Source: Frateuria edaphi (GTDB taxonomy: Bacteria > Pseudomonadota > Gammaproteobacteria > Xanthomonadales > Rhodanobacteraceae). Taken from it: 64,000 bases of DNA. Positions 1 to 64,000 of the stretch are shown here, piece by piece. The stretch's first letter is position 1. Every line of letters begins with the position of its first letter. Below the pieces are notes generated by a model. The model had not been told where the DNA came from and searched no databases. It saw only the letters and a list, made by a program, of their open reading frames with translations. The stretch is from assembly GCF_021117405.1 (NCBI RefSeq), contig NZ_CP088251.1, positions 992,001-1,056,000 on the forward strand. Direction: 5' to 3'. The position numbers were made by a program, and so were the translations under genes.

Positions 1-294
1 CAGCCGGCCTACATCAAAGGCCCGGACCGCGCGATCAAGCCCGAATGGCTGGTGGTGATCGGCATCTGCACCCACCTGGGCTGCGTGCCGGAGTTCTTCC
101 CCCAGATCAAGCCCGAACCGTTCGATCCGAACTGGAAGGGTGGCTTCTTCTGCCCCTGCCACAAGTCGCGCTATGACCTTTCCGGCCGCGTCTTCGCCGG
201 CGTGCCCGCACCGAAGAACCTGCAGGTGCCGCCGTACCACTTCGTGGACGACACGCACATCCAGATCGGCGTCGATCCCAAGGAGGCCGGCTGA
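1..294 (+). CDS. petA: Rieske iron-sulfur subunit of cytochrome bc1 (3' part)
   Basis: The last 97 codons of the Rieske subunit; the start lies upstream of the window. Both [2Fe-2S] ligand boxes are visible: CTHLGC at fragment residues 23-28 and CPCH at 51-54, giving two Cys and two His ligands plus the disulfide cysteines. By family, the protein moves electrons from ubiquinol to cytochrome c1 on the periplasmic side of the inner membrane. Its TGA overlaps the petB ATG by one base (TGATG), so translation is probably coupled. The petA-petB-petC order is the standard bc1 operon. Confidence 0.97.
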
Positions 295-1595
295 TGGCTA
301 ACGTATTCACGCGCATGGGCGACTGGGTCAACGAGCGCGCGCCCAACATGATGCCTGCCTACCGCAAGCACATGACCGAGTACTACGCGCCGAAGAACTT
401 CAACCTCTGGTACTACTTCGGTTCGCTGGCGCTGCTGGTGCTGGTCAACCAGATCGTCACCGGCATCTTCCTCACCATGAACTACAAGACCAGCGCGGCG
501 GAAGCCTTCGCGTCGGTCGAGTACATCATGCGCGACGTGGAGTGGGGCTGGCTAATTCGCTACATGCATTCCACCGGCGCGTCGCTGTTCTTCGTGGTGG
601 TGTTCCTGCACATGTTCCGCGGCCTGATGTATGGCTCGTACAAGAAGCCGCGCGAGCTGGTGTGGCTGCTGGGCATGCTGATCTTCCTGGTGCTGATGGC
701 CGAAGCCTTCATGGGCTACGTGCTGCCGTGGGGCAACATGTCCTTCTGGGGCGCCAAGGTGATCATCTCGTTGTTCGGCACCATCCCGGTCATCGGCGGC
801 ACGCTGGTGGAATGGATCATGGGCGACTACCTGCCCGCCGACGCCACGCTCAACCGCTTCTTCGCGCTGCACGTGATCGCGCTGCCGCTGGTGCTGCTGC
901 TGCTGGTCGTGCTGCACATCGCTGCGTTGCACGAGGTGGGTTCCAACAACCCCGACGGTGTCGAGATCAAGAAGGGTCCCAAGGGCAACCGCTGGGATGC
1001 GCTCAAGCCCGCCGACGGCATTCCGTTCCACCCGTACTACACGGTGAAGGACCTGGTCGGCGTGGGCTTCTTCCTCCTGATCGCGGCGTTCATCATCTTC
1101 TTCGCGCCGACGATGGGTGGCTGGTTCCTGGAGCACGACAACTTTATTCCGGCGAACAACCTGGCCACGCCCGCGCACATCAAGCCGGTGTGGTACTTCA
1201 CCCCGTTCTACGCGATCCTGCGCATGATCCCGTCGTTCCTGGGGCAGGCCTTCTGGGGCGTGCTGGCGATGTTCGGCGCGATCGCGCTGCTGTTCGCGCT
1301 GCCGTGGATCGACGTGGGCAAGGTCAAGTCGATTCGCTATCGCGGTACCGGCTACAAGGTCGCCCTGGGTCTGTTCGTGCTGTCGTTCATCCTGCTCGGC
1401 GCGGTCGGCGCCGGCGTCACCGCCGAAGTGATCCCCGAGTGGTTCGGCGACGTCGACGTGACCTTCTGGGAGAACCTGTTCGGTCGCTTCTGGACGCTGG
1501 TCTACTTCGGCTATTTCGTGTTCCTGTGGCTGTACACGCGCCTCGGCTGGGAGAGCACCAAGCCGGTTCCGGAACGGGTGACCACGCATGACTAA
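294..1595 (+). CDS. petB: Cytochrome b subunit of the bc1 complex
   Basis: 433 aa, the normal length for a proteobacterial full-length cytochrome b (N- and C-terminal parts not split). It is the integral-membrane, di-heme subunit with the Qo and Qi quinone sites. Visible are many hydrophobic helices, the two heme-b histidine helices around residues 85-100 and 190-210, the Qo-site helix with LPWGNMSFWG, and a PEWF motif near residue 380 in place of the usual PEWY of the Qo loop. The start overlaps the petA stop and the stop overlaps petC by 8 bases, indicating one transcript. Confidence 0.97.
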   Translation: MANVFTRMGDWVNERAPNMMPAYRKHMTEYYAPKNFNLWYYFGSLALLVLVNQIVTGIFLTMNYKTSAAEAFASVEYIMRDVEWGWLIRYMHSTGASLFFVVVFLHMFRGLMYGSYKKPRELVWLLGMLIFLVLMAEAFMGYVLPWGNMSFWGAKVIISLFGTIPVIGGTLVEWIMGDYLPADATLNRFFALHVIALPLVLLLLVVLHIAALHEVGSNNPDGVEIKKGPKGNRWDALKPADGIPFHPYYTVKDLVGVGFFLLIAAFIIFFAPTMGGWFLEHDNFIPANNLATPAHIKPVWYFTPFYAILRMIPSFLGQAFWGVLAMFGAIALLFALPWIDVGKVKSIRYRGTGYKVALGLFVLSFILLGAVGAGVTAEVIPEWFGDVDVTFWENLFGRFWTLVYFGYFVFLWLYTRLGWESTKPVPERVTTHD

Positions 1596-2340
1596 GCGGC
1601 AGCTACTGATGAAGCACATTCTCCTTTCGATGACGCTCGCCCTGAGCCTGCTCGTGGGCAGCACCCAGGCCAACGCCGAAGAAGGCGGCGCGGAGCTGCC
1701 GTCCGCCGGCGTGAACCTGCGTGACCAGGCCTCGCTGCAGCGCGGCGCGCGCCTGTTCTTCAACTATTGCGTGGGTTGCCACTCGCTCAAGTACCAGCGT
1801 TACTCGCGCATCGCCGAAGACTTGGGCCTGAGCGAGAAAGAGGTGATGGAAAACCTCAACTTCACCGGCGCCAAGTTCGGCGAAACGGTGGTCTCGCACA
1901 TGCCCGAGGAGCAGGCCAAGACCTGGTTCGGCAAGGCTCCGCCGGACCTGTCGCTGGAAGTCCGTGCCAAGACGGCCGACTGGGTGTATGGCTACCTCAA
2001 CGGCTTCTATGTCGACCCGAGCCGCCCGGTGGGCTGGAACAACACCGTGTTCCCGAACGCCTCCATGCCGTTCCCGCTGTGGGAGCTGCAGGGAGTGCAG
2101 ACCGCGGTGAAGAAGCCCGGCAGCGAGGACGTGGAGAAGCTGGAGCTGTCGCAGCCCGGCCGCATGACGCCCGAGCAGTACAAGCAGGCGGCCCGCGACC
2201 TGACCAACTTCCTGGCCTACGTCGCCGAGCCGGCCGCGCTGCAGCGTCACGCCTACGGCATCTGGGTGATCCTGTTCCTGGCGTTCTTCACCTTGCTAGC
2301 CTACGCACTGAAGAAGGAATACTGGAAGGACGTCCACTAA
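1588..2340 (+). CDS. petC: Cytochrome c1
   Basis: 250 aa heme-c subunit that takes electrons from the Rieske protein and passes them to soluble cytochrome c. An N-terminal signal segment (about residues 8-30, ending ANA) is followed by CVGCH at 61-65 for covalent heme. A Met ligand candidate lies in the NASMPFP stretch. A C-terminal membrane anchor (AYGIWVILFLAFF) ends in the basic tail KKEYWKDVH. The ATG at 1588 overlaps petB; an internal ATG at 1609 would also leave the signal peptide intact, so the exact start is uncertain. Confidence 0.96.
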   Translation: MTKRQLLMKHILLSMTLALSLLVGSTQANAEEGGAELPSAGVNLRDQASLQRGARLFFNYCVGCHSLKYQRYSRIAEDLGLSEKEVMENLNFTGAKFGETVVSHMPEEQAKTWFGKAPPDLSLEVRAKTADWVYGYLNGFYVDPSRPVGWNNTVFPNASMPFPLWELQGVQTAVKKPGSEDVEKLELSQPGRMTPEQYKQAARDLTNFLAYVAEPAALQRHAYGIWVILFLAFFTLLAYALKKEYWKDVH

Positions 2341-2361
2341 ACCGGACGCCAGCCAGCCTCG

Positions 2362-2390
2362 GATGCGGCGGCCTCAAGCGCCGCCGCATC
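2362..2390 (+). other. Strong GC hairpin between petC and sspA
   Basis: A perfect 10-bp inverted repeat (2362-2371 with 2381-2390) with a 9-nt loop lies 21 bases after the petC stop. No T-tract follows, so it is either a weak terminator or a 3'-end stabiliser of the petABC mRNA. Confidence 0.5.
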
Positions 2391-2415
2391 GCTTATTCAA
2401 GGGGAGAAAAAGCGC

Positions 2416-3039
2416 ATGGTGCAAAGCGCTCGTTCGCGTACCGTACTGACCCTGTACACCACCGCCGACGACATCCAGTGCCATCGCGCGCGTCTGGTGC
2501 TGGCGGCCAAGGGCGTCAGCTACGAGCGTGTGCTGGTCGATCCGGCCAAGCCACCGGAAGACCTGCTCGACCTCAATCCCTACGGCACGACGCCGACCCT
2601 GGTCGATCGCGACCTGACCCTCTACGACACCGCGGTCGTCTGCGAATACCTGGACGAACGCTATCCGCATCCGCCGCTGATGCCGATCGATCCGCTGTCG
2701 CGCGCGCGTCTGCGTCTTGCGACCGTGCGCATCGAGCGCGACTGGTTGCCGGAAGTGGACACCATCCGTGCCGGCGGCCGCCCCGCCGAGGCCGCGCGCA
2801 AGCGCCTGCGCGAGAACCTGCTTGCGTCGCTACCGCTGTTCAAGGCTTCCAAGTTTTTCCTGAATCCGGAAATGAGCCTGGTCGATTGCCTGGTCGCACC
2901 GGTGGTCTGGCGTTTGCCGTGGCTGGGCGTGGACCTTGGCCGCGAGGGCAAGCCCATCGTCGACTACGGCGAGCGGCTGTTCCACAGCCAGGGCTATGCG
3001 CGGAGCCTGACCAACGAAGAGCGGGCGATGAGGCCATGA
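2416..3039 (+). CDS. sspA: Stringent starvation protein A (GST-fold RNA polymerase-binding protein)
   Basis: 207 aa with a glutathione-S-transferase fold: a thioredoxin-like N-terminal half (LYTTADDIQCHRARLVLAAKG), the cis-Pro region in GTTPTLVDRD, and an all-helical C-terminal half. SspA proteins bind RNA polymerase and modulate transcription in stationary phase and stress rather than acting as transferases. It follows petABC and precedes sspB, the conserved order in beta/gammaproteobacteria. A good ribosome site (AAGGGGAG, 2399-2406) precedes the ATG. Confidence 0.93.
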   Translation: MVQSARSRTVLTLYTTADDIQCHRARLVLAAKGVSYERVLVDPAKPPEDLLDLNPYGTTPTLVDRDLTLYDTAVVCEYLDERYPHPPLMPIDPLSRARLRLATVRIERDWLPEVDTIRAGGRPAEAARKRLRENLLASLPLFKASKFFLNPEMSLVDCLVAPVVWRLPWLGVDLGREGKPIVDYGERLFHSQGYARSLTNEERAMRP

Positions 3040-3073
3040 CCGGCGCCGCCCGATGACCGATCGCTCGCCGCCG

Positions 3074-3490
3074 ATGAGTTCCAATCGCCCGTACCTGCTG
3101 CGGGCGATCTACGATTGGATCACTGACAACCAGCTGACGCCCTACGTGCTGGTGGACGCCACCATCGAAGGCGTGCGCGTGCCGCCGCAGGTCGTCAAGA
3201 ACGGCCAGGTGGTGCTCAATCTCGCCATGCGCGCCGTGGCGAACCTGGAATTGGGGAACGACTACATCGGATTCCAGGCACGCTTTTCGGGTGTCAGCCA
3301 GGCGATCCGCATTCCGGTGCAGGCGGTGCTCGCTCTGTACGCGCAGGAGAACGGGCAGGGCATGATGTTTCCCACCGAAGACGGCGACACGCCGCCGCCG
3401 GCGCCTGGCCCGGAAGATGCCGGCCCTGGACCGTCCGGTGAAGGCCCGGAAAAGCCCAAGCGTTCACCCCATCTGCGGGTGGTTAAATAA
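3074..3490 (+). CDS. sspB: ClpXP specificity-enhancing factor SspB
   Basis: Adaptor that delivers ssrA-tagged proteins to ClpXP. The N-terminal fold begins NRPYLLRAIYDW and carries the substrate-binding groove. A proline/glycine/acid-rich linker follows, and the chain ends in LRVVK, matching the conserved C-terminal ClpX-binding tail of SspB. An in-frame ATG at 3053 would add 7 residues; 3074 is chosen because family members start directly before the conserved block. It lies 13 bases (from 3053) downstream of sspA and is probably cotranscribed. Confidence 0.93.
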   Translation: MSSNRPYLLRAIYDWITDNQLTPYVLVDATIEGVRVPPQVVKNGQVVLNLAMRAVANLELGNDYIGFQARFSGVSQAIRIPVQAVLALYAQENGQGMMFPTEDGDTPPPAPGPEDAGPGPSGEGPEKPKRSPHLRVVK

Positions 3491-3562
3491 CTTCCGTCGG
3501 AGCCTCTTCGCTCGGGTAGAGGATGAGTGGAGCGTGGGACGATGGCCCCACCGCCCATCCCC

Positions 3563-3961
3563 TTACTGCTCGATCCGCGGGCGCCGCGGACGGAGCGGAA
3601 TGACGTTATCCGCCGCCGCCTCCGGGACCGGCCCGCCTGCCTCGTGCAAAGGCGTTCCCAGGCTGGGCAGGCTGACCCCGGCAAGCTGGTCGCCATGCAT
3701 CCAGAGGCGGCCGTCCAGCCGGTCATCGCCATGCGCGCTGACCTCGAAAGCATAGCCAAGCTCGAGTTGTCGCCTGCCACCAACCCGCCGCCAGCGAAGG
3801 TTGCGCAAACCCACGGTCTCATCCAGCAACTGCAGGCCGTGCTGCGCGCATTGCCGTCGTGCCTCGTCCACCGCCCGCTCGCGGGCGCGGGTGAACTTGA
3901 GCCACGTGCCGGCCACGGCAGCGAGCGCCAACAGGGCGATCAGATCGGAAACTTGGCTCAT
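3563..3961 (-). CDS. DUF3301 family protein
   Basis: 132 aa with one N-terminal hydrophobic helix (LIALLALAAVAGTWL) and a soluble domain containing the RxxCxxxGLQLLDETV block typical of DUF3301. Function is unknown in the family. It lies directly downstream of nadC on the same strand, an arrangement recurrent in xanthomonads. It converges with sspB, and no clear terminator is visible in the 72-bp gap. Confidence 0.8.
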   Translation of the reverse strand: MSQVSDLIALLALAAVAGTWLKFTRARERAVDEARRQCAQHGLQLLDETVGLRNLRWRRVGGRRQLELGYAFEVSAHGDDRLDGRLWMHGDQLAGVSLPSLGTPLHEAGGPVPEAAADNVIPLRPRRPRIEQ

Positions 3962-4107
3962 GCAGGGAGTGTGTGGGTGCGGCAGGCCGAGGGCAAGGTG
4001 GTCCGGTTGGCGGGGAAGGCAATTGCGCGGCGACCGCGGCCATGGCGCGCTCGCGCCCAGGGTGCGCTGCTGCAGTCAGTCGTGAACGTCCCCAACAGCG
4101 AACGCGG

Positions 4108-4968
4108 TCAGCGTCCCAATTGCAGCCGCAGCGACAGGTCGACCGCCCGCACGTGCTTGGTCAATGCGCCCACCGAGATGAAATCCACGCCGGTGCGCGC
4201 GTACCCAGCAATGGTTTCCATGTCCACGTTGCCCGATATCTCCAGCGGCACGCGACCCGCGGCAATCGCCACCGCCTCGCTCATCATCGCCAGCGTGAAG
4301 TTATCGAGCATGATGCGATCCACGCCGGCGTCGATCGCGCGGCGCAGCTCGTCCAGTGTTTCCACCTCGATTTCCAGCAGCAGCGAGGGATGCAGGCGGC
4401 GCGCCCCGGCCACGGCCGGTTCGATCCCGCCGGCCGCCGCGATGTGGTTCTCCTTCACGAGAATCGCGTCGAACAGCCCGATACGGTGGTTGTGGCCACC
4501 GCCGCAACGTACCGCGTATTTCTGCGCCACCCGGAGGCCGGGCACGGTCTTGCGGGTGTCGAGCACGCGCACGCCGGTGCCGGCGACCGCTGCCACGTAG
4601 CCGGCGGTAGCAGTGGCGGTACCGGAGAGCAGCTGCAGGAAGTTGAGCGCCGAGCGTTCGGCGCTGACCAGGGCGCGTGCGCGCCCGTGCAGATGGCAGA
4701 TCACGCTGCCCGCGGTTGCGCGCTCGCCATCGCGCACGAACCAATCGATCGTCACATCCGGATCGAGCTTGCGAAAGCAGGCATTGAACCAGGGGATGCC
4801 GGCCATGACGGCGTTCTCGCGGCACGTCAGCGAAGCGCTGGCGCGGGCATCGGCAGGGAGCAGGTCGGCGGTGGCGTCGCCAGTGCCGAAGTCTTCGGCA
4901 AAGGCGCGTTCGACGTCGTCGTCGATCAGGCGGGCGTCAGGCGGGTCGAGGGGGAGCGCGGCGGGCAT
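4108..4968 (-). CDS. nadC: Nicotinate-nucleotide pyrophosphorylase (carboxylating)
   Basis: 286 aa quinolinate phosphoribosyltransferase, which makes nicotinate mononucleotide from quinolinate and PRPP in de novo NAD synthesis. Visible are the substrate-binding DTRKTVPGLR segment, the GGGHNHRIGLFDAILVKENH block and the phosphate-binding C-terminal strands (DFISVGALTKH). The ATG at 4968 gives the usual family length; an upstream in-frame extension to 5139 lacks family-like sequence and was not used. Confidence 0.95.
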   Translation of the reverse strand: MPAALPLDPPDARLIDDDVERAFAEDFGTGDATADLLPADARASASLTCRENAVMAGIPWFNACFRKLDPDVTIDWFVRDGERATAGSVICHLHGRARALVSAERSALNFLQLLSGTATATAGYVAAVAGTGVRVLDTRKTVPGLRVAQKYAVRCGGGHNHRIGLFDAILVKENHIAAAGGIEPAVAGARRLHPSLLLEIEVETLDELRRAIDAGVDRIMLDNFTLAMMSEAVAIAAGRVPLEISGNVDMETIAGYARTGVDFISVGALTKHVRAVDLSLRLQLGR

Positions 4969-5117
4969 GCAGCATCCGTTCGGTGGGAGAGGGCGGCGGG
5001 CATGCATGGAGGCCTGCAACAGCTCCGCCAGCCAGCAAGCATAACCGAGCAGGACGGGCCGTTTGCTTGCCACGTCTGTGCAGGAAATCAGTTGTGAGCG
5101 ATGCCCTTGCGCCCGCG

Positions 5118-5165
5118 AAGGCCAAGACCTCGCCCACAAGCGGATACCTACGAGCCCTTGGTTAT
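5118..5165. repeat. REP-like intergenic repeat (degenerate)
   Basis: The stretch with CCCACAAGCGGATACCTACG resembles the copy at 17631-17652 (CCCGCAAGCGGGTTCCTACA). Such short palindromic intergenic units are common in Xanthomonadales genomes. Assignment is by eye. Confidence 0.4.
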
Positions 5166-7438
5166 CAGGCCAGGTCGTCCGTGCCGGCGGCCGCAGCCTG
5201 GCTCAGGCGGTCGACGATCGCACCCATCGCGCGGTCGAACAGCGGCTCGGACGGCAGGATGCGTGCGCTCCCGGCGGCCAGCGCCGCGGCAAGCTCCTGC
5301 GGGGCATAGTCGCCCACCTTCAGGCCGCGCCGGTTGACGAACAGGTAGCGCCCGCTCATCGGGCTGATCCACGACAGCTTGGCACGGGTGACCGCGTCGC
5401 CGGTCGGGCAGAACTCCAGCCAGGTGCCTGGCTTGAGTTGCTCGACCTCGATGAGCTCGCCGTTGTCCATGGCGACCGCCGTCGGCTGGTCCTGGACCGG
5501 TTCGGGCTCGGCCGGCTCGGTATCGAGCAGCGGCTGGATGCTGTCGGGGATCGGCAGCACCACGTCCTCGGTGGTGCTGTCGGGAGCCACCTCGCCCAAC
5601 TGCTGCCGGTAGTAGGCATGCAATTGGCCGAGCAGGCGCTCGATGTCGCTTTCCTGGAACGCCACATTGGCCAGGCCGCGGCGCAGCGCCCGCTCGATGC
5701 CCGGCAACATGCGCAGCAGGGTGCGGCGATCCTCGGTGGTTTGCACGGGACGGGCGCTGGCGATGAATTCGTTGACGAAGCGCAGCGCGTCGGCGAAGTT
5801 CGGCGAATCCTCGCCCTGGCGCAGGATGGTCAGCACCAGGTGGTTGGCCCAGGCGCGCGCCAGAACGCCGTGGATGAGCGGCGGCAGGGTCTGGCTGCCG
5901 ATGCGGTCCAGGATCTCGCGGGCCGCGCGGCGACGCGCCAGTTCCAGCTTCTCGCGGCCGCGTGCCGATTCGGCCACGCGCTGCTCGGCCAGTTCCGCGC
6001 GCTTGCGGCCCTGTTCCTGGAACGCCTGCAACTCGTCACCGAGGCGCTCGAACAGGCCCATGTCGTCGTCGAAGTCGTGCAGGAGCCGTTCGACGATGGA
6101 TTTGATCTTGTCGAAGACGCGATGGTCGCGGTCGGACTCCTCCGACCAGCCCTTCGCCAGATCGGCCAGGCCGTCGAGCAGGCGACGCGCCGGATGATGG
6201 CGATGGGCGAACAACTTGCGGTCGAGGATCGCCGCCTTGAGGTAGGGGATCTGCAGCCGCGCCAGCAGCACCTGCATCTCGGCCGGCAGCGTGCTGTCGG
6301 CAAGGATGAACTCGAACAGCATGCCGACCAGATCGATGGTGTCCTCGTCGATCGCCGAAACCTGGCTGGGACGTTCGCCGCGCAGGGCGCCGATCTGCCC
6401 CAGCAGCTGTTCCTTCAACTGGGCGACCTCGCGGCCGAGCGCAGCCGGGTCCATCGCCTGCGGGCTCGGCAGGGGACCGGACGCAAGCTGGCTTTGCAGC
6501 ACGCTGAGCGCGCCGAGCAGTTCGTTCGCCGTGGGAACCGCGAAGGACGCGGCGCCGGGGCCGCCTGCGCCGATGGCCCCGCTGATGGTCACGCCACCGG
6601 CCTGGGCCCTGCGCGCGCTGAACAGGGCGCGCACCGTATGCAGCAGTTCGCTGGCCAGTTCGGCTTCCGTATCGGTGTCGCCCGCGGCATCGCCGGCAGC
6701 GGCGGCCGCTGTCGCTGCCGTGGCCGCCGGCCCTTCGCCACGCACCACCTCGTGGCGCAGTTGTGGCAGCACGCCGGCGCGCACCAGTTCGGTATTGATT
6801 TCCTGGTAGAGCTCTTCCAGTGCCGAGAGCACGTAGCGGTCGAACAGCTTGTAGATGATCAGCTTGACGCGCATCTCCGCGGCAAGCTCGCGCATCGCCT
6901 GGCGGAACGCCTGCGCCAGCGCGGCGGGCGCCACCGGATTGGTGCTGTCCTCGATCTTGATGCCGCCGCAGATGACCGACAGTCGCTGGTTCACCGCGAA
7001 CAGGTCGCGCGCCAGGCGCGACTCGTTCTTTGCCGTCATGCTGGTGATGGCGAGCGATTCCTCCAGCTCGTTCTCGGCCACCAGGGACAGCTCGACCGGC
7101 GCGGACGACGGGCCGGCCGCCGGCGCGGGTGCAGGACGCGTGGTAATGCTGGTCAGCTCGCGGCTCACCTGGGCCAGGAAGCTGCGCTCGACCATCGGTC
7201 GACGCTTGCGCACCTCGCGCATGCCGTCGAAGTAATGCATCTGCGCGGCGTTGTTCTCGGCCTTCTCGGCCAGGTCGAACAGCGCGTCGTCGACCTGCTC
7301 GAACATGTTGCCCAGAAGAAGCTGGAGGCGGCGGCCGGCGATGCTGCGCACGGCGCCGAGCAGGTCGCCCACGCGCTCAGCCGACTCCTGCCGCTGGCTC
7401 AGGCTGACGACCTTGTTAGGCTCATTGGCTTCTTTCAT
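5165..7438 (-). CDS. DUF1631 family protein
   Basis: About 757 aa, largely helical and soluble, starting MKEANEPNKVVSLSQRQ. Recognisable as the DUF1631 family of gammaproteobacteria (sometimes misnamed thymidine phosphorylase), whose function is not established. The C-terminal part (GTWLEFCPTGDAVTRAKLSWISP) resembles a PilZ-like beta barrel, which would suggest nucleotide or c-di-GMP related regulation, but the canonical RxxxR and D/NxSxxG motifs are not clearly present. The ATG at 7438 has an AGGGGT ribosome site; a 17-codon longer start exists at 7489. Confidence 0.8.
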   Translation of the reverse strand: MKEANEPNKVVSLSQRQESAERVGDLLGAVRSIAGRRLQLLLGNMFEQVDDALFDLAEKAENNAAQMHYFDGMREVRKRRPMVERSFLAQVSRELTSITTRPAPAPAAGPSSAPVELSLVAENELEESLAITSMTAKNESRLARDLFAVNQRLSVICGGIKIEDSTNPVAPAALAQAFRQAMRELAAEMRVKLIIYKLFDRYVLSALEELYQEINTELVRAGVLPQLRHEVVRGEGPAATAATAAAAAGDAAGDTDTEAELASELLHTVRALFSARRAQAGGVTISGAIGAGGPGAASFAVPTANELLGALSVLQSQLASGPLPSPQAMDPAALGREVAQLKEQLLGQIGALRGERPSQVSAIDEDTIDLVGMLFEFILADSTLPAEMQVLLARLQIPYLKAAILDRKLFAHRHHPARRLLDGLADLAKGWSEESDRDHRVFDKIKSIVERLLHDFDDDMGLFERLGDELQAFQEQGRKRAELAEQRVAESARGREKLELARRRAAREILDRIGSQTLPPLIHGVLARAWANHLVLTILRQGEDSPNFADALRFVNEFIASARPVQTTEDRRTLLRMLPGIERALRRGLANVAFQESDIERLLGQLHAYYRQQLGEVAPDSTTEDVVLPIPDSIQPLLDTEPAEPEPVQDQPTAVAMDNGELIEVEQLKPGTWLEFCPTGDAVTRAKLSWISPMSGRYLFVNRRGLKVGDYAPQELAAALAAGSARILPSEPLFDRAMGAIVDRLSQAAAAGTDDLA

Positions 7439-7599
7439 CGCCACACCCCTGAAGCATCCCTTGCCGACGACCACGGCCGCCTCGGCCACGTGAGATTCGA
7501 CCTTAAGCGAGGAAACGTGAACGAGTCATGCACTGGCGTACACATTAGTCCACGCCATGTGTAAAAGGATGGCGCCGTTCACTTTTTCGAAAGGTCGCT

Positions 7600-7872
7600 T
7601 CAGGCAGTCGCGGGAAAGTCCTTCAACTGGACCGTGCCGATGCCCTCTTCGGGCAGCATGACCGGGATCCCATCGTCGACCCGGTAGACCACCTTGCGGT
7701 CGACCGTGATGAGACCTTCGCCCAGACGCTCCTGCACGCGAGCGCCGGCGACCGTGTCGACTTCGCCACGCTCGATCGCGGTATTGATCGCCTCCAGCTC
7801 GCCGCGCGCAAGCTGGCGAACGGGCGTCTTGCTGACAGGGCAGCACAGGATGTCGAGCAGGCGCTTGTCCAT
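7600..7872 (-). CDS. Trm112 family protein
   Basis: 90 aa starting MDKRLLDILCCPVSKTPV, the signature opening of the Trm112/YcaR family (partners of methyltransferases or small zinc-binding adaptors). The usual CPxC pair is reduced to CCPVS and no second Cys pair is present, so this copy probably does not bind zinc. It ends GTVQLKDFPATA. It is divergent from purE with only 57 bp between the starts. Confidence 0.8.
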   Translation of the reverse strand: MDKRLLDILCCPVSKTPVRQLARGELEAINTAIERGEVDTVAGARVQERLGEGLITVDRKVVYRVDDGIPVMLPEEGIGTVQLKDFPATA

Positions 7873-7929
7873 GGCGGTGGGGTGTCGTGCGGAAAGCCCG
7901 TACAATAGCCCTTTTGGGATGGCAGAACC

Positions 7930-8429
<500 letters not shown>

Positions 8430-8433
<4 letters not shown>

Positions 8434-9584
8434 GCGAGCGCCGCCAACCCGTACTGGGCATCCTTGGCGGCGGCCAGCTGGCGCGCATGCTGGCGCTCGC
8501 CGGCGCCCCGCTGGGCGTCAAGACGCTGGTGGTCGACAGCGCGGGGGATGCCTGCGCGGGCCAGGTCGCGCCGCTGGTGGTGGCCGACTGGAACGACTAC
8601 GTCGCGCTGGAGCGGTTTGCTTCCATGGTCGACGTGGTGACCTTCGATTTCGAGAACGTGCCCGCCGAGACGGCGCGCTGGCTCGCCGAACGCGTGGCTG
8701 TTTCGCCAGTGCCTAGTGCGCTGGCCGTCGCGCAGGACAGGCTGGCCGAGAAGACGCTCTTTCGCGAATGCGGATTGGACACGCCTGCGTTCGTAGCCGT
8801 GGATACCCGCGACGATCTCGACCGCGCGATCGCCGAGGTCGGCGCGCCGGCCATCCTCAAGACCCGTCGTCTTGGCTACGACGGCAAGGGACAGTTCCGC
8901 CTGAAGACCCCGGCCGATGCCGCCGCCGCCTGGGCCGCCCTGGGCGCGCAGGGCGCCGCGCACGGGTTGATCCTGGAGGCCTTCGTGCCGTTCGAGCGAG
9001 AGCTCTCGGTCATCGCCGTGCGCAGCCGCGAAGGTGATTTCCGCACCTGGCCGCTGACGCGCAACTGGCACACCGACGGCGTGCTCAGCCTCAGCCTGGC
9101 GCCGGCGCCGGACATCGACGAACTGCAGCAGCGCGCCACCGCGCTGGCCCGCACGCTGGCCGAGCGGCTGGATTACGTGGGCGTGTTCGCACTGGAGCTG
9201 TTCGTCAAGGACGGCCAACTGTTGGGCAACGAGATGGCCCCGCGCGTTCACAACTCCGGGCACTGGACCATCGAAGGTGCGCACACCAGCCAGTTCGAGA
9301 ATCACGTGCGCGCCGTGCTCGGCATGCCGCTGGGCGATACCGGGGCGCGCGGGTTGTCGTGCATGTTCAACTGGATCGGCGAACTGCCCGATCCCGCGCC
9401 GGTGCTGACTGCGATCGATGGGCACTGGCATGACTACGGCAAGCAGGCGCGTCCGGGCCGCAAGGTGGGGCATGCCACGGTGTGCGCGCCGGATGCGGCA
9501 ACGCTGGTCGAGCGGGTCGGTGGCATCGCCCGGACCCTGGGACGAGACGATCAGGCTGAGCCTGTCCTGCAATTGCTGGGCTGA
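8430..9584 (+). CDS. purK: 5-(carboxyamino)imidazole ribonucleotide synthase
   Basis: 384 aa ATP-grasp enzyme that carboxylates AIR using ATP and bicarbonate, supplying PurE. Visible are the N-terminal [16 protein letters not shown], the ATP-grasp lysine segment [17 protein letters not shown], and the metal/phosphate block [14 protein letters not shown]. It forms a two-gene operon with purE and is closed by the terminator at 9655-9681. Confidence 0.96.
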
Positions 9585-9654
9585 TCAATCAATAGGGCTT
9601 CAGCCCATCGCCTCGGTCAGGCAGGCTGGAACCCACATTCCAGGGCAAAGAAAA

Positions 9655-9681
9655 AGCGGAGCCGGAGCTCCGCTTTTTTTT
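9655..9681. terminator. Bidirectional Rho-independent terminator (purK / sodB)
   Basis: An 8-bp perfect stem (9655-9662 with 9667-9674) has a 4-nt loop, a T-run to 9681 on the + side and an A-run on the other side. It serves both convergent genes. Confidence 0.9.
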
Positions 9682-9700
9682 AAGACCAGAAAGACGCCGA

Positions 9701-10279
9701 TCAGGCCATGTTGCTGGCCGCGAATTCCCAGTTCACCACGTTCCAGAAGTTTTCCAGGTACTTCGGGCGGGCGTTGCGGTAGTCGATGTAATAGGCGTGT
9801 TCCCACACGTCGCAGGTGAACAGCGGCTTGTCGCTGCCGGTGATCGGCGTGCCGGCGTTGGAGGTGTTGACGATGCCCAGCGAGCCGTCCGGACGCTGCA
9901 CCAGCCAGGTCCAGCCCGAACCGAAGTTGCCCGCGCCCATCTTGGCGAACTCTTCCTTGAACTTCTCGACCGAGCCGAACGCCTTGTTGATCGCGTCGGC
10001 CAGCTTGCCGCTCGGCTCGCCACCGCCGTTGGGCTTCATCGAGTTCCAGTAGAAGGTGTGGTTCCAGGTCTGCGCGGCATTGTTGAACACGCCGCCGGAG
10101 GACTTGCGGACGATCTCCTCGAGCTCCATCCCCTCGAACTCGGTGCCCGCGATCAGCTTGTTGAGGTTGGTCACGTAAGCGGCGTGGTGCTTGTCGTGAT
10201 GGAACTCCAGCGTCTCGGCGGAGATGTGCGGCTCCAGCGCGTTCTTTTCATAAGGCAGGGGGGGAAGTTCGATCGCCAT
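9701..10279 (-). CDS. sodB: Iron superoxide dismutase
   Basis: 192 aa cytosolic SOD. The metal ligands are visible: His in [13 protein letters not shown], His in TWNHTFYW, and Asp and His in [11 protein letters not shown]. The [11 protein letters not shown] segment carries the Gln position typical of the Fe form. The start has a clear AAGGAG ribosome site. It is divergent from the CGFS glutaredoxin gene (111-bp shared upstream region), a sensible pairing of iron and oxidative-stress functions. Confidence 0.96.
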
Positions 10280-10390
10280 GAGGGACTCCTTGGGCTTGCG
10301 GCTAAGGGGAGCCGGGCAGGCTTGCCGGGCGGCAGGCCGTGCGCGACTGATACACTTGTGGTCCTGCACGCATTGTAGAACCCCCGAGTT

Positions 10391-10717
10391 ATGGACGTTA
10401 ACGAGCGAATCAAGGCGGTGCTCGCCGAGCACCCCATGGTGCTTTTCATGAAAGGCACGCCGCAGTTCCCGATGTGCGGTTTTTCCGCCCGCGCCGCTCA
10501 GGCGCTGAAGGAATCCGGCGCCGCCTTCCACGCCGTCAACGTATTGGCCGATCCGGAAGTGCGCGCCGCGCTGCCGCACTTCGCCAACTGGCCGACCTTC
10601 CCGCAACTGTTCATCCAGGGCGAGTTGATCGGCGGTTGCGACATCGTGGAGGACCTCAAGTCTTCGGGCGAACTGGCTCGCATGGCCACGGACGTCAGTG
10701 GCGCGGTGCGCGCATGA
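10391..10717 (+). CDS. grxD: Monothiol glutaredoxin, Grx4 family
   Basis: 108 aa with the monothiol CGFS active site at residues 29-32, the TFPQLFI cis-Pro strand and the GGCDI glutathione-binding motif. CGFS glutaredoxins carry [2Fe-2S] clusters and serve in Fe-S delivery and iron sensing. It overlaps the following SDR gene by 4 bases (ATGA). Confidence 0.95.
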
Positions 10718-11481
10718 CGCTCCCGATCGCACGCCTGCCGCAGCACATCACGCCAGCAGCGGACAGCCTCGCCGGTCGCGTAGTGCTGGTGACCGGCGCG
10801 TACGGCGGGTTGGGTCGCGCAGTGACGCTCGCTGCTGCCCGTGCGGGCGCGACCGTCGTGATCACCGGCAAGCGCAAGCGCCAGCTCGAACAGCTCTATG
10901 ACCTGATCGTTGCCGAGCAACTGCCCGAGCCAGTGATCCATCCGCTGGACATGGAAGCGGCGACGCCGCGCGATTACGAGGCGCTGGCCGACGGACTCGA
11001 GCGCGACCTCGGGCGCCTGGACGGCATCGTGCACTGCGCCGCCAGCTTCGGCGGCCTCACGCCGCTCGGCATGCACAAGCCGGACGAGTGGTTGCGCACG
11101 ATGCACATCAACGTATCCGCACCGTTCGCGCTGACCCAGGCCTGCCTGCCGATGCTGGGCAAGGCGCCCGATGCGTCGGTGGTGTTCGTGCTGGACAACC
11201 CCGACCTGGTCAACCGCGCGCACTGGGGCGCCTACGGCGTGTCCAAGGCCGCGCTGGAGCGTTTCGTCGAGATCCTTCACCAGGAGACCGACACCACCGC
11301 CATCCGCACGCACGCGCTGCTGCCAGCGCCGATGCGCACGGCGCTTCGGCACCTGGCGTATTTCGGCGAAGACCCGAACACCCAGCCGCTGCCCGATGCC
11401 GCGGCCGCGGCGGCGGTGTGGCTGCTCGGCCCGCACGCCGCCTCCGCCCGTGGCGCGATGCTGGACCTGCGCCCGGCCTGA
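10714..11481 (+). CDS. SDR family oxidoreductase (YciK-like), catalytic Ser replaced
   Basis: 255 aa Rossmann protein with the NAD(P) loop [10 protein letters not shown] near residue 26 and the YxxxK pair in [13 protein letters not shown]. The position 13 residues before the Tyr, normally the catalytic Ser, is occupied by Asp ([10 protein letters not shown]), so classic dehydrogenase activity is doubtful. The chosen ATG overlaps grxD; the longer in-frame reading to 10474 lies inside grxD and is spurious. Substrate unknown. Confidence 0.88.
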
Positions 11482-11506
11482 CCGGCAGCCCTCGCGCCGT
11501 CTACCC

Positions 11507-11530
11507 GTAGGAGCGCACCGGTGCGCGACC
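11507..11530. repeat. REP-like palindromic element
   Basis: GTAGGAGCGCACCGGTGCGC contains the perfect 14-bp palindrome at 11513-11526. The GTAGGAGCGC opening matches the usual Xanthomonadales intergenic palindromes. Confidence 0.6.
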
Positions 11531-11594
11531 GCCATGCCCCAGGCTGCCTGGCATGGCATCCTGACCCCAGATACCGAGCCGAAGGAGTTCCTCC

Positions 11595-12203
11595 ATGGAA
11601 ACGCAGATGACCACCCTGTCGGCGGGCATCCTGCTGTTCCTGATCATGGATCCGCTCGGCAACGTGCCGTTCTTCCTGAGCCTGCTCAAGCACGTGCCGC
11701 CCAAGCGCCGGCGCTGGGTGATGATCCGCGAGTTGCTGATCGCGCTGGGCGTGCTGCTGGGTTTCCTGATCGGCGGCCAGCACATCCTCAAGCTGCTGCA
11801 GTTGCGCCAGGAGTCGATCAGCATCGCCGGCGGCATCGTGCTGTTCCTCATCGGCATCCGCATGGTGTTCCCGCCGCCGGAGGGCGGCATTTTCGGCAAG
11901 CCGGGCGAGGGCGAGCCCTTCATCGTGCCGATGGCGATTCCCGGCGTCGCCGGCCCCTCGGCAATGGCCGCGTTGCTTCTGCTGACCAACACGTCGCCCG
12001 GGCGCACCGCCGACTGGGCCATCGCGCTGTTGCTGGCATGGCTGGCGACCTCGGCAATCCTGCTGTCTTCCACCTACCTGTTCCGCTGGCTGGGCGAGAG
12101 CGTGCTGACTGCGCTGGAACGCGTGATGGGCATGCTGCTGATCGCGCTGTCGGTGCAGATGTTCATGGGTGGCGTTGCAGCCTTCCTGCACATGCAGGTC
12201 TGA
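11595..12203 (+). CDS. MarC family integral membrane protein (YhgN-like)
   Basis: 202 aa with about six hydrophobic helices. MDPLGNVPFFLSL near the N terminus and IPGVAGPSAMAALLLL in the middle are the two conserved blocks of the MarC/UPF0056 family, which has a transporter-like fold and no firmly known substrate. A GAAGGAG ribosome site precedes the ATG. The gene stands alone. Confidence 0.9.
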   Translation: METQMTTLSAGILLFLIMDPLGNVPFFLSLLKHVPPKRRRWVMIRELLIALGVLLGFLIGGQHILKLLQLRQESISIAGGIVLFLIGIRMVFPPPEGGIFGKPGEGEPFIVPMAIPGVAGPSAMAALLLLTNTSPGRTADWAIALLLAWLATSAILLSSTYLFRWLGESVLTALERVMGMLLIALSVQMFMGGVAAFLHMQV

Positions 12204-12317
12204 CCCGCTCGCTCGAACCGTGCGTGCGCGCATGTTTGTGCGTCGGCGGTGCTCAGGTGCCGTCGTGCTGCTGTCATACTTCGCGCCCAGCATGGGAGAA
12301 AACCCCAGGAGGCGGTC

Positions 12318-14036
12318 GTGCTCAGCGTCGAACGGACCCTTGTCGAACGCCTGCCATGGCTGGCCCAGCATCCGCGGCTCCGTCGCCCGGTGGCCGGGCT
12401 GCTGGGCCGCCTCGCGGACGAAGTGGGCTTCAATCGCGTGCTCGACGCCGTCGGCGGTGCCGAGGGTTTCGATTTCGTCGAGCGTGCGCTGGACGTGCTC
12501 GGCGCGAGTTATCACGTCAGTCCGCGCGAGCGCGAGAACATTCCGGTGGATGGGCCTGTGCTGGTGGTCGCCAACCATCCGCTGGGGATGGTCGATGCGC
12601 TCGGCTTACTGCAGCTGGTCGGATCGGTGCGGCCGGATGTGCGCATCCTGGGGAATGACTGGCTCGGTTCGATCGAGCCGCTGCGTCGGCTGCTGTTGCC
12701 GGTGGACGTGTTCGGCAAAGGCGCGGCGTCGAAGCTTCGCGGCATCTATCGCGCGCTGGAGCAGGGCGAGGCACTGATCGTCTTTCCCGCCGGCGAGGTC
12801 TCGCGCATGGGGCCGCACGGGGTGCGCGACGGGCAGTGGTCCGACGGATTCGCGCGACTGGTCAGGCGCAGCGGCGCGCCGGTGCTCCCGGTGCATGTGG
12901 CGGCGCGCAACTCCGCGATGTTCTACGGCTTGTCCATGCTGGCCAAGCCGCTCAGCACCGCCATGCTGCCGCGCGAGGCGGTGGCGCCCATTAAGCGCCG
13001 GATCGGTTTCAGCGTCGGCGCGCTGGTCAGTGCCGCGGAACTGTTCGAGCGCAGCGGCGACTCGCCCGAGCGGGCGGCCAAGCTCATGCGCCGGCACGTC
13101 TACCGGGTCGGCCGCCGGCGCGGACTGATCTTCGGCGGCCAGGTGCCGCTGGCGCATCCGGAGCCGGCCGAGCGGGTGGCCGCGGAGCTGCAGGCGCAGG
13201 GCGAAAAGCTGGCCGAGCTCAATGACGGCAAGCAGGCGTGGCTGTTCAAGGGCGCGGCCGACAGCACGGTGCTGCGCGAGATCGGGCGCCTGCGCGAACT
13301 GACCTTCCGCAAGGTGGGCGAGGGCACCAACGCGCGGCGCGACCTGGACGCGTTCGACCCGCATTACGAACATCTGTTGTTGTGGGATCCGGCGGCGCTG
13401 CGGATCGTCGGCTCCTACCGCTTCGGCCACGGCGGCCGGCTGATCGCCGAGCGCGGCCTGGCCGGGCTCTACACCGCAAGCCTCTTCAACTATTCGCCTG
13501 CGCTGGAATCGCGCCTGGCGCAGGGGCTGGAACTGGGCCGCAGCTTCATTGCGCCCGCCTACTGGCGCTCGCGCGCGCTGGACCAGCTGTGGCAGGGCAT
13601 CGGCCTGTACCTGCAGCGGCATCCGGAGCTGCGCTACCTGTTCGGTCCGGTGAGCATGTCGGTCAGCCTGCCGCGCGAGGCGCGCGAGTGGATCGCCGCC
13701 GCGCACCAGCACTATTTCGGCACGCCGGGACTGGCCTCCGCCCGCCAGCCGTTCGTGATCTCCCCTGGCGTGGTCGGGCTGGTCCGCCGCGCGCTGGAGG
13801 GGCTGGACGCGCAGGCCGGGCTGGGCAAGCTCAAGCACCACCTGGACGCGCTGGGCGTGAGCCTGCCAGTGCTGTACCGGCAGTACGTCGATCTGGTCGA
13901 GCCCGAAGGCGTGCAGTTCCTGGACTTCGGTGAGGATCCGGGTTTCTCCGGCTGCGTCGACGGCCTGGTGATGCTCGACCTTGCCAATCTCAAGCCCGCC
14001 AAGCGCGCGCGCTACCTCGGCAGGGCTGGCGCATGA
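12318..14036 (+). CDS. Fused lysophospholipid acyltransferase / OlsB-type GNAT acyltransferase
   Basis: 572 aa. The GTG at 12318 is chosen because a perfect AGGAGG (12307-12312) lies 5 bases upstream. The N-terminal half is PlsC-like: NHPLGMVDALG (catalytic His/Asp box), then FPAGEVSRM. The C-terminal half (from about residue 300) is GNAT-like as in OlsB/hemolysin-type N-acyltransferases (GRSFIAPAYWRSRALDQLW, YLFGPVSMS). By family this pairing makes acylated amino-acid lipids such as ornithine lipid: the C-terminal domain N-acylates and the N-terminal domain O-acylates. Product not proven here. Confidence 0.85.
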   Translation: MLSVERTLVERLPWLAQHPRLRRPVAGLLGRLADEVGFNRVLDAVGGAEGFDFVERALDVLGASYHVSPRERENIPVDGPVLVVANHPLGMVDALGLLQLVGSVRPDVRILGNDWLGSIEPLRRLLLPVDVFGKGAASKLRGIYRALEQGEALIVFPAGEVSRMGPHGVRDGQWSDGFARLVRRSGAPVLPVHVAARNSAMFYGLSMLAKPLSTAMLPREAVAPIKRRIGFSVGALVSAAELFERSGDSPERAAKLMRRHVYRVGRRRGLIFGGQVPLAHPEPAERVAAELQAQGEKLAELNDGKQAWLFKGAADSTVLREIGRLRELTFRKVGEGTNARRDLDAFDPHYEHLLLWDPAALRIVGSYRFGHGGRLIAERGLAGLYTASLFNYSPALESRLAQGLELGRSFIAPAYWRSRALDQLWQGIGLYLQRHPELRYLFGPVSMSVSLPREAREWIAAAHQHYFGTPGLASARQPFVISPGVVGLVRRALEGLDAQAGLGKLKHHLDALGVSLPVLYRQYVDLVEPEGVQFLDFGEDPGFSGCVDGLVMLDLANLKPAKRARYLGRAGA

Positions 14037-14087
14037 AATCCGACCCACGAAAGGGGTGATTCGGACTTCGTCTTGTCATAAACTATC

Positions 14088-14103
14088 GTTAAGTTTGCTT
14101 AAC
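14088..14103. promoter_or_regulatory. Palindrome upstream of the TonB receptor
   Basis: GTTAAG-TTTG-CTTAAC, a perfect 6-bp inverted repeat in an AT-rich patch 166 bases before the receptor ATG. It could be an operator or part of the promoter. Confidence 0.4.
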
Positions 14104-14173
14104 AACTGGTCGGTAGATGGGGTGGCCCCATCGCTGCTGGACGATAGCTGCGCCAAGAAGTTAGGGGAAACAC

Positions 14174-14219
14174 ACACGTGACGCATGCCTGGCCCAAGGC
14201 CCGGCATCGGCGTGTTTTT
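14174..14219 (+). terminator. Terminator-like hairpin in the TonB-receptor leader
   Basis: The inner stem is ATGCC+GGCC (14185-14194, one mismatch) with GGCC+GGCAT (14198-14207). An outer ACACG/CGTGT pair (14174-14178 with 14211-14215) is followed by five T. It ends 50 bases before the receptor ATG, so it is either the end of the 12318 gene or an attenuator. Confidence 0.55.
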
Positions 14220-14268
14220 GTTCCGACATCGAATTTTCCGTTGCAAGCCAATACAGGTCGATATAACG

Positions 14269-17508
<3,240 letters not shown>

Positions 17509-17533
17509 GAGGCACAGACCTCGGCAAGTCAGG

Positions 17534-17563
17534 CCGGCGCCCGCAAGGGCGCCGGTTTTTTTT
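17534..17563 (+). terminator. Rho-independent terminator of the TonB receptor
   Basis: A perfect 9-bp GC stem (17534-17542 with 17547-17555), a GCAA tetraloop and eight T. Confidence 0.95.
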
Positions 17564-17630
17564 GCGCTCCCCTCACGCTTTTGCGGGAGTTCGCCTGCAA
17601 GCGATGCTGCTGACCATCCCGAAACCATCG

Positions 17631-17652
17631 CCCGCAAGCGGGTTCCTACAGG
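17631..17652. repeat. REP-like element
   Basis: CCCGCAAGCGGGTTCCTACA begins with a small palindrome; similar wording occurs near 5,118. A degenerate partner (CCTGCAAGCGATG) lies at 17594. Confidence 0.5.
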
Positions 17653-17763
17653 ATGGCGACGGACGCGCCGGCTTGACCCTGGCCCGCCGCGCGCGGGAAG
17701 CTACACGGTCCGCCACGGCGCCGGCATCAGGCCGGACGACGTCAGCGGCAGGAGAAGGCAAGA

Positions 17764-19188
17764 ATGAACGACACCCACGCCGGCCGCGCCGGCAAGCCCG
17801 CCACCGTCAGCGCGCGCATCTCGCCGGCGGGCGGACTGGACATCCTCTCGCGCAACGAAGTCGCCCGCCTGCGCGACGCCAGCGGCTCGGGCCTGCATGC
17901 CCTGTTGCGCCGCTGCGCCTTGGCCGTGCTCACCTCCGGGAACATCAGCGACGACCCGCGCTCGATGTTCGAGCAGTACCCCGATTTCGACGTGCAGGTG
18001 CTGCAGCAGGATCGAGGCATCAAGATCGAGCTGTCCCATGCGCCTGCGCAGGCCTTCGTCGACGGCCAGATCATCCGCGGCATCAACGAGCTGCTGGTCG
18101 CGGTGGTGCGCGACATCGTGTACGTCTCCACGCAGCTGGAGCAGGGCGGTTTCGACCTCGACGACACCGTGGGCATCACCCACGCGGTGTTCGAGATCCT
18201 GCGCAACGCGCGCATCCTCAAGCCGCACATCGACCCCAACCTGGTGGTGTGCTGGGGCGGCCATTCGATCTCGCGCGACGAATACGAATACACCAAGTCG
18301 GTCGGCTACCAGTTCGGCCTGCGCGGCATGGACATCTGCACGGGTTGCGGCCCGGGGGCCATGAAGGGCCCGATGAAGGGCGCCACCATCGCCCACGCCA
18401 AGCAGCGCCGGCGCAACAACCGCTACATCGGCATCACCGAGCCGGGCATCATCGCGGCCGAGTCGCCCAACCCGATCGTCAACCAGCTGGTGATCATGCC
18501 GGACATCGAGAAGCGCCTGGAGGCCTTCGTCCGCATGGCGCACGGCATCGTGGTGTTCCCCGGTGGCGTGGGCACGGCCGAGGAAATCCTCTACCTGCTC
18601 GGCATCCTGCTGCATCCGTCGAACGCCGGCGTCCCGTTCCCGCTGATCTTCACCGGTCCCAAGCAGTCGGCCGCGTACTTCGAGCAGATCGACCGCTTCC
18701 TCAAGCTCTCGTTGGGTGAAGAGGTGGCGCAGCATTACCAGATCATCGTGGACGATCCGGCCGCGGTGGCGCGCGCGATGGTCAAGGGCGTCGACAAGGT
18801 GCGCAACCATCGCCTGGACACCAAGGACGCGTTCTTCTTCAACTGGGCGCTGGACATCCCGTTCGCCTTCCAGTTGCCGTTTCGCCCGACCCACGAGGCG
18901 ATGCGCGCGCTGGCCCTGCACCGCGGGCGCCCTCGCCACGAGCTGGCGGCGGACCTCCGCCGCGCGTTCTCCGGCATCGTCGCCGGCAACGTCAAGGAAG
19001 AGGGCGTGCGCGCGATCGAAGAACACGGCCCGTTCGACATTGACGGCGAGGCGGACATCATGCGGGCGCTCGACGCACTGCTGCAGGCCTTCGTCAGCCA
19101 GCACCGCATGAAGCTCCCTGGCGGCTCGGCCTACGTACCCTGCTACCGCGTGCGCGCAGAGGGCACGGAGACGGCTCCGGCCGCTTGA
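17764..19188 (+). CDS. ppnN: Pyrimidine/purine nucleotide 5'-monophosphate nucleosidase, LOG family
   Basis: 474 aa, the length of YgdH/PpnN, which hydrolyses nucleoside 5'-monophosphates to base and ribose phosphate and is regulated by (p)ppGpp in E. coli. The Rossmann LOG core carries the PGGVGTAEEILYLLG motif (about residue 262), preceded by GCGPGAMKGPMKG. Both extra PpnN-specific ends are present. Weak GGAG-like ribosome site. It stands alone, next to the island boundary. Confidence 0.93.
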   Translation: MNDTHAGRAGKPATVSARISPAGGLDILSRNEVARLRDASGSGLHALLRRCALAVLTSGNISDDPRSMFEQYPDFDVQVLQQDRGIKIELSHAPAQAFVDGQIIRGINELLVAVVRDIVYVSTQLEQGGFDLDDTVGITHAVFEILRNARILKPHIDPNLVVCWGGHSISRDEYEYTKSVGYQFGLRGMDICTGCGPGAMKGPMKGATIAHAKQRRRNNRYIGITEPGIIAAESPNPIVNQLVIMPDIEKRLEAFVRMAHGIVVFPGGVGTAEEILYLLGILLHPSNAGVPFPLIFTGPKQSAAYFEQIDRFLKLSLGEEVAQHYQIIVDDPAAVARAMVKGVDKVRNHRLDTKDAFFFNWALDIPFAFQLPFRPTHEAMRALALHRGRPRHELAADLRRAFSGIVAGNVKEEGVRAIEEHGPFDIDGEADIMRALDALLQAFVSQHRMKLPGGSAYVPCYRVRAEGTETAPAA

Positions 19189-19194
19189 CAGCGC

Positions 19195-19236
19195 GCGCTG
19201 CCCCCCGCCCCCGGTGAATTGGGGCGAGGGCAGCGC
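19195..19236 (+). terminator. Long hairpin after ppnN
   Basis: A 9-bp outer stem (19195-19203 with 19228-19236) and 6-bp inner stem (19206-19211 with 19221-19226) start 6 bases after the stop. No T-tract is present, so termination strength is uncertain. Confidence 0.5.
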
Positions 19237-19387
19237 AACTGCTGGGGCGCCCAAGGCGCGCCTGCAAGGGACCGCCGATTTTTGAGGCGCCCGCAAACGG
19301 TCCGACGGCGATCTCGGCCGCCCGTCCCCGTCGCTCACCCGAGAGGCTGCCATCCGCGGCTTCCAGTTCGGATCATCTGAAAAAGAC

Positions 19388-19473
19388 AAAGAAAAAGGCC
19401 TTGCATCGCTGCAAGGCCTTCAAATTTGGCGCCCGAAGTTGGACTCGAACCAACGACCCCCTGATTAACAGTC
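19388..19473. repeat. Left attachment repeat (attL) with tRNA-Asn 3' fragment
   Basis: 86 bp identical to 28385-28470. It holds the tRNA-Asn terminator hairpin and tRNA residues from the CCA end (19427) back to the anticodon region. The sequence then diverges, so no complete tRNA exists here. Confidence 0.93.
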
Positions 19474-19639
19474 TTCCACTCTTCCCCATCGACTGGCAGG
19501 GTTAGTGAGCTCAAGTGCCTCATTCTTTTCAAGATTTGAGACAGGGTGAGGCTACGGTTGCCACCTGAAATCTAAGCGACCTCCGCTCACGACGCCCCCA
19601 CAGTGCCCCCCGCGGCAAGGGCGCGACTCTCCACCAAAC

Positions 19640-20851
19640 TTGGACGTAGCAGTGGCCAAGACCCATATCACGACGCGATTAGTTGCTAGCGCCGGACCAG
19701 GCGAGTACTGGGACACGCACATCACTGGATTCAAATTGGTTGTGACCCGGTCGGGCCATAAGTCCTTCGCCATCGAAGGCCGCATAGACGGACGCAAGGT
19801 AAAGCATTCGTTCGGACGTGCGAGCGTGATGGCAGTGGAACATGCACGCAAGCGTGCACGCTCGTTGCTGCTCGGCCTACTAGAGGGTCGTGACCCGACC
19901 AGGGAGGCCGCCGCCTCCCGCGAGGCATGGACACTCCAGGAGCTGGCGGACGCTTACAGCGAGTCCCATCTTCCCAAACTCCGCCCGGCATCCCAGGCGC
20001 AGTACACAAGCTACCTTGACCGCTTCATCCTTCCCGAGCTCGGCCGCTACCGCGTGAGAGATGTCCAAACAGCAGACGTACTGCGGCTGTTTCGACTCAC
20101 GGAAACCACCTCTATCGCTAGCAACCGAGCAGGTGCTCGCCGGACAACCGCCAATCGTGTCCTTGCCACGCTCTCAAGCATGTTTCATGAAGCATGCCTG
20201 TTAGGCCTTCGCATAGATAACCCTTGTCGCGGGGTCAGGCGGAATCCAGAAGTGCGACGCGAGCGGTACCTGTCAGAGGCGGAGACAGCCCGGCTGCTCG
20301 CCGCGTGTGACGCATCCCGCCACGCTTCGGTAGCGAACCTCATCCGGCTGCTCGTGTTCACCGGGGCGCGAAGGGGTGAAACTCTATCAGCGACGTGGGG
20401 TGAATTTGACCTTCAGGCAGGGACGTGGACGAAGCCAAGTCATCACACCAAGCAGAACCGCATTCATTCCACTCCCATTTCGCCGGCAGCAGTTGCATTG
20501 CTACGAGACATGAAGGGCCAGGCAGGGGCTATTGGCGAGAACGACTGGCTCTTCCCCGGTCGAGTTCCCGGCGAACGTCTGGCCAGCCCTAAGCGCGCCG
20601 TCAGCTCCATTTTTAGGTCTGCCAACCTAAGCGATGACGTCACCCTACATACCCTGAGGCACAGCTTTGCAGCTCGGGTGGTATCTGCGGGCCATGGTCT
20701 GCACGCCGCAGGCAAGCTAATGGGACACACGCAAGCAGCAACGACCCATCGTTACGCGCATCTCGAACACGATGCACAGCGACGCGCTCTCTCAGACGTG
20801 GATTCAGCCATAACTAAAGCACGGAGCAGATTGGTGCCCTCTAGCGTTTGA
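19640..20851 (+). CDS. int: Tyrosine recombinase / island integrase
   Basis: 403 aa phage-type integrase. An N-terminal arm-binding domain (KLVVTRSGHKSFAIEGRIDG) and SAM-like core-binding domain (YTSYLDRFILPELGRYR) precede the catalytic domain, with Arg in FTGARRGETL, His-x-x-Arg in LHTLRHSFA, His in MGHTQ and the nucleophile Tyr in HRYAHL. It lies 166 bp inside attL and points into the island, as is usual for tRNA integrases. The start is a TTG at 19640; a GTG at 19652 is an alternative, and neither has a good ribosome site. Confidence 0.93.
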   Translation: MDVAVAKTHITTRLVASAGPGEYWDTHITGFKLVVTRSGHKSFAIEGRIDGRKVKHSFGRASVMAVEHARKRARSLLLGLLEGRDPTREAAASREAWTLQELADAYSESHLPKLRPASQAQYTSYLDRFILPELGRYRVRDVQTADVLRLFRLTETTSIASNRAGARRTTANRVLATLSSMFHEACLLGLRIDNPCRGVRRNPEVRRERYLSEAETARLLAACDASRHASVANLIRLLVFTGARRGETLSATWGEFDLQAGTWTKPSHHTKQNRIHSTPISPAAVALLRDMKGQAGAIGENDWLFPGRVPGERLASPKRAVSSIFRSANLSDDVTLHTLRHSFAARVVSAGHGLHAAGKLMGHTQAATTHRYAHLEHDAQRRALSDVDSAITKARSRLVPSSV

Positions 20852-20996
20852 CCGGCCTTCTCTGGGCTTATTCACCTAGCTGGCCGGGCGAGGCATACTT
20901 GCGTTCACAGATTCATTTACCAATTTAAGCCGAGATGGCCACCTGTGGCGCTGGGTTAGGTCGTCCAACAATGGAAGGCGCTGGGGAGACAGGGGG

Positions 20997-21386
20997 ATGA
21001 ACAAGGAATCACAGCCACAGCTGGGAAAGCTGGGAACCGCCATGCTGTTTGGCAGCCTGGCAATTGTGGTGTTGGGCTTGGGACTGAAGGCAAAGCATGC
21101 CTTCTTTGACGAGGCGAAACTTGATGGCATTGATTCGGAGTGTTATCAGGCCGTGGTTAGTGACTCGGCAGCTCTCCGCCAAGGGGATGGTACATACCTG
21201 TTCAGACGAGCGGACTATGTCTACGGACCAATTGCCTACGAACTAATAAACCGCCGCCAGTACTCCGTTGTGGCTGCAAGAAAAATAGATGATTGGTGCC
21301 TTGCCCAGCTTGAGCTTGATGGAACAGTCAACGGCAACAGCTATAGGGGTGACGTTTTGGTTTACAGCTCCGTACTGAACCAGTAG
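20997..21386 (+). CDS. Small membrane-anchored protein, unknown
   Basis: 129 aa not recognised. One hydrophobic helix near the N terminus (AMLFGSLAIVVLGLGL) is followed by a soluble domain with two Cys (SECYQ, DDWCLAQ) that would face the periplasm if the helix is an uncleaved anchor. It starts with the ATG after GGGGG and ends just before a shared bidirectional terminator. Accessory island cargo; function unknown. Confidence 0.6.
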   Translation: MNKESQPQLGKLGTAMLFGSLAIVVLGLGLKAKHAFFDEAKLDGIDSECYQAVVSDSAALRQGDGTYLFRRADYVYGPIAYELINRRQYSVVAARKIDDWCLAQLELDGTVNGNSYRGDVLVYSSVLNQ

Positions 21387-21389
21387 TAG

Positions 21390-21414
21390 AAAAAAAGCCC
21401 GGCACAGCCGGGCT
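21390..21414. terminator. Bidirectional terminator inside the island
   Basis: A perfect 8-bp stem (21396-21403 with 21407-21414) with ACA loop. The A-run on its left gives a strong T-run for the minus-strand operon ending at 21423; CTTT follows on the + side. Confidence 0.85.
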
Positions 21415-21422
21415 CTTTGCGA

Positions 21423-21890
21423 CTACAGCTGAAAGAGTTCGTCTTGGTCGAAAAATTGTTCACACCGAGCTTTTGTCATCCGAGCATCTTTGCCAAAGAA
21501 GACGTGCTTCAAGCTGCTCAAAAAGTTTTTGTAGCCAAGCTTGTCGTACTGCGAGATTTGGCGCGGTAGAGCCATATCAATCACGTCGGCGCGAATGGCC
21601 TGGCTCGCGCCGATGTGCGGAGGCTGGCTATCCGGAACTAACTCGAAATGCGAATACTTTGACGTCGGGCGATGAATGTAATGCTGAACCCTAAGCGCCT
21701 CACCACTTTTTTGCGGCACCTTAATGTGTCTAGCCTTCTTAAAGATTTCGTCAGCTTCGGCTTGCAACGCCTGACTCTGGGCGAAGAACTTCGTTCCAAA
21801 GGCCCAGAAAAACCAGTCCGGGTCCGAGAACATCACCTGTGGCAGCGTCTTCCCCTCGTGCTTACCGCGCGTTAGTACGGTCCAGGCCAT
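21423..21890 (-). CDS. Small protein with ExoX-C/DUF3820-like motif, third gene of the R-M-like operon
   Basis: 155 aa. The N-terminal GKHEGKTLPQVMFSDPDWFF segment resembles the short domain (GKxxGKxL...DPxYxxW) found at the C end of ExoX-like exonucleases and in DUF3820 proteins, where it is thought to help nucleic-acid handling. No nuclease motif is visible in the remainder. It lies 17 bp downstream of the endonuclease gene on the same strand. It may assist the restriction proteins; this is inference from position only. Confidence 0.6.
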   Translation of the reverse strand: MAWTVLTRGKHEGKTLPQVMFSDPDWFFWAFGTKFFAQSQALQAEADEIFKKARHIKVPQKSGEALRVQHYIHRPTSKYSHFELVPDSQPPHIGASQAIRADVIDMALPRQISQYDKLGYKNFLSSLKHVFFGKDARMTKARCEQFFDQDELFQL

Positions 21891-21907
21891 CTTTCTCTCC
21901 TTGAAAG

Positions 21908-22945
21908 CTACAGAGCTTGGGGTAAATAGCGAGCTAGGTCGGTGTTCGCAATCAGCTGCGGCAATGTGCTCAGAGTGAACACCTTGCCTTTCGTAGCCCT
22001 CAGCATGTCGCGCATGTCGCTTCGGCGGACTCCAAATCCCCGACCATCTATGCAGGCAACCAGCTGAAAGGTGCGCTGCTTGTTCCGTAAGCGCTCATCC
22101 CGCATTGAGGCGAGGCGGAGAATGCGGGCTACCTTATCCCTTGCCGTGCCGTCGTCCCCGGTAATCTTCGCCTCTATGATGACGCCAGGGCAGACTTCCG
22201 TTGGCACGAAGAAATCGGGGGCTTGGTCAAACTCTGGAACTCGCTCTGCACGCATAGTCTTGCGAAAAGTTATCCCAGCCTTCGCTAGTTCGCTCTCTAT
22301 AGCGCTCTCCATGACATCACCGATGAGCTCGGAGACCGCGTCCCGATGGCTTGCGAAGGGTCGCCCCAAGTAGCGCTCGTAGAGTAGAACAGCGTAAGGG
22401 ACGTGGTTGTTGGCGGCGTGCACTAGGGAGGCGGGCGCCGCATGCGTATCGAATTTGTCGAGACGATGAACCGCACCAGACCCGACGCCGGGGACCGGCT
22501 TGCTCAGCGCTTCAACGGCCACACGGACAAGAGCGCTCACCCGAGCCTGCGAGAGTGTGGCTAGCCGTGCCGCGAAGAGGTCCCTTCTAGACCTTACCTT
22601 GGTATCGAAGGAGCGAGCCGCGTTTGTCGGTACAGAGATACCCGTCTCGCTAGTCGCCAAATCGGCCCACTCGGGAGGGGAAAGGCCCAAAATCGTCCTT
22701 AGAACGACTAAGCACAACGCATCTTTGCACAACGCAAACCAGACTGTAGCTTCCGTCAGTTGGCGGAATCCATCTGTGTACTTCTTTAGGACCTCGTACG
22801 CGTCCTGGAAGTCCTGGAATTCGATGAACCCGGTGCCCCGGGGCAAGGTGAGGAACTGCGAGGTCAGGTCACTGAAGGTGACTTCTACCATCTCGTTGAG
22901 CCGGTCCTCGAGCTCCTCTTCAGTGAGGCAGAACGGATGGGTCAT
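21908..22945 (-). CDS. PD-(D/E)XK-type restriction endonuclease candidate
   Basis: 345 aa. The C-terminal third contains APDFF...GVIIEAK (about residues 240-260), fitting the P-D-X(n)-(E)-X-K nuclease core with a hydrophobic strand before EAK, and ends in a strand-rich segment (FQLVACIDGRGFGV). The N-terminal two thirds is helical and unlike known families to my reading. Its ATG overlaps the stop of the methyltransferase gene by 4 bases (22942-22945), the tight coupling expected of a restriction-modification pair. Target sequence unknown. Confidence 0.7.
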   Translation of the reverse strand: MTHPFCLTEEELEDRLNEMVEVTFSDLTSQFLTLPRGTGFIEFQDFQDAYEVLKKYTDGFRQLTEATVWFALCKDALCLVVLRTILGLSPPEWADLATSETGISVPTNAARSFDTKVRSRRDLFAARLATLSQARVSALVRVAVEALSKPVPGVGSGAVHRLDKFDTHAAPASLVHAANNHVPYAVLLYERYLGRPFASHRDAVSELIGDVMESAIESELAKAGITFRKTMRAERVPEFDQAPDFFVPTEVCPGVIIEAKITGDDGTARDKVARILRLASMRDERLRNKQRTFQLVACIDGRGFGVRRSDMRDMLRATKGKVFTLSTLPQLIANTDLARYLPQAL

Positions 22946-25077
22946 TTGTAGAGCCTTGTTTTTGTTCCTGAAGTTAACTTGGCAAGCGCTTCTTGGGCTA
23001 AGCCATCAAAGCCAACGCGCAACATCAAGAGCCGTAACACTTCGGAGGCCAAGTTCATCCGCTCAGCGATTGGGGGGGACCTTTGCCAATCCGTATGGCA
23101 GGAGTTGATAGCGAGCCCAGCCAGCCTTCCTGCCAAGAGGCAACGCACATCACCTCCGCTAACTTTCACGCCCGCCGCCGCCATCTGACGTATGTCTTCT
23201 TGCAAAACGGCCTCAAGCTCAGCTTCGTTCTGTGCAGGCTCGCTGGCGTCTGAGAAAGTTCGACAAACGAAGACCGAATCGACCACCGAAGAAGACGTGT
23301 TCGCTATATGCAGAGACGCCGACATCTCGGCAGCCGCGGGAAAAACCGCCGTGCAGACCATGCCCGAGTCAAGGACAGCAACAACCAACGGCACGTAGGC
23401 CAAAGGGTCGTTGTGGTGGTAGGTAAAGACCAACGGTGCCCCAGGTTTCAACGCTCCGCAGAAGTTCTGGTATACCAGTGACAATGCGTTGGTAAATTCC
23501 TCTAACCCTCGGCCAGCCGTGGAATTACCCGTCGCCTCATGGTCGGACCTCGTTGAGATGCTTGCGAATGCGTGATGGTCCGCGTCAATCGCCTTCCGTA
23601 GCCATACATAGCAAAAATCTATGAGCTCGGAGTATTGAACGTTCGCAAAGTACGGCGGGTCGGTAAAGACTCCATCTAGGGAGCCGGGCTCAAGCGGAAC
23701 ATCCTGCGATGGCAGGCAACTGATGCTGACGGACTTGCAGTTGTCCGCACCGATGGTTTCTCCGTCAGGAAAAACAAGAACTTTCTTCTTGCCAGAGAAG
23801 GCGGTCTCGAAGGGTTTGGCGCAATAGTTCTTGGCTCGAGCATATTTCTCGACGAAGTGCCTGAAGCCGCCAGACCCTACCTTTGGAATGCCTAACACGT
23901 TGTTTTCGCATTGAACCAGACCCACGGGAAAACCATGGACGCTGAAGATGTCTTGGCACTTCAATGCGTAGGTGTCATAACGACACAACATGTTGTTGTA
24001 ACGAAGTATGTCGGAGATGACCGTCAGTAGTGCATAGCGTATTGGCGCCGAAGGAACCTCCAAAGTCTTGGAAAACAAGTAGCTCAATGACAACAACTGC
24101 CGGTCATTGAACATTTGGCGGTATGTCCGATAGCCCCAACGGTGTAGCCGAGCGGTTTCGTCTCCCTTCGGAATCGCATCTTCCGGAATGAGCTGGCTGA
24201 AAGACGAGGTCTGCAGCTCCGCCTTGGCGTTCTCGTACCTTTCGAAATCATCTGCGTCCGGTCGTTTGAACTGACGGCCCTGCAAAGAACCATAGCAGGC
24301 AGCGCAGCGATACTCGATTGCCCACATCCGATGCTCCGGAGGTGGTGCGTCGTTGCTCGGAAAGCCAAAAGTTAGGTCACAGTGAGGACAAGTAACCTTG
24401 CCGCGCTTGTAGTTGCCCCCCGTCAACTTGCTTCCGCAGGCAGCGCAGCAAGACTCACCGGCACTGGGGAGGCTTGAGACTTCATTCAGCTCGCCGCAAG
24501 CGGTACACCCCACGACGTAATTCGGGTGTCGAACGTTCTCTGCCAAGAGGTGCCCCGGGAAAGCATCCACCACTTGGTCGCAACCAGGACACGTGCATGT
24601 CTTGACCCATAGGAAATACTTCACCTCTGCCGCTTGTCCACAACATTGGCAGGTGGTCTTGTAGAGCTCGCCCAGGCTTCGGTCGGCCTCTTCGGCCAAG
24701 CCTCCAGCCACCTCAAGGAGGTCTGCCACATCTAGGCCATCGAAGGCACGCTCAATCAACCAAGCAGACATAGGGTTGATGTCGTTCCCCACAACGCTCA
24801 ACCCTAAACGCGAGGCTTCGTAGAGGGTGGTGCCACCTCCCATGAACGGGTCTGCCACGACGCCGCGGCAGCTCTGGCCCTCCCAGAAGGCTTCAGGCAG
24901 AGGTGCTTGAGCGAATTCGGCGAGCAGAAGCGACCGAAACAGTGTGCCGGGCCGCCGCGCAAACCACTTGTGTATCCCGATGATGGGCCTGTAGTTCTGC
25001 TGGATTTGCTTCTCGCGGAGCGCTTGCGTTGAAGCAAAAGTCGCGTCAAACGCAGTTTCTAACCGGTTGCGTTTCAA
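22942..25077 (-). CDS. DNA methyltransferase with zinc ribbons (DUF1156/COG1743-like)
   Basis: About 711 aa. Motif order: N-terminal HKWFARRPGTLFR, the AdoMet motif DPFMGGGTTLYEASRLG (FxGxG type), then a large insert with five or more CxxC pairs (zinc ribbons, presumably target recognition), and the catalytic DPPYFANVQYSEL about 370 residues later. This order is that of alpha-class amino-methyltransferases acting on adenine or cytosine N4. The TTG start at 25077 is chosen because AGGA lies just upstream and family-like sequence (KRNRLETAFDATFAS) begins there; an ATG at 25314 would overlap the divergent recombinase start and adds atypical sequence. The endonuclease gene follows with a 4-base overlap. 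Confidence 0.8.
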   Translation of the reverse strand: MKRNRLETAFDATFASTQALREKQIQQNYRPIIGIHKWFARRPGTLFRSLLLAEFAQAPLPEAFWEGQSCRGVVADPFMGGGTTLYEASRLGLSVVGNDINPMSAWLIERAFDGLDVADLLEVAGGLAEEADRSLGELYKTTCQCCGQAAEVKYFLWVKTCTCPGCDQVVDAFPGHLLAENVRHPNYVVGCTACGELNEVSSLPSAGESCCAACGSKLTGGNYKRGKVTCPHCDLTFGFPSNDAPPPEHRMWAIEYRCAACYGSLQGRQFKRPDADDFERYENAKAELQTSSFSQLIPEDAIPKGDETARLHRWGYRTYRQMFNDRQLLSLSYLFSKTLEVPSAPIRYALLTVISDILRYNNMLCRYDTYALKCQDIFSVHGFPVGLVQCENNVLGIPKVGSGGFRHFVEKYARAKNYCAKPFETAFSGKKKVLVFPDGETIGADNCKSVSISCLPSQDVPLEPGSLDGVFTDPPYFANVQYSELIDFCYVWLRKAIDADHHAFASISTRSDHEATGNSTAGRGLEEFTNALSLVYQNFCGALKPGAPLVFTYHHNDPLAYVPLVVAVLDSGMVCTAVFPAAAEMSASLHIANTSSSVVDSVFVCRTFSDASEPAQNEAELEAVLQEDIRQMAAAGVKVSGGDVRCLLAGRLAGLAINSCHTDWQRSPPIAERMNLASEVLRLLMLRVGFDGLAQEALAKLTSGTKTRLYK

Positions 25078-25234
25078 GTCAGTCCTGGCGGCAGGCGATG
25101 GTGTGTGGTGCTCCCGCTCTTGGAGGAGCAGCGGTGCGGCCCCCTCGATTCCGGAGCGTCGCTGGTCCCTCCTCTCCTCGACAGTTAAGGAAGAGGCCGC
25201 ACGGAACCATGCGCAGTACCGAAAAGTATACCTG

Positions 25235-25272
25235 TTGAGACCCCCTGCTCTGCGTATCAGAAGTCGTCTCAA
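25235..25272. promoter_or_regulatory. Inverted repeat in the divergent methyltransferase/recombinase promoter region
   Basis: TTGAGAC (25235-25241) and GTCTCAA (25266-25272) form 7-bp arms 24 bases apart. An AT-rich stretch with TATAGTAT follows before the recombinase start. Possible operator for autoregulation of the island genes. Confidence 0.4.
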
Positions 25273-25312
25273 TATAGTATTCTCATAATTTCTTGGAGAT
25301 TTGGAGACGCTC

Positions 25313-25870
25313 ATGAGCGAGATTGTCGGCTACTGCAGGGTCAGCTCGACCTCTCAGTCCCTTGCAGTCCAGCTCGGTGAGCTCGAGTTGGCTGGTTGCA
25401 CCAAAGTCTTTGCTGAGAAGAGGTCTGCGCGCTATAGCGACAACCGCCCGGAACTGAAGGCATGCCTGGAGTACGTCCGCGAGGGCGATACGTTGGTGAT
25501 ATCTCGCCTTGACCGTATGGCGAGAAGCGTCTTGGACCTAGCCTCAATCGCCGACCGGCTCCACAGGAAGGGCGTCAACCTGAAGGTCATCAACCAAGGA
25601 ATCGACACCTCCACGTCCGAGGGCAAACTGCTGTTCGGCATTCTGAGCACATTCGCAGCCTTCGAGCTGGACATTAGGTCCGAACGCCAGAAGGCAGGCA
25701 TCGAAGCCGCTATGTCGGCTGGAGTGAAGTTCGGTCGCAAGAAGAGCCTGACGGACGAGCAGAAGCTCACCATACGGCGCTTGCGGGAGCAGGAGGGGTT
25801 CTCCATAGCTCAGCTGCAGACGCGGTTTCACGTAAGTCGTGCGACTGTCTACAGAGCACTAACCGACTAG
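25313..25870 (+). CDS. Serine recombinase, resolvase/invertase family
   Basis: 185 aa. The N-terminal catalytic domain begins IVGYCRVSSTSQSLAVQ, with Ser of YCRVS as the nucleophile, and has the conserved SRLDRMARSVLDL and GKLLFGILSTFAAFELD blocks. The C-terminal helix-turn-helix (SIAQLQTRFHVSRATVYRAL) is of the Pin/Hin/Tn3 resolvase type. The ATG at 25313 has GGAG 6 bases upstream. It is divergent from the methyltransferase and immediately precedes the structured non-coding region, which could include its recombination site or be an independent RNA gene. Confidence 0.92.
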   Translation: MSEIVGYCRVSSTSQSLAVQLGELELAGCTKVFAEKRSARYSDNRPELKACLEYVREGDTLVISRLDRMARSVLDLASIADRLHRKGVNLKVINQGIDTSTSEGKLLFGILSTFAAFELDIRSERQKAGIEAAMSAGVKFGRKKSLTDEQKLTIRRLREQEGFSIAQLQTRFHVSRATVYRALTD

Positions 25871-25873
25871 CAC

Positions 25874-26331
25874 CTGGCGTCCTGGAACGGCTTTTAATTG
25901 GGACGTTGAGGCTGCGCCATGACGCCAGCCATCGTGGTACCGAGAAATGTTGCACGCCCCCTACCAGAGGGCGTGGCCTCGGCGAATGCAACACGTCTGG
26001 TGGCCCGGAACCGAGGCTGGACGTAATTCTCTAATGTCGATAGCTTGAAAGGGGTCCTCCTGACTCCGCACGTTCGAGAACTCGACTTGTGTTGGGTTCC
26101 GATAGCTGGGGTGATGCATGCGTCACCCCAGCTTAGGCATCCGCACGGGTGCAGACGTGCGGATGCCTACGTTTATTCCAAAGCTTGTGAGCTGGCGGGT
26201 CCCGCCAGCTCACGGTGGCGGCCAACTCTCGCTTCGCTGTGAGCTTGGCCACCACTCGGGCTTCTCCAGGGAACCACGCATAGCCGCATCACTTAACCTA
26301 GGCCTCCCTTATAAGGGAGTGGTCTTTTTTT
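25874..26331 (+). ncRNA. Candidate structured non-coding RNA (multi-hairpin, pseudoknot, own terminator)
   Basis: No protein is supported in this gap. In order: an 8-bp helix 25874-25881/25921-25928; a crossing-helix module 25948-26017; hairpin A 26104-26114/26123-26133 (11 bp perfect); hairpin B 26134-26146/26157-26169 (13 bp perfect, 10-nt loop); hairpin C 26187-26199/26201-26213 (13-base arms, one central base); hairpin D 26215-26225/26245-26255 (one mismatch); then the terminator at 26304-26331. The T-run fixes the direction as +. Helices touch end to end as in folded RNAs, and arms differ in sequence so they are not REP copies. It could be independent or the 3' UTR of the recombinase mRNA. 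Family not recognised. Confidence 0.6.
26304..26331 (+). terminator. Rho-independent terminator closing the structured region
   Basis: CTCCCTT (26304-26310) pairs with AAGGGAG (26313-26319), followed by TGGTC and seven T. The palindrome's other side has no T-run, so it works only in the + direction. Confidence 0.85.
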
Positions 26332-26392
26332 GTTCAAAAACAGCAACTTGAAAGAAATTTTACCCAGCTAGAACCGACCTCCAGAGCCACCG

Positions 26393-27982
26393 ATGCCCGA
26401 GAACAACCTTTCCAGCCGAATTGCAGCATCGGCAGTAGCTACCGCGATTGCTTCGAAGCCAGAGGTCCCGGTCGTGGTCCACTGGCAACTACCAGACTTC
26501 CCTGTCCATGTTGCCCAAGCTCTGCTGAAGCAAGGCCACTCGCTCGTGTGGGTCGTTGCTTCACCCGAGCGCGGCGACAGTGCGGAGGTCGAGCTGGTGC
26601 GGGCCGGGATAAAGGTTCGCAGGATTCTTGGTGAGAACGAAGCAGCAGCCAAAGTAACTGGAGTTGAAACCAAGTACGAGGTCGGCAATTTGCAGCCCTT
26701 TGAGGCGCCCAAGGTAGACAAGGCTGCTGACCGCCAAAGGCGCGAAAAGCTTACCCCGCTAGGACGAGCTCGCCTCCAAGCCAAGGTGAGGCTCGCCGAA
26801 CGTGCGCTTTGCGCACCGGACGCGGGGGCGGTCACCATCATAGCCATCGGTCGGTTAGGCCATGCCAAGCCGGTGGAAGAGATAGCGTCCTGGGCTTCAG
26901 CTCTCGTGGTTTTTGACCATCTGAGCACGGTCAACGTCGGGTGGAAGGACCTAGCCGAGACCGGCGCCTCGTTTGAGGAGCGCCTTGTCTCTCGTCCTCA
27001 CGATAGGCACGCAATTCAGCTGTTCGCTGATAGGTCAGTCCCGCAAGTGTTCTTGACGCGGGATGAGTGCGCCATAGCACTGTTAGATGCTTACTTTCAC
27101 AAGCGGCAGTGTGCTTTGAAGTTGCTTGCAACTAAGCCATACGCCCCATCGTCTTTGCGGGTTTCTGTAGTAGCAACCGACCTCGTCAAATCCAAGCACG
27201 CCGCCGCCACGTTCCTTGGGATTCGGGCCTGCTCCGAAGTCCAGGTGGTGGGAGAGGCTATTTTTGGAAGCTTCACGCCTGCTTACCTGTCGATGAGCAC
27301 CTGCCGTCCCCTTAGTCGGTCAGTGCTGAAGGTTTCGCATATGGCTCCAGACATCCTTCGCCTTATGACTTTGCAGACTGGACTTAGCCTGAGGGACTAT
27401 TCGAAACGGCGCCTGAGGGACCACATTCGAACGACGGTGATGAGCTTCAGCGCGAGCGTCCGCAAGCCCGAGCTCGTCATCTTGTGTCCATGGGACCTAG
27501 CCGGAGAGGTGCAACAGCTCACGGGCTGCGAGCCTGCGAAGCTAAGTGCCTGGCCCTTTGCAGCCTCCCTCATGCCAACAAAGGTTGTTCCGTCTGGAAC
27601 AAAGTTCGTACACCAAATCCTTGGAATTCTCATCGGCCTTCCGGGCATGCTCACCGATGGCCGAAGGCAGGAACGCATCCGCCAGCTCATGGACGTTGAA
27701 CTTGAGGCCAACGAAGCGACAGTCCCAGGGTTACTGGCTAGGCTTGCCCACGCCCTACACACGCAGACGCAGCTAGGCGACCGTTTGGATTTGGCAGACA
27801 GACCTGAGCGATACATGGGCCTGTCTGATAGGGGAGACAAGGCACTGGCGCTTTTCAGTCTGCTTCTAGAGCACTGCTTGCCATGGTCGCCACGCTCCTC
27901 CGGTTCTGAAGCACAGAAGGTCCTCGCCGGACGGCGTAGGGTATTCGAGAAGTATCGTTTCTATCGCTCCCAGGCAAATTAG
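26393..27982 (+). CDS. Unknown 529-aa island protein
   Basis: Not recognised. The N-terminal part (PVVVHWQLPDFPVHVAQALL...HSLVWVVASPERGDSAEVELV) reads as alternating strand/helix, possibly Rossmann-like. A Lys/Arg-rich helical segment follows (DKAADRQRREKLTPLGRARL, about residues 115-140) and a helical C-terminal half. No signal peptide or membrane helix is evident, and no nuclease, helicase, reverse-transcriptase or RuvC motif is found. The start is 62 bases after the terminator, with a possible own promoter (TTGAAA at about 26349) and no clear ribosome site. It is the last large gene before attR. Linkage with the upstream RNA is only positional. Confidence 0.75.
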   Translation: MPENNLSSRIAASAVATAIASKPEVPVVVHWQLPDFPVHVAQALLKQGHSLVWVVASPERGDSAEVELVRAGIKVRRILGENEAAAKVTGVETKYEVGNLQPFEAPKVDKAADRQRREKLTPLGRARLQAKVRLAERALCAPDAGAVTIIAIGRLGHAKPVEEIASWASALVVFDHLSTVNVGWKDLAETGASFEERLVSRPHDRHAIQLFADRSVPQVFLTRDECAIALLDAYFHKRQCALKLLATKPYAPSSLRVSVVATDLVKSKHAAATFLGIRACSEVQVVGEAIFGSFTPAYLSMSTCRPLSRSVLKVSHMAPDILRLMTLQTGLSLRDYSKRRLRDHIRTTVMSFSASVRKPELVILCPWDLAGEVQQLTGCEPAKLSAWPFAASLMPTKVVPSGTKFVHQILGILIGLPGMLTDGRRQERIRQLMDVELEANEATVPGLLARLAHALHTQTQLGDRLDLADRPERYMGLSDRGDKALALFSLLLEHCLPWSPRSSGSEAQKVLAGRRRVFEKYRFYRSQAN

Positions 27983-28115
27983 GTGCACACAAACGGTCAG
28001 CGCGGCAGAGCCCGCTGCCCACAGGGAGGGGGGCGGGTTTCAGGAGATATTAGGTAACCGTTGTACCCAACGCGCTAGCCATGTGTGCGACACCTTCCCC
28101 ACGCGAGCCCCACCT

Positions 28116-28271
28116 ATGCAAACGTATGTAGTAACCATGGCATGCGCGGTCGGTGGCGCCGGCACGTTCGACGCAATCGTCTACGCCCTATCGCCAGCGA
28201 TGGCCCGCATCACGGCCGAAACCCACCATCCCGGCTTCTCAGCGCGCGCGGTAAGGAACGTACCAACCTAG
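28116..28271 (+). CDS. Possible small island protein (51 aa)
   Basis: MQTYVVTMACAVGGAGTFDA then a helical ARITAETHHPG segment. The pattern resembles short beta-alpha proteins but no family is recognised. It is a weak call based on amino-acid texture. The remaining gap 27,983-28,384 shows no other gene. Confidence 0.3.
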   Translation: MQTYVVTMACAVGGAGTFDAIVYALSPAMARITAETHHPGFSARAVRNVPT

Positions 28272-28384
28272 CGAACCCAGGTTCGAGCTCGAAGCTAGCC
28301 GCTCTCAAAGAAGCTTTCACACCGGCGGCACCGGTCTTGGTCAGCTGCCCCTACACCGCCCCCACCGATGCCGTGCCCTCACCA

Positions 28385-28470
28385 AAAGAAAAAGGCCTTG
28401 CATCGCTGCAAGGCCTTCAAATTTGGCGCCCGAAGTTGGACTCGAACCAACGACCCCCTGATTAACAGTC
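28385..28470. repeat. Right attachment repeat (attR) overlapping tRNA-Asn
   Basis: Perfect 86-bp copy of 19388-19473. It supplies the 3' half of the intact tRNA-Asn and its terminator, so integration keeps the tRNA functional. Confidence 0.93.
28389..28417 (-). terminator. Terminator of tRNA-Asn
   Basis: An 11-bp perfect stem (28392-28402 with 28407-28417). Read on the minus strand it is followed by a T-run just after the tRNA 3' end. It is duplicated within attL. Confidence 0.88.
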
Positions 28471-28500
28471 AAGTGCTCTAACCAGCTGAGCTATTCGGGC
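28424..28500 (-). tRNA. tRNA-Asn (GTT)
   Basis: 77 nt including the encoded CCA. Acceptor GCCCGAA pairs with TTCGGGC. The anticodon loop CTGTTAA gives anticodon GTT, and the T-arm GGTTCGAGTCC is canonical. It is the integration target of the adjacent island. Confidence 0.97.
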
Positions 28501-28575
28501 GGGGTGAGCTGCGTAGTTTGAATAGCGTCAGGTGGGCTGTCAAGCGGGCGGAGCACCTTTCCCGCCCCTTGCCGC

Positions 28576-28806
28576 TCAGCTGCCCTCTGCGTCGCGCGCC
28601 GAGGACGCCTGCCGAGCCAACATGACAAACAGCCGGTCCGAGGGTGCACCCACGGCCACCATCAGATCACCATCCGGGCTGCGCACCACGCACGCCGAAA
28701 CACCTGCACTCTCCAGATGACGCTGCGCGGCGGCGAGCAATGGAGTGGCGTCCGGCGGCGGCTGCGGCGGTGACGGTCGGCGGTTCGACGGATCTCCGTA
28801 AGCCAT
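28576..28806 (-). CDS. Hypothetical protein, 76 aa
   Basis: Starts MAYGDPSNRRPSPPQ after a GAGGT ribosome site. The C-terminal part (SAGVSACVVRSPDGDLMVAV) looks like a small alpha/beta domain with a proline-rich N terminus. No family recognised. A short stand-alone gene between tRNA-Asn and the pseudopilin. Confidence 0.55.
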   Translation of the reverse strand: MAYGDPSNRRPSPPQPPPDATPLLAAAQRHLESAGVSACVVRSPDGDLMVAVGAPSDRLFVMLARQASSARDAEGS

Positions 28807-28935
28807 GGCGCACCTCGGGATGGAAGTACGCAGCGGTTGTGGCACCCGACCCGTGAACAGCCGGTGTAACCGTAGATGGGCTCAATCCCGCCGGCTTTGA
28901 TATGTCATTGCGGCGGGCTGAGGCCCCTGCGCGAA

Positions 28936-29481
28936 CTACGAACAGCTCTCGGCCCGCTTGCCCCGCGGCCGGCTCCCGCGCACCCGTCCCGAATTCGACA
29001 CCACCACGCCAAGCGGCTCTCCGCCCCCACCCGGATTGCAGAAGAGCAGGGTCAGATTGCTGCCAGGGGCGCTGCCATCGGACAGGAACGTCACATGCCG
29101 CCGCGACTCGCTGCCCTGGATCACCAGGCGCGTATGACTGTCGCCCACCCGCAACGGTGCGGCATCCGGTTGGTTGTCGCGATTGCGGTCGACGCCGACC
29201 AGCCAGCCACCGTCCCAACGGCTTTCCTCGCTGCAATGCACGCGATCGCGGGTCGGGCAGAACAGTACCCGCGCACGCCGCAGCACCGCCTCGCCTCGCG
29301 CGTAGCCGAGCGCCTCGATAAAATCCATTTGCGCCGATTGCGCCCGCCCGCGACGCACTAGTCCCGCCAGCGACGGACTGGCGATGCCGGCCAGGATCGC
29401 CAGGATCGCCACCACCATCACCTGCTCGACCAGCGTGACGCCGCGCATACGGCGGCGTCCGCTTTCCTGCATCCCTGCCAT
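28936..29481 (-). CDS. GspH/FimT family pseudopilin
   Basis: 181 aa. The prepilin signature RMRGVTLVEQVMVVAILAIL (basic leader, cleavage after Gly, Glu at +5, hydrophobic helix) is followed by a GspH/FimT globular domain (ALGYARGEAVLRRARVLFC, WDGGWLVGVDRN). Such minor pilins initiate type IV pilus or type II secretion pseudopilus assembly. No other pilin genes are nearby, so this is an orphan minor pilin. Confidence 0.88.
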   Translation of the reverse strand: MAGMQESGRRRMRGVTLVEQVMVVAILAILAGIASPSLAGLVRRGRAQSAQMDFIEALGYARGEAVLRRARVLFCPTRDRVHCSEESRWDGGWLVGVDRNRDNQPDAAPLRVGDSHTRLVIQGSESRRHVTFLSDGSAPGSNLTLLFCNPGGGGEPLGVVVSNSGRVRGSRPRGKRAESCS

Positions 29482-29568
29482 GCCGTCGCTCCCTGCGAGG
29501 AACGCGCATCATCCGGGGCAGCACCGGGACGCCGGAAGCAGCCTGAACGCCGCCATTTCGTGGGTTCG

Positions 29569-29589
29569 TGCTGACAGAGCCTGTCAGCA
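29569..29589. promoter_or_regulatory. 21-bp palindrome upstream of uvrB
   Basis: 9-base arms TGCTGACAG/CTGTCAGCA with an AGC centre, ending 44 bases before the uvrB ATG. Possible operator or leader hairpin; it does not match the E. coli SOS box. Confidence 0.4.
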
Positions 29590-29633
29590 GGGCGCCTTTA
29601 AGATCGACCCATCCGCCCGCATATCCGTCAGCC

Positions 29634-31664
<2,031 letters not shown>

Positions 31665-31781
31665 CACGCTCGGCTCCCTCTCCCCTCCGGGGAGCTGGGG
31701 TGAGGGGCCGCCCCAGCCTCGAACCCGCCTACCCGAAAGGCTTGGCATCCCCACCCACCCTTGCTAAACTTCGCGGCTCTT

Positions 31782-31856
31782 GGGCGGTTAGCTCAGCGGT
31801 AGAGCACTACCTTGACATGGTAGGGGTCACAAGTTCGATCCTTGTACCGCCCACCA
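31782..31856 (+). tRNA. tRNA-Val (GAC)
   Basis: 75 nt with encoded CCA. Acceptor GGGCGGT pairs with ACCGCCC, the anticodon loop TTGACAT gives GAC, and the T-arm AAGTTCGATCCTT is canonical. Followed 17 bases later by a strong terminator. Confidence 0.97.
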
Positions 31857-31872
31857 AGAGTTGAAACGAAAA

Positions 31873-31899
31873 GGCCGGCGCATTGCGCCGGCCTTTTTT
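31873..31899 (+). terminator. Terminator of tRNA-Val
   Basis: A perfect 9-bp GC stem (31873-31881 with 31885-31893), ATT loop and six T. Confidence 0.95.
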
Positions 31900-32074
31900 A
31901 TGCCCCGAGAAGCCTGCCCCCAAGCAGGGGAAAGTGCACTCTGGTTCGAGACTGCTGCCGTCGCGGTCGGTGAGACATGCCATTCCGATCCTATCCGCAC
32001 ACTAACGCCTTCGCCAGCTTTGCGAAGAGCCTGCTACTCTCAAGTGCGGAGTGTTGTTGGCAAGGGGGATGGGC

Positions 32075-33079
32075 ATGGAAGTAGTAAAGGCCGCTGTTCA
32101 CTACGTTTCCAAAATCGCACATAGCGATGAGGTTGCTGTCACTCCGGCGGAGGGGCTGCTTGAGGTTTCGCCGCAGCTTAATCGCCTAGTTGACGAGATC
32201 CTCGAAAGCTACAACGCAAGGTGTGCCCAGCAGTCGGGAATCTTCCAGCCGGATGAGGTGAACTATCCCCTGTCCGCGCTGTTCCGGGCGTATCACGAGG
32301 GAGGCACTGACTTCCTTGCTGCGTCAACTACGGCGACTAACCGCCTCGCGTTTCTGATGCGCCAGCAACTACTGTCCACGGGTGGGCACGCTCTTTATGT
32401 GCATTACATGCGTGGCGACGAGCATTACCTGCTCATCGTGAAGCTAAACAGCGCAAAGGGAAGCATGTTTGAAGGACTCGCGCGTGTGCGTGATGCGGAC
32501 CATCTCAACGTGCATACACTACAAGTCGCGGCCCGGATTAACCTTTCCGCCTGGATCGCCGGCGACGACAATCGCTATCTGACTTTTGTGTGTAAACGCG
32601 AGTTGGGGCATCCATCGAACTACTTCAGGGAGTTCATCGGCTGCGACATGATGGCGGACTCCAAGGTCGAGTCGGGCAAGCTCGCAGCTGTTGTGGACGA
32701 ATACTGTAAGCGCCAGATGGACGCTGGCCTGCTTTCGGAGGATGACACGGTGGCCGTGATGCGTCGCGTATTTGACTACGCGGTCGAACGAACAAAAGCA
32801 CGTGAGCCCATAAACCTTCTCGCTGTTGCGGCAGTTGTTTCGCCGGATAACGCTGAGCAATTCACTTCATTTTTGAATAACCATCCAAACCGCCCAACGG
32901 ATGAATTCATTGCGGACCGTAGCTCACTTCGTAAGCTGGCTGACTATGTCTTCAGTAGCAAAGAGTTCAAGCTAACGATGTCACATCAATTCAAAACCGA
33001 TCATCGCGTTCGTGTGGAAAATGACCAGCTCATCATTGAGAATCCGCCCGTCCAACTGGTAGACGATCTAGCCAACTAG
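32075..33079 (+). CDS. Nucleoid-associated protein, NdpA/YejK family (accessory copy)
   Basis: 334 aa. Opens VVKAAVHYVSKIAHSDEV and keeps the NdpA-type middle (LYVHYMRGDEHYLLIVKLNS) and EFIGCDMMADSKVESGKLA segment. YejK proteins bind DNA in the nucleoid. The ATG at 32075 is chosen because AAGGGGG (32062-32068) lies 6 bases upstream. The next gene starts 2 bases after the stop, so the two form an operon. Codon use is less GC-biased than in uvrB, suggesting horizontal transfer. Confidence 0.82.
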   Translation: MEVVKAAVHYVSKIAHSDEVAVTPAEGLLEVSPQLNRLVDEILESYNARCAQQSGIFQPDEVNYPLSALFRAYHEGGTDFLAASTTATNRLAFLMRQQLLSTGGHALYVHYMRGDEHYLLIVKLNSAKGSMFEGLARVRDADHLNVHTLQVAARINLSAWIAGDDNRYLTFVCKRELGHPSNYFREFIGCDMMADSKVESGKLAAVVDEYCKRQMDAGLLSEDDTVAVMRRVFDYAVERTKAREPINLLAVAAVVSPDNAEQFTSFLNNHPNRPTDEFIADRSSLRKLADYVFSSKEFKLTMSHQFKTDHRVRVENDQLIIENPPVQLVDDLAN

Positions 33080-33081
33080 TT

Positions 33082-34440
33082 ATGAGTGCAGATTTTGATG
33101 CAATTGTCAGAATGTGCCGCCTTGCCGCGCATTGCGAGCTGCAAGGTGCATCTCTTCGCATCGAAATAGAAACCGACCAGGAGGTTGACCGGTTGGCGGT
33201 AGCGGCGTCCGCATATCGACATCCCGACATTTACGTTGGAGGGAGGCAGCAGCACCGGGCTCTTTCAACCATAGCCCCTGGCACGGTCGTGGAATTGCGG
33301 TTCGATGGGTTAACCTCGAACCAGAAGGTAATTGCTCAAAGCCTTGAACAACTCCTTAGCTACCAGCAAGGTCTGTTTCTCTACAAAGCGCCGCCGGAAT
33401 ACTTTCTGCTCCATGAGGGGTATGCCACTGGTGATGACCATGTGCCAGATTTGGTACGGGCATACCAGAGAGTGCCAAGGCTATTCGAGCTGATCCGCAC
33501 GGTTTCCGATGTAGTCCTTGGGGATGGGACGGCCGCCCCTACATTTGTAGTGCTAGGCGGCAAGAGATTGGACTTTGCAGCAAAGTACGACATCGAAACC
33601 CTGAAGATCCTTCCGCCGGTCGATAGCGTGGACGCGCTTTCTATCGAGCTGCAGAGCCCACCGTTCGTCGAGGCAAAGAAGAGCCTCTTTAAGAAGGCTC
33701 TCGTTCGCTTGCTTGAGGCAACCCCGCAAGAACAACGGTTTGCGGAATTAGTGAAGAGATTCGAGGCTGCACGCCAAATTTTTGCGGCCGACTTTGACCT
33801 CTACAGTACAGAATTCAATTTCGAGAAGGTCCGCGAGAGCTTTGAGCAGAAGCGATTGGCGTTCGTTCTGCAGTTAAACGCGACCACTTCCGACTTGCTT
33901 GGAAAGATGCTGGCCATCCCAGTCGGCCAGGGGATCATAGTAAGTCAGCTTAAGAATGATCCTGAGGCCGCCGTGGGTAACATTGCATTGCTGTTCGGTT
34001 CTTGGGTTTTTGCGGCCTTCGCCGCACTGTTGCTATTCAATCAGTGCCACTCGCTCAAGCAAATAAAGCAAGAGATCAAAATTGAGAATGATTCTCTCGA
34101 GACTCGCTTCCCACAGCTTCATCGGAGAATCTCAGAGATGTTTGCGCTGTTACAGCGGAGAGCAGCCCTGCACACTTGGGCGTTTCCTGCTGTTGTTGCA
34201 GCCTTGTTAATTGCAACAACGGCCTATAGCACATACGCCTTCACTAAGGTACCGCCCTACAGGAGCACCGCCGCGCCGACCACCAACGGAACCGGGGGAG
34301 CCGCTAGGCCGGCAAAGCTGAATCCAAAGAGCGGCGAAGCTATTCATGTGCAGAGTAGAGCAACGACAGCCCAGGCACCGTCGCCCGTCAAAACGCTAGC
34401 AAAACCCGGGTCCATAAAAACCAGATCGGGCGTGCAGTGA
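33082..34440 (+). CDS. Two-TM membrane protein, unknown, partner of the NdpA-like gene
   Basis: 452 aa, not recognised. A soluble N-terminal region of about 290 residues includes a Lys/Glu-rich helical stretch (about residues 205-265). Two membrane helices follow (about 298-317, IALLFGSWVFAAFAALLLF, and 366-388, WAFPAVVAALLIATTAY) with a roughly 50-residue basic/coiled segment between them, then a low-complexity Thr/Ala/Pro tail. The start is 2 bases after the NdpA-like stop, so expression is coupled. A DNA-binding plus membrane pair suggests a sensor/effector cassette; this is inference. Confidence 0.75.
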   Translation: MSADFDAIVRMCRLAAHCELQGASLRIEIETDQEVDRLAVAASAYRHPDIYVGGRQQHRALSTIAPGTVVELRFDGLTSNQKVIAQSLEQLLSYQQGLFLYKAPPEYFLLHEGYATGDDHVPDLVRAYQRVPRLFELIRTVSDVVLGDGTAAPTFVVLGGKRLDFAAKYDIETLKILPPVDSVDALSIELQSPPFVEAKKSLFKKALVRLLEATPQEQRFAELVKRFEAARQIFAADFDLYSTEFNFEKVRESFEQKRLAFVLQLNATTSDLLGKMLAIPVGQGIIVSQLKNDPEAAVGNIALLFGSWVFAAFAALLLFNQCHSLKQIKQEIKIENDSLETRFPQLHRRISEMFALLQRRAALHTWAFPAVVAALLIATTAYSTYAFTKVPPYRSTAAPTTNGTGGAARPAKLNPKSGEAIHVQSRATTAQAPSPVKTLAKPGSIKTRSGVQ

Positions 34441-34481
34441 GCTGGCGGGAAAACAGCCAAACTTCTTCGATTCGCACGGAG

Positions 34482-35372
34482 CTAAGCCTTGCCAAGCAGC
34501 TCCACCAACCGCGACTCGCACGGCGAGAGATCGTGGCCCCTGCGCTGTGAGATCACGAACGTGAGCGAACGGATGTGCCAGGCGCGGCGCTCGAGTTCGA
34601 CGAGCTCGCCGCCGGCCAGATCCTCGGCGACGAGGTGGCGTGGCAGGTGTCCCCAGCCGAGACCGGCCTTGAGCAGGTCGCGTTTGGCGCCGAGGTCGTT
34701 GACCAGCCACTGGCGCTTGCCGGCAACGCCCTGTTGGGTCTTTTCGGCGTCGGGCTGGTTGTCTGTGACGATGATCTGGATGTGCCGGCCGAACTCGTCC
34801 ACGGGGATGGGGCCGGGTGTCGAGGCGAGCGGATAGGAGGGCGCGCATACCGTCACCATCTCCGCTTCGCGCAGCCAGTGGCGTTCGATGGCTTGCGGGT
34901 TCACCTCCGGCACGTTCTCGATGGTGACGGCCAGGGCGCACACTTTTTCGAGCACCAGGTTCTCGCCGCCCTGCATGGTCGTGATGCGCAGATTGATGGC
35001 GGCGGTCGGGAATTCTTCCTGCAGCGTGCGTAGGCAATCGATCAGGTGGGTGCGCGGAAAGTAGGCATCGACTGCCACCGACACCTGCGGCACGCCGGCC
35101 TTGGCGATTGCGCCGGCGCGGTTCTTCATTTCTTCCGTGCGCGAGATCACCGCCCGTGCGTCCGGCAGAAGGCTGCGCCCTGCCGCGGTGAGCTGCGCCT
35201 TGCGCGTGTTGCGCTCGAACAGCTCGACATCGAATGCACTTTCCAGCGCCTTGATCGCGTGGCTGACGGCCGACTGCGCCCGAGCCAGCTTGCGCGCCGC
35301 GCCCGAGAAGCTGCCCTGATCGCACACCGCAACGAACGCACGCAACTGGTTGATGGTGACGTTGTCGAGCAT
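34482..35372 (-). CDS. LysR family transcriptional regulator
   Basis: 296 aa. The N-terminal winged HTH (INQLRAFVAVCDQGSFSGAARKLARAQSAVSHAIKALE) and C-terminal periplasmic-binding-like effector domain (VSVAVDAYFPRTHLIDCL onward) are typical. It is divergent from the oxidoreductase gene at 35500 with a T-N11-A site between them, so it probably controls that gene, the following SDR and itself. Inducer unknown. Confidence 0.93.
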   Translation of the reverse strand: MLDNVTINQLRAFVAVCDQGSFSGAARKLARAQSAVSHAIKALESAFDVELFERNTRKAQLTAAGRSLLPDARAVISRTEEMKNRAGAIAKAGVPQVSVAVDAYFPRTHLIDCLRTLQEEFPTAAINLRITTMQGGENLVLEKVCALAVTIENVPEVNPQAIERHWLREAEMVTVCAPSYPLASTPGPIPVDEFGRHIQIIVTDNQPDAEKTQQGVAGKRQWLVNDLGAKRDLLKAGLGWGHLPRHLVAEDLAGGELVELERRAWHIRSLTFVISQRRGHDLSPCESRLVELLGKA

Positions 35373-35390
35373 GAACTATCCAGAAAATAG

Positions 35391-35405
35391 ATCGTATTGA
35401 GCGAT
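35391..35405. promoter_or_regulatory. LysR-type binding site (T-N11-A)
   Basis: ATCG-N7-CGAT, a dyad fitting the T-N11-A rule, 19 bases before the LysR start on its side. A weaker TCAA-N5-TTGA dyad follows at about 35412. Confidence 0.6.
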
Positions 35406-35499
35406 GTTTCGTCAATTGTGTTGATGCGTCAAGCGACCCAGATTGGTTGGGCAACCGGTCCGCAGGGGCCGGATCTCTCAACCGAAAAGGACCATCTCC

Positions 35500-36099
35500 A
35501 TGAGCTACGCCATCATCGGTTTCGGCGCGATAGGCCAGGCCCTCGCCCGCGCTTTCGCCCGCAACAACATCGAGGTCACGGTCGCCAGTCGGCGGCCGCC
35601 CGAAGCACTGCTGCCGCAGGCGCAGGCGATCGGGCCCACGGTCATCCCCAGGACACTGCAGGACGCCGTCAAGGCGGACGTGATCTTCCTGGCGGTGCTG
35701 TTCGAGGGGCATCGCGAGGTCGCCAAGGCTTTTCCGGATTGGCGGGGCAAAACGATCATCGACGCGATGAATACGAATGACCCCGTCGAGACCCTCGACG
35801 GTCTCCCGTCCTCCGCCTTCGCCGCCAAGGCGTTCCCCGGCGCCCGGTTCGTCAAGGGCTTCAATCACCTGTTGGCGCGCACGCTGGCCACCGATCCCAA
35901 CGTCCAGGGCGGCCACCGGGTGGTGTTCCTGTCGAGCGACGATGAGGCGGCCACCGCGGATGTGGCGGACCTTGCCAAGCAACTGGGGTTCGCCCCCGTC
36001 AACCTCGGCAAATTCGACGAAGGTGGCACGTTGGTGCAGGCGCGCGGCCGCGTCTGGGGCCCGCTGATTTTCCAGGATCTGTTCAAGCAGGAGCCGTGA
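35500..36099 (+). CDS. NADP-binding oxidoreductase (F420-dependent reductase-like)
   Basis: 199 aa Rossmann protein opening MSYAIIGFGAIGQALARAFA (GxGxxG). It belongs to the NAD(P)-binding family that includes F420H2:NADP oxidoreductases and proteins annotated as metalloreductase/dinucleotide-binding. ADAIFLAV-like VIFLAV and FVKGFNHL segments are typical. Xanthomonads lack F420, so the true substrate is unknown. It is probably regulated by the divergent LysR. Confidence 0.85.
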   Translation: MSYAIIGFGAIGQALARAFARNNIEVTVASRRPPEALLPQAQAIGPTVIPRTLQDAVKADVIFLAVLFEGHREVAKAFPDWRGKTIIDAMNTNDPVETLDGLPSSAFAAKAFPGARFVKGFNHLLARTLATDPNVQGGHRVVFLSSDDEAATADVADLAKQLGFAPVNLGKFDEGGTLVQARGRVWGPLIFQDLFKQEP

Positions 36100-36186
36100 G
36101 CACCTACGGCCCTCAGGACAAGACCGCGATCGGCCCCCCCCATCACTGCTCCGGCAGTAGCAACGCCCCCAACCAGGATTCATGAC

Positions 36187-36921
36187 ATGAGCAAGTTGAA
36201 TGGAAAGACCGCCGTGATCACCGGCGGCGCCACCGGCATCGGCCGAGCGGCGGCAAAGCGCTTCATCGAGGAAGGCGCCTTCGTCTTCATCTACGGCCGT
36301 CGGCAGGAAGCGCTCGACGCCGCCGTGGCCGAGCTCGGTCCCAACGCGCGCGCGGTGCAGGGCTCGGTCTCCGACCTGGCCGATCTCGATCGGCTTTACG
36401 CGGCGGTAAAGGCGGAGCGCGGCACCCTCGACATCGTGTTCGCCAACGCCGGGACGGGCAGCCTGCTTCCGCTGGGCGAGATCACCGGCGAGCACATCGA
36501 CGAAACCTTCGACACCAATGTGAAGGGCACGATCTTCACGGTCCAGAAGGCGCTGCCGCTGATGGGGCCGGGCGGTTCGATCATCCTCACCGGATCGAGC
36601 GCAGGCACCACCGGCGCCCCGGCCTTCGGCGTCTACAGCGCGAGCAAGGCCGCTGTGCGCAACCTCGCGCGGACCTGGGCCGAGGATCTGAAAGGCACCG
36701 GCATCCGGGTCAACGTGTTGTCGCCCGGACCGACCGCGACCGAACTGGCGAAGGCCGCGATAGGCGAGGAAGGCATGAAGGTGTTCGCCTCGATGAATCC
36801 CCTGCAACGCATGGCCGAACCGGCGGAGATCGGCGCGGCGGCGGCCTTTCTCGCGTCGCAGGACAGCAGTTTCATGACCGCCAGCGAGCTCGCCGTCGAC
36901 GGGGGCCTTGCGCAAATCTGA
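36187..36921 (+). CDS. SDR family oxidoreductase
   Basis: 244 aa classical short-chain dehydrogenase. The cofactor loop TGGATGIGRA, NAG (FANAGTG), catalytic Ser (LTGSSAG), Tyr and Lys (YSASKAA), and a C-terminal DGGLAQI are all intact. YGRR after beta-2 suggests NADP preference. It lies 87 bp after the F420-like reductase gene and is probably under the same LysR control. Substrate unknown. Confidence 0.92.
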   Translation: MSKLNGKTAVITGGATGIGRAAAKRFIEEGAFVFIYGRRQEALDAAVAELGPNARAVQGSVSDLADLDRLYAAVKAERGTLDIVFANAGTGSLLPLGEITGEHIDETFDTNVKGTIFTVQKALPLMGPGGSIILTGSSAGTTGAPAFGVYSASKAAVRNLARTWAEDLKGTGIRVNVLSPGPTATELAKAAIGEEGMKVFASMNPLQRMAEPAEIGAAAAFLASQDSSFMTASELAVDGGLAQI

Positions 36922-37189
36922 CGCCCACGCCTGGCCGGCTGCGCCATTCATTCGCGGCACCGTAGTGCGGCAGGCAAATCCGGCCACAAGGGGGAAGGCG
37001 GGAATCAAGTCACGGTGCGCGGAGCGCGGCCTTAACGGCGGCACGGCTTGCCAGGCGGTCAATCCTTCGCCACGCCGCAATCAGTCGGCACCCGGCCGTG
37101 ATGTGGTCTGCGTCACAGACGCAAGCGTGCGGGCGGGCGTATACCAGCGTGGCCCGATGTTTCTCACCTCACTCCCGCATCGGGCCCCT

Positions 37190-37223
37190 GGGCGCCCGGC
37201 GCCACACCGGGCGCCCATCCTTG
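37190..37223. repeat. Dispersed palindromic repeat, copy 1
   Basis: 10-bp perfect arms (37190-37199 with 37207-37216). The 29-base core 37195-37223 matches 42610-42638 with two differences. It sits in the 381-bp gap 36,922-37,302, which otherwise shows no gene. Confidence 0.65.
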
Positions 37224-37302
37224 TGGGCCGTGGCCATCCGTTGGCCTTCGCTGAAAGCGCAGCCATGGTCTTTCTGGCCAACGGGCAGAAAGCGTGGGGC
37301 GA

Positions 37303-39495
37303 TCAGGTACCCGTTGCTCCGTCGTGCGGCCTGGGTCGCGCCGCAGCATTTTTATTTTCCGGCGGGCTTGGAATCAGGGCATCCGCGATTTGCGCAGGCG
37401 GCATCGCGGGCGCGTAGAACCATCCCTGTGCAAGGTCGCAGCCGATCTCTCCAAGCAGGGCGGCCTGGCGTTCGGTTTCCACGCCTTCGGCCACGACGGT
37501 CAGGTTCAACGCGTGGGCCATGGCGACGATGGCGCCGATGACTTCGGCGGCGGCCGGGTCTTCGGGCGCGCCTTCCAGGAAGCTCTTGTCGATCTTGACC
37601 ACCGTGACGGGCAGGCGGCGCAGGTAGGCGAGCGAGGAATAGCCGGTGCCGAAGTCGTCGATGGCGATGTGCACGCCGAGGGCCCGGATGGCCTCGAGCG
37701 TCGTGACGACCTCGGCTTCGGTGCCCACCAGGGCGCTCTCGGTGATTTCCAGTTCGAGCAGGTCGCCGGGCAACTGCGCGCGTGCGAGTGCGGATTGCAC
37801 CGCCGCGACGAGTCCCGGGCTGGCCAGTTGCCGGGCGGAAAGGTTGACGGCCATGCGCAGCGTCGATGCGCCCGCGGCGCGCCAGAGGGCCAGTTGCTGG
37901 CACGCGGTCCCCAACACCCACTCGCCCAGTGCTTCGATGAGGCCGAGTTCTTCCGCGCACGGGATGAACTCGCACGGCGATACCAGCTCGCCGCCGCGAC
38001 GCCATCGCAGCAAGGCTTCGACTCCCATGATCCTGCCGGAGCGCAGGCAGTGCTGCGGCTGGTAATGCAGTTCGAACTCGCCGCGCTGCAAGGCGTGGCG
38101 GATGGCGGTGCCCATCGTGACGAAGTGGCTTGCCTGCGCACTCTGGCTGGCGCGGTAGAAGCTGATGGCGTTGCGCCCGTTCTGCTTGGCGCGCGACATC
38201 GCCGTGTCCGCGTTCTTCAGCAGGGCCACGCCGGTTTCCCCGTCACCCGGGTACAGGCTCACACCCACGCTTGCGCTGAGGAACACCTCCTCGCCACCGA
38301 TGACCAGGCCGCGGGCAACCGCCTGTCGCGCCAGCTCGGCCAGGGCGGTGACCTGGACGACGTCGACCGAGCGCAAGGTCAATACGAAGTCGTCGCCGCC
38401 GAGCCGGGCCACGGTATCCCCGGGATCGGCAAGCGCCCTGAGCCGGTCGGCCACCTGCTTCAGCAGTTCGTCCGCGACCGGGTGGCCGAAGCGGTCGTTG
38501 ATCCGCTTGAAGTTGTCCAGATCGATGAGGAGCACGGACAGCGCGATGCCCGGTTGGCCCAGGGCGTGGTTGATCCGGTCCAGCAGCAGGTGCCGGTTCG
38601 GAAGGCTGGTGAGAGGGTCGTACTGGGTGAGGAACCGGAGATCGCGCGTGCGTTTCCCGACCGCCCGCCGCAACGAGTACACCCACGCCAGCAGCAGGAC
38701 ACCGACCAGCGCCAGCGCCGATGCCGCAGCCTTGAAACGTTGCGCGTAACCGGTGAGGTCGACGCCTTGCCCCATCCATTTGTCGTGCAGCCGTTCGCGC
38801 TCCTGCGGGGTGATCCGCGCCATGCCCTGATCGACCAGTGCGAGGGTGGCGGCATCGCCCTTGCGCACGCCCCGGCGGAAGCGGTCGCTGTAGAAGTCGA
38901 ACGCCTTCACGAAATCCTCCTGCGCGTGCAGCCGGTAGAGGTAGTACTCGGCCGGCGAGCGGTCCATGCAGAAGATGCGGATGTCGCCGCGGCGCGCGGC
39001 GTCAATGATGGCGCTGTAGCCGATGTACTCCCGCAGGCTCGACACGCCCGCGCGGTGCAGCCGTTCGACGCACGCATCGCCGCGCTGGACGCCGACCACG
39101 AAGCCCCTCAGGCCGGAGGCGTCGGCGATGCCGGTCAGGTTGCGATCGGCATAGATGCCGGTCGTCACCGTGGCGAAGGGACGAGTGAAGTCCAGCGTCG
39201 CGGCGCGCTCGGGAGTGCGGAAGATCATGTCGATGACGTCGGCCTGGCCGGACCGCAGGCGCTGCTGGGCGTCGGCCCAGTTGGTCGCCGTCAGCTCGAC
39301 CTTGATGCCGGTCTTGCTCTCCCAGAGCTTCCACTCGTCGACGGCGTAGCCCTGCGGCTTGCCATCGGGACCAATGAACAGATAGGGCGGGTAGTTGTTG
39401 TCGCCGACGACCCGTAGCGTCCTGGTGGCGGCAGCGGCGGCGAGCGGCAGGCAGAGCGCCAGCAGGCAGGCTGCAAACGTGGACAGTTTCGTCAC
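37303..39495 (-). CDS. Sensor with periplasmic-binding domain, GGDEF and EAL domains
   Basis: 730 aa. A signal segment (LSTFAACLLALCLPLAAAAA) precedes an SBP_bac_3 extracellular domain (VVGDNNYPPYLFIG to the DKWMGQG end), one membrane helix near residue 265 (ALALVGVLLLAWVYSL), GGDEF (signature LGGDDF) and EAL (VEALLRW, DDFGTGYSSLAYL, KIDKSF, VAEGVET). The EAL catalytic residues look intact, so c-di-GMP phosphodiesterase activity is likely. GGDDF deviates from GGDEF/GGEEF, leaving cyclase activity uncertain. The GTG at 39495 with GGGG upstream is chosen. Confidence 0.92.
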   Translation of the reverse strand: MTKLSTFAACLLALCLPLAAAAATRTLRVVGDNNYPPYLFIGPDGKPQGYAVDEWKLWESKTGIKVELTATNWADAQQRLRSGQADVIDMIFRTPERAATLDFTRPFATVTTGIYADRNLTGIADASGLRGFVVGVQRGDACVERLHRAGVSSLREYIGYSAIIDAARRGDIRIFCMDRSPAEYYLYRLHAQEDFVKAFDFYSDRFRRGVRKGDAATLALVDQGMARITPQERERLHDKWMGQGVDLTGYAQRFKAAASALALVGVLLLAWVYSLRRAVGKRTRDLRFLTQYDPLTSLPNRHLLLDRINHALGQPGIALSVLLIDLDNFKRINDRFGHPVADELLKQVADRLRALADPGDTVARLGGDDFVLTLRSVDVVQVTALAELARQAVARGLVIGGEEVFLSASVGVSLYPGDGETGVALLKNADTAMSRAKQNGRNAISFYRASQSAQASHFVTMGTAIRHALQRGEFELHYQPQHCLRSGRIMGVEALLRWRRGGELVSPCEFIPCAEELGLIEALGEWVLGTACQQLALWRAAGASTLRMAVNLSARQLASPGLVAAVQSALARAQLPGDLLELEITESALVGTEAEVVTTLEAIRALGVHIAIDDFGTGYSSLAYLRRLPVTVVKIDKSFLEGAPEDPAAAEVIGAIVAMAHALNLTVVAEGVETERQAALLGEIGCDLAQGWFYAPAMPPAQIADALIPSPPENKNAAARPRPHDGATGT

Positions 39496-39639
39496 GCTAT
39501 CCCCTCGTCCTTGATCCCGGGAACAGTTAACCCACGAATGGCCGCGGGTCAACAAGACGCTTTCAGGGTGGCGTGGTCAGGGATCGAAACGCGGGCAATG
39601 AAGGGATGACGGAATCAACCCTGGGCGCGCACGCGTGGA

Positions 39640-40083
39640 TCAAGGTGCAAGGCCGAACAAGGCCTTTCCGCTCGCCATATCGATCGGCACCGAAACATGC
39701 TCGTGCGTCACCTGCCACCGACCGTCGATTTCGCGGAAGCAGGCGGTCCAGCGAAGCCAGCGCTCGGTGGTGCGGCCGTCCGCCAGCGTCCCACGCATCC
39801 AGTTGAGGCTGTGGCTGGAGGCCAGCCCATCGCTTACCTCGATGGCGAGCTCATGGATCTCATAGGCGACCGGTCCGTGCAAGGAGGCGAACGTCGCGTC
39901 CCAGTGCCTCCTGAGCGCGCCGGCTCCCACGCATCGCAACGGTGGTGCGAGGTCGAACGATATGACCGTCGGCGCGAACAGCGACATGACGCCGTCGATA
40001 TCTTTCGCGCGGAACGCCGCGGCGAAGTCATGGATCAGTTCGCGGATGCGAGCTTCGGCGATGGTCCGGTCCTCGTCGGGCAT
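39640..40083 (-). CDS. SnoaL/NTF2-like fold protein
   Basis: 147 aa starting MPDEDRTIAEARIRELIHDF, with the cone-fold pattern of SnoaL-like proteins (AFRAKDIDGVMSLFAPTVIS, WMRGTLADGRTTERWLRW, WQVTHEHVSVP). Members are enzymes or ligand binders of unrelated functions. Single gene, function unassigned. Confidence 0.88.
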   Translation of the reverse strand: MPDEDRTIAEARIRELIHDFAAAFRAKDIDGVMSLFAPTVISFDLAPPLRCVGAGALRRHWDATFASLHGPVAYEIHELAIEVSDGLASSHSLNWMRGTLADGRTTERWLRWTACFREIDGRWQVTHEHVSVPIDMASGKALFGLAP

Positions 40084-40134
40084 GGCGTGTGCGCCCTTGT
40101 CGTGTGACTGGCGAGTTTTCCTGGCGGCGCGTGT

Positions 40135-40302
40135 ATCGGGGGTCTAAGGAAGGAGCGGCGCAAGACCGATCGTTCTTGGCAGTTCGCCTGAAAGAAGCAG
40201 GCGAACGCGGCTTTGCGGTTCCACCTCGCTCGCTGCGACTGACGGGTATGGATAACCGGGCCCCGCACTTCGCGGCGCGTCGCTCCTTCTACGGATGTGT
40301 GC
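40135..40302. repeat. REP-like pair (inverted, degenerate)
   Basis: GTCTAAGGAAGGAGCGGCGC at 40141 and its inverted relative GCGTCGCTCCTTCTACGG at 40279 flank the gap between the SnoaL-like gene and the hydrolase. The pattern is like other GTAGGAGCG-type elements of the group. Confidence 0.45.
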
Positions 40303-41650
40303 CGCCTGCGCTGCCTTGTTCGATCTGCGCCGCGCCATAGTCGCCCTGCAGCCGTCCGGTGCGGGCGAAATCCGCGAGCATGCGGAAGTAGCCGTTGGGG
40401 AAGCGGGTGGAGACGCGTTCGCCGTTCTTGCCGGTCTCGAAGAGTGTCATCCCGTGTTCGGCATCCGGATAGAGCGCCAGGGTGACCGGATGGCCGCGGG
40501 CGATGAGGCCGCGCAGCCGCCGTGAGGTTTCCGCGCTGGGGGCTTCGAGATCCTTGCCGCCGAGCACCCATAGCTGGGGCACGGTCACGGCGGCCAGGGT
40601 CGGCATGGGGTCGTAGTGGAAGGGCGTGCCGAAGCGCAGCGCGGCACCTTTGGTGGCCACGTCCTGGCGGTCCATCGACAGGATCATCCAGGTGTAGTTG
40701 CCATGCACGTCCTTGTACCAGGGCTCGTGGCGGTACCTGGCGCGGATCGCGTCGAGCGCGTCGAAGCCTTCGCTGAAGCCGCTCGCGATCACCCGCTCCG
40801 CCGCCGCGCCGATGGCCTGGGCTTTGGCGATGATGTCGGGACCGTAGCCTTTGAGTTGCATCTCCAGGGCGATTTCCTGCTGGTCCTCGTCGATGACGGA
40901 CACCGCCAGGCCGAAGCTGACGATGGCGAAATCGACATGCTCGCGCCGCGCCGCGATCGGTACGACCCAGCCGCCCTGGCTGCCCCCCTGGTAGCCGATG
41001 CGGCCCAGGCGGGGGCCGGCGAGACGGCGCGCCTCGTGCATCGCGGCGACGGCGTCGTCGGCAAGCAGGCCGAAGTCCTGCGTATAGGCGCCGCCCGAGT
41101 CGCCGGTTCCGCGCTTGTCGTAGACGAACGCGCCCACGCCTTGTGCCGGCAGCAGGCGTTGCAGTGCGTAGATGCGGCGCGCCGAGGCACGCTCGGCGCC
41201 ATGCACCAGCACGACCACGGGCACACGTGCGCGGCCGGGCGGCAGCAGCAGCCGGCCAACCAGCCGGGTGCCGTGCGAGACGAAGCGGGTGTCGGTGACG
41301 CGCAGCGGGATGCGGTGTCCCGTCTGGTCCGCAAAGCGCAGGCCCTGGGAAGGGCAGGCGTCGAACTCCACGGTGATGCCGTCGGCGCGGCCCGTCCAGC
41401 CGTAGCTGCTCTGCCAGCGTCCGGGGGCGACCTGCCTGAGCTCGCCGGTGCTGCCGTCCAGCTTGCGCCAACGAAGCGTGTCGCCATCAGATGGCGCGAC
41501 GTCCACCACCTGGCCGTTGGCGAGGCGGTACACGCCCACGTCGCAGCGCTCGCCGGCGCGGGCGGCCAGCGGCGAGGCGACGATGACGAGGAACAGGGCG
41601 AGGACGATCAGGGGCCGCGGGAAGCCGCGTCGCGTCGGGTCGAGGATCAT
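40289..41650 (-). CDS. Secreted alpha/beta hydrolase
   Basis: 453 aa. A signal peptide (PLIVLALFLVIVASPLAARA) and N-terminal beta domain precede an alpha/beta-hydrolase domain: VVVLVHGAE oxyanion strand, GYQGGSQGGWV nucleophile elbow (Ser in GGSQGG), and likely acid and His in PDAEHGMTL. The family includes dienelactone hydrolase-like and acyl-peptidase-like esterases; substrate unknown. The ATG at 41650 best fits the signal peptide. Confidence 0.88.
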   Translation of the reverse strand: MILDPTRRGFPRPLIVLALFLVIVASPLAARAGERCDVGVYRLANGQVVDVAPSDGDTLRWRKLDGSTGELRQVAPGRWQSSYGWTGRADGITVEFDACPSQGLRFADQTGHRIPLRVTDTRFVSHGTRLVGRLLLPPGRARVPVVVLVHGAERASARRIYALQRLLPAQGVGAFVYDKRGTGDSGGAYTQDFGLLADDAVAAMHEARRLAGPRLGRIGYQGGSQGGWVVPIAARREHVDFAIVSFGLAVSVIDEDQQEIALEMQLKGYGPDIIAKAQAIGAAAERVIASGFSEGFDALDAIRARYRHEPWYKDVHGNYTWMILSMDRQDVATKGAALRFGTPFHYDPMPTLAAVTVPQLWVLGGKDLEAPSAETSRRLRGLIARGHPVTLALYPDAEHGMTLFETGKNGERVSTRFPNGYFRMLADFARTGRLQGDYGAAQIEQGSAGGTHP

Positions 41651-41937
41651 GGCGTGGGGGTTCGGCGGTCGTGTGGGTCTCATCAGGGAGACCGCCTGGC
41701 GCTTCATGGTTGCGCGTGATCGGGGAGCACCAGGAAACCGAGACAGCCAGAGTCCACGTCCTGCCCGGAACCATGGCCAGCGCGCTCCCGGAGTTCGCGC
41801 CGCCGCGCGTTATCGAGGACGTGGGACGACGCCTACAGGACGTTCAAACGCCTCGTGGTGACAACGGGGCGGGTAGCTACGCGGCGCAATCCACGGTTTA
41901 GACTCGCCGAACGATCATCGTCCAAGGAGGAACTGCC

Positions 41938-42543
41938 ATGCGTCCCAACCGTTACTGCCCGATCGTTGTCCTGGCGTTCGCGCTGGCTGCCTGCGGCCAT
42001 GGCAATGCGCCAGCCGGCGATGCCGCGAGCCCGCAAGCGGAAGCGCAAGCCGGATCGGCTCCGGCTCCGGCGAAGGCTGCCGCGACCGACCCGTCATCGG
42101 TAGCCCAGGCCCGTATGACGCGCCCGCTGCAGGTGAGTGATCTGGACGCCTATGCCAAGGGCATGCAAAAGGAAATCGAATTGCGCCAGGCGTCGAGTGA
42201 CAAGGCAGCCAAGGCCAAGGCCGACCATGACCAGGAAGCCGAGGTGGCCGCGCTGGCTGACCTTACCAGCGCCGAAGTCGACAACGCCGGCGCCCGGGCG
42301 GCGGGCCTGGACGCGGCTCGCTACGACTTCATCAAGCACGCCATCGACAAGGTGCTCAGCGCGGTCTCGATGAGCAGCGCCATGGCCAAGATGGAGGGCG
42401 GGGCGCAGATGCAGCAGAAACTCGGCGATCCCTATGCCGGTTTGAATGCGGATGTCGCTGCGGCGCTGAAGTCGCGTGAAGCCGAACTCGGCAAACTGCG
42501 CGAGGACAACATGGCCATTCTGGTGAATGCCCAGAATCTTTGA
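41938..42543 (+). CDS. Putative lipoprotein, 201 aa
   Basis: Signal peptide with lipobox LAAC (about residue 19). An Ala/Pro linker is followed by a helical domain (AYAKGMQKEIELRQ, AGLDAARYDFIKHAIDKVL). A CAAGGAGG-like ribosome site precedes the ATG. No family recognised; a periplasm-facing lipoprotein of unknown role. Confidence 0.75.
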   Translation: MRPNRYCPIVVLAFALAACGHGNAPAGDAASPQAEAQAGSAPAPAKAAATDPSSVAQARMTRPLQVSDLDAYAKGMQKEIELRQASSDKAAKAKADHDQEAEVAALADLTSAEVDNAGARAAGLDAARYDFIKHAIDKVLSAVSMSSAMAKMEGGAQMQQKLGDPYAGLNADVAAALKSREAELGKLREDNMAILVNAQNL

Positions 42544-42597
42544 TGGCGGCCTGCGGGACGTGGGCGGAACGTCCTGGCCATGGAGACACCGGCACAA

Positions 42598-42638
42598 GGG
42601 CGCCTGGGGCCCGGCGTCACACCGGGCGCCCAGCCTTG
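42598..42638. repeat. Dispersed palindromic repeat, copy 2
   Basis: Core CCCGGCGTCACACCGGGCGC (42610-42629) and onwards to 42638 matches copy 1 at 37195-37223 with two differences. Confidence 0.65.
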
Positions 42639-42736
42639 CGACACGGGTCCGAAAGCCAGGGTGCACTTTCGCCGCCATGCAACCTTTGATGGGAACGTCC
42701 TCGCATGATGCGGGTCGAGAGGCTTCGGAGACGGCA

Positions 42737-43120
42737 ATGAAGCGAACCTGGACGATCATCGGCGTGGCCGAAGTGGCGCGGAGTTTCCGTTGGTATCGCG
42801 CGCTGCTGGGGCAGCCTCCGGGTGACCCGGCGCATGACTACTTCGGGCAGATATGCGACGAAGACGGCACCGTCCTCCTGTGCCTGCACAAGTGGGGATC
42901 CCACGACCATCCGACGCTGCGCAGCGCGGAACTGGCCGAACCCGGGAATGGACTCCTGCTGTTCTTGCGCGTGGACGATTTCGACCGAGTGCTCTCCAAC
43001 GCCAGGACGCTTGTCGATCAGCTCGCTGGGGAGCCACAACTCAACCCCGCCACCGGAACCATGGAATTTGCGCTGCGCGATCTGGATGGCTACTACGTGA
43101 TGGTCAGCGCGCTGACCTGA
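42737..43120 (+). CDS. VOC (glyoxalase/bleomycin-resistance) family protein
   Basis: 127 aa with the paired beta-alpha-beta-beta-beta modules of the vicinal oxygen chelate fold: TIIGVAEVARSFRWYRALLG at the start and FALRDLDGYYVMVSA at the end. Such proteins are metal-dependent lyases, dioxygenases or drug binders. Stand-alone; substrate unknown. Confidence 0.88.
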   Translation: MKRTWTIIGVAEVARSFRWYRALLGQPPGDPAHDYFGQICDEDGTVLLCLHKWGSHDHPTLRSAELAEPGNGLLLFLRVDDFDRVLSNARTLVDQLAGEPQLNPATGTMEFALRDLDGYYVMVSALT

Positions 43121-43243
43121 GGGGTACCGGGGCAAGCTGCTCGTGCGCGGCGTGTGTACTTCGAAGCGCGGCAGGTCCTGTCAGGCGGCAGGTTTTACGC
43201 GGGATGCGATGCGTAATCTGCCCCGTATCCCGGCCGCCCAGCG

Positions 43244-44557
43244 TCAAACGAGCGGCCGTTTCCGTCCGGCGTGGTTCCTGGCCCGCTGCGGTCGGGTTTC
43301 CGGCATGGTCAGCAGCACGGGCAGTACGGCCAGCGCGACGGCGGCGATCATCGCGCCGGGCGCGGCGTGCCAGCCGGTCCTGCGGACCAGCAGCTCAGCC
43401 AGGAAGGGCGTGAGGCCGCCGAACAGCGCGGTCGCCACGGTGACGCCGAGCGCCAGGCCGCTCAGGCGCCCTTCGCCGGGGAACTGCTCGGCGGTGGCAG
43501 GGGCGCCCACGGCGCTCACGCCGCCGGCCAGGCAGGCCAGGGTGATGGCGCCACCGGCAATGGCAAGTTCGCCGCCGCCGTGCATGAGCCCGAACAGGAC
43601 CAGCGGAAGCAGCATGCTCGCCACGGCGAACCCTGTCAGCACGGGCTTGCGCCCGATGCGGTCGGAAAGCGCGCCGGCGAACGGGGTGACCACGATGACC
43701 GCGACGGCGGCGAGGGTCGACATCCACAGCGAGCGGCTCTCGGCCAGGATGCCCGACGAAATCAGGAACGTCGGTACATAGGTGATGCCCACGTAATAGG
43801 TGATCGAGCCCAGCGCCGAGATGGCGAACGTCCGCAACAGGGCGGGTCGATGATGGGCGAGCGTGTGGCGCAGCGGCGCGTCGGGCAAGCTTTGCTGACG
43901 CACCTGACGGAGGAAGTCGGGCGACTCCTCCATCGTGGAGCGGGCGAACCACACGCAACCGGCCAGCGCCGCACCCACGAAGAAGGGAATGCGCCAGCCC
44001 CAGGTGTCCAGTTGCGCGGGACTCAGCAGGCCGACCGTCGCCGCGGAGACGGCCACCGCCAGCAGCGCACCGATCTCGCTGGCGGCGGACGCCAGCGAGG
44101 TGATCAAACCTCGACGGTCCGTCCGCGCGCCCTCCAGCAGGTAGGCGACCACGCCGGTGTACTCGCCGCCGACCGAGAACGCCATGAAACAGCGCAACAG
44201 CATCAGCACTGCGCCCGCAGCCGGGCCGATCGCCGTGTAGCCGGGCAACAGTGCCGTGGCGAGCATCGCCAGCGTCATCAGCATCATCGACAGCAGAAGC
44301 GTGCGTTGCCGGCCGAGCCGGTCGCCGACGTGCCCGAACACCATCGCGCCCAGGGGCCGCATCGCGTAGGCCACCGCGAAGCCACCGAGTGTCGCGAGCA
44401 GCGAGGATTCGCCACCACCGAAGAACACCCGCGACAGCACGGTGGCGAAGTACAGGTAGAGCGTGAAGTCGTACCACTCCACGACCGTCGACAGCGCTGC
44501 GATCACCATGGAGGCGCGCGAGACTGCGTGGGCGCCGGGCGTGTGGTTCGAGGTCAT
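43244..44557 (-). CDS. MFS transporter, metabolite:H+ symporter (ProP/ShiA-like) family
   Basis: 437 aa with 12 predicted helices. STVVEWYDFTLYLYFATVLS and GHVGDRLGRQRTLLLSM are the MHS-family signatures. A central loop has EESPDFLRQVRQQ, and the second half repeats DRIGRKPVL. Such carriers import carboxylates, betaines or shikimate with protons. The ATG at 44557 is chosen; the extension to 44839 lacks family-like sequence. Confidence 0.92.
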   Translation of the reverse strand: MTSNHTPGAHAVSRASMVIAALSTVVEWYDFTLYLYFATVLSRVFFGGGESSLLATLGGFAVAYAMRPLGAMVFGHVGDRLGRQRTLLLSMMLMTLAMLATALLPGYTAIGPAAGAVLMLLRCFMAFSVGGEYTGVVAYLLEGARTDRRGLITSLASAASEIGALLAVAVSAATVGLLSPAQLDTWGWRIPFFVGAALAGCVWFARSTMEESPDFLRQVRQQSLPDAPLRHTLAHHRPALLRTFAISALGSITYYVGITYVPTFLISSGILAESRSLWMSTLAAVAVIVVTPFAGALSDRIGRKPVLTGFAVASMLLPLVLFGLMHGGGELAIAGGAITLACLAGGVSAVGAPATAEQFPGEGRLSGLALGVTVATALFGGLTPFLAELLVRRTGWHAAPGAMIAAVALAVLPVLLTMPETRPQRARNHAGRKRPLV

Positions 44558-44711
44558 GCGGGCGGGGGCCGGAAGCTTGCGGTGGTCCGATGGTAACTGC
44601 GCGCCGCCGCGTATCCGGAAATCGCATCGCGCCCGGATCGGGACGGGCGGAGATCGCTTCGCCTCGCCCCGCCGGGCGTGACCCGAGCTGGCCAGGATGG
44701 CGCGAGCCGGA

Positions 44712-45236
44712 TCAGCTCCCTGCGACACGCTCCGCAAAGTGCGGGTGGCATTCGGTGTAGCCCTTGAATCCCAGTTCCTGTGGCGTGTGGGGCAGGCGGA
44801 TGATGAGGTCGGCCTCGTGGCGGGCATCGTCCGCGGCATGCTTGTCGAGCGGCCGCAAGGTCACCTGGAGTCCGCTCTCGGCAAACGCGCCGCCTCCCGA
44901 GCGGGGCAGGGTGATCAGGGCTTCATTGAGCTTGAGCGTGCCGGTCGACGGTGCGCCGCCATAGACGAAGCTCGGCCAGCCGACGGCGGTGAAGCGGAAC
45001 ACGCAGCGGTCGCTGACGTCGCCAAGGCTGTCCAGGTCGGCCCTGCTCATGGTTTCCGGCTGCACGTCCTCCATCGCGACGCCGGCGAGAGCTTCGGCGG
45101 CGGTACGGTGCGGGGCGGCCGGCCTGGCCGGGTCGAGCGCCGGCTCGGTGTCGTTGCCGGTGGAGGGGTTGTCGAGGTGGCAGCCGGCAAGCGCGAAGCA
45201 GGCGGCGAGGCAGGCGGACAGGTGAAGTCGCGTCAT
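44712..45236 (-). CDS. Putative lipoprotein, 174 aa
   Basis: Signal peptide with lipobox LAGC (LSACLAACFALAGCHLDN). The mature part contains DRCVFRFTAVGWPSFVYG, unrecognised. Its ATG overlaps the stop of the DUF305 gene by 4 bases, so the two are coupled. Confidence 0.75.
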   Translation of the reverse strand: MTRLHLSACLAACFALAGCHLDNPSTGNDTEPALDPARPAAPHRTAAEALAGVAMEDVQPETMSRADLDSLGDVSDRCVFRFTAVGWPSFVYGGAPSTGTLKLNEALITLPRSGGGAFAESGLQVTLRPLDKHAADDARHEADLIIRLPHTPQELGFKGYTECHPHFAERVAGS

Positions 45237-45805
45237 GGCGTGGCCTCCTGGCGCGACGGCGTCCGGACGCCGTGCTGCCCGATGTCGTCGATCAGGTATT
45301 TCATCTGCGCGATCTCGCGCCGCTGCGCTTCGATGATGCCCTTGGCGAGCTTGCGCGTGCGCGGGTCGCGGATGCGCGCGCGTTCGCTGGTCATGATCGC
45401 GATGCTGTGGTGCGGGATCATCGCCCGCATGTAGCTGACGTCGTCCACCGTCGCCTGGCTGCGCACCAGCCACAGGGCCGCTGCGAAGACCAGCACCGAC
45501 GCGCCGAGGATGATCACGTTTAGGCGCACGTTGCGGTACATCGACCACATGAAGCCAAGCATGACCAGCGCCATGACCGCGCCCATCACGAACGCCATCC
45601 AGAAGCGCGTCTGGCTGAAGAACACGTGGTCGATCGAGTAGGTGTTGAGGTACATCAGCACGAACATCAGTGCGGTGGACGTGCCCACCATGGCGAGGAA
45701 ACGGCCGTAGCCCATGCCTTTCATGGGATGGCCCTGGTGCTGGTGATCCCGCCCCTCGGAAGGGGGCGCCGGGTGGCGCGCGGACCGTTGGGTTCCTGTT
45801 TGCAT
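45233..45805 (-). CDS. DUF305 membrane protein
   Basis: 190 aa. A His-rich N terminus (EGRDHQHQGHPMKGMGYG) is followed by three hydrophobic helices and a C-terminal DUF305 motif (YMRAMIPHHSIAIMTSERA) that in relatives lies in ferritin-like copper-associated proteins. The His/Met-rich segments suggest metal binding. Upstream of and overlapping a lipoprotein gene. Confidence 0.88.
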   Translation of the reverse strand: MQTGTQRSARHPAPPSEGRDHQHQGHPMKGMGYGRFLAMVGTSTALMFVLMYLNTYSIDHVFFSQTRFWMAFVMGAVMALVMLGFMWSMYRNVRLNVIILGASVLVFAAALWLVRSQATVDDVSYMRAMIPHHSIAIMTSERARIRDPRTRKLAKGIIEAQRREIAQMKYLIDDIGQHGVRTPSRQEATP

Positions 45806-46017
45806 GAGGTCTCCTTTTTTCCACGATTGCCGATGACGGCTCACGCCCAAGGCAGGAATGCCTGGCGCCGGGAAGGGATACCGGTTGGTGGGATCGGCGA
45901 TCCGGGCAGGCCCATCCCCTCGCGACTTTCTAAGCCTGGCCGGGTACGGCGAGCGTGAACTGCCTGTTGCGGGCATGCGTTAAGGCAGCGGGCAGGCTGA
46001 CCCCTCACCCGCTGGAC

Positions 46018-46083
46018 GGATGGGCATCGGACCTCAATCGCCGCATGATGAACAACAGCCCCTACGCCGAGTAGTTCGAGCGC
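46018..46083 (+). pseudogene. Remnant of a paralogue of the 109-aa protein at 62905
   Basis: The frame DLNRRMMNNSPYAE-stop-FER closely matches DLNRHLVKNSPYAAWFER of the intact gene. The Trp codon TGG corresponds to TAG here, and the upstream part is lost. It lies in the 345-bp gap 45,806-46,150, which has no intact gene. Confidence 0.7.
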
Positions 46084-46150
46084 TGCAACGGATCCGGGAA
46101 CGATCGGAACGCGGCGGATTGATCCATGCCGCCGAGGCGGCGAGCGAAGT

Positions 46151-46543
46151 TCATCGCTTGCCGGCGCCCGGCGGCATCGTCCCGAGTTGCTCGGCAATCG
46201 AGCGGGTCTTGCCGGTCACCACGTCGCCGGTGTGGCGGGTGGATTTGCGCTCGATCAGCAGGACCAGGCATTCCTCGTCGGCGACCGGATTGTGTCGCAC
46301 GCCCTTGGGTACCACCCACATCTGGCCGGCCTGGAGCTCTACCACGTCGTCCTCCAATTCGATGCGCAGGGCGCCACGGAGCACGTAGAACAGCTCGTCT
46401 TCGGCCTCATGGCTATGCCAGGCGAGCACGCCCTTGATGCGGGCGACCTTGACGTAGGCGTCGTCCACTTCACCGATGACGCGCGGCGACCAGAGGTCCG
46501 GCAAGGCGGCCGCGATGGCTTCGGGCGAGACAGGCGCTGGCAT
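46151..46543 (-). CDS. Cupin domain protein
   Basis: 130 aa single-cupin. Motif 1 is WHSHEAEDELFYVLRG (His, His, Glu ligands) and motif 2 VVPKGVRHNP. This metal-binding small beta-barrel may be an isomerase, dioxygenase or sensor. Start ATG 46543. Confidence 0.88.
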   Translation of the reverse strand: MPAPVSPEAIAAALPDLWSPRVIGEVDDAYVKVARIKGVLAWHSHEAEDELFYVLRGALRIELEDDVVELQAGQMWVVPKGVRHNPVADEECLVLLIERKSTRHTGDVVTGKTRSIAEQLGTMPPGAGKR

Positions 46544-46763
46544 CGGGGAACATCCGCGTGGGGAGAACCCATCGTGGAACGTCGCCCGGGGCTGAACAAG
46601 TGCACCATCCACGGAACCCCGCATGGCCCGGATCATCGCGTTCGGGTCAGTACGCCCCCAGCGCAAATCGGCCTGGAGCGTGACCCCGCGGTAAGAGGCT
46701 TCCTGCAGGAGCAGCTTGCGGAGGCAACGCATACTACGGGCAACCAGGCAACGGCGACGGCCA

Positions 46764-47249
46764 GTGAAACCCTTCCCCAAGTACGCCCTGTTGGAGCATG
46801 AACGCCGATGGCGCGTGGACCTGCGAGCGGTGGGTTCGGTGGCGTCGCTGCCCGTTCGCGAGATCGACGATGTGTACCTGCGCGACACCCGGCTGCGCCT
46901 GCGCAAAATGCGTTCGGAAGAAGGCGTCGTGTTCAAGCTCGGCAAGAAGTACGGCAAGGAGCCGGTCGGATCCGAACCGGTGACCAGCATCTACCTGGCC
47001 GAGGCGGAGTACCTCGCCCTTTCGCGATTGCCCGGATACATGGTTCGCAAGCGGCGCTATTCGGTCGGCGAAGGTGCGCTGGATGTCTACGAAGCGCCGC
47101 TATCGCTGGCGATCTTCGAGCAGGAATTCGCCTCGGCCGCCGATGCGGCCGCCTTTGTGCCACCGCCGTTCGCCCTCGAAGAGGTCACCGGCCGGCCGGA
47201 GTATTCGGGTTTTGCGCTGGCAAGGGCAGCGGCGATGCAGGGACGCTGA
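46764..47249 (+). CDS. CYTH domain (triphosphate tunnel) protein
   Basis: 161 aa. KYALLEHERRWRVDL is the ExExK-like opening motif (E-x-E variant) of CYTH proteins. RLRLRKMRSEEGVVFKLGKK and MVRKRRYSV supply the basic tunnel residues, and LSLAIFEQEF the acidic pair. The family cleaves inorganic or organic triphosphates. GTG at 46764 is taken as the start; an upstream ATG at 46716 adds an Arg-rich leader. No good ribosome site is visible, so the start is uncertain. Confidence 0.82.
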   Translation: MKPFPKYALLEHERRWRVDLRAVGSVASLPVREIDDVYLRDTRLRLRKMRSEEGVVFKLGKKYGKEPVGSEPVTSIYLAEAEYLALSRLPGYMVRKRRYSVGEGALDVYEAPLSLAIFEQEFASAADAAAFVPPPFALEEVTGRPEYSGFALARAAAMQGR

Positions 47250-47416
47250 AGAATCCACCTGCCCCAAGACCAGAAGCGCATGAAGGTCCGAGGGCCGGAA
47301 ACGACCGTGCGCTGTCCGGTGACTGCTCTGGCGGGCGCATGACCTGCCAGGTCATTGCCGGCCACCTCCGCCATGGGCACCGTATGGGCTCGGACTTTGC
47401 CAAGGAATCGTGCGCC

Positions 47417-48433
47417 GTGCGTTCTTCCCTCCCGGGTGCCCTCCTGTTCGTGCTGCTGGCCATGGGCCGCCCCGCCCCGGCAGCGCCGCTGCCATCGTCG
47501 CCCGTTGAAATGGATAGGCTGGATCACGTGCTGCTCTGGGGGCGCAGCATCGAGGAGGTCACCTCCGTCATGACCGCCAGGCTTGGGTTCCAGGTGGTGC
47601 CGGGAAGGAATCCGGACGGCGTGGCCAATCGCTATGTTCGCCTGGCGGACGGCAGCTACATCGAGTTGCTTGGCATCACGCGACCGGGCGCTGCGATGGA
47701 CCCGGGCATGCTCGCCGACCAGGCGTCGCTGCGGGGCGGGGCGGGGTCCAGGACGTTCGGGCTGCGAACGCCCACGCTCGACGCGCGCCGCAGACAACTG
47801 CTTGCCGCGGGCTTCGCGCCGACGGACGTATTCAGCGCCTCGGCGAAGGATCCGGACGGGGACGGTCCTGCCTACCCGCCGCGCTGGCGACTGTTCGCCT
47901 TCCAGCGCGATCCCCTCTCGAGCCACCTGTTCTTCATCGACTATGCGGCGCTTCGGGCAACGCCGGCCCGCGAGGCGGACCTGCGTGCGGCTCGCCTCCA
48001 TCCCAACGGCGCGCAGGCGGTGACCGCGTTCTGGCTGCTGTCCGCCGATGCCGAGGCCAACCGGAAGCGTCTGGAGCGCATGGGCTTCGGTGGGGCCACG
48101 CCGGTTCGCTTCCCGCAGGTGGCCGCCCGCGGTTATTGCATCCCGGTCGATGGCAAGCGTCTGCTGGCGTTGCAGCCCGATGGCGCGGGCATCGCCGCGG
48201 ACGCGCTGCGCAACGGTGGCCCGCAGGTGCTGGGGATCGACGTGGCCGTGGCGGATCTCGAACTGGCCCGCCGGCGGGTGGCACGCGGTTATGAAGCCGA
48301 CGTGGCGGCCAACGATGGACTTTTCGGGCCCGCCTTTCTGGCGCCATCCCGCGAGGATCTCGGAATGCTGGTCGAATTCCACGCTTCGCAGGCGACCGGT
48401 CAGGCGACGGCATGTCCGGCTACCGGCCACTGA
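47417..48433 (+). CDS. Secreted VOC/glyoxalase-like domain protein
   Basis: 338 aa. A signal peptide (RSSLPGALLFVLLAMGRPAP) precedes a glyoxalase-like domain of the PF13468 type (MDRLDHVLLWGRSIEEVTSV, GLRTPTLDARRRQLLAAGF) and a repeated second half. The GTG at 47417 is preferred because AAGGAA lies upstream and a clean signal peptide results; ATGs at 47339 and 47384 are alternatives. Substrate unknown. Confidence 0.78.
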   Translation: MRSSLPGALLFVLLAMGRPAPAAPLPSSPVEMDRLDHVLLWGRSIEEVTSVMTARLGFQVVPGRNPDGVANRYVRLADGSYIELLGITRPGAAMDPGMLADQASLRGGAGSRTFGLRTPTLDARRRQLLAAGFAPTDVFSASAKDPDGDGPAYPPRWRLFAFQRDPLSSHLFFIDYAALRATPAREADLRAARLHPNGAQAVTAFWLLSADAEANRKRLERMGFGGATPVRFPQVAARGYCIPVDGKRLLALQPDGAGIAADALRNGGPQVLGIDVAVADLELARRRVARGYEADVAANDGLFGPAFLAPSREDLGMLVEFHASQATGQATACPATGH

Positions 48434-48550
48434 CCTGCTTCGAACAACGAGGCAAAGGGGAACGTGCGGCGACGAGGTCATCGCGGCGTGTTGTCAGGCC
48501 TCCGGTTCTCCACTAGCGTTCGCCGCTCGTCCGGGTGCGGAATAGAGCGC

Positions 48551-49951
48551 TTGAAGGTTTCGATCGGCATACGCTTGTTCCTGGCCATGTCGCTGTCGAT
48601 GCTGGCCGTGGCCGCCGTTGGCGTCGGACTCGTCCGCTGGAAGTTCTCCGGGGACGCGCCCGGGCCGGTGACGCAGGCCGAGCAGGACCAGTTGTACCGG
48701 TTGCGCCAGCGTCTGGCCGCCGCCTACCAGGTGCACCACGGCTGGTCGTTCGTTCCGGCCGGGACCGACATCCGTGCGAGCTGGCTGCGGCAGCAGTTGG
48801 CGTTGGCAGGCGGGCGACCTGCCGACGCGACGGACGTCGCGCGCTCGACACTGGGCTACCGGCTTGGCCTGCTCGACGCGCAGGACCGCTACCTCGCCGG
48901 CGCGCTGGCCCATCCGCTGCTGGTCGCGGCGGCATCGATCGACCGGACGCGGTTTGGCATCGTGGTCGACGGGAGGGCGGTCGGCAATCTGGTGCTGGCC
49001 AAGCCGGGCAAGCCGGATGACGGCCTGGCGGTAGCGTTCCTGATGCAGCAACAGGCCAACCTTGCCTTGCTTGCGCTGATCGGCGCGGCCTTGAGCGCGC
49101 TTGCGGCGGGGTTGCTCGCGGCAGGCTTCCGTCGGCCGATCGCCGCGCTGGTCGAGGGCTCGCGCCGCTTGGGCAAGGCCCGGTTCGACACCCGGGTTGC
49201 GGTGACGCGCGGCGACGAGCTGGGCGAGCTGGCCAACGCGTTCAACCAGCTCGCGGCCCGCCTGGACGATGGCGAGCGCTCGCGCAGGCAGTGGGTGGCG
49301 GACACCTCGCATGAATTGCGCACCCCCCTGTCCGTGCTGCGAGCGCAGTTGGAAGCGTTGCAGGACGGCGTCCGTGCCCCCACGCCGGAGAATCTCGCGC
49401 TGCTGCTGCGCCAGGTGCAGTCGCTGGGCCAGCTGGTCGAGGATCTGTATGCGTTGGCGTGCGCGGATGCGGTGCCATTGCCCTACGCCATGGGCACCTT
49501 CGACGCGTGGCGCGTGGTCGAGGATGCGTGGCGGGACTTCGCAGGCAAGTTCCAGGTGCACGGCTTGCACGCGTCGTTGACGGCGCCGGACGTGCGGGCT
49601 TTCGTGCGCGGCGACGCCGACCGCCTGCGCCAGGTGCTCTGCAATCTGTTCGAAAACGCGCTCCGTTACACCCGCGCGGGCGGCCGCGTCGATCTGCTTG
49701 GCGAGGTGGGCGGCAGCATGCTGCGCATCCTCCTGGACGACAGTGCGCCGGGTGTGCCCCATGAACTGCTGGAGCGCCTCGGTGAACGCTTTTTCCGGGT
49801 GGAGCCTTCGCGCAGCCGGCAGTTCGGCGGTGCCGGACTGGGACTGGCGCTGAGCCGGCAGATCGTCGAGGCGCATGGTGGACAACTGGACTTCTCGCTG
49901 TCGCCGCTGGGTGGCTTGCGCGTGACGCTGACACTGCCGCTGGAGCATTGA
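48551..49951 (+). CDS. Sensor histidine kinase, BaeS-like
   Basis: 466 aa. TM1 (LFLAMSLSMLAVAAVGVGLV), a periplasmic sensor region, TM2 (ANLALLALIGAALSALAAGL), HAMP, HisKA with DTSHELRTPLSVLRAQ (phospho-His), and HATPase with N box LFENALRY, G boxes and FGGAGLGLALS. The TTG at 48551 is the likely start because the membrane helix begins there. Its stop is directly followed by the regulator ATG. BaeSR-type systems control envelope stress and efflux. Confidence 0.9.
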   Translation: MKVSIGIRLFLAMSLSMLAVAAVGVGLVRWKFSGDAPGPVTQAEQDQLYRLRQRLAAAYQVHHGWSFVPAGTDIRASWLRQQLALAGGRPADATDVARSTLGYRLGLLDAQDRYLAGALAHPLLVAAASIDRTRFGIVVDGRAVGNLVLAKPGKPDDGLAVAFLMQQQANLALLALIGAALSALAAGLLAAGFRRPIAALVEGSRRLGKARFDTRVAVTRGDELGELANAFNQLAARLDDGERSRRQWVADTSHELRTPLSVLRAQLEALQDGVRAPTPENLALLLRQVQSLGQLVEDLYALACADAVPLPYAMGTFDAWRVVEDAWRDFAGKFQVHGLHASLTAPDVRAFVRGDADRLRQVLCNLFENALRYTRAGGRVDLLGEVGGSMLRILLDDSAPGVPHELLERLGERFFRVEPSRSRQFGGAGLGLALSRQIVEAHGGQLDFSLSPLGGLRVTLTLPLEH

Positions 49952-50617
49952 ATGCCCGCGACGATCCTTATCGTGGAAGACCAGAGCGACCTTTCCGCCA
50001 TCGTGGCCGACTACGTGGCGGCCGCCGGCTACGAGGCGCAGGTGATGGCGAACGGCCGCGAGGCGCTGGCCCGTATCCGGCATGCGCCGCCGGACCTCAT
50101 CGTGCTGGACCTGATGCTGCCGGAGCTGGACGGCTTGACGCTGTGCAAGGCGGTGCGCGGCTTCTCCGACGTGCCGATCATCATGACCACCGCCCGGGTG
50201 CAGGAGATCGACCGCCTGCTCGGCCTGGAAACCGGTGCGGACGATTACATGTGCAAGCCGTTCAGCCCGCGCGAACTGGTGGCGCGGATCGGGGCTGTGC
50301 TGCGTCGTTGCGGGTCACCGCGTGACGGGAAGCGGCCGGTGGCGATAGACGAGGCGACGCGTACGGTACGCGTCCACGCCCAGCCGCTGGAGCTGACCGC
50401 GACGGAGTACGACCTGTTCGTCGCGATGGCCCGTCGCCCGGGCGTGATCTTTTCGCGGGCGCAGCTGCTCGACGTGGTCGCGCGCGACACGCTGGATGTA
50501 TCGGACCGATCGATCGACAGCCATGTGAAGAATCTTCGCCGCAAGCTGGCTGCGCGACTGGAGGGGGAGGACATCATCCAGTCCGTTTACGGTGTCGGCT
50601 ATCGAGTGGAGTTCTGA
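49952..50617 (+). CDS. OmpR-family response regulator, BaeR-like
   Basis: 221 aa. Receiver domain with acidic pocket (VEDQSD), phosphoacceptor Asp in LIVLDLMLPELDG, Thr/Lys (MTTARVQE, MCKPFSP) and a C-terminal winged helix (VSDRSIDSHVKNLRRKL, SVYGVGYRVEF). Partner of the kinase at 48551, contiguous with it. The following S41 peptidase gene is a possible target. Confidence 0.95.
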   Translation: MPATILIVEDQSDLSAIVADYVAAAGYEAQVMANGREALARIRHAPPDLIVLDLMLPELDGLTLCKAVRGFSDVPIIMTTARVQEIDRLLGLETGADDYMCKPFSPRELVARIGAVLRRCGSPRDGKRPVAIDEATRTVRVHAQPLELTATEYDLFVAMARRPGVIFSRAQLLDVVARDTLDVSDRSIDSHVKNLRRKLAARLEGEDIIQSVYGVGYRVEF

Positions 50618-50691
50618 GCGCTCCACAGTGTCTCCATAATCGTGTCCCACGCTCCCGTTCGTCGACTACCGACGACCACTGGAGTGACACG

Positions 50692-51786
50692 ATGAAAAAG
50701 CATTTCGGGCGCGGCGGCGCCCTTGCGGGAGCGGGCCTGCTTTGCGGCCTCGGAGCGCTTGCGTTCGGCGTGGTTCTGCGTGCGCAACCGGGCCCGCCCC
50801 CGCAGAAGGACATGACGGTCGACGCGCCCATGCGCAAGGAAGTCATCGCCGCGGTGATCGCCAACCTCGACCGCAGCTACGTGTTCCCGGACAAGGCAGC
50901 GGCGATGGATGCGCGGCTGCGCGCGGGGCTGCAACGCGGCGAATTCGACGATGCGGACAGCGCCGAACGATTCGCCGAGCGCCTTACCAGCACCTTGCGC
51001 GAGGAGAGCCACGACGCACATCTGGAAGTGCGCTACTTCGAGCATGCGGTGCCGCCGCAGGCGCCGGGAGGGGAACCGTCGGCGCGCGAAAAGGCCGAGG
51101 AGACGGCGCAGCAGCAGCGCTTCAACTTCGGCGTGGAGAGCGTGGGCCGGCTGCACGGCAACCTGGGCTACATCGACGTGCACCAGTTCGGGCGGCTGCC
51201 GGGCGCGGCGGAGCGTTACGCCGCGGCAATGAACCTGCTGGCCGACACCAGCGCGCTCATCGTCGACCTGCGCCGCTGCGGTGGCGGCGACCCGGATGCG
51301 GTGATGGCGTTCGCCAGCTACCTGTTCGACCAGCCGACGCATCTGAACGACGTCTACTGGCGCGAGGAGAACCGTACCGAGCAGCGCTGGACGCAGGCCA
51401 AGGTGGCCGGTCGACGGTACGGCCAGGCGCGCAAGGTGTACCTGCTCACCAGCAGCGACACCTTCTCCGGTTGCGAAGACCTTGCCTATGCGTTGAAGAA
51501 CAATCGCCGCGCGACGCTCGTCGGCGAGACGACCGGCGGCGGCGCCCACGCCGGCGATCCGCATCGGCTGTCGGCGCACTTCATGATGTTCGTGCCCTCG
51601 GGGCGACCGATCAATCCGGTTACTCACACGGACTGGGAAGGCGTGGGCGTGGCTCCGGACGTGCCGGCCTCGGCGGACGATGCTCTCGATATCGCGCAGG
51701 TGGCTGCGTTGAAGGCGGTCCTGGCGACCGAGGCCGATGCGGAATGGAAGGCCAAACTGCAGCAGCGGCTGGACGAGCTGAAATGA
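50692..51786 (+). CDS. S41 family peptidase
   Basis: 364 aa with an N-terminal signal anchor (ALAGAGLLCGLGALAFGVVL). The S41 core has ALIVDLRRCGGGDPDAV and the catalytic Ser in TSSDTFSGCEDLAYALKN, with the family Lys not clearly assignable. Tail-specific-type proteases act in the periplasm. It starts 74 bases after the response regulator. Confidence 0.9.
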   Translation: MKKHFGRGGALAGAGLLCGLGALAFGVVLRAQPGPPPQKDMTVDAPMRKEVIAAVIANLDRSYVFPDKAAAMDARLRAGLQRGEFDDADSAERFAERLTSTLREESHDAHLEVRYFEHAVPPQAPGGEPSAREKAEETAQQQRFNFGVESVGRLHGNLGYIDVHQFGRLPGAAERYAAAMNLLADTSALIVDLRRCGGGDPDAVMAFASYLFDQPTHLNDVYWREENRTEQRWTQAKVAGRRYGQARKVYLLTSSDTFSGCEDLAYALKNNRRATLVGETTGGGAHAGDPHRLSAHFMMFVPSGRPINPVTHTDWEGVGVAPDVPASADDALDIAQVAALKAVLATEADAEWKAKLQQRLDELK

Positions 51787-51901
51787 TGTAGCGGGCGCTC
51801 GGAAGCCTGGGTCCGCCTCGTTGTCGACGTCCCCCCGTCGCACGGCCGTGGGGGACGTCTTGCGCTATGAACGGGCCGAGGCCCATCGCCACCCGAAGTC
51901 G

Positions 51902-53149
51902 TCAGATCCGTTTGACGGCGTCCGCGTGGCGCGCGACGAAGTCGCCGGCAGGCTCGGGGCGGCCCAGGTGGTAGCCCTGCGCGTAGTCACAGCCCATCGC
52001 GGTCAGTAGATCCTGCGTGGCCTGGTCTTCCACGCCTTCGGCGACCGTGGCCATGTCCATGTGGTGTGCCATCTGGATGATCGATTGCACGAGCTTGGCG
52101 GTGCGCGGATCGCAGGTGAGGTCGCACACCAGCGAGCGGTCGATTTTCAGCTCGGAGGCCGGGAAGCGACGCAGGTACGCGATGGATGCGTAGCCGGTGC
52201 CGAAGTCGTCGATGGCGATGCGCGCGCCGCGATCGCGCATGCGCCGCATCGCGTGCGCGATCGCGTCCAGGTCGTTCACCAGCGCAGTCTCGGTGATCTC
52301 CGCCACGACCACGCTGGGCGGCAGGCCCCAGATTTCCAGCAGGTCCATCAACTGTTCCACCAGGCCGGGCCTGGCGAACACCCGCGGCGAGAAATTGATG
52401 GCGAAGGTGAGCCCTGGCGCATCCCGCAGCATGGCGGCGTGGCGCAGCGTGGTGCCGATGCTCCAGCGGGTCAGCGCCTGGATCAGGTCGCTCCTCTCGG
52501 CGAATCCGACGAAGCTGGCCGGCGAAACCAGGCCTTGCCGCGGGCTGGTCCAGCGCGCCAGCGATTCCACGCCGGCGATGGTGTTCCGCTGCAGGTTCCA
52601 CACCGGTTGGAAATAGGCGCTCAGCCGATTGGCTTCGATCGCCTCGCGCAACTCCTCGTAGACGATTTCGTCGTGCGTTTCGCAGGGTTCGTGCAGCAGG
52701 CACGACTCGCCGCGGGCATGCGCAGCGGCCAACGCCATGTCCGCGCGGCGGCACAACAGGTCCGGCGTGTCGGCGTGGTCGGGATGGAGCGCCACGCCCA
52801 TTTCGGGACGGCCCTGCAACGGGCAGGGCAGGTCGTGCAGCGGCCGCTCGAAGGCCTGCAGCAATCGCATGGCGGCCAGCAACACGTGGTTGTGGCTGTG
52901 CAGCCCGGGGAGCACGACGGCGAAGCGGTCGTCACCGGCGGAGAACACGCGGTCGATCGGGCGCAGAGCGGCGCAGATCCGTTCCCGCGCCCGCAGGTGC
53001 GCTTGCTCGCCGATCGCGTAGCCGAAACGCAGGCTTGCCTCGCGCAGGCCTTCCACGCGCAGCATCATGACCGCCAGGTGGCCTGCGCTGGCGGCCGACC
53101 GCGTCAACTGTCCTTCGATGGCGTCGAAGATGTCAGCGCGGTTGAGCAT
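51902..53149 (-). CDS. Degenerate GGDEF plus EAL protein
   Basis: 415 aa, soluble. The N-terminal GGDEF-like domain has AGDDRF in place of the signature and is predicted inactive. In the EAL domain the first motif is VESLARW (ESL), but DDFGTGYASIAYLRRFP, ELKIDRS and VAEGVED are kept, so phosphodiesterase activity is possible. Its start follows the HD-GYP gene stop by 12 bases on the same strand, giving an apparent two-gene c-di-GMP operon. Confidence 0.9.
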   Translation of the reverse strand: MLNRADIFDAIEGQLTRSAASAGHLAVMMLRVEGLREASLRFGYAIGEQAHLRARERICAALRPIDRVFSAGDDRFAVVLPGLHSHNHVLLAAMRLLQAFERPLHDLPCPLQGRPEMGVALHPDHADTPDLLCRRADMALAAAHARGESCLLHEPCETHDEIVYEELREAIEANRLSAYFQPVWNLQRNTIAGVESLARWTSPRQGLVSPASFVGFAERSDLIQALTRWSIGTTLRHAAMLRDAPGLTFAINFSPRVFARPGLVEQLMDLLEIWGLPPSVVVAEITETALVNDLDAIAHAMRRMRDRGARIAIDDFGTGYASIAYLRRFPASELKIDRSLVCDLTCDPRTAKLVQSIIQMAHHMDMATVAEGVEDQATQDLLTAMGCDYAQGYHLGRPEPAGDFVARHADAVKRI

Positions 53150-53161
53150 CGCGCACCGGAC

Positions 53162-54394
53162 TCATGCGGCCAGGAACAGGTCGGAGGTGTCGATCGGACA
53201 ATCGCCTGGCGCCAGGCTGCGCACGATGCTGATCGCGCCGGAAGCCTCGTGGTTCATCAGGTCGATCACCTGGAAATCGTTGACGCGCTGCTTGAGGGGC
53301 GTGCTCAGCAGCACCACGCGCGGACGAAGCCGGCGTGCCTGGTTCTGCGCCATGACGACGGCAATCTCGCCGGTGCTCAGTTCCACCAGCGACCCGGTGG
53401 GATAGACGCCCATGCAGACCTGGAACTGCTCGACCAATTCGTCCTGGAACAGCTGGTCGCGCTCGGCATAGATGCGGCGCAGCGCAGCGTGGCGCGAGAC
53501 GGCGGCGCGGAAGGGGCGCGGGCTGACCATCGCGTCATAAGTATCCACGATGCCCAGCATGCGGCCGGGCAGCGGGATCTGCGAACCCATCAGGCGTTCC
53601 GGGTAGCCGCTGCCGTCGTAGCGTTCGTGGTGGTGGCGCACGATGTCGAGCACGTCCGGGTCGACGATGCGAGAGTTGGCCAGGATGGCCGTGCCTTCGT
53701 GCACGTGCGAGCGCACCGTGTCCATCTCGCCCGGCGACAGCGGCCCGGGATGTTCCAGCAGCTCGCGCGGCAGGCGGGTCTTGCCTACGTCCATCAACAG
53801 GCCGCCGGCGGCCATGCTGATGATGGTCTCTTCGGCGAAGCCCATGTGTCTGCCGAACGCGGCAGCCAGTGCGCTGCAGCTGATGGCGTGGCGGTAGCTG
53901 TAGCTGTCGTGGCCGCGGAGGCCTTCGACCCAGAAGAATGCATCGACGTTGCGCAGCACGCTGGCGACGAGCGGCCGCACGGCCTTTTCCACATGCTCGG
54001 CGGACAGCTCGCGGCCGGACGTCACGTCCTCGAAAATCCGGTCGAGCATCGCCGTGGCGTTGTCCCATGCCTCGTGCGCGTGCGGCAGCTCGGTGTCCAT
54101 CGGCACGGCACTGGCATAACGGGTCGACGCGTCGAAGCGCTGGGTCGATACCTGCGCGCGGGTGATCACCGACGCTTGCGGTGGCGGATCGGCCACCAGT
54201 CGCCGGGCGTCGATGTAGACGTGCTCGCAGTACGCGCTCAACGCCTGGATGCTCTCCGTGCTGGTCAGGGCGAGCCCTTGCAGCGGAAACGGGGTTTCCT
54301 CCCATGGCCGGTCGAGACGGCACACGTACATGCCGACCTGCAGGTCGGCCACGTCCATGCAGCGTTCCTCCAGCTCATAGGTCATGGGGCGCAC
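53162..54394 (-). CDS. HD-GYP protein with altered HD dyad
   Basis: 410 aa. An N-terminal DUF3391-like domain (VADLQVGMYVCRLDRPW) is followed by an HD-GYP domain with YRHAISCSALAAAFGRHMG and HHHERYDGSGYPERL (GYP intact). The catalytic HD is LLMDVGK, so His is replaced by Met. This suggests loss or change of phosphodiesterase activity. Upstream gene of the pair with the GGDEF/EAL protein. Confidence 0.9.
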   Translation of the reverse strand: MRPMTYELEERCMDVADLQVGMYVCRLDRPWEETPFPLQGLALTSTESIQALSAYCEHVYIDARRLVADPPPQASVITRAQVSTQRFDASTRYASAVPMDTELPHAHEAWDNATAMLDRIFEDVTSGRELSAEHVEKAVRPLVASVLRNVDAFFWVEGLRGHDSYSYRHAISCSALAAAFGRHMGFAEETIISMAAGGLLMDVGKTRLPRELLEHPGPLSPGEMDTVRSHVHEGTAILANSRIVDPDVLDIVRHHHERYDGSGYPERLMGSQIPLPGRMLGIVDTYDAMVSPRPFRAAVSRHAALRRIYAERDQLFQDELVEQFQVCMGVYPTGSLVELSTGEIAVVMAQNQARRLRPRVVLLSTPLKQRVNDFQVIDLMNHEASGAISIVRSLAPGDCPIDTSDLFLAA

Positions 54395-54660
54395 CGTGCG
54401 TGGCTGGCGTTGGGCATGGTTCGAAAGTTGCGGCGGACATCGGGATCGACCGGATCAAGGGCCGGGTCGTAATTTCTGGATCGGCGCTGTCACCCGTTTC
54501 TTTAGGGTCGGGCCGGAGCGGAAGTGCTTGATCTCATAGGGGATGCGACGAGACGGCGGGAAGCATCGAGCTGATCGCCACTCACCCGCCTCACAAAAGA
54601 TGCCGAGACGGCCCCGGTCGCCGGGTAGAGTTCCTTTCCCACCTCCGAACCCGGATTCCC

Positions 54661-54927
54661 ATGCAGCTGTCGCGCCGGGAGAAGCTATGGATCGCAGTGG
54701 CTGGCCTGACGGCATGCCTCGTGGGCGCGGTAGCGGCCTGTCTCGCGTTGCAGCCTGAACTGGAAGCCCAGTTTCACGGCGGCGTGCTGGACGAGGATCG
54801 GGTCTGGGTGTTCTGGCACAACGTCCGGGTGGCCGCGACGGGTTTTGTCATCGCTGGGCCGGCGGTGTTTGCCGCGCTCGGCCTGTTGCCCATCCTTTTG
54901 CGCCGCCTCCTGTACCGCGCGCGCTGA
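54661..54927 (+). CDS. Small two-TM membrane protein, 88 aa
   Basis: Two hydrophobic helices (LWIAVAGLTACLVGAVAACL and VAATGFVIAGPAVFAALGLL) separated by a short acidic loop, with a basic C-terminal RRLLYRAR. No family recognised. The preceding 266-bp gap (54,395-54,660) shows no gene. Confidence 0.65.
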   Translation: MQLSRREKLWIAVAGLTACLVGAVAACLALQPELEAQFHGGVLDEDRVWVFWHNVRVAATGFVIAGPAVFAALGLLPILLRRLLYRAR

Positions 54928-54978
54928 TCGCCGGAATCCGGGCTGCACTTTTCGCTCGGCAAAGCGCCTGCGGGCGGC

Positions 54979-55620
54979 TTATCGCGCAAGCACCACGTGG
55001 GTGGCCAGTTCGGTGGCGACGTGCTCGGTCACCTTGAAGCCGAGGGCAGGCAGATCGAGACCGGCGAAGATGGCCTCGCCTTGTCCGAGCACGACCGGCG
55101 CGATCGCGAAATGCATCTGGTCGATGAGACCGGCCTCGAGGTACTGGCGGACGGTGCTCACGCCTCCGCCGATCTTTATGTCCTTGTCGCCCGCGGCCGC
55201 TTTCGCCTGGTCGAGCGCGTCCCGGATGCCGCCGGTGACGAAGTGGAAGGTGGTGCCGCCTTCCATGGTGATCGGGTCGCGTGGATGGTGGGTGAGCACG
55301 AAGGTGGGAGCGTGGTAGGGCGGGTTGTCGCCCCACCAGCCCTCCCACGCCTCGTCGGGCCACGGGCCGCGAATGGGGCCGAACATGTTGCGGCCGAGGA
55401 TGAAGGCGCCGAAGCCCGCCATCGACCGCCCGGCGTAAGCTTCGTCCGTGCCCTCCGATCCGCCGGATGCGCCTTGCATGGCCCGGAAGGTGCGGGTGCC
55501 GAAAAACCACTGGAACATGTCCGGGCCACGTTTGCCCAATGGGTTCTGCAGGCTCTGCTCGATGCCTGCACCGAAGCCGTCGATCGAAATGGAAAAGCCC
55601 GCGACGCGCACCTTGCCCAT
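54979..55620 (-). CDS. Dihydrofolate-reductase-like (RibD C-terminal) protein
   Basis: 213 aa starting MGKVRVAGFSISIDGFGAGI, with GFGAFILGRNMFGPIRGPW, IKIGGGVSTVRQYLEAGLID and IAPVVLGQGEAIF, typical of the YyaP/YwjB dihydrofolate reductase-like family. Usually annotated as putative reductases; substrate unknown. Confidence 0.92.
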   Translation of the reverse strand: MGKVRVAGFSISIDGFGAGIEQSLQNPLGKRGPDMFQWFFGTRTFRAMQGASGGSEGTDEAYAGRSMAGFGAFILGRNMFGPIRGPWPDEAWEGWWGDNPPYHAPTFVLTHHPRDPITMEGGTTFHFVTGGIRDALDQAKAAAGDKDIKIGGGVSTVRQYLEAGLIDQMHFAIAPVVLGQGEAIFAGLDLPALGFKVTEHVATELATHVVLAR

Positions 55621-55791
55621 GGCATGCCTCCGTGATGAAGCCCCAGCTTACCCCGGCGAACGCCGCGACAGCCGGGGTCTGTCGACGTATCGGCGAAGCG
55701 GCGCTCCATTCGACCTGCGACGGCGGATACCGCCCATCGCGCGGGTTGTGGCCCGGTAACATGGCGAGCCTCGCACCCTCCGGTCTTTCCC

Positions 55792-57000
55792 ATGCGCCTG
55801 ATTCCCGCCGCCCGCCTGTTCGCTGCAACCGTGCTTTGCCTTGCCGTCGCGTTGCCTTCGACGGCGCGCGAACACGCCGGCCAAACCATCGGGCAGCAGC
55901 GCGAGGGGGTGCTGTTCTGGAGCCAGGCGCAGCGCGAGGCGCGTTTCCCGCGGATGTACGAGATGTTTCCGAGCGACCGCGCCGCGCACGGCTCACACGT
56001 CCACGCCTTGCCGCAAGGGCGGCCGCTGTCCGTGGCCGGGAAGAAGACGGCCGCGTGGCTTGCCGATTACATGGAGCGCTACCACATCGCTGGCGTGATG
56101 GTGCTGCAGGACGGGCAGGTGCGCCTGCAACGGTATGCGAAAGGCTTCGGGCCGCAGCAACGCTGGACCTCGTTCTCGGTGGCGAAGTCGGTCACCTCGA
56201 CCCTGCTCGGCATCGCCCTGCAGCAAGGTGACATCCACAGCATGGACGACACGCTGGGCACCTACATCCCGGAGCTGCGCCGCACCGCCTATGCCGACGT
56301 GACGGTGGAGCAGCTGCTGACCATGACCTCCGGCGTGCGCTGGAACGAGGATTACGCCGACGCCGGGTCGGACGTGGCGCAGATGTACCTCGGCGCCTGC
56401 GTCGACGGACAGGCGCACGTGCTCTCGTACCTGGCGAAGCTGCCGCGGCAATGGCCGGCCGGCACGCACTGGAACTACAACACCGCCGAAACCGACCTGC
56501 TCGGCATCCTGGTACAGCGGGCCACGCACCGGTCGCTGGCCGCCTATCTCGCGCAGACGATCTGGCAGCCCTACGGCATGGCCGACGATGCGTACTGGAT
56601 CAAGGACGAGTGCGATGGCAGCGATACCGGCGGCAGCGGCCTGTCGGCCACGCTGGCCGATTACGCGCGGCTGGGACAGTTCATGCTCGGCGGCGGCCGC
56701 ATCGAGGGCAAGCCGGTGATCGCCAGCGCGTGGCTGGAGGGCGCCGTGCGCCAGCAGGCCGGCGTCGACGAACCGGATCGCGGTTACGGCTATCTCTGGT
56801 GGACGGACGCCGACGGCAGCTATGCGGCGATCGGCATCTTCGGCCAGATGGTCTACGTCGACCCCGCGCGCAAGCTGGTGATCGCCCAGGTCGGCGCGTG
56901 GCCGCAAGCCACCAGCAAGGCCCTGGTGGCTGCGCGTCGCGCGTTTGTCGCCGCGATCAAGCACGCCGTGGATGGCGAGCAGGCGCGCGCCGTACCGTGA
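55792..57000 (+). CDS. Secreted serine hydrolase, beta-lactamase/NylB family
   Basis: 402 aa. Signal peptide (ARLFAATVLCLAVALPSTA). Catalytic SVAK (Ser-x-x-Lys) in WTSFSVAKSVTSTLLG, Tyr in HWNYNTAETDLLG, and a GIFGQ segment replacing the KTG triad strand. This fits 6-aminohexanoate-dimer hydrolase/esterase-type members rather than antibiotic-degrading enzymes. Its TGA overlaps the GTG of the next gene. Confidence 0.9.
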   Translation: MRLIPAARLFAATVLCLAVALPSTAREHAGQTIGQQREGVLFWSQAQREARFPRMYEMFPSDRAAHGSHVHALPQGRPLSVAGKKTAAWLADYMERYHIAGVMVLQDGQVRLQRYAKGFGPQQRWTSFSVAKSVTSTLLGIALQQGDIHSMDDTLGTYIPELRRTAYADVTVEQLLTMTSGVRWNEDYADAGSDVAQMYLGACVDGQAHVLSYLAKLPRQWPAGTHWNYNTAETDLLGILVQRATHRSLAAYLAQTIWQPYGMADDAYWIKDECDGSDTGGSGLSATLADYARLGQFMLGGGRIEGKPVIASAWLEGAVRQQAGVDEPDRGYGYLWWTDADGSYAAIGIFGQMVYVDPARKLVIAQVGAWPQATSKALVAARRAFVAAIKHAVDGEQARAVP

Positions 57001-58082
57001 ATCCCGCAGTCCACATCGGCGCCCTGGTGCCGCTGAGCCGACCCGGCTGGATCGAGGCGGGGCGCCATGTGCTGGCCGGGCTCGAATTGGCCGTCCATGA
57101 GGTCAATGCCGCTGGCGGGATCGGCGGCCGGCCGCTCGAACTGCTCGTGCGGGATACGGCTGCCGATCCACAGCGCGCCGCCGCGGCCGTGGATGAACTG
57201 GCCGGCTTGGGCGTGGATGCGCTGGCAGGGGAATACCACAGCGTCGCCGCGCGGGCCGCCGCTGCCCGGGCCGATGCCCTCGGCTTGCCGTTCGTCTGCT
57301 CGTCGGCGGTGCTCGATGCGCTCACCGACCAGGCCACCGAATGGGTCGCACGCCTCGCTCCGCCGCAGTCGCGCGGCTGGCAGGTCTACGCCGATTTCCT
57401 GCTGGCGGCCGGACATCGCCGCATCGCGGTGGCTGCCGAGCCGAGTGTCTACTGGGCCGCGGGCACCTGCATCCTGCGTGACCATCTTGCGCCGCATGGC
57501 GCGACGGTGATCGATCTGGATGCGCGCACGCTCGCGCCAGCTGCCGTCGCCGATGCCGTGGTGGAACAGCGTGCGACAGCCGTGCTGCTCTTGACCGGCA
57601 TTCCCGAGCCGGCCGTGTCGATCGTCAGGGCCGTTCGCGGCGATCCGCGCCTCGCCGGCGTCATGCTGGGCGCGCCGGCCGGGCAACCGGAATTCTCCCG
57701 ATGGGCGCAGTGGCTGGGGGATGAGGGCAGCGCGATCCCGTTCCTGCGCTATCTGCCCGAGCGGCTCGGCCCGCTGGGTGCGCGCGTCGGGCGTCTTCTT
57801 CGCGAGCGGTTGGGCGAAACGCCTTCGTTCGTTGCGTTCGAGGGCTATGACACCATCGTCGTCCTGGCCGCCGTGCTGGATGTTCGCGGCGCCGGCAAAC
57901 GCCGGATCGTCGAGTCCTGGCCACGCGTCGTCGTCGAAGGTACCCGCGGCCAGATCCGGTTTTCGCGCACGCCGGGCATCAGCATCTGGCAATGGGTGGA
58001 GGCGCCCATCCAGGTGGTCGAGCGGGATCCGTCCGCGCCGGATCGCTTGCGGGTCCTCCATGCCGGCATGTCGGGCCCTTGA
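56997..58082 (+). CDS. Leaderless branched-chain amino acid-type binding protein
   Basis: 361 aa periplasmic-binding fold (peripla_BP_6 type): HIGALVPLSRPGWIEAGRHV, GLELAVHEVNAAGGIGGRPL, AVAAEPSVYWAAGTC and SFVAFEGYDTIVVLAAVL. The GTG start overlaps the hydrolase stop by 3 bases, and no signal peptide precedes the fold, so it may be cytosolic. No permease or ATPase genes are adjacent. A sensor role is possible; not proven. Confidence 0.82.
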   Translation: MNPAVHIGALVPLSRPGWIEAGRHVLAGLELAVHEVNAAGGIGGRPLELLVRDTAADPQRAAAAVDELAGLGVDALAGEYHSVAARAAAARADALGLPFVCSSAVLDALTDQATEWVARLAPPQSRGWQVYADFLLAAGHRRIAVAAEPSVYWAAGTCILRDHLAPHGATVIDLDARTLAPAAVADAVVEQRATAVLLLTGIPEPAVSIVRAVRGDPRLAGVMLGAPAGQPEFSRWAQWLGDEGSAIPFLRYLPERLGPLGARVGRLLRERLGETPSFVAFEGYDTIVVLAAVLDVRGAGKRRIVESWPRVVVEGTRGQIRFSRTPGISIWQWVEAPIQVVERDPSAPDRLRVLHAGMSGP

Positions 58083-58174
58083 CGCAGGCACACGCGTTCG
58101 TTGGTACCGATGTCAACAGTTCTTCCACCGGGATCTTCCACCGGAAACCGGCGCGGCCGACCGGGTTGCACAAG

Positions 58175-59329
58175 TCAGGCCGGGTCGGCGCGCTCCTTGA
58201 GCATCCGGCTGGCGAATGTGGCGATGCGCCGGGCTTCGATCCCGATCTCGCGCAACTGGCCGGTGGGGGAGGGGATCTGCCCGCAGTAGAAAAGTCCGGG
58301 AACGCCGGTCGGCATGCCGGTGATGCGCGGGCTGCCCTGGTTGTCGAGCGTGTCCGTCGCCTGCGGCAGAAGGCGACTCAGGTCGGCGCGGAAGCCCGTC
58401 GCGAGGATCACGGCCTCGAACGGCACGGTGCGACCCTCGCCGTGCGGGTCCACGAAGGCCACGCCTTCGCGGGTGAAATGCCCGATGCCGCCGCGCACAT
58501 GGATGGCGCCCTGGCGGATCCTGTCGAGCGTGCCGACATCCAGCAACGGTACGCGATGGTCTTCGGCGATCATCCGGCGTGGCCCCTTGCGCGCGATGGT
58601 CAGGCCCAGGCCGCGTGTCGGGCCGATGGCCAGGCGGATCGCCGGCGCGTTGATCGCGTCGGCCAGTCGCGGCGGCAGCCATGCCTGGCCGATCGCCCAG
58701 GTGAGGATCGGCAGGCCGAGCAGGTCGCGCGGCAGGATGCGCACGGGACCGCGCACCGCGAGCGTGACGTCGATGCCGGCATCGGCGAGGTCCAGTGCGA
58801 TCTCGCCGCCGGAATTGCCGAAGCCGACCACCAGCACGCGCTGGCCGCGATACGGTTCCGGGCGGCGGTACTCGCTGCTGTGGATCACGCTGCCGCGGTA
58901 GTCGTCCTGGCCAGGCCAGGTCGGCCGATGCGGAGCGTCGGCCCAGCCGGTGGCGACGACCACCTGGGGCGCGGCGCAACGGCCGCGCGTGGTATCGGCA
59001 TGCCACAGCCCGGCCTCGCGACGAAGCATCCGCACTTCGCAACCGAACGTGGGCGCCAGCCGGAAGTGCGCCGCGTAGTTTTCCAGGTAGGCGATCACCT
59101 GGTCCCGCGACGGGTAGCGGGGATACCCGCGCGGCATTGGCAAACCGGGCAAGGACGAGTGCCCGCGATCGGTGTGCAGGTGCAGGCGGTCGTAGTGCCG
59201 CCGCCAGACCGGTCCCACCGTGTCCGACTTCTCCAGCACCGAGGCGCGCAAGCCTCGCTCGCCCAGTTGCGCGGCACAGGCGAGCCCGGCCGGGCCGGCG
59301 CCGATGACGATGACGTCCGCGTCGCTCAT
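58175..59329 (-). CDS. Flavin-containing monooxygenase-like oxidoreductase
   Basis: 384 aa. FAD loop DVIVIGAGPAGLACAAQLG near the N terminus, second NADPH loop VLVVGFGNSGGEIALDL and the ILATGFRADLS motif. Two-dinucleotide-binding monooxygenases of this type act on N- or S-containing or ketone compounds. Stand-alone; substrate unknown. Confidence 0.9.
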   Translation of the reverse strand: MSDADVIVIGAGPAGLACAAQLGERGLRASVLEKSDTVGPVWRRHYDRLHLHTDRGHSSLPGLPMPRGYPRYPSRDQVIAYLENYAAHFRLAPTFGCEVRMLRREAGLWHADTTRGRCAAPQVVVATGWADAPHRPTWPGQDDYRGSVIHSSEYRRPEPYRGQRVLVVGFGNSGGEIALDLADAGIDVTLAVRGPVRILPRDLLGLPILTWAIGQAWLPPRLADAINAPAIRLAIGPTRGLGLTIARKGPRRMIAEDHRVPLLDVGTLDRIRQGAIHVRGGIGHFTREGVAFVDPHGEGRTVPFEAVILATGFRADLSRLLPQATDTLDNQGSPRITGMPTGVPGLFYCGQIPSPTGQLREIGIEARRIATFASRMLKERADPA

Positions 59330-59406
59330 CGAACTCTCCAGCGATGACGCGCTGAAGCGTACGCCCGAACGTTACCGGGACGAACGCCGTGGCAGGCCGG
59401 AGAAAC

Positions 59407-59433
59407 GCGAGGCGCCATTTCCGGGCGCCTCGC
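59407..59433 (-). terminator. Hairpin downstream of the PNGase A-like gene
   Basis: A 10-bp perfect stem (59407-59416 with 59424-59433) with 7-nt loop. On the minus strand GTTTCT follows, a weak T-tract. Confidence 0.65.
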
Positions 59434-59439
59434 AAACGA

Positions 59440-61230
59440 TCAGTGCGTCCAGCCCAGACTGTCGGGCGAGCCGTCGGGATGGGCTCGCCAGCGTACGTGG
59501 TTCTGCCCGTTGGGGCAGCCGACGCCCCTGTCTTCGGTCGCCACCGCCCCGTCGAGCGTGGTCAGGGTCGACTGATAGCAACTACCCGGGCTGTCGTTGA
59601 AGAGGTACTGCGCCTGGCTCTGCCAGTTGCTGTCCTGCTGCGTCTGAAGGTCGCGGGTGCGGCTGGAGATGAAGCTTTCACGCACACGGCTGGTGTAGGG
59701 AGCGAAACCGTTGCGGAGGTGGGTCGTGTCGAGGTTCCAGTGCTGCTCGACGCTGGCGCTTTCGTTCGTCGGTATGGTTTCGGGCGCGTCGTTATCCACG
59801 ACGTGGCCGTCGGCGTTCCACAGCACCTCGAGCGGGTAGGACGCGGTCAGCGTGTTGTCGTCCAGCACCGTTCCGGCGCGCGTGCGGGTGCTGTGCTGCT
59901 GCGTCTGGCTCTCCAGCCACAGGTGCTGCCGGTAATGACGGTAGTCCGGATACTGCAGCCCGTCGAAGTAGAACGCCTGCCGGTTGAGGAAATGGCTGGT
60001 CTGGTGGACGCTCAGGTCGACCCGGCCGCGCGAGGTGTTCATGTAGCCCTCGATCGTGTAGTCGCGGTCCAGGCTCGTCGAGACGGTGGCCGTTCCGGTG
60101 TCGTCGGCCGTGCTGATCGTGTCGTCGATCAGCGGGTGCTGCTGGGTATCGAGGGTGTTGCGCGTCACGAAGCCGCTGACCAGCGTGGTGCCCTTGTCGA
60201 GGTAGACGAACAGGGTGGCGTCGGCCGTTCGGCTCAGTTCGATGCGGTGCGTGCCTGCCTCGTCGAGCCGCGGCGAGAACGGGGTCAGGTCCAGGCGATA
60301 GGGGATGTGGTCGAGCATCTGCGGCGGCTGCGCCGGTGCGTTGACGGTATGCGGGAAGTAGATGCTGAATGCTCCGGTCAGCATGGGAAACACCGGGACG
60401 ACTCCGGCGGGCGTGCCATCCAGCCGGACCAGCATTTCCGCGAAACTGCCGCCGCCACAACCATTGTGTGCCGGCGAGGCAATGCCGTACTTCAGCTCGG
60501 CGCCCATCGCCAGCGCGGAGATGAACGGGAGGCCCGAGTTCTGCACCTCCTGGTCGGTGGCGCAGGTGAACCACCACGGCTGCTGGTTGTAGACGTCCAG
60601 ATAGGCGCGGTCGATGTTGCGCGGAAGCGGGGGAAGCGCGGCCGGCGGCGGCAGGATGCGATACAGCGCATCGGGCGTCTTCGGCGCGGGATGCGAGGAG
60701 GAGGCTCGATAGAAGAGCAGTTGCGCGCCCAGGCTGACCTCGTCCGGGATATACGCCTCGCTGGACCAGATGTCCTGGTCCGGCGCGACGATCATCTGGC
60801 CGTTGTGCGCCTCCTCCAGCAGCGCGGTGAAGTCCGTCAAGTCACGCTCGACTTCCCAGGTGGAGGTCGCGGCCGACTTGGGCAGCGTTGCTTCGTAGAT
60901 CGTGAAACCGCCGAGGCGCAGGTCCGTCTTGGTCGAACCCCAGGCGCCTTTTTCCGTGACGTTCACTTTCAGCACCACCTTCGCCCACGGCCCGCTGCAG
61001 CCCGGGGGTGGCATGTAGGTGTAGTGGGAAGAGGTGGTCTCGTCCTGGATCAGGTTCACGACACACGGTTGGCCCGCCGGAACGGGCACGCGAGGGGCGA
61101 CGGTGACCGGACCTGTCGAACCGACCTGCTGGGGGGTGAGGGTCGAGCTTGCCTGGGAGGCGAGCGCGGCGGTCAAGGGAACCAGCAGCGAGGCGGCGAC
61201 CAGGCCACGAGAGACGGGCAGGAATTTCAT
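59440..61230 (-). CDS. Secreted PNGase A family peptide-N-glycosidase
   Basis: 596 aa. Signal peptide (SRGLVAASLLVPLTAALASQA). The body matches the plant/fungal peptide:N-glycosidase A family (PF12222): DRAYLDVYNQQPWWFTCA, EMLVRLDGTPAGVVPVFP and FSIYFPHTVNAPAQPPQ are characteristic. PNGase A members remove N-glycans, including those with core fucose, from glycoproteins. ATG at 61230 is chosen to give the signal peptide. Its own terminator lies at 59407; the 319-bp region to the divergent 61550 gene holds no other gene. Confidence 0.88.
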   Translation of the reverse strand: MKFLPVSRGLVAASLLVPLTAALASQASSTLTPQQVGSTGPVTVAPRVPVPAGQPCVVNLIQDETTSSHYTYMPPPGCSGPWAKVVLKVNVTEKGAWGSTKTDLRLGGFTIYEATLPKSAATSTWEVERDLTDFTALLEEAHNGQMIVAPDQDIWSSEAYIPDEVSLGAQLLFYRASSSHPAPKTPDALYRILPPPAALPPLPRNIDRAYLDVYNQQPWWFTCATDQEVQNSGLPFISALAMGAELKYGIASPAHNGCGGGSFAEMLVRLDGTPAGVVPVFPMLTGAFSIYFPHTVNAPAQPPQMLDHIPYRLDLTPFSPRLDEAGTHRIELSRTADATLFVYLDKGTTLVSGFVTRNTLDTQQHPLIDDTISTADDTGTATVSTSLDRDYTIEGYMNTSRGRVDLSVHQTSHFLNRQAFYFDGLQYPDYRHYRQHLWLESQTQQHSTRTRAGTVLDDNTLTASYPLEVLWNADGHVVDNDAPETIPTNESASVEQHWNLDTTHLRNGFAPYTSRVRESFISSRTRDLQTQQDSNWQSQAQYLFNDSPGSCYQSTLTTLDGAVATEDRGVGCPNGQNHVRWRAHPDGSPDSLGWTH

Positions 61231-61549
61231 GATGAATGCTCCCTGACCCCCTGAGGCGCGGGATGTTATGCGGGCGTTTGTCACGGGTGCGCATAACAGC
61301 GCCCCGCTCGCTTTGCGAAAGTTCCTGCGGGCCTTGGCATGGCGACTTCTGCACGATCACCGCGTTCGCGACGGCGATTCGCGGTGGCGTGCAAGGCCCG
61401 GCACTGCATCCGGGCGGTCGCCGCACCGTGTCGTGCGTGTCGCAATTTCTTGAGGTCCGGTGTTCACCGTTTCTGGTCCGTGCGCTTTGCTCGATCGCAG
61501 ATGTCAGCGCAAAGGCGGGGGCCGATCGCATTTGCTCTGGAGAACGCTC

Positions 61550-62140
61550 ATGAAACGTCGAATCGACCCGATCCTGATCGGCCTCATCGGCACGGCACTG
61601 CTGGCCACGACGCCGGCGGCCGCGGCGGCCGCGGAGACCGTCACGCAGGCGGAACAGGACGCAGCCTGGAATTTCATGCACCACCGCGCAGGTCCACTGG
61701 TGCAGGCGGTCCGTGACGCCACGGCGAGATACCGGGACGTATCCCAGGCCGAAGCGGACGGCTACATGCCGGTGCTGGGCTGCGTCAGCGGCCCGGACAT
61801 GGGCGCGATGGGCAGGCATTACCTGAAGGCCAGCCTGCTCGGCGACGGCATGGTGGACGTGGCCCATCCGGAACTGCTGGTTTACGAGCCGACACACGGC
61901 GGTGGCGCACGGTTGGTGGCGGTCGAATACTTGGCGCTCGCCGATGTGTGGGACGGCGCGCATGCGGATGGGTCACCGCCGTTGCTGATGGGCCAGTTGT
62001 TCGACCACACCGACGCGCCGAACCGCTTCCGCCTGCCGGCGCATTACAGCCTCCACGTGTGGGCATGGAAGTACAACCCGCTGGGGGTCTTCTCGATGTG
62101 GAACCCGCGCGTCTCGTGCACGGCATTCACGGGCGTCTGA
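61550..62140 (+). CDS. Secreted hypothetical protein, 196 aa
   Basis: Signal peptide (ILIGLIGTALLATTPAAAAAA). The mature part includes RYRDVSQAEADGYMPVLGC, MGRHYLKASLLGDGMVDVAH and HYSLHVWAWKYNPLGVFSMW, with two Cys (LGCVSG, VSCTAF) that may form a disulfide. The family resembles unassigned proteobacterial secreted proteins. It is divergent from the PNGase A-like gene. Confidence 0.8.
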   Translation: MKRRIDPILIGLIGTALLATTPAAAAAAETVTQAEQDAAWNFMHHRAGPLVQAVRDATARYRDVSQAEADGYMPVLGCVSGPDMGAMGRHYLKASLLGDGMVDVAHPELLVYEPTHGGGARLVAVEYLALADVWDGAHADGSPPLLMGQLFDHTDAPNRFRLPAHYSLHVWAWKYNPLGVFSMWNPRVSCTAFTGV

Positions 62141-62171
62141 GAGGCCCGGCCGCGGTCGATGGTCATGCCAT

Positions 62172-62195
62172 GGAGGCGCCCTTGCGGGCGCCTCC
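62172..62195. terminator. Shared hairpin between convergent genes
   Basis: A 10-bp perfect GC stem (62172-62181 with 62186-62195) and TTGC loop lie between the stops at 62140 and 62231. No T-tract is present. Confidence 0.6.
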
Positions 62196-62230
62196 GGACA
62201 TGTCGCGCTACGAATCGCTCGCCTCGCGGC

Positions 62231-62770
62231 TCACCAGATGAGGTCGTCAGGCACCGGGAACTGCTGGTAGTAGGCGTCGTCCTCGCCCGCGGGAGCCGCG
62301 GGTTCCGCGCGACCGTGGTCGAGCGCGATCAGCTGCGGGTCACGGTCGCGGATCCGGTCGGCTGCAGCGCGCGGGACCAGCTCGTAGCCTTCGCCGTAGC
62401 GCACGATCACGAGCGCGCCGCTGGCCAGCTGCGCGCGCAGCCGCTGGTCGACCAGCACGCTGGCGATGTGGTTGCCGTCGGTGAAGCGATAGGTGATGTC
62501 GCCGCCGCGTTCGACCTTGTGCGTGTCGATCATCTGGCGCGCCTGGGCCTTCTGCTCGGCGGCACGCGACTGGGCATTCCGCTCGGCCGCCAGAGCACGG
62601 TCGCGCTCGGCACGCTCGGCCTGCAGCCGTTGCGCCTCGACCTGCTCGGCGGTGGGGGCCGCCGGTGCCTTGCCTTGCCGCTGTTTCGACTGTTCGCGCG
62701 CTACCTGGTTGACCTTGGCCTTGTTGACCAGGCCGGCCTTCAGCAGTTGTTCTTGCAGGGGATTGCGCAT
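62231..62770 (-). CDS. DUF2058 family protein (YaiL-like)
   Basis: 179 aa. Begins MRNPLQEQLLKAGLVNKAKV, with a Lys/Gln/Arg-rich coiled region (about residues 15-80), then ITYRFTDGNHIASVLVDQRL and GYELVPRAAADRI, the conserved DUF2058 blocks. Function is unknown in the family; it is linked to nucleic-acid or ribosome-associated roles only by composition. Confidence 0.9.
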   Translation of the reverse strand: MRNPLQEQLLKAGLVNKAKVNQVAREQSKQRQGKAPAAPTAEQVEAQRLQAERAERDRALAAERNAQSRAAEQKAQARQMIDTHKVERGGDITYRFTDGNHIASVLVDQRLRAQLASGALVIVRYGEGYELVPRAAADRIRDRDPQLIALDHGRAEPAAPAGEDDAYYQQFPVPDDLIW

Positions 62771-62904
62771 GGGAGGCGGTGCGGCGTTCGGAGTGGCCGA
62801 TTGTAGCCCGCGTGGCATCGGCTCGGAGGCGCCGAGTCCGGTGGCAGTGAACGGTCCGCATGGCGCGACCTTGCGCTTGCGCGAGCTGTGCTAGCTAACT
62901 GCCC

Positions 62905-63234
62905 ATGACCTATTCGCTGACCCCCGATGGTCGTTACCTGGTGGTTCGTGGCCGGCTGTGGCGTGCGGCCAATCCAGGATTGGCGCCCGAGGTGCGGGAG
63001 GCGTGGGTTCGTCGCCTCATGGCGGCGCGCCGCGCGGTCGGGCAAGCGCGCCGGTCGGGGAACCACGAAGCGCTTGCGCGGGCCGGGAAGGCGGTCGACG
63101 AAGCCAAGGTGGCCCTCGGCGAGCGGGGCCCCGTTTGGTGGGACGACGGTGCGCCCGACCTCAATCGCCATCTGGTGAAGAACAGTCCCTACGCCGCCTG
63201 GTTCGAGCGCGGCGATGGGGAGTCCGGCGGATGA
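62905..63234 (+). CDS. Conserved hypothetical protein, 109 aa
   Basis: MTYSLTPDGRYLVVRGRLWR with helical AARRAVGQARRSGNHEALAR and a C-terminal GPVWWDDGAPDLNRH block, then NSPYAAWFER. The family is widespread in proteobacteria but unassigned. A degenerate paralogue fragment exists at 46,018. Confidence 0.82.
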   Translation: MTYSLTPDGRYLVVRGRLWRAANPGLAPEVREAWVRRLMAARRAVGQARRSGNHEALARAGKAVDEAKVALGERGPVWWDDGAPDLNRHLVKNSPYAAWFERGDGESGG

Positions 63235-63373
63235 ACTGACGGGTGCGGAGGCCATGCGTCGTGACGCCGTCATCTTCTCGGCGTTGCGCGCAACGCGTCG
63301 TTGAGCCGGTGTCAGGAGTGGCTCCGGCCATTTGCCTGCATGATGCAGCTCCGACTCCGTCCAGGAACGCCGC

Positions 63374-64000
63374 ATGCCCGCCAACCGCACGGTCGCGCAT
63401 CCCCCGCTTGGCGTGCTGCTGCGCGAGTGGCGCGCGGCGCGCAGGCTCAGCCAGCTCGATCTGGCGCTGGCGGCGGAGGTGTCGACGCGGCACCTGAGCT
63501 GCATCGAGACCGGCAAGGCACGGGCCGGTCGGGAGGCGCTGGCGCGCATGGCGGCCGTGCTGGACATGCCGCTGCGCGAGCGCAACGCGCTGTGGCTCGC
63601 GGCCGGCTATGCGCCCGAGTGTCCCGAGCACGCGTTGGCGACGCCCGCGCTGGAGCGCATGCGCCAGGCGGTGGAGCTGATCCTGGCGCAGCAGGAACCG
63701 TACCCGGCTTTCGTGCTGGACCGGGAGTGGAACGTGTTGATGGCGAATGGCGCCGCGATGCGGGTCAACCGATGGCTCATGGACGGGCGGGAAAGCCGCC
63801 ACGCCAACCTGTTGCATCAAGTGTTCGACCCGGAGGATTTCCGCGGCGTGATCGTCAACTGGTCGGAAGTGGCGGAGAAGTTCCTGCACCATCTGCATGC
63901 GCAGATCGCCGCGGCCCCCACCGATCCGCTGCCGCGCCGGATGCTCGACAGCGTGTCGGCTTATCCGGACGTGCCCACGCTCGGCCGGGTGCATGCGGGC
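63374..64000 (+). CDS. HTH regulator with MmyB-like domain (3' end cut by window)
   Basis: The first 209 codons. N-terminal Xre-type helix-turn-helix (LLREWRAARRLSQLDLALAA, STRHLSCIETGKARAG) precedes a PAS-like MmyB ligand-binding domain (YPAFVLDREWNVLMANGAAM, LLHQVFDPEDFRGVIVNWSE). The family regulates adjacent oxidoreductase genes in many bacteria; the target lies outside the window. Confidence 0.92.
   Translation, partial: MPANRTVAHPPLGVLLREWRAARRLSQLDLALAAEVSTRHLSCIETGKARAGREALARMAAVLDMPLRERNALWLAAGYAPECPEHALATPALERMRQAVELILAQQEPYPAFVLDREWNVLMANGAAMRVNRWLMDGRESRHANLLHQVFDPEDFRGVIVNWSEVAEKFLHHLHAQIAAAPTDPLPRRMLDSVSAYPDVPTLGRVHAG

What the first reader, a model, noticed from the sequence alone, without database searches (positions are those of the whole stretch)
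25874..26331. 460-bp multi-hairpin non-coding locus in a defence-type island, with its own terminator
Seen: after the serine recombinase stop come an 8-bp helix, a crossing-helix module, four consecutive near-perfect hairpins (stems of 10-13 bp, each of different sequence) and a T-run terminator that fixes the direction as +. No supported ORF covers it. Inference: a folded RNA of an undescribed family, perhaps acting with the adjacent unknown 529-aa protein or the serine recombinase. Established comparisons: retron, HEARO/omega and bridge RNAs also sit beside their proteins, but no reverse transcriptase, TnpB/IscB or DEDD recombinase is encoded here.
Basis: partly seen in the sequence, partly recalled or inferred. 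Interest (0 to 1): 0.82.

Follow-up and report, generated by a model that had tools for sequence, protein, structure and literature searches.

The report
Orphan structured RNA beside orphan protein
A small mobile island in a bacterial chromosome carries an unusually strongly folded stretch that looks like a non-coding RNA gene, next to an unknown protein in a spot where related islands often carry anti-phage genes; its layout resembles RNA-protein defence pairs, but no relative was found, so its function is unproven.

Summary
The feature is real. 26100-26260 folds far more strongly than its shuffles (z -10.2, 0 of 200). In a 400-kb sample of the same genome no two perfect hairpins of 11 bp or more lie within 160 nt; here three lie within 110 nt. 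The 5' part holds a hairpin and a knotted module (25947-26017) that 0 of 300 shuffles match, though the region was chosen after the fact. A T-run terminator and two hairpins favour the + strand. No Rfam family fits.

The locus sits in a 9-kb tRNA-Asn island. The serine recombinase looks like an ordinary DNA-site recombinase: 17 relatives share its res-like upstream region, and none carries this RNA or the 529-aa protein within 1.5 kb. Relatives often sit beside anti-phage genes: 13 of 27 neighbour proteins match PADLOC models, against 2 of 20 control proteins.

Best reading: RNA, terminator and protein form a cargo module laid out like type III toxin-antitoxin or AbiF pairs. RNA and protein are orphans (only the window's own genome among 197 and 233 family genomes), so covariation, expression and binding are untested; a cis-acting leader is a close rival.

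The parts
19388..19473 (.). left attachment repeat of the island (86 bp, identical to the right one)
   Evidence: blastn within the window
28385..28470 (.). right attachment repeat; overlaps the 3' end of tRNA-Asn (28424-28500, -)
25161..25312 (.). res-like region of the serine recombinase (crossover core GTATAC at 25226 plus further subsites)
   Evidence: alignment with 17 relatives
25301..25870 (+). serine recombinase, resolvase type (Pfam Resolvase + HTH_7 above cut-off); likely start ATG at 25313
   Evidence: start judged from the sequence
25871..26335 (+). proposed non-coding RNA locus
   Evidence: z -8.75, 0 of 100 shuffles; single copy, no Rfam match
25874..25928 (+). 5' hairpin with 8-bp basal helix; more stable on + (-27.3) than on - (-20.1 kcal/mol)
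25947..26019 (+). knotted module: 25948-25953/25988-25993, 25954-25959/25969-25974, loop 25961-25968/25996-26003, 25975-25982/26011-26018
   Evidence: 0 of 300 shuffles; 1 of 396 (71 nt) and 3 of 396 (95 nt) control windows; region chosen after the fact
26104..26133 (+). hairpin 1, 13-14 bp with one G-U
26134..26169 (+). hairpin 2, 14 bp perfect, 8-nt loop
26187..26213 (+). hairpin 3, 12-13 bp perfect
26215..26255 (+). hairpin 4, imperfect (4+6+5 bp)
26304..26331 (+). intrinsic terminator with T-run, between RNA and protein gene
26393..27982 (+). 529-aa orphan protein, proposed partner
   Evidence: 0 Pfam, PADLOC, NCBIfam, PHROGs or PDB-sequence matches; GC by codon position like the other island genes

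Best explanation
25871-26335 most likely encodes a discrete + strand non-coding RNA of about 460 nt: a 5' hairpin, a knotted domain, a hairpin array and its own terminator. It forms one cargo module with the 529-aa gene downstream, in the defence slot of a recombinase-bearing island. Proposed working, as in type III toxin-antitoxin or AbiF pairs: transcription mostly stops at 26331, so RNA is made in excess; the RNA binds the protein and holds it inactive (or shapes its activity); leak-through makes a little protein; infection upsets the balance. Shown: the anatomy, its excess over chance, the gene order RNA-terminator-protein, and the frequent defence context of the recombinase family. Inferred: transcription, binding, inhibition, anti-phage role.
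For: Array z -10.2, 0 of 200 shuffles; 0 of 2000 genome windows as stable, 0 clusters in 400 kb. Knotted module 0 of 300 shuffles. Plus-strand bias of the 5' hairpin and hairpin 1 and a + strand terminator. RNA, Rho-independent terminator, protein gene is the stated arrangement of type III systems (PMC5086642, passages) and of AbiF/RCd22 (PMC12373285, abstract and passages). Recombinase relatives often flank defence genes: 13 of 27 neighbour proteins match PADLOC against 2 of 20 control proteins (Fisher p 0.010); 11 of 18 loci have at least one match (17 had a protein to scan). The divergent neighbour here is a DUF1156/PglX-like methyltransferase.
Against: No relative of RNA or protein was found, so there is no covariation and no proof that the two travel together. 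The 529-aa protein has no known domain, and single-sequence models are too poor to use (mean pLDDT 36 and 39). No promoter was recognised before the RNA. The RNA has no tandem repeats, unlike known type III antitoxins. The 5' half is not exceptional by nested folding nor over longer stretches with crossing helices. Hairpin 4 is slightly more stable on the - strand. The PADLOC control comes from one genome (this one), some loci share the same cargo (TIR in L049 and L057, PDC-M45A in L055 and L059), and some PADLOC models are broad (AAA ATPase, ankyrin).
Confidence: 0.36

Rival explanations
1. A cis-acting leader of the 529-aa gene: the structured RNA acts on RNA polymerase or the terminator (attenuation or processive antitermination, as put RNA does) and sets read-through into the gene. 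The RNA has no function of its own.
For: The terminator lies about 60 nt before the start codon and the structured stretch runs up to it. A 35-aa frame with GAGG upstream could be a leader peptide. No separate promoter for the RNA was recognised.
Against: Known antitermination RNAs are shorter (recalled). No antiterminator pairing is evident, but none was searched for. The leader-peptide frame shows no codon bias.
Confidence: 0.26
2. 3' untranslated region of the recombinase mRNA, or a stack of insulating hairpins and terminators, without a function beyond transcript ending and stability.
For: It starts directly at the recombinase stop; hairpin 2 also scores as terminator-like. No RNA homologue was found.
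Against: 17 recombinase relatives have no such tail. Several stable hairpins plus a knot exceed what termination needs (inference).
Confidence: 0.15
3. A DNA-level element: recombination or binding sites, or hairpins that act as single-stranded DNA during transfer of the island.
For: Near-perfect palindromes fold on either strand (array z -10.3 on -). Two CGATAGCT copies resemble one arm of the recombinase site in some relatives.
Against: The recombinase site lies upstream of its gene. The hairpins differ from each other and are not repeated in the genome. G-U pairs and the terminator favour RNA on the + strand.
Confidence: 0.12
4. A decayed remnant of another element (for example a retron whose reverse transcriptase is lost).
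For: A recombinase relative (L056) sits beside a type VII retron gene, so retrons do visit this slot. Both parts here are orphans.
Against: Perfect 12-14 bp stems do not look decayed. The 529-aa frame is intact.
Confidence: 0.08

Closest known systems
Type III toxin-antitoxin systems (ToxIN, CptIN, TenpIN)
   Same: Order RNA, Rho-independent terminator, protein gene; a pseudoknotted RNA (pseudoknots in ToxIN: search listing and recall); defence context.
   Different: No tandem repeats in the RNA; protein of 529 aa without a Pfam or PADLOC match; RNA part about 460 nt.
AbiF (Abi_2) with its ncRNA, Rfam RF03085
   Same: Structured RNA of stable hairpins ended by a terminator just upstream of a toxic defence protein.
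   Different: No abiF motif; no Abi_2 match.
HK022 put and similar antitermination RNAs
   Same: A cis-acting RNA element that suppresses termination (start of abstract of PMC9378689 in the listing); consecutive hairpins (recalled).
   Different: No Rfam match; larger, with a knotted domain (size comparison recalled).
Retron, omega/HEARO and bridge RNAs
   Same: Structured RNA beside a protein gene in a mobile element (recalled).
   Different: No reverse transcriptase, TnpB/IscB or IS110-type match in the seven island proteins scanned; no Rfam match.

Membership tests
Type III toxin-antitoxin | tandem nucleotide repeats forming the antitoxin RNA | tested here: not met
   Tandem Repeats Finder on 25850-26400: 0 arrays at score 30 or more
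Type III toxin-antitoxin | Rho-independent terminator between RNA and protein gene | tested here: met
   terminator-like site 26304-26319 plus T-run
Type III toxin-antitoxin | toxin of the ToxN/CptN/TenpN families | tested here: not met
   0 families in Pfam, PADLOC, NCBIfam at E up to 1; fold not usable, so a distant fold match stays open
AbiF system | Abi_2 protein and abiF RNA motif | tested here: not met
Retron | reverse transcriptase next to the RNA | tested here: not met
   no RT match in seven island proteins; no YxDD in the 529-aa protein
Any Rfam family | covariance-model match at gathering score | tested here: not met
   only two tRNAs in the window; below-threshold search gave two weak matches at E 1.1 and 4.1
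Conserved structured RNA | covarying base pairs among relatives | not testable with these tools
   no relatives found
Resolvase-type serine recombinase (the neighbour) | resolvase domain, C-terminal HTH and a res-like DNA region upstream | tested here: met
   alignment of window and 17 relatives

The most novel reading that the evidence does not exclude
A new two-part anti-phage system: an RNA with a compact multiply knotted domain and hairpin array that guides or restrains a protein of an undescribed family, carried as exchangeable cargo beside a defence-associated serine recombinase.
Probability: 0.28. Interest if true: 0.85.

Novelty: new variant of a known kind. Interest (0 to 1): 0.52.

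Why it matters
Few defence systems outside CRISPR and the reverse-transcriptase systems are known to rest on a structured RNA (recalled). A locus with such strong folding, its own terminator, an orphan protein and a setting often occupied by defence genes is a small, testable candidate (about 2.1 kb). The recombinase analysis also gives a handle for finding others: its upstream res-like region seems to mark a slot for exchangeable cargo.

Tried and rejected
Homologue hunts that failed. The 529-aa protein: plasmids, phages, 197 family, 369 class, 398 phylum and 233 family genomes; these sets overlap, and the only convincing hit in each was the window's own genome. Five weak class hits and one weak phylum hit were inspected and dropped as chance: interrupted alignments, other frames or unrelated genes. 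Peptide-pattern scans: genome contigs and viral contigs; two viral matches of 23 residues (L072, L073) were dropped as chance. The RNA: phages, plasmids, 197 family genomes, and a pattern for the knotted module in viral contigs (0 matches). A covariance model of the array (one sequence entered twice) matched, besides its own genome, 4 of 197 family genomes at E 0.04-0.08 per genome, which is within chance for so many genomes; the two full-length matches (L043, L044) do not reproduce the hairpin arrangement. That search used stricter filters and can lose weak matches.

Considered and rejected: resolvase subsites as the cause of the hairpins (sequences differ; the site lies upstream); REP-like repeats (single copy); HEPN RxxxxH motifs in the protein (2 found; 381 of 1000 shuffles have as many); folds from single-sequence AlphaFold2 (too poor to search). 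A resemblance of the knotted module to self-cleaving ribozymes (HDV-like, pistol) is recalled only; no Rfam match supports it.

Literature: the listings showed no paper describing this locus; this covers only that library and those terms.

Corrected on checking: the GC of the 35-aa frame was computed one base out of register (one search gives the right values, same conclusion), and stops reported for L014, L019 and L023 are the codon just before the start, not internal.

Full report
Setting. The window is part of a 3.77-Mb single-contig genome. A 9-kb island lies between two identical 86-bp repeats, 19388-19473 and 28385-28470; the right one overlaps the 3' end of tRNA-Asn. GC in 500-base steps is 0.51-0.61 inside the island and 0.62-0.69 just outside. 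The island holds a tyrosine integrase (19640-20851), a small unknown gene, three leftward genes (21423-25314), the largest of them a DUF1156/PglX-like DNA methyltransferase (PADLOC E 5.7e-20; NCBIfam below its cut-off), then rightward the serine recombinase, the structured stretch and the 529-aa gene.

Observation. The whole stretch has a folding z-score of -8.75 on the + strand, 0 of 100 shuffles, and -7.60 on the - strand. Split up, the array 26100-26260 gives z -10.2 (0 of 200 shuffles); the 5' hairpin 25871-25932 gives -3.65 on + and -1.61 on -; the 5' half as a whole only -1.54 (16 of 200); the tail with the terminator is not unusual. In a 400-kb sample of the same genome 21 perfect hairpins of at least 11 bp occur and no two lie within 160 nt; in the 64-kb window there are 9, three of them here within 110 nt. 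None of 2000 random 161-nt windows folds as stably (best -101.9 against -105.7 kcal/mol).

Knotted module. When crossing helices of 6 bp or more are allowed, 25947-26017 holds 22 bp and 25936-26030 holds 28 bp in mutually compatible helices. This is reached by 0 of 300 shuffles in both cases, and by 1 of 396 and 3 of 396 windows of the 64 kb. Over longer stretches the test is weaker: 25871-26030 6 of 300 shuffles and 55 of 395 windows; 25930-26100 11 of 300 and 67 of 370; 26018-26100 25 of 300 and 65 of 396. A simpler test with two crossing helices gave 12 of 500 shuffles and 50 of 628 windows. The short region was picked after seeing it, so its figures overstate significance. The strongest crossing helix pairs the 9-nt loop of hairpin 25953-25975 with 25996-26003, an H-type pseudoknot geometry.

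Strand. The terminator with its T-run is on +. The 5' hairpin (-27.3 against -20.1 kcal/mol) and hairpin 1 (-24.1 against -20.4) are more stable as + strand RNA; hairpin 2 slightly so (-28.0 against -26.5), hairpin 3 equal, hairpin 4 slightly the other way (-23.1 against -23.9). No sigma-70-like promoter was found in 25000-28450 on either strand. A 35-aa frame at 25919 has GAGG upstream but flat GC by codon position (0.69, 0.63, 0.63).

The recombinase is a separate matter. Among 197 family genomes 29, the window's own included, have a match at E 1e-20. The window was aligned with 17 close relatives (58-66% identity; L008-L023, L036) over 150 bp upstream of the gene: a crossover core and further subsites are shared. 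The core GTATAC is exact in 15 of 17; the two others have GTATAG and GCATAC. Left of the core the sequences diverge: of 136 pairs only L010/L012 reach 60% identity over 60 bp. Around these 17 genes (1.5 kb each side) there is no hairpin array, no similarity to the RNA stretch and no relative of the 529-aa protein (blastn gave only matches of up to 33 nt to that gene). The larger flanks of 18 loci and the relatives in Arenimonas caeni (L066) and Sphingomonas (L070) also gave no match to either. The recombinase therefore does not need this RNA.

Defence context. From 18 recombinase loci with larger flanks (the 17 above and a second G133 copy) I took, where present, the first long gene downstream and the divergent gene upstream: 27 proteins from 17 loci. 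PADLOC models match 13 of 27 at E <= 1e-5, in 11 loci: SIR2/ThsA-like, two TIR proteins, two AriA/PtuA-type ATPases, a type VII retron protein, a type IIG enzyme, a cytosine methyltransferase, Hp1, two PDC-M45A, one PDC-S15, one PDC-M72A/ankyrin. Fourteen of 27 have no match. Of 20 control proteins from this genome 2 match, Fisher p 0.010. Limits: the control comes from one genome, neighbours were chosen by simple ORF rules, some loci share cargo and so are not independent, and several models are broad. The abstract of PMC12529663 says that recombinases are often found beside anti-phage genes. The structured stretch and the 529-aa gene thus occupy a slot where relatives often carry defence cargo.

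The protein. 529 aa, no match in Pfam, PADLOC, NCBIfam, PHROGs or the PDB sequences. GC by codon position (0.65, 0.46, 0.63) is like that of the other island genes, so it is probably a real gene. Two single-sequence models had mean pLDDT 36 and 39 and were not searched. All homologue searches failed (see Tried and rejected). The pattern scans reach close relatives only, and the genome searches are samples (197, 369, 398 and 233 genomes, overlapping), so rarity rather than uniqueness is shown.

Mechanism. The order structured RNA, Rho-independent terminator, protein gene is the stated organisation of type III toxin-antitoxin operons (PMC5086642, passages). In C. difficile AbiF a structured RNA of stable hairpins ends at a terminator just upstream of the toxin gene and neutralises the toxin by direct binding (PMC12373285, abstract and passages). 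By layout this locus could work like those; by membership it is neither, because it lacks tandem repeats, an abiF motif and any recognised toxin family. A cis-acting leader, by attenuation or antitermination, fits the same anatomy and is the main rival.

Verdict. A real, strongly folded element, probably an RNA gene, without described relatives. Its pairing with the 529-aa protein is the best guess, not a result. What holds the score down is that everything rests on one sequence.

Noticed in passing
25161-25312 and L008-L023, L036: A res-like region with a GTATAC crossover core upstream of a serine recombinase is shared by 17 relatives while the DNA beyond the core diverges; the slots downstream and divergently upstream carry varied genes, often of defence type.
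   Followed up: partly
26037-26045 and 26100-26107: Two copies of CGATAGCT in the same orientation resemble one arm of the recombinase site (TTCCGATAGC in some relatives); repeats of this length may be chance.
   Followed up: partly
25919-26026: 35-aa frame with GAGG upstream overlapping the knotted module; flat GC by codon position.
   Followed up: partly
21423-25314: Three leftward genes: a DUF1156/PglX-like methyltransferase, a 345-aa and a 155-aa protein without a family above cut-off; perhaps a restriction-modification or Pgl-like system.
   Followed up: no
L056 8512-10227: A recombinase relative sits next to a type VII-A1 retron protein (RT-DUF3800).
   Followed up: no
L060: A recombinase relative sits next to a HlyD-like protein and a large second gene that look like a peptide exporter rather than defence (judged by eye; no PADLOC match for the first).
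   Followed up: no
L022, L032 and G123:C1:3649066-3649624: Some recombinase relatives look shortened or broken: L022 stops a few codons before the end of the match, L032 is a fragment with a stop, the G123 place is two overlapping pieces.
   Followed up: no
L045 near 1499-1528: A hairpin 87% identical over 30 nt to hairpin 2 lies in another genome of the family; probably chance.
   Followed up: partly
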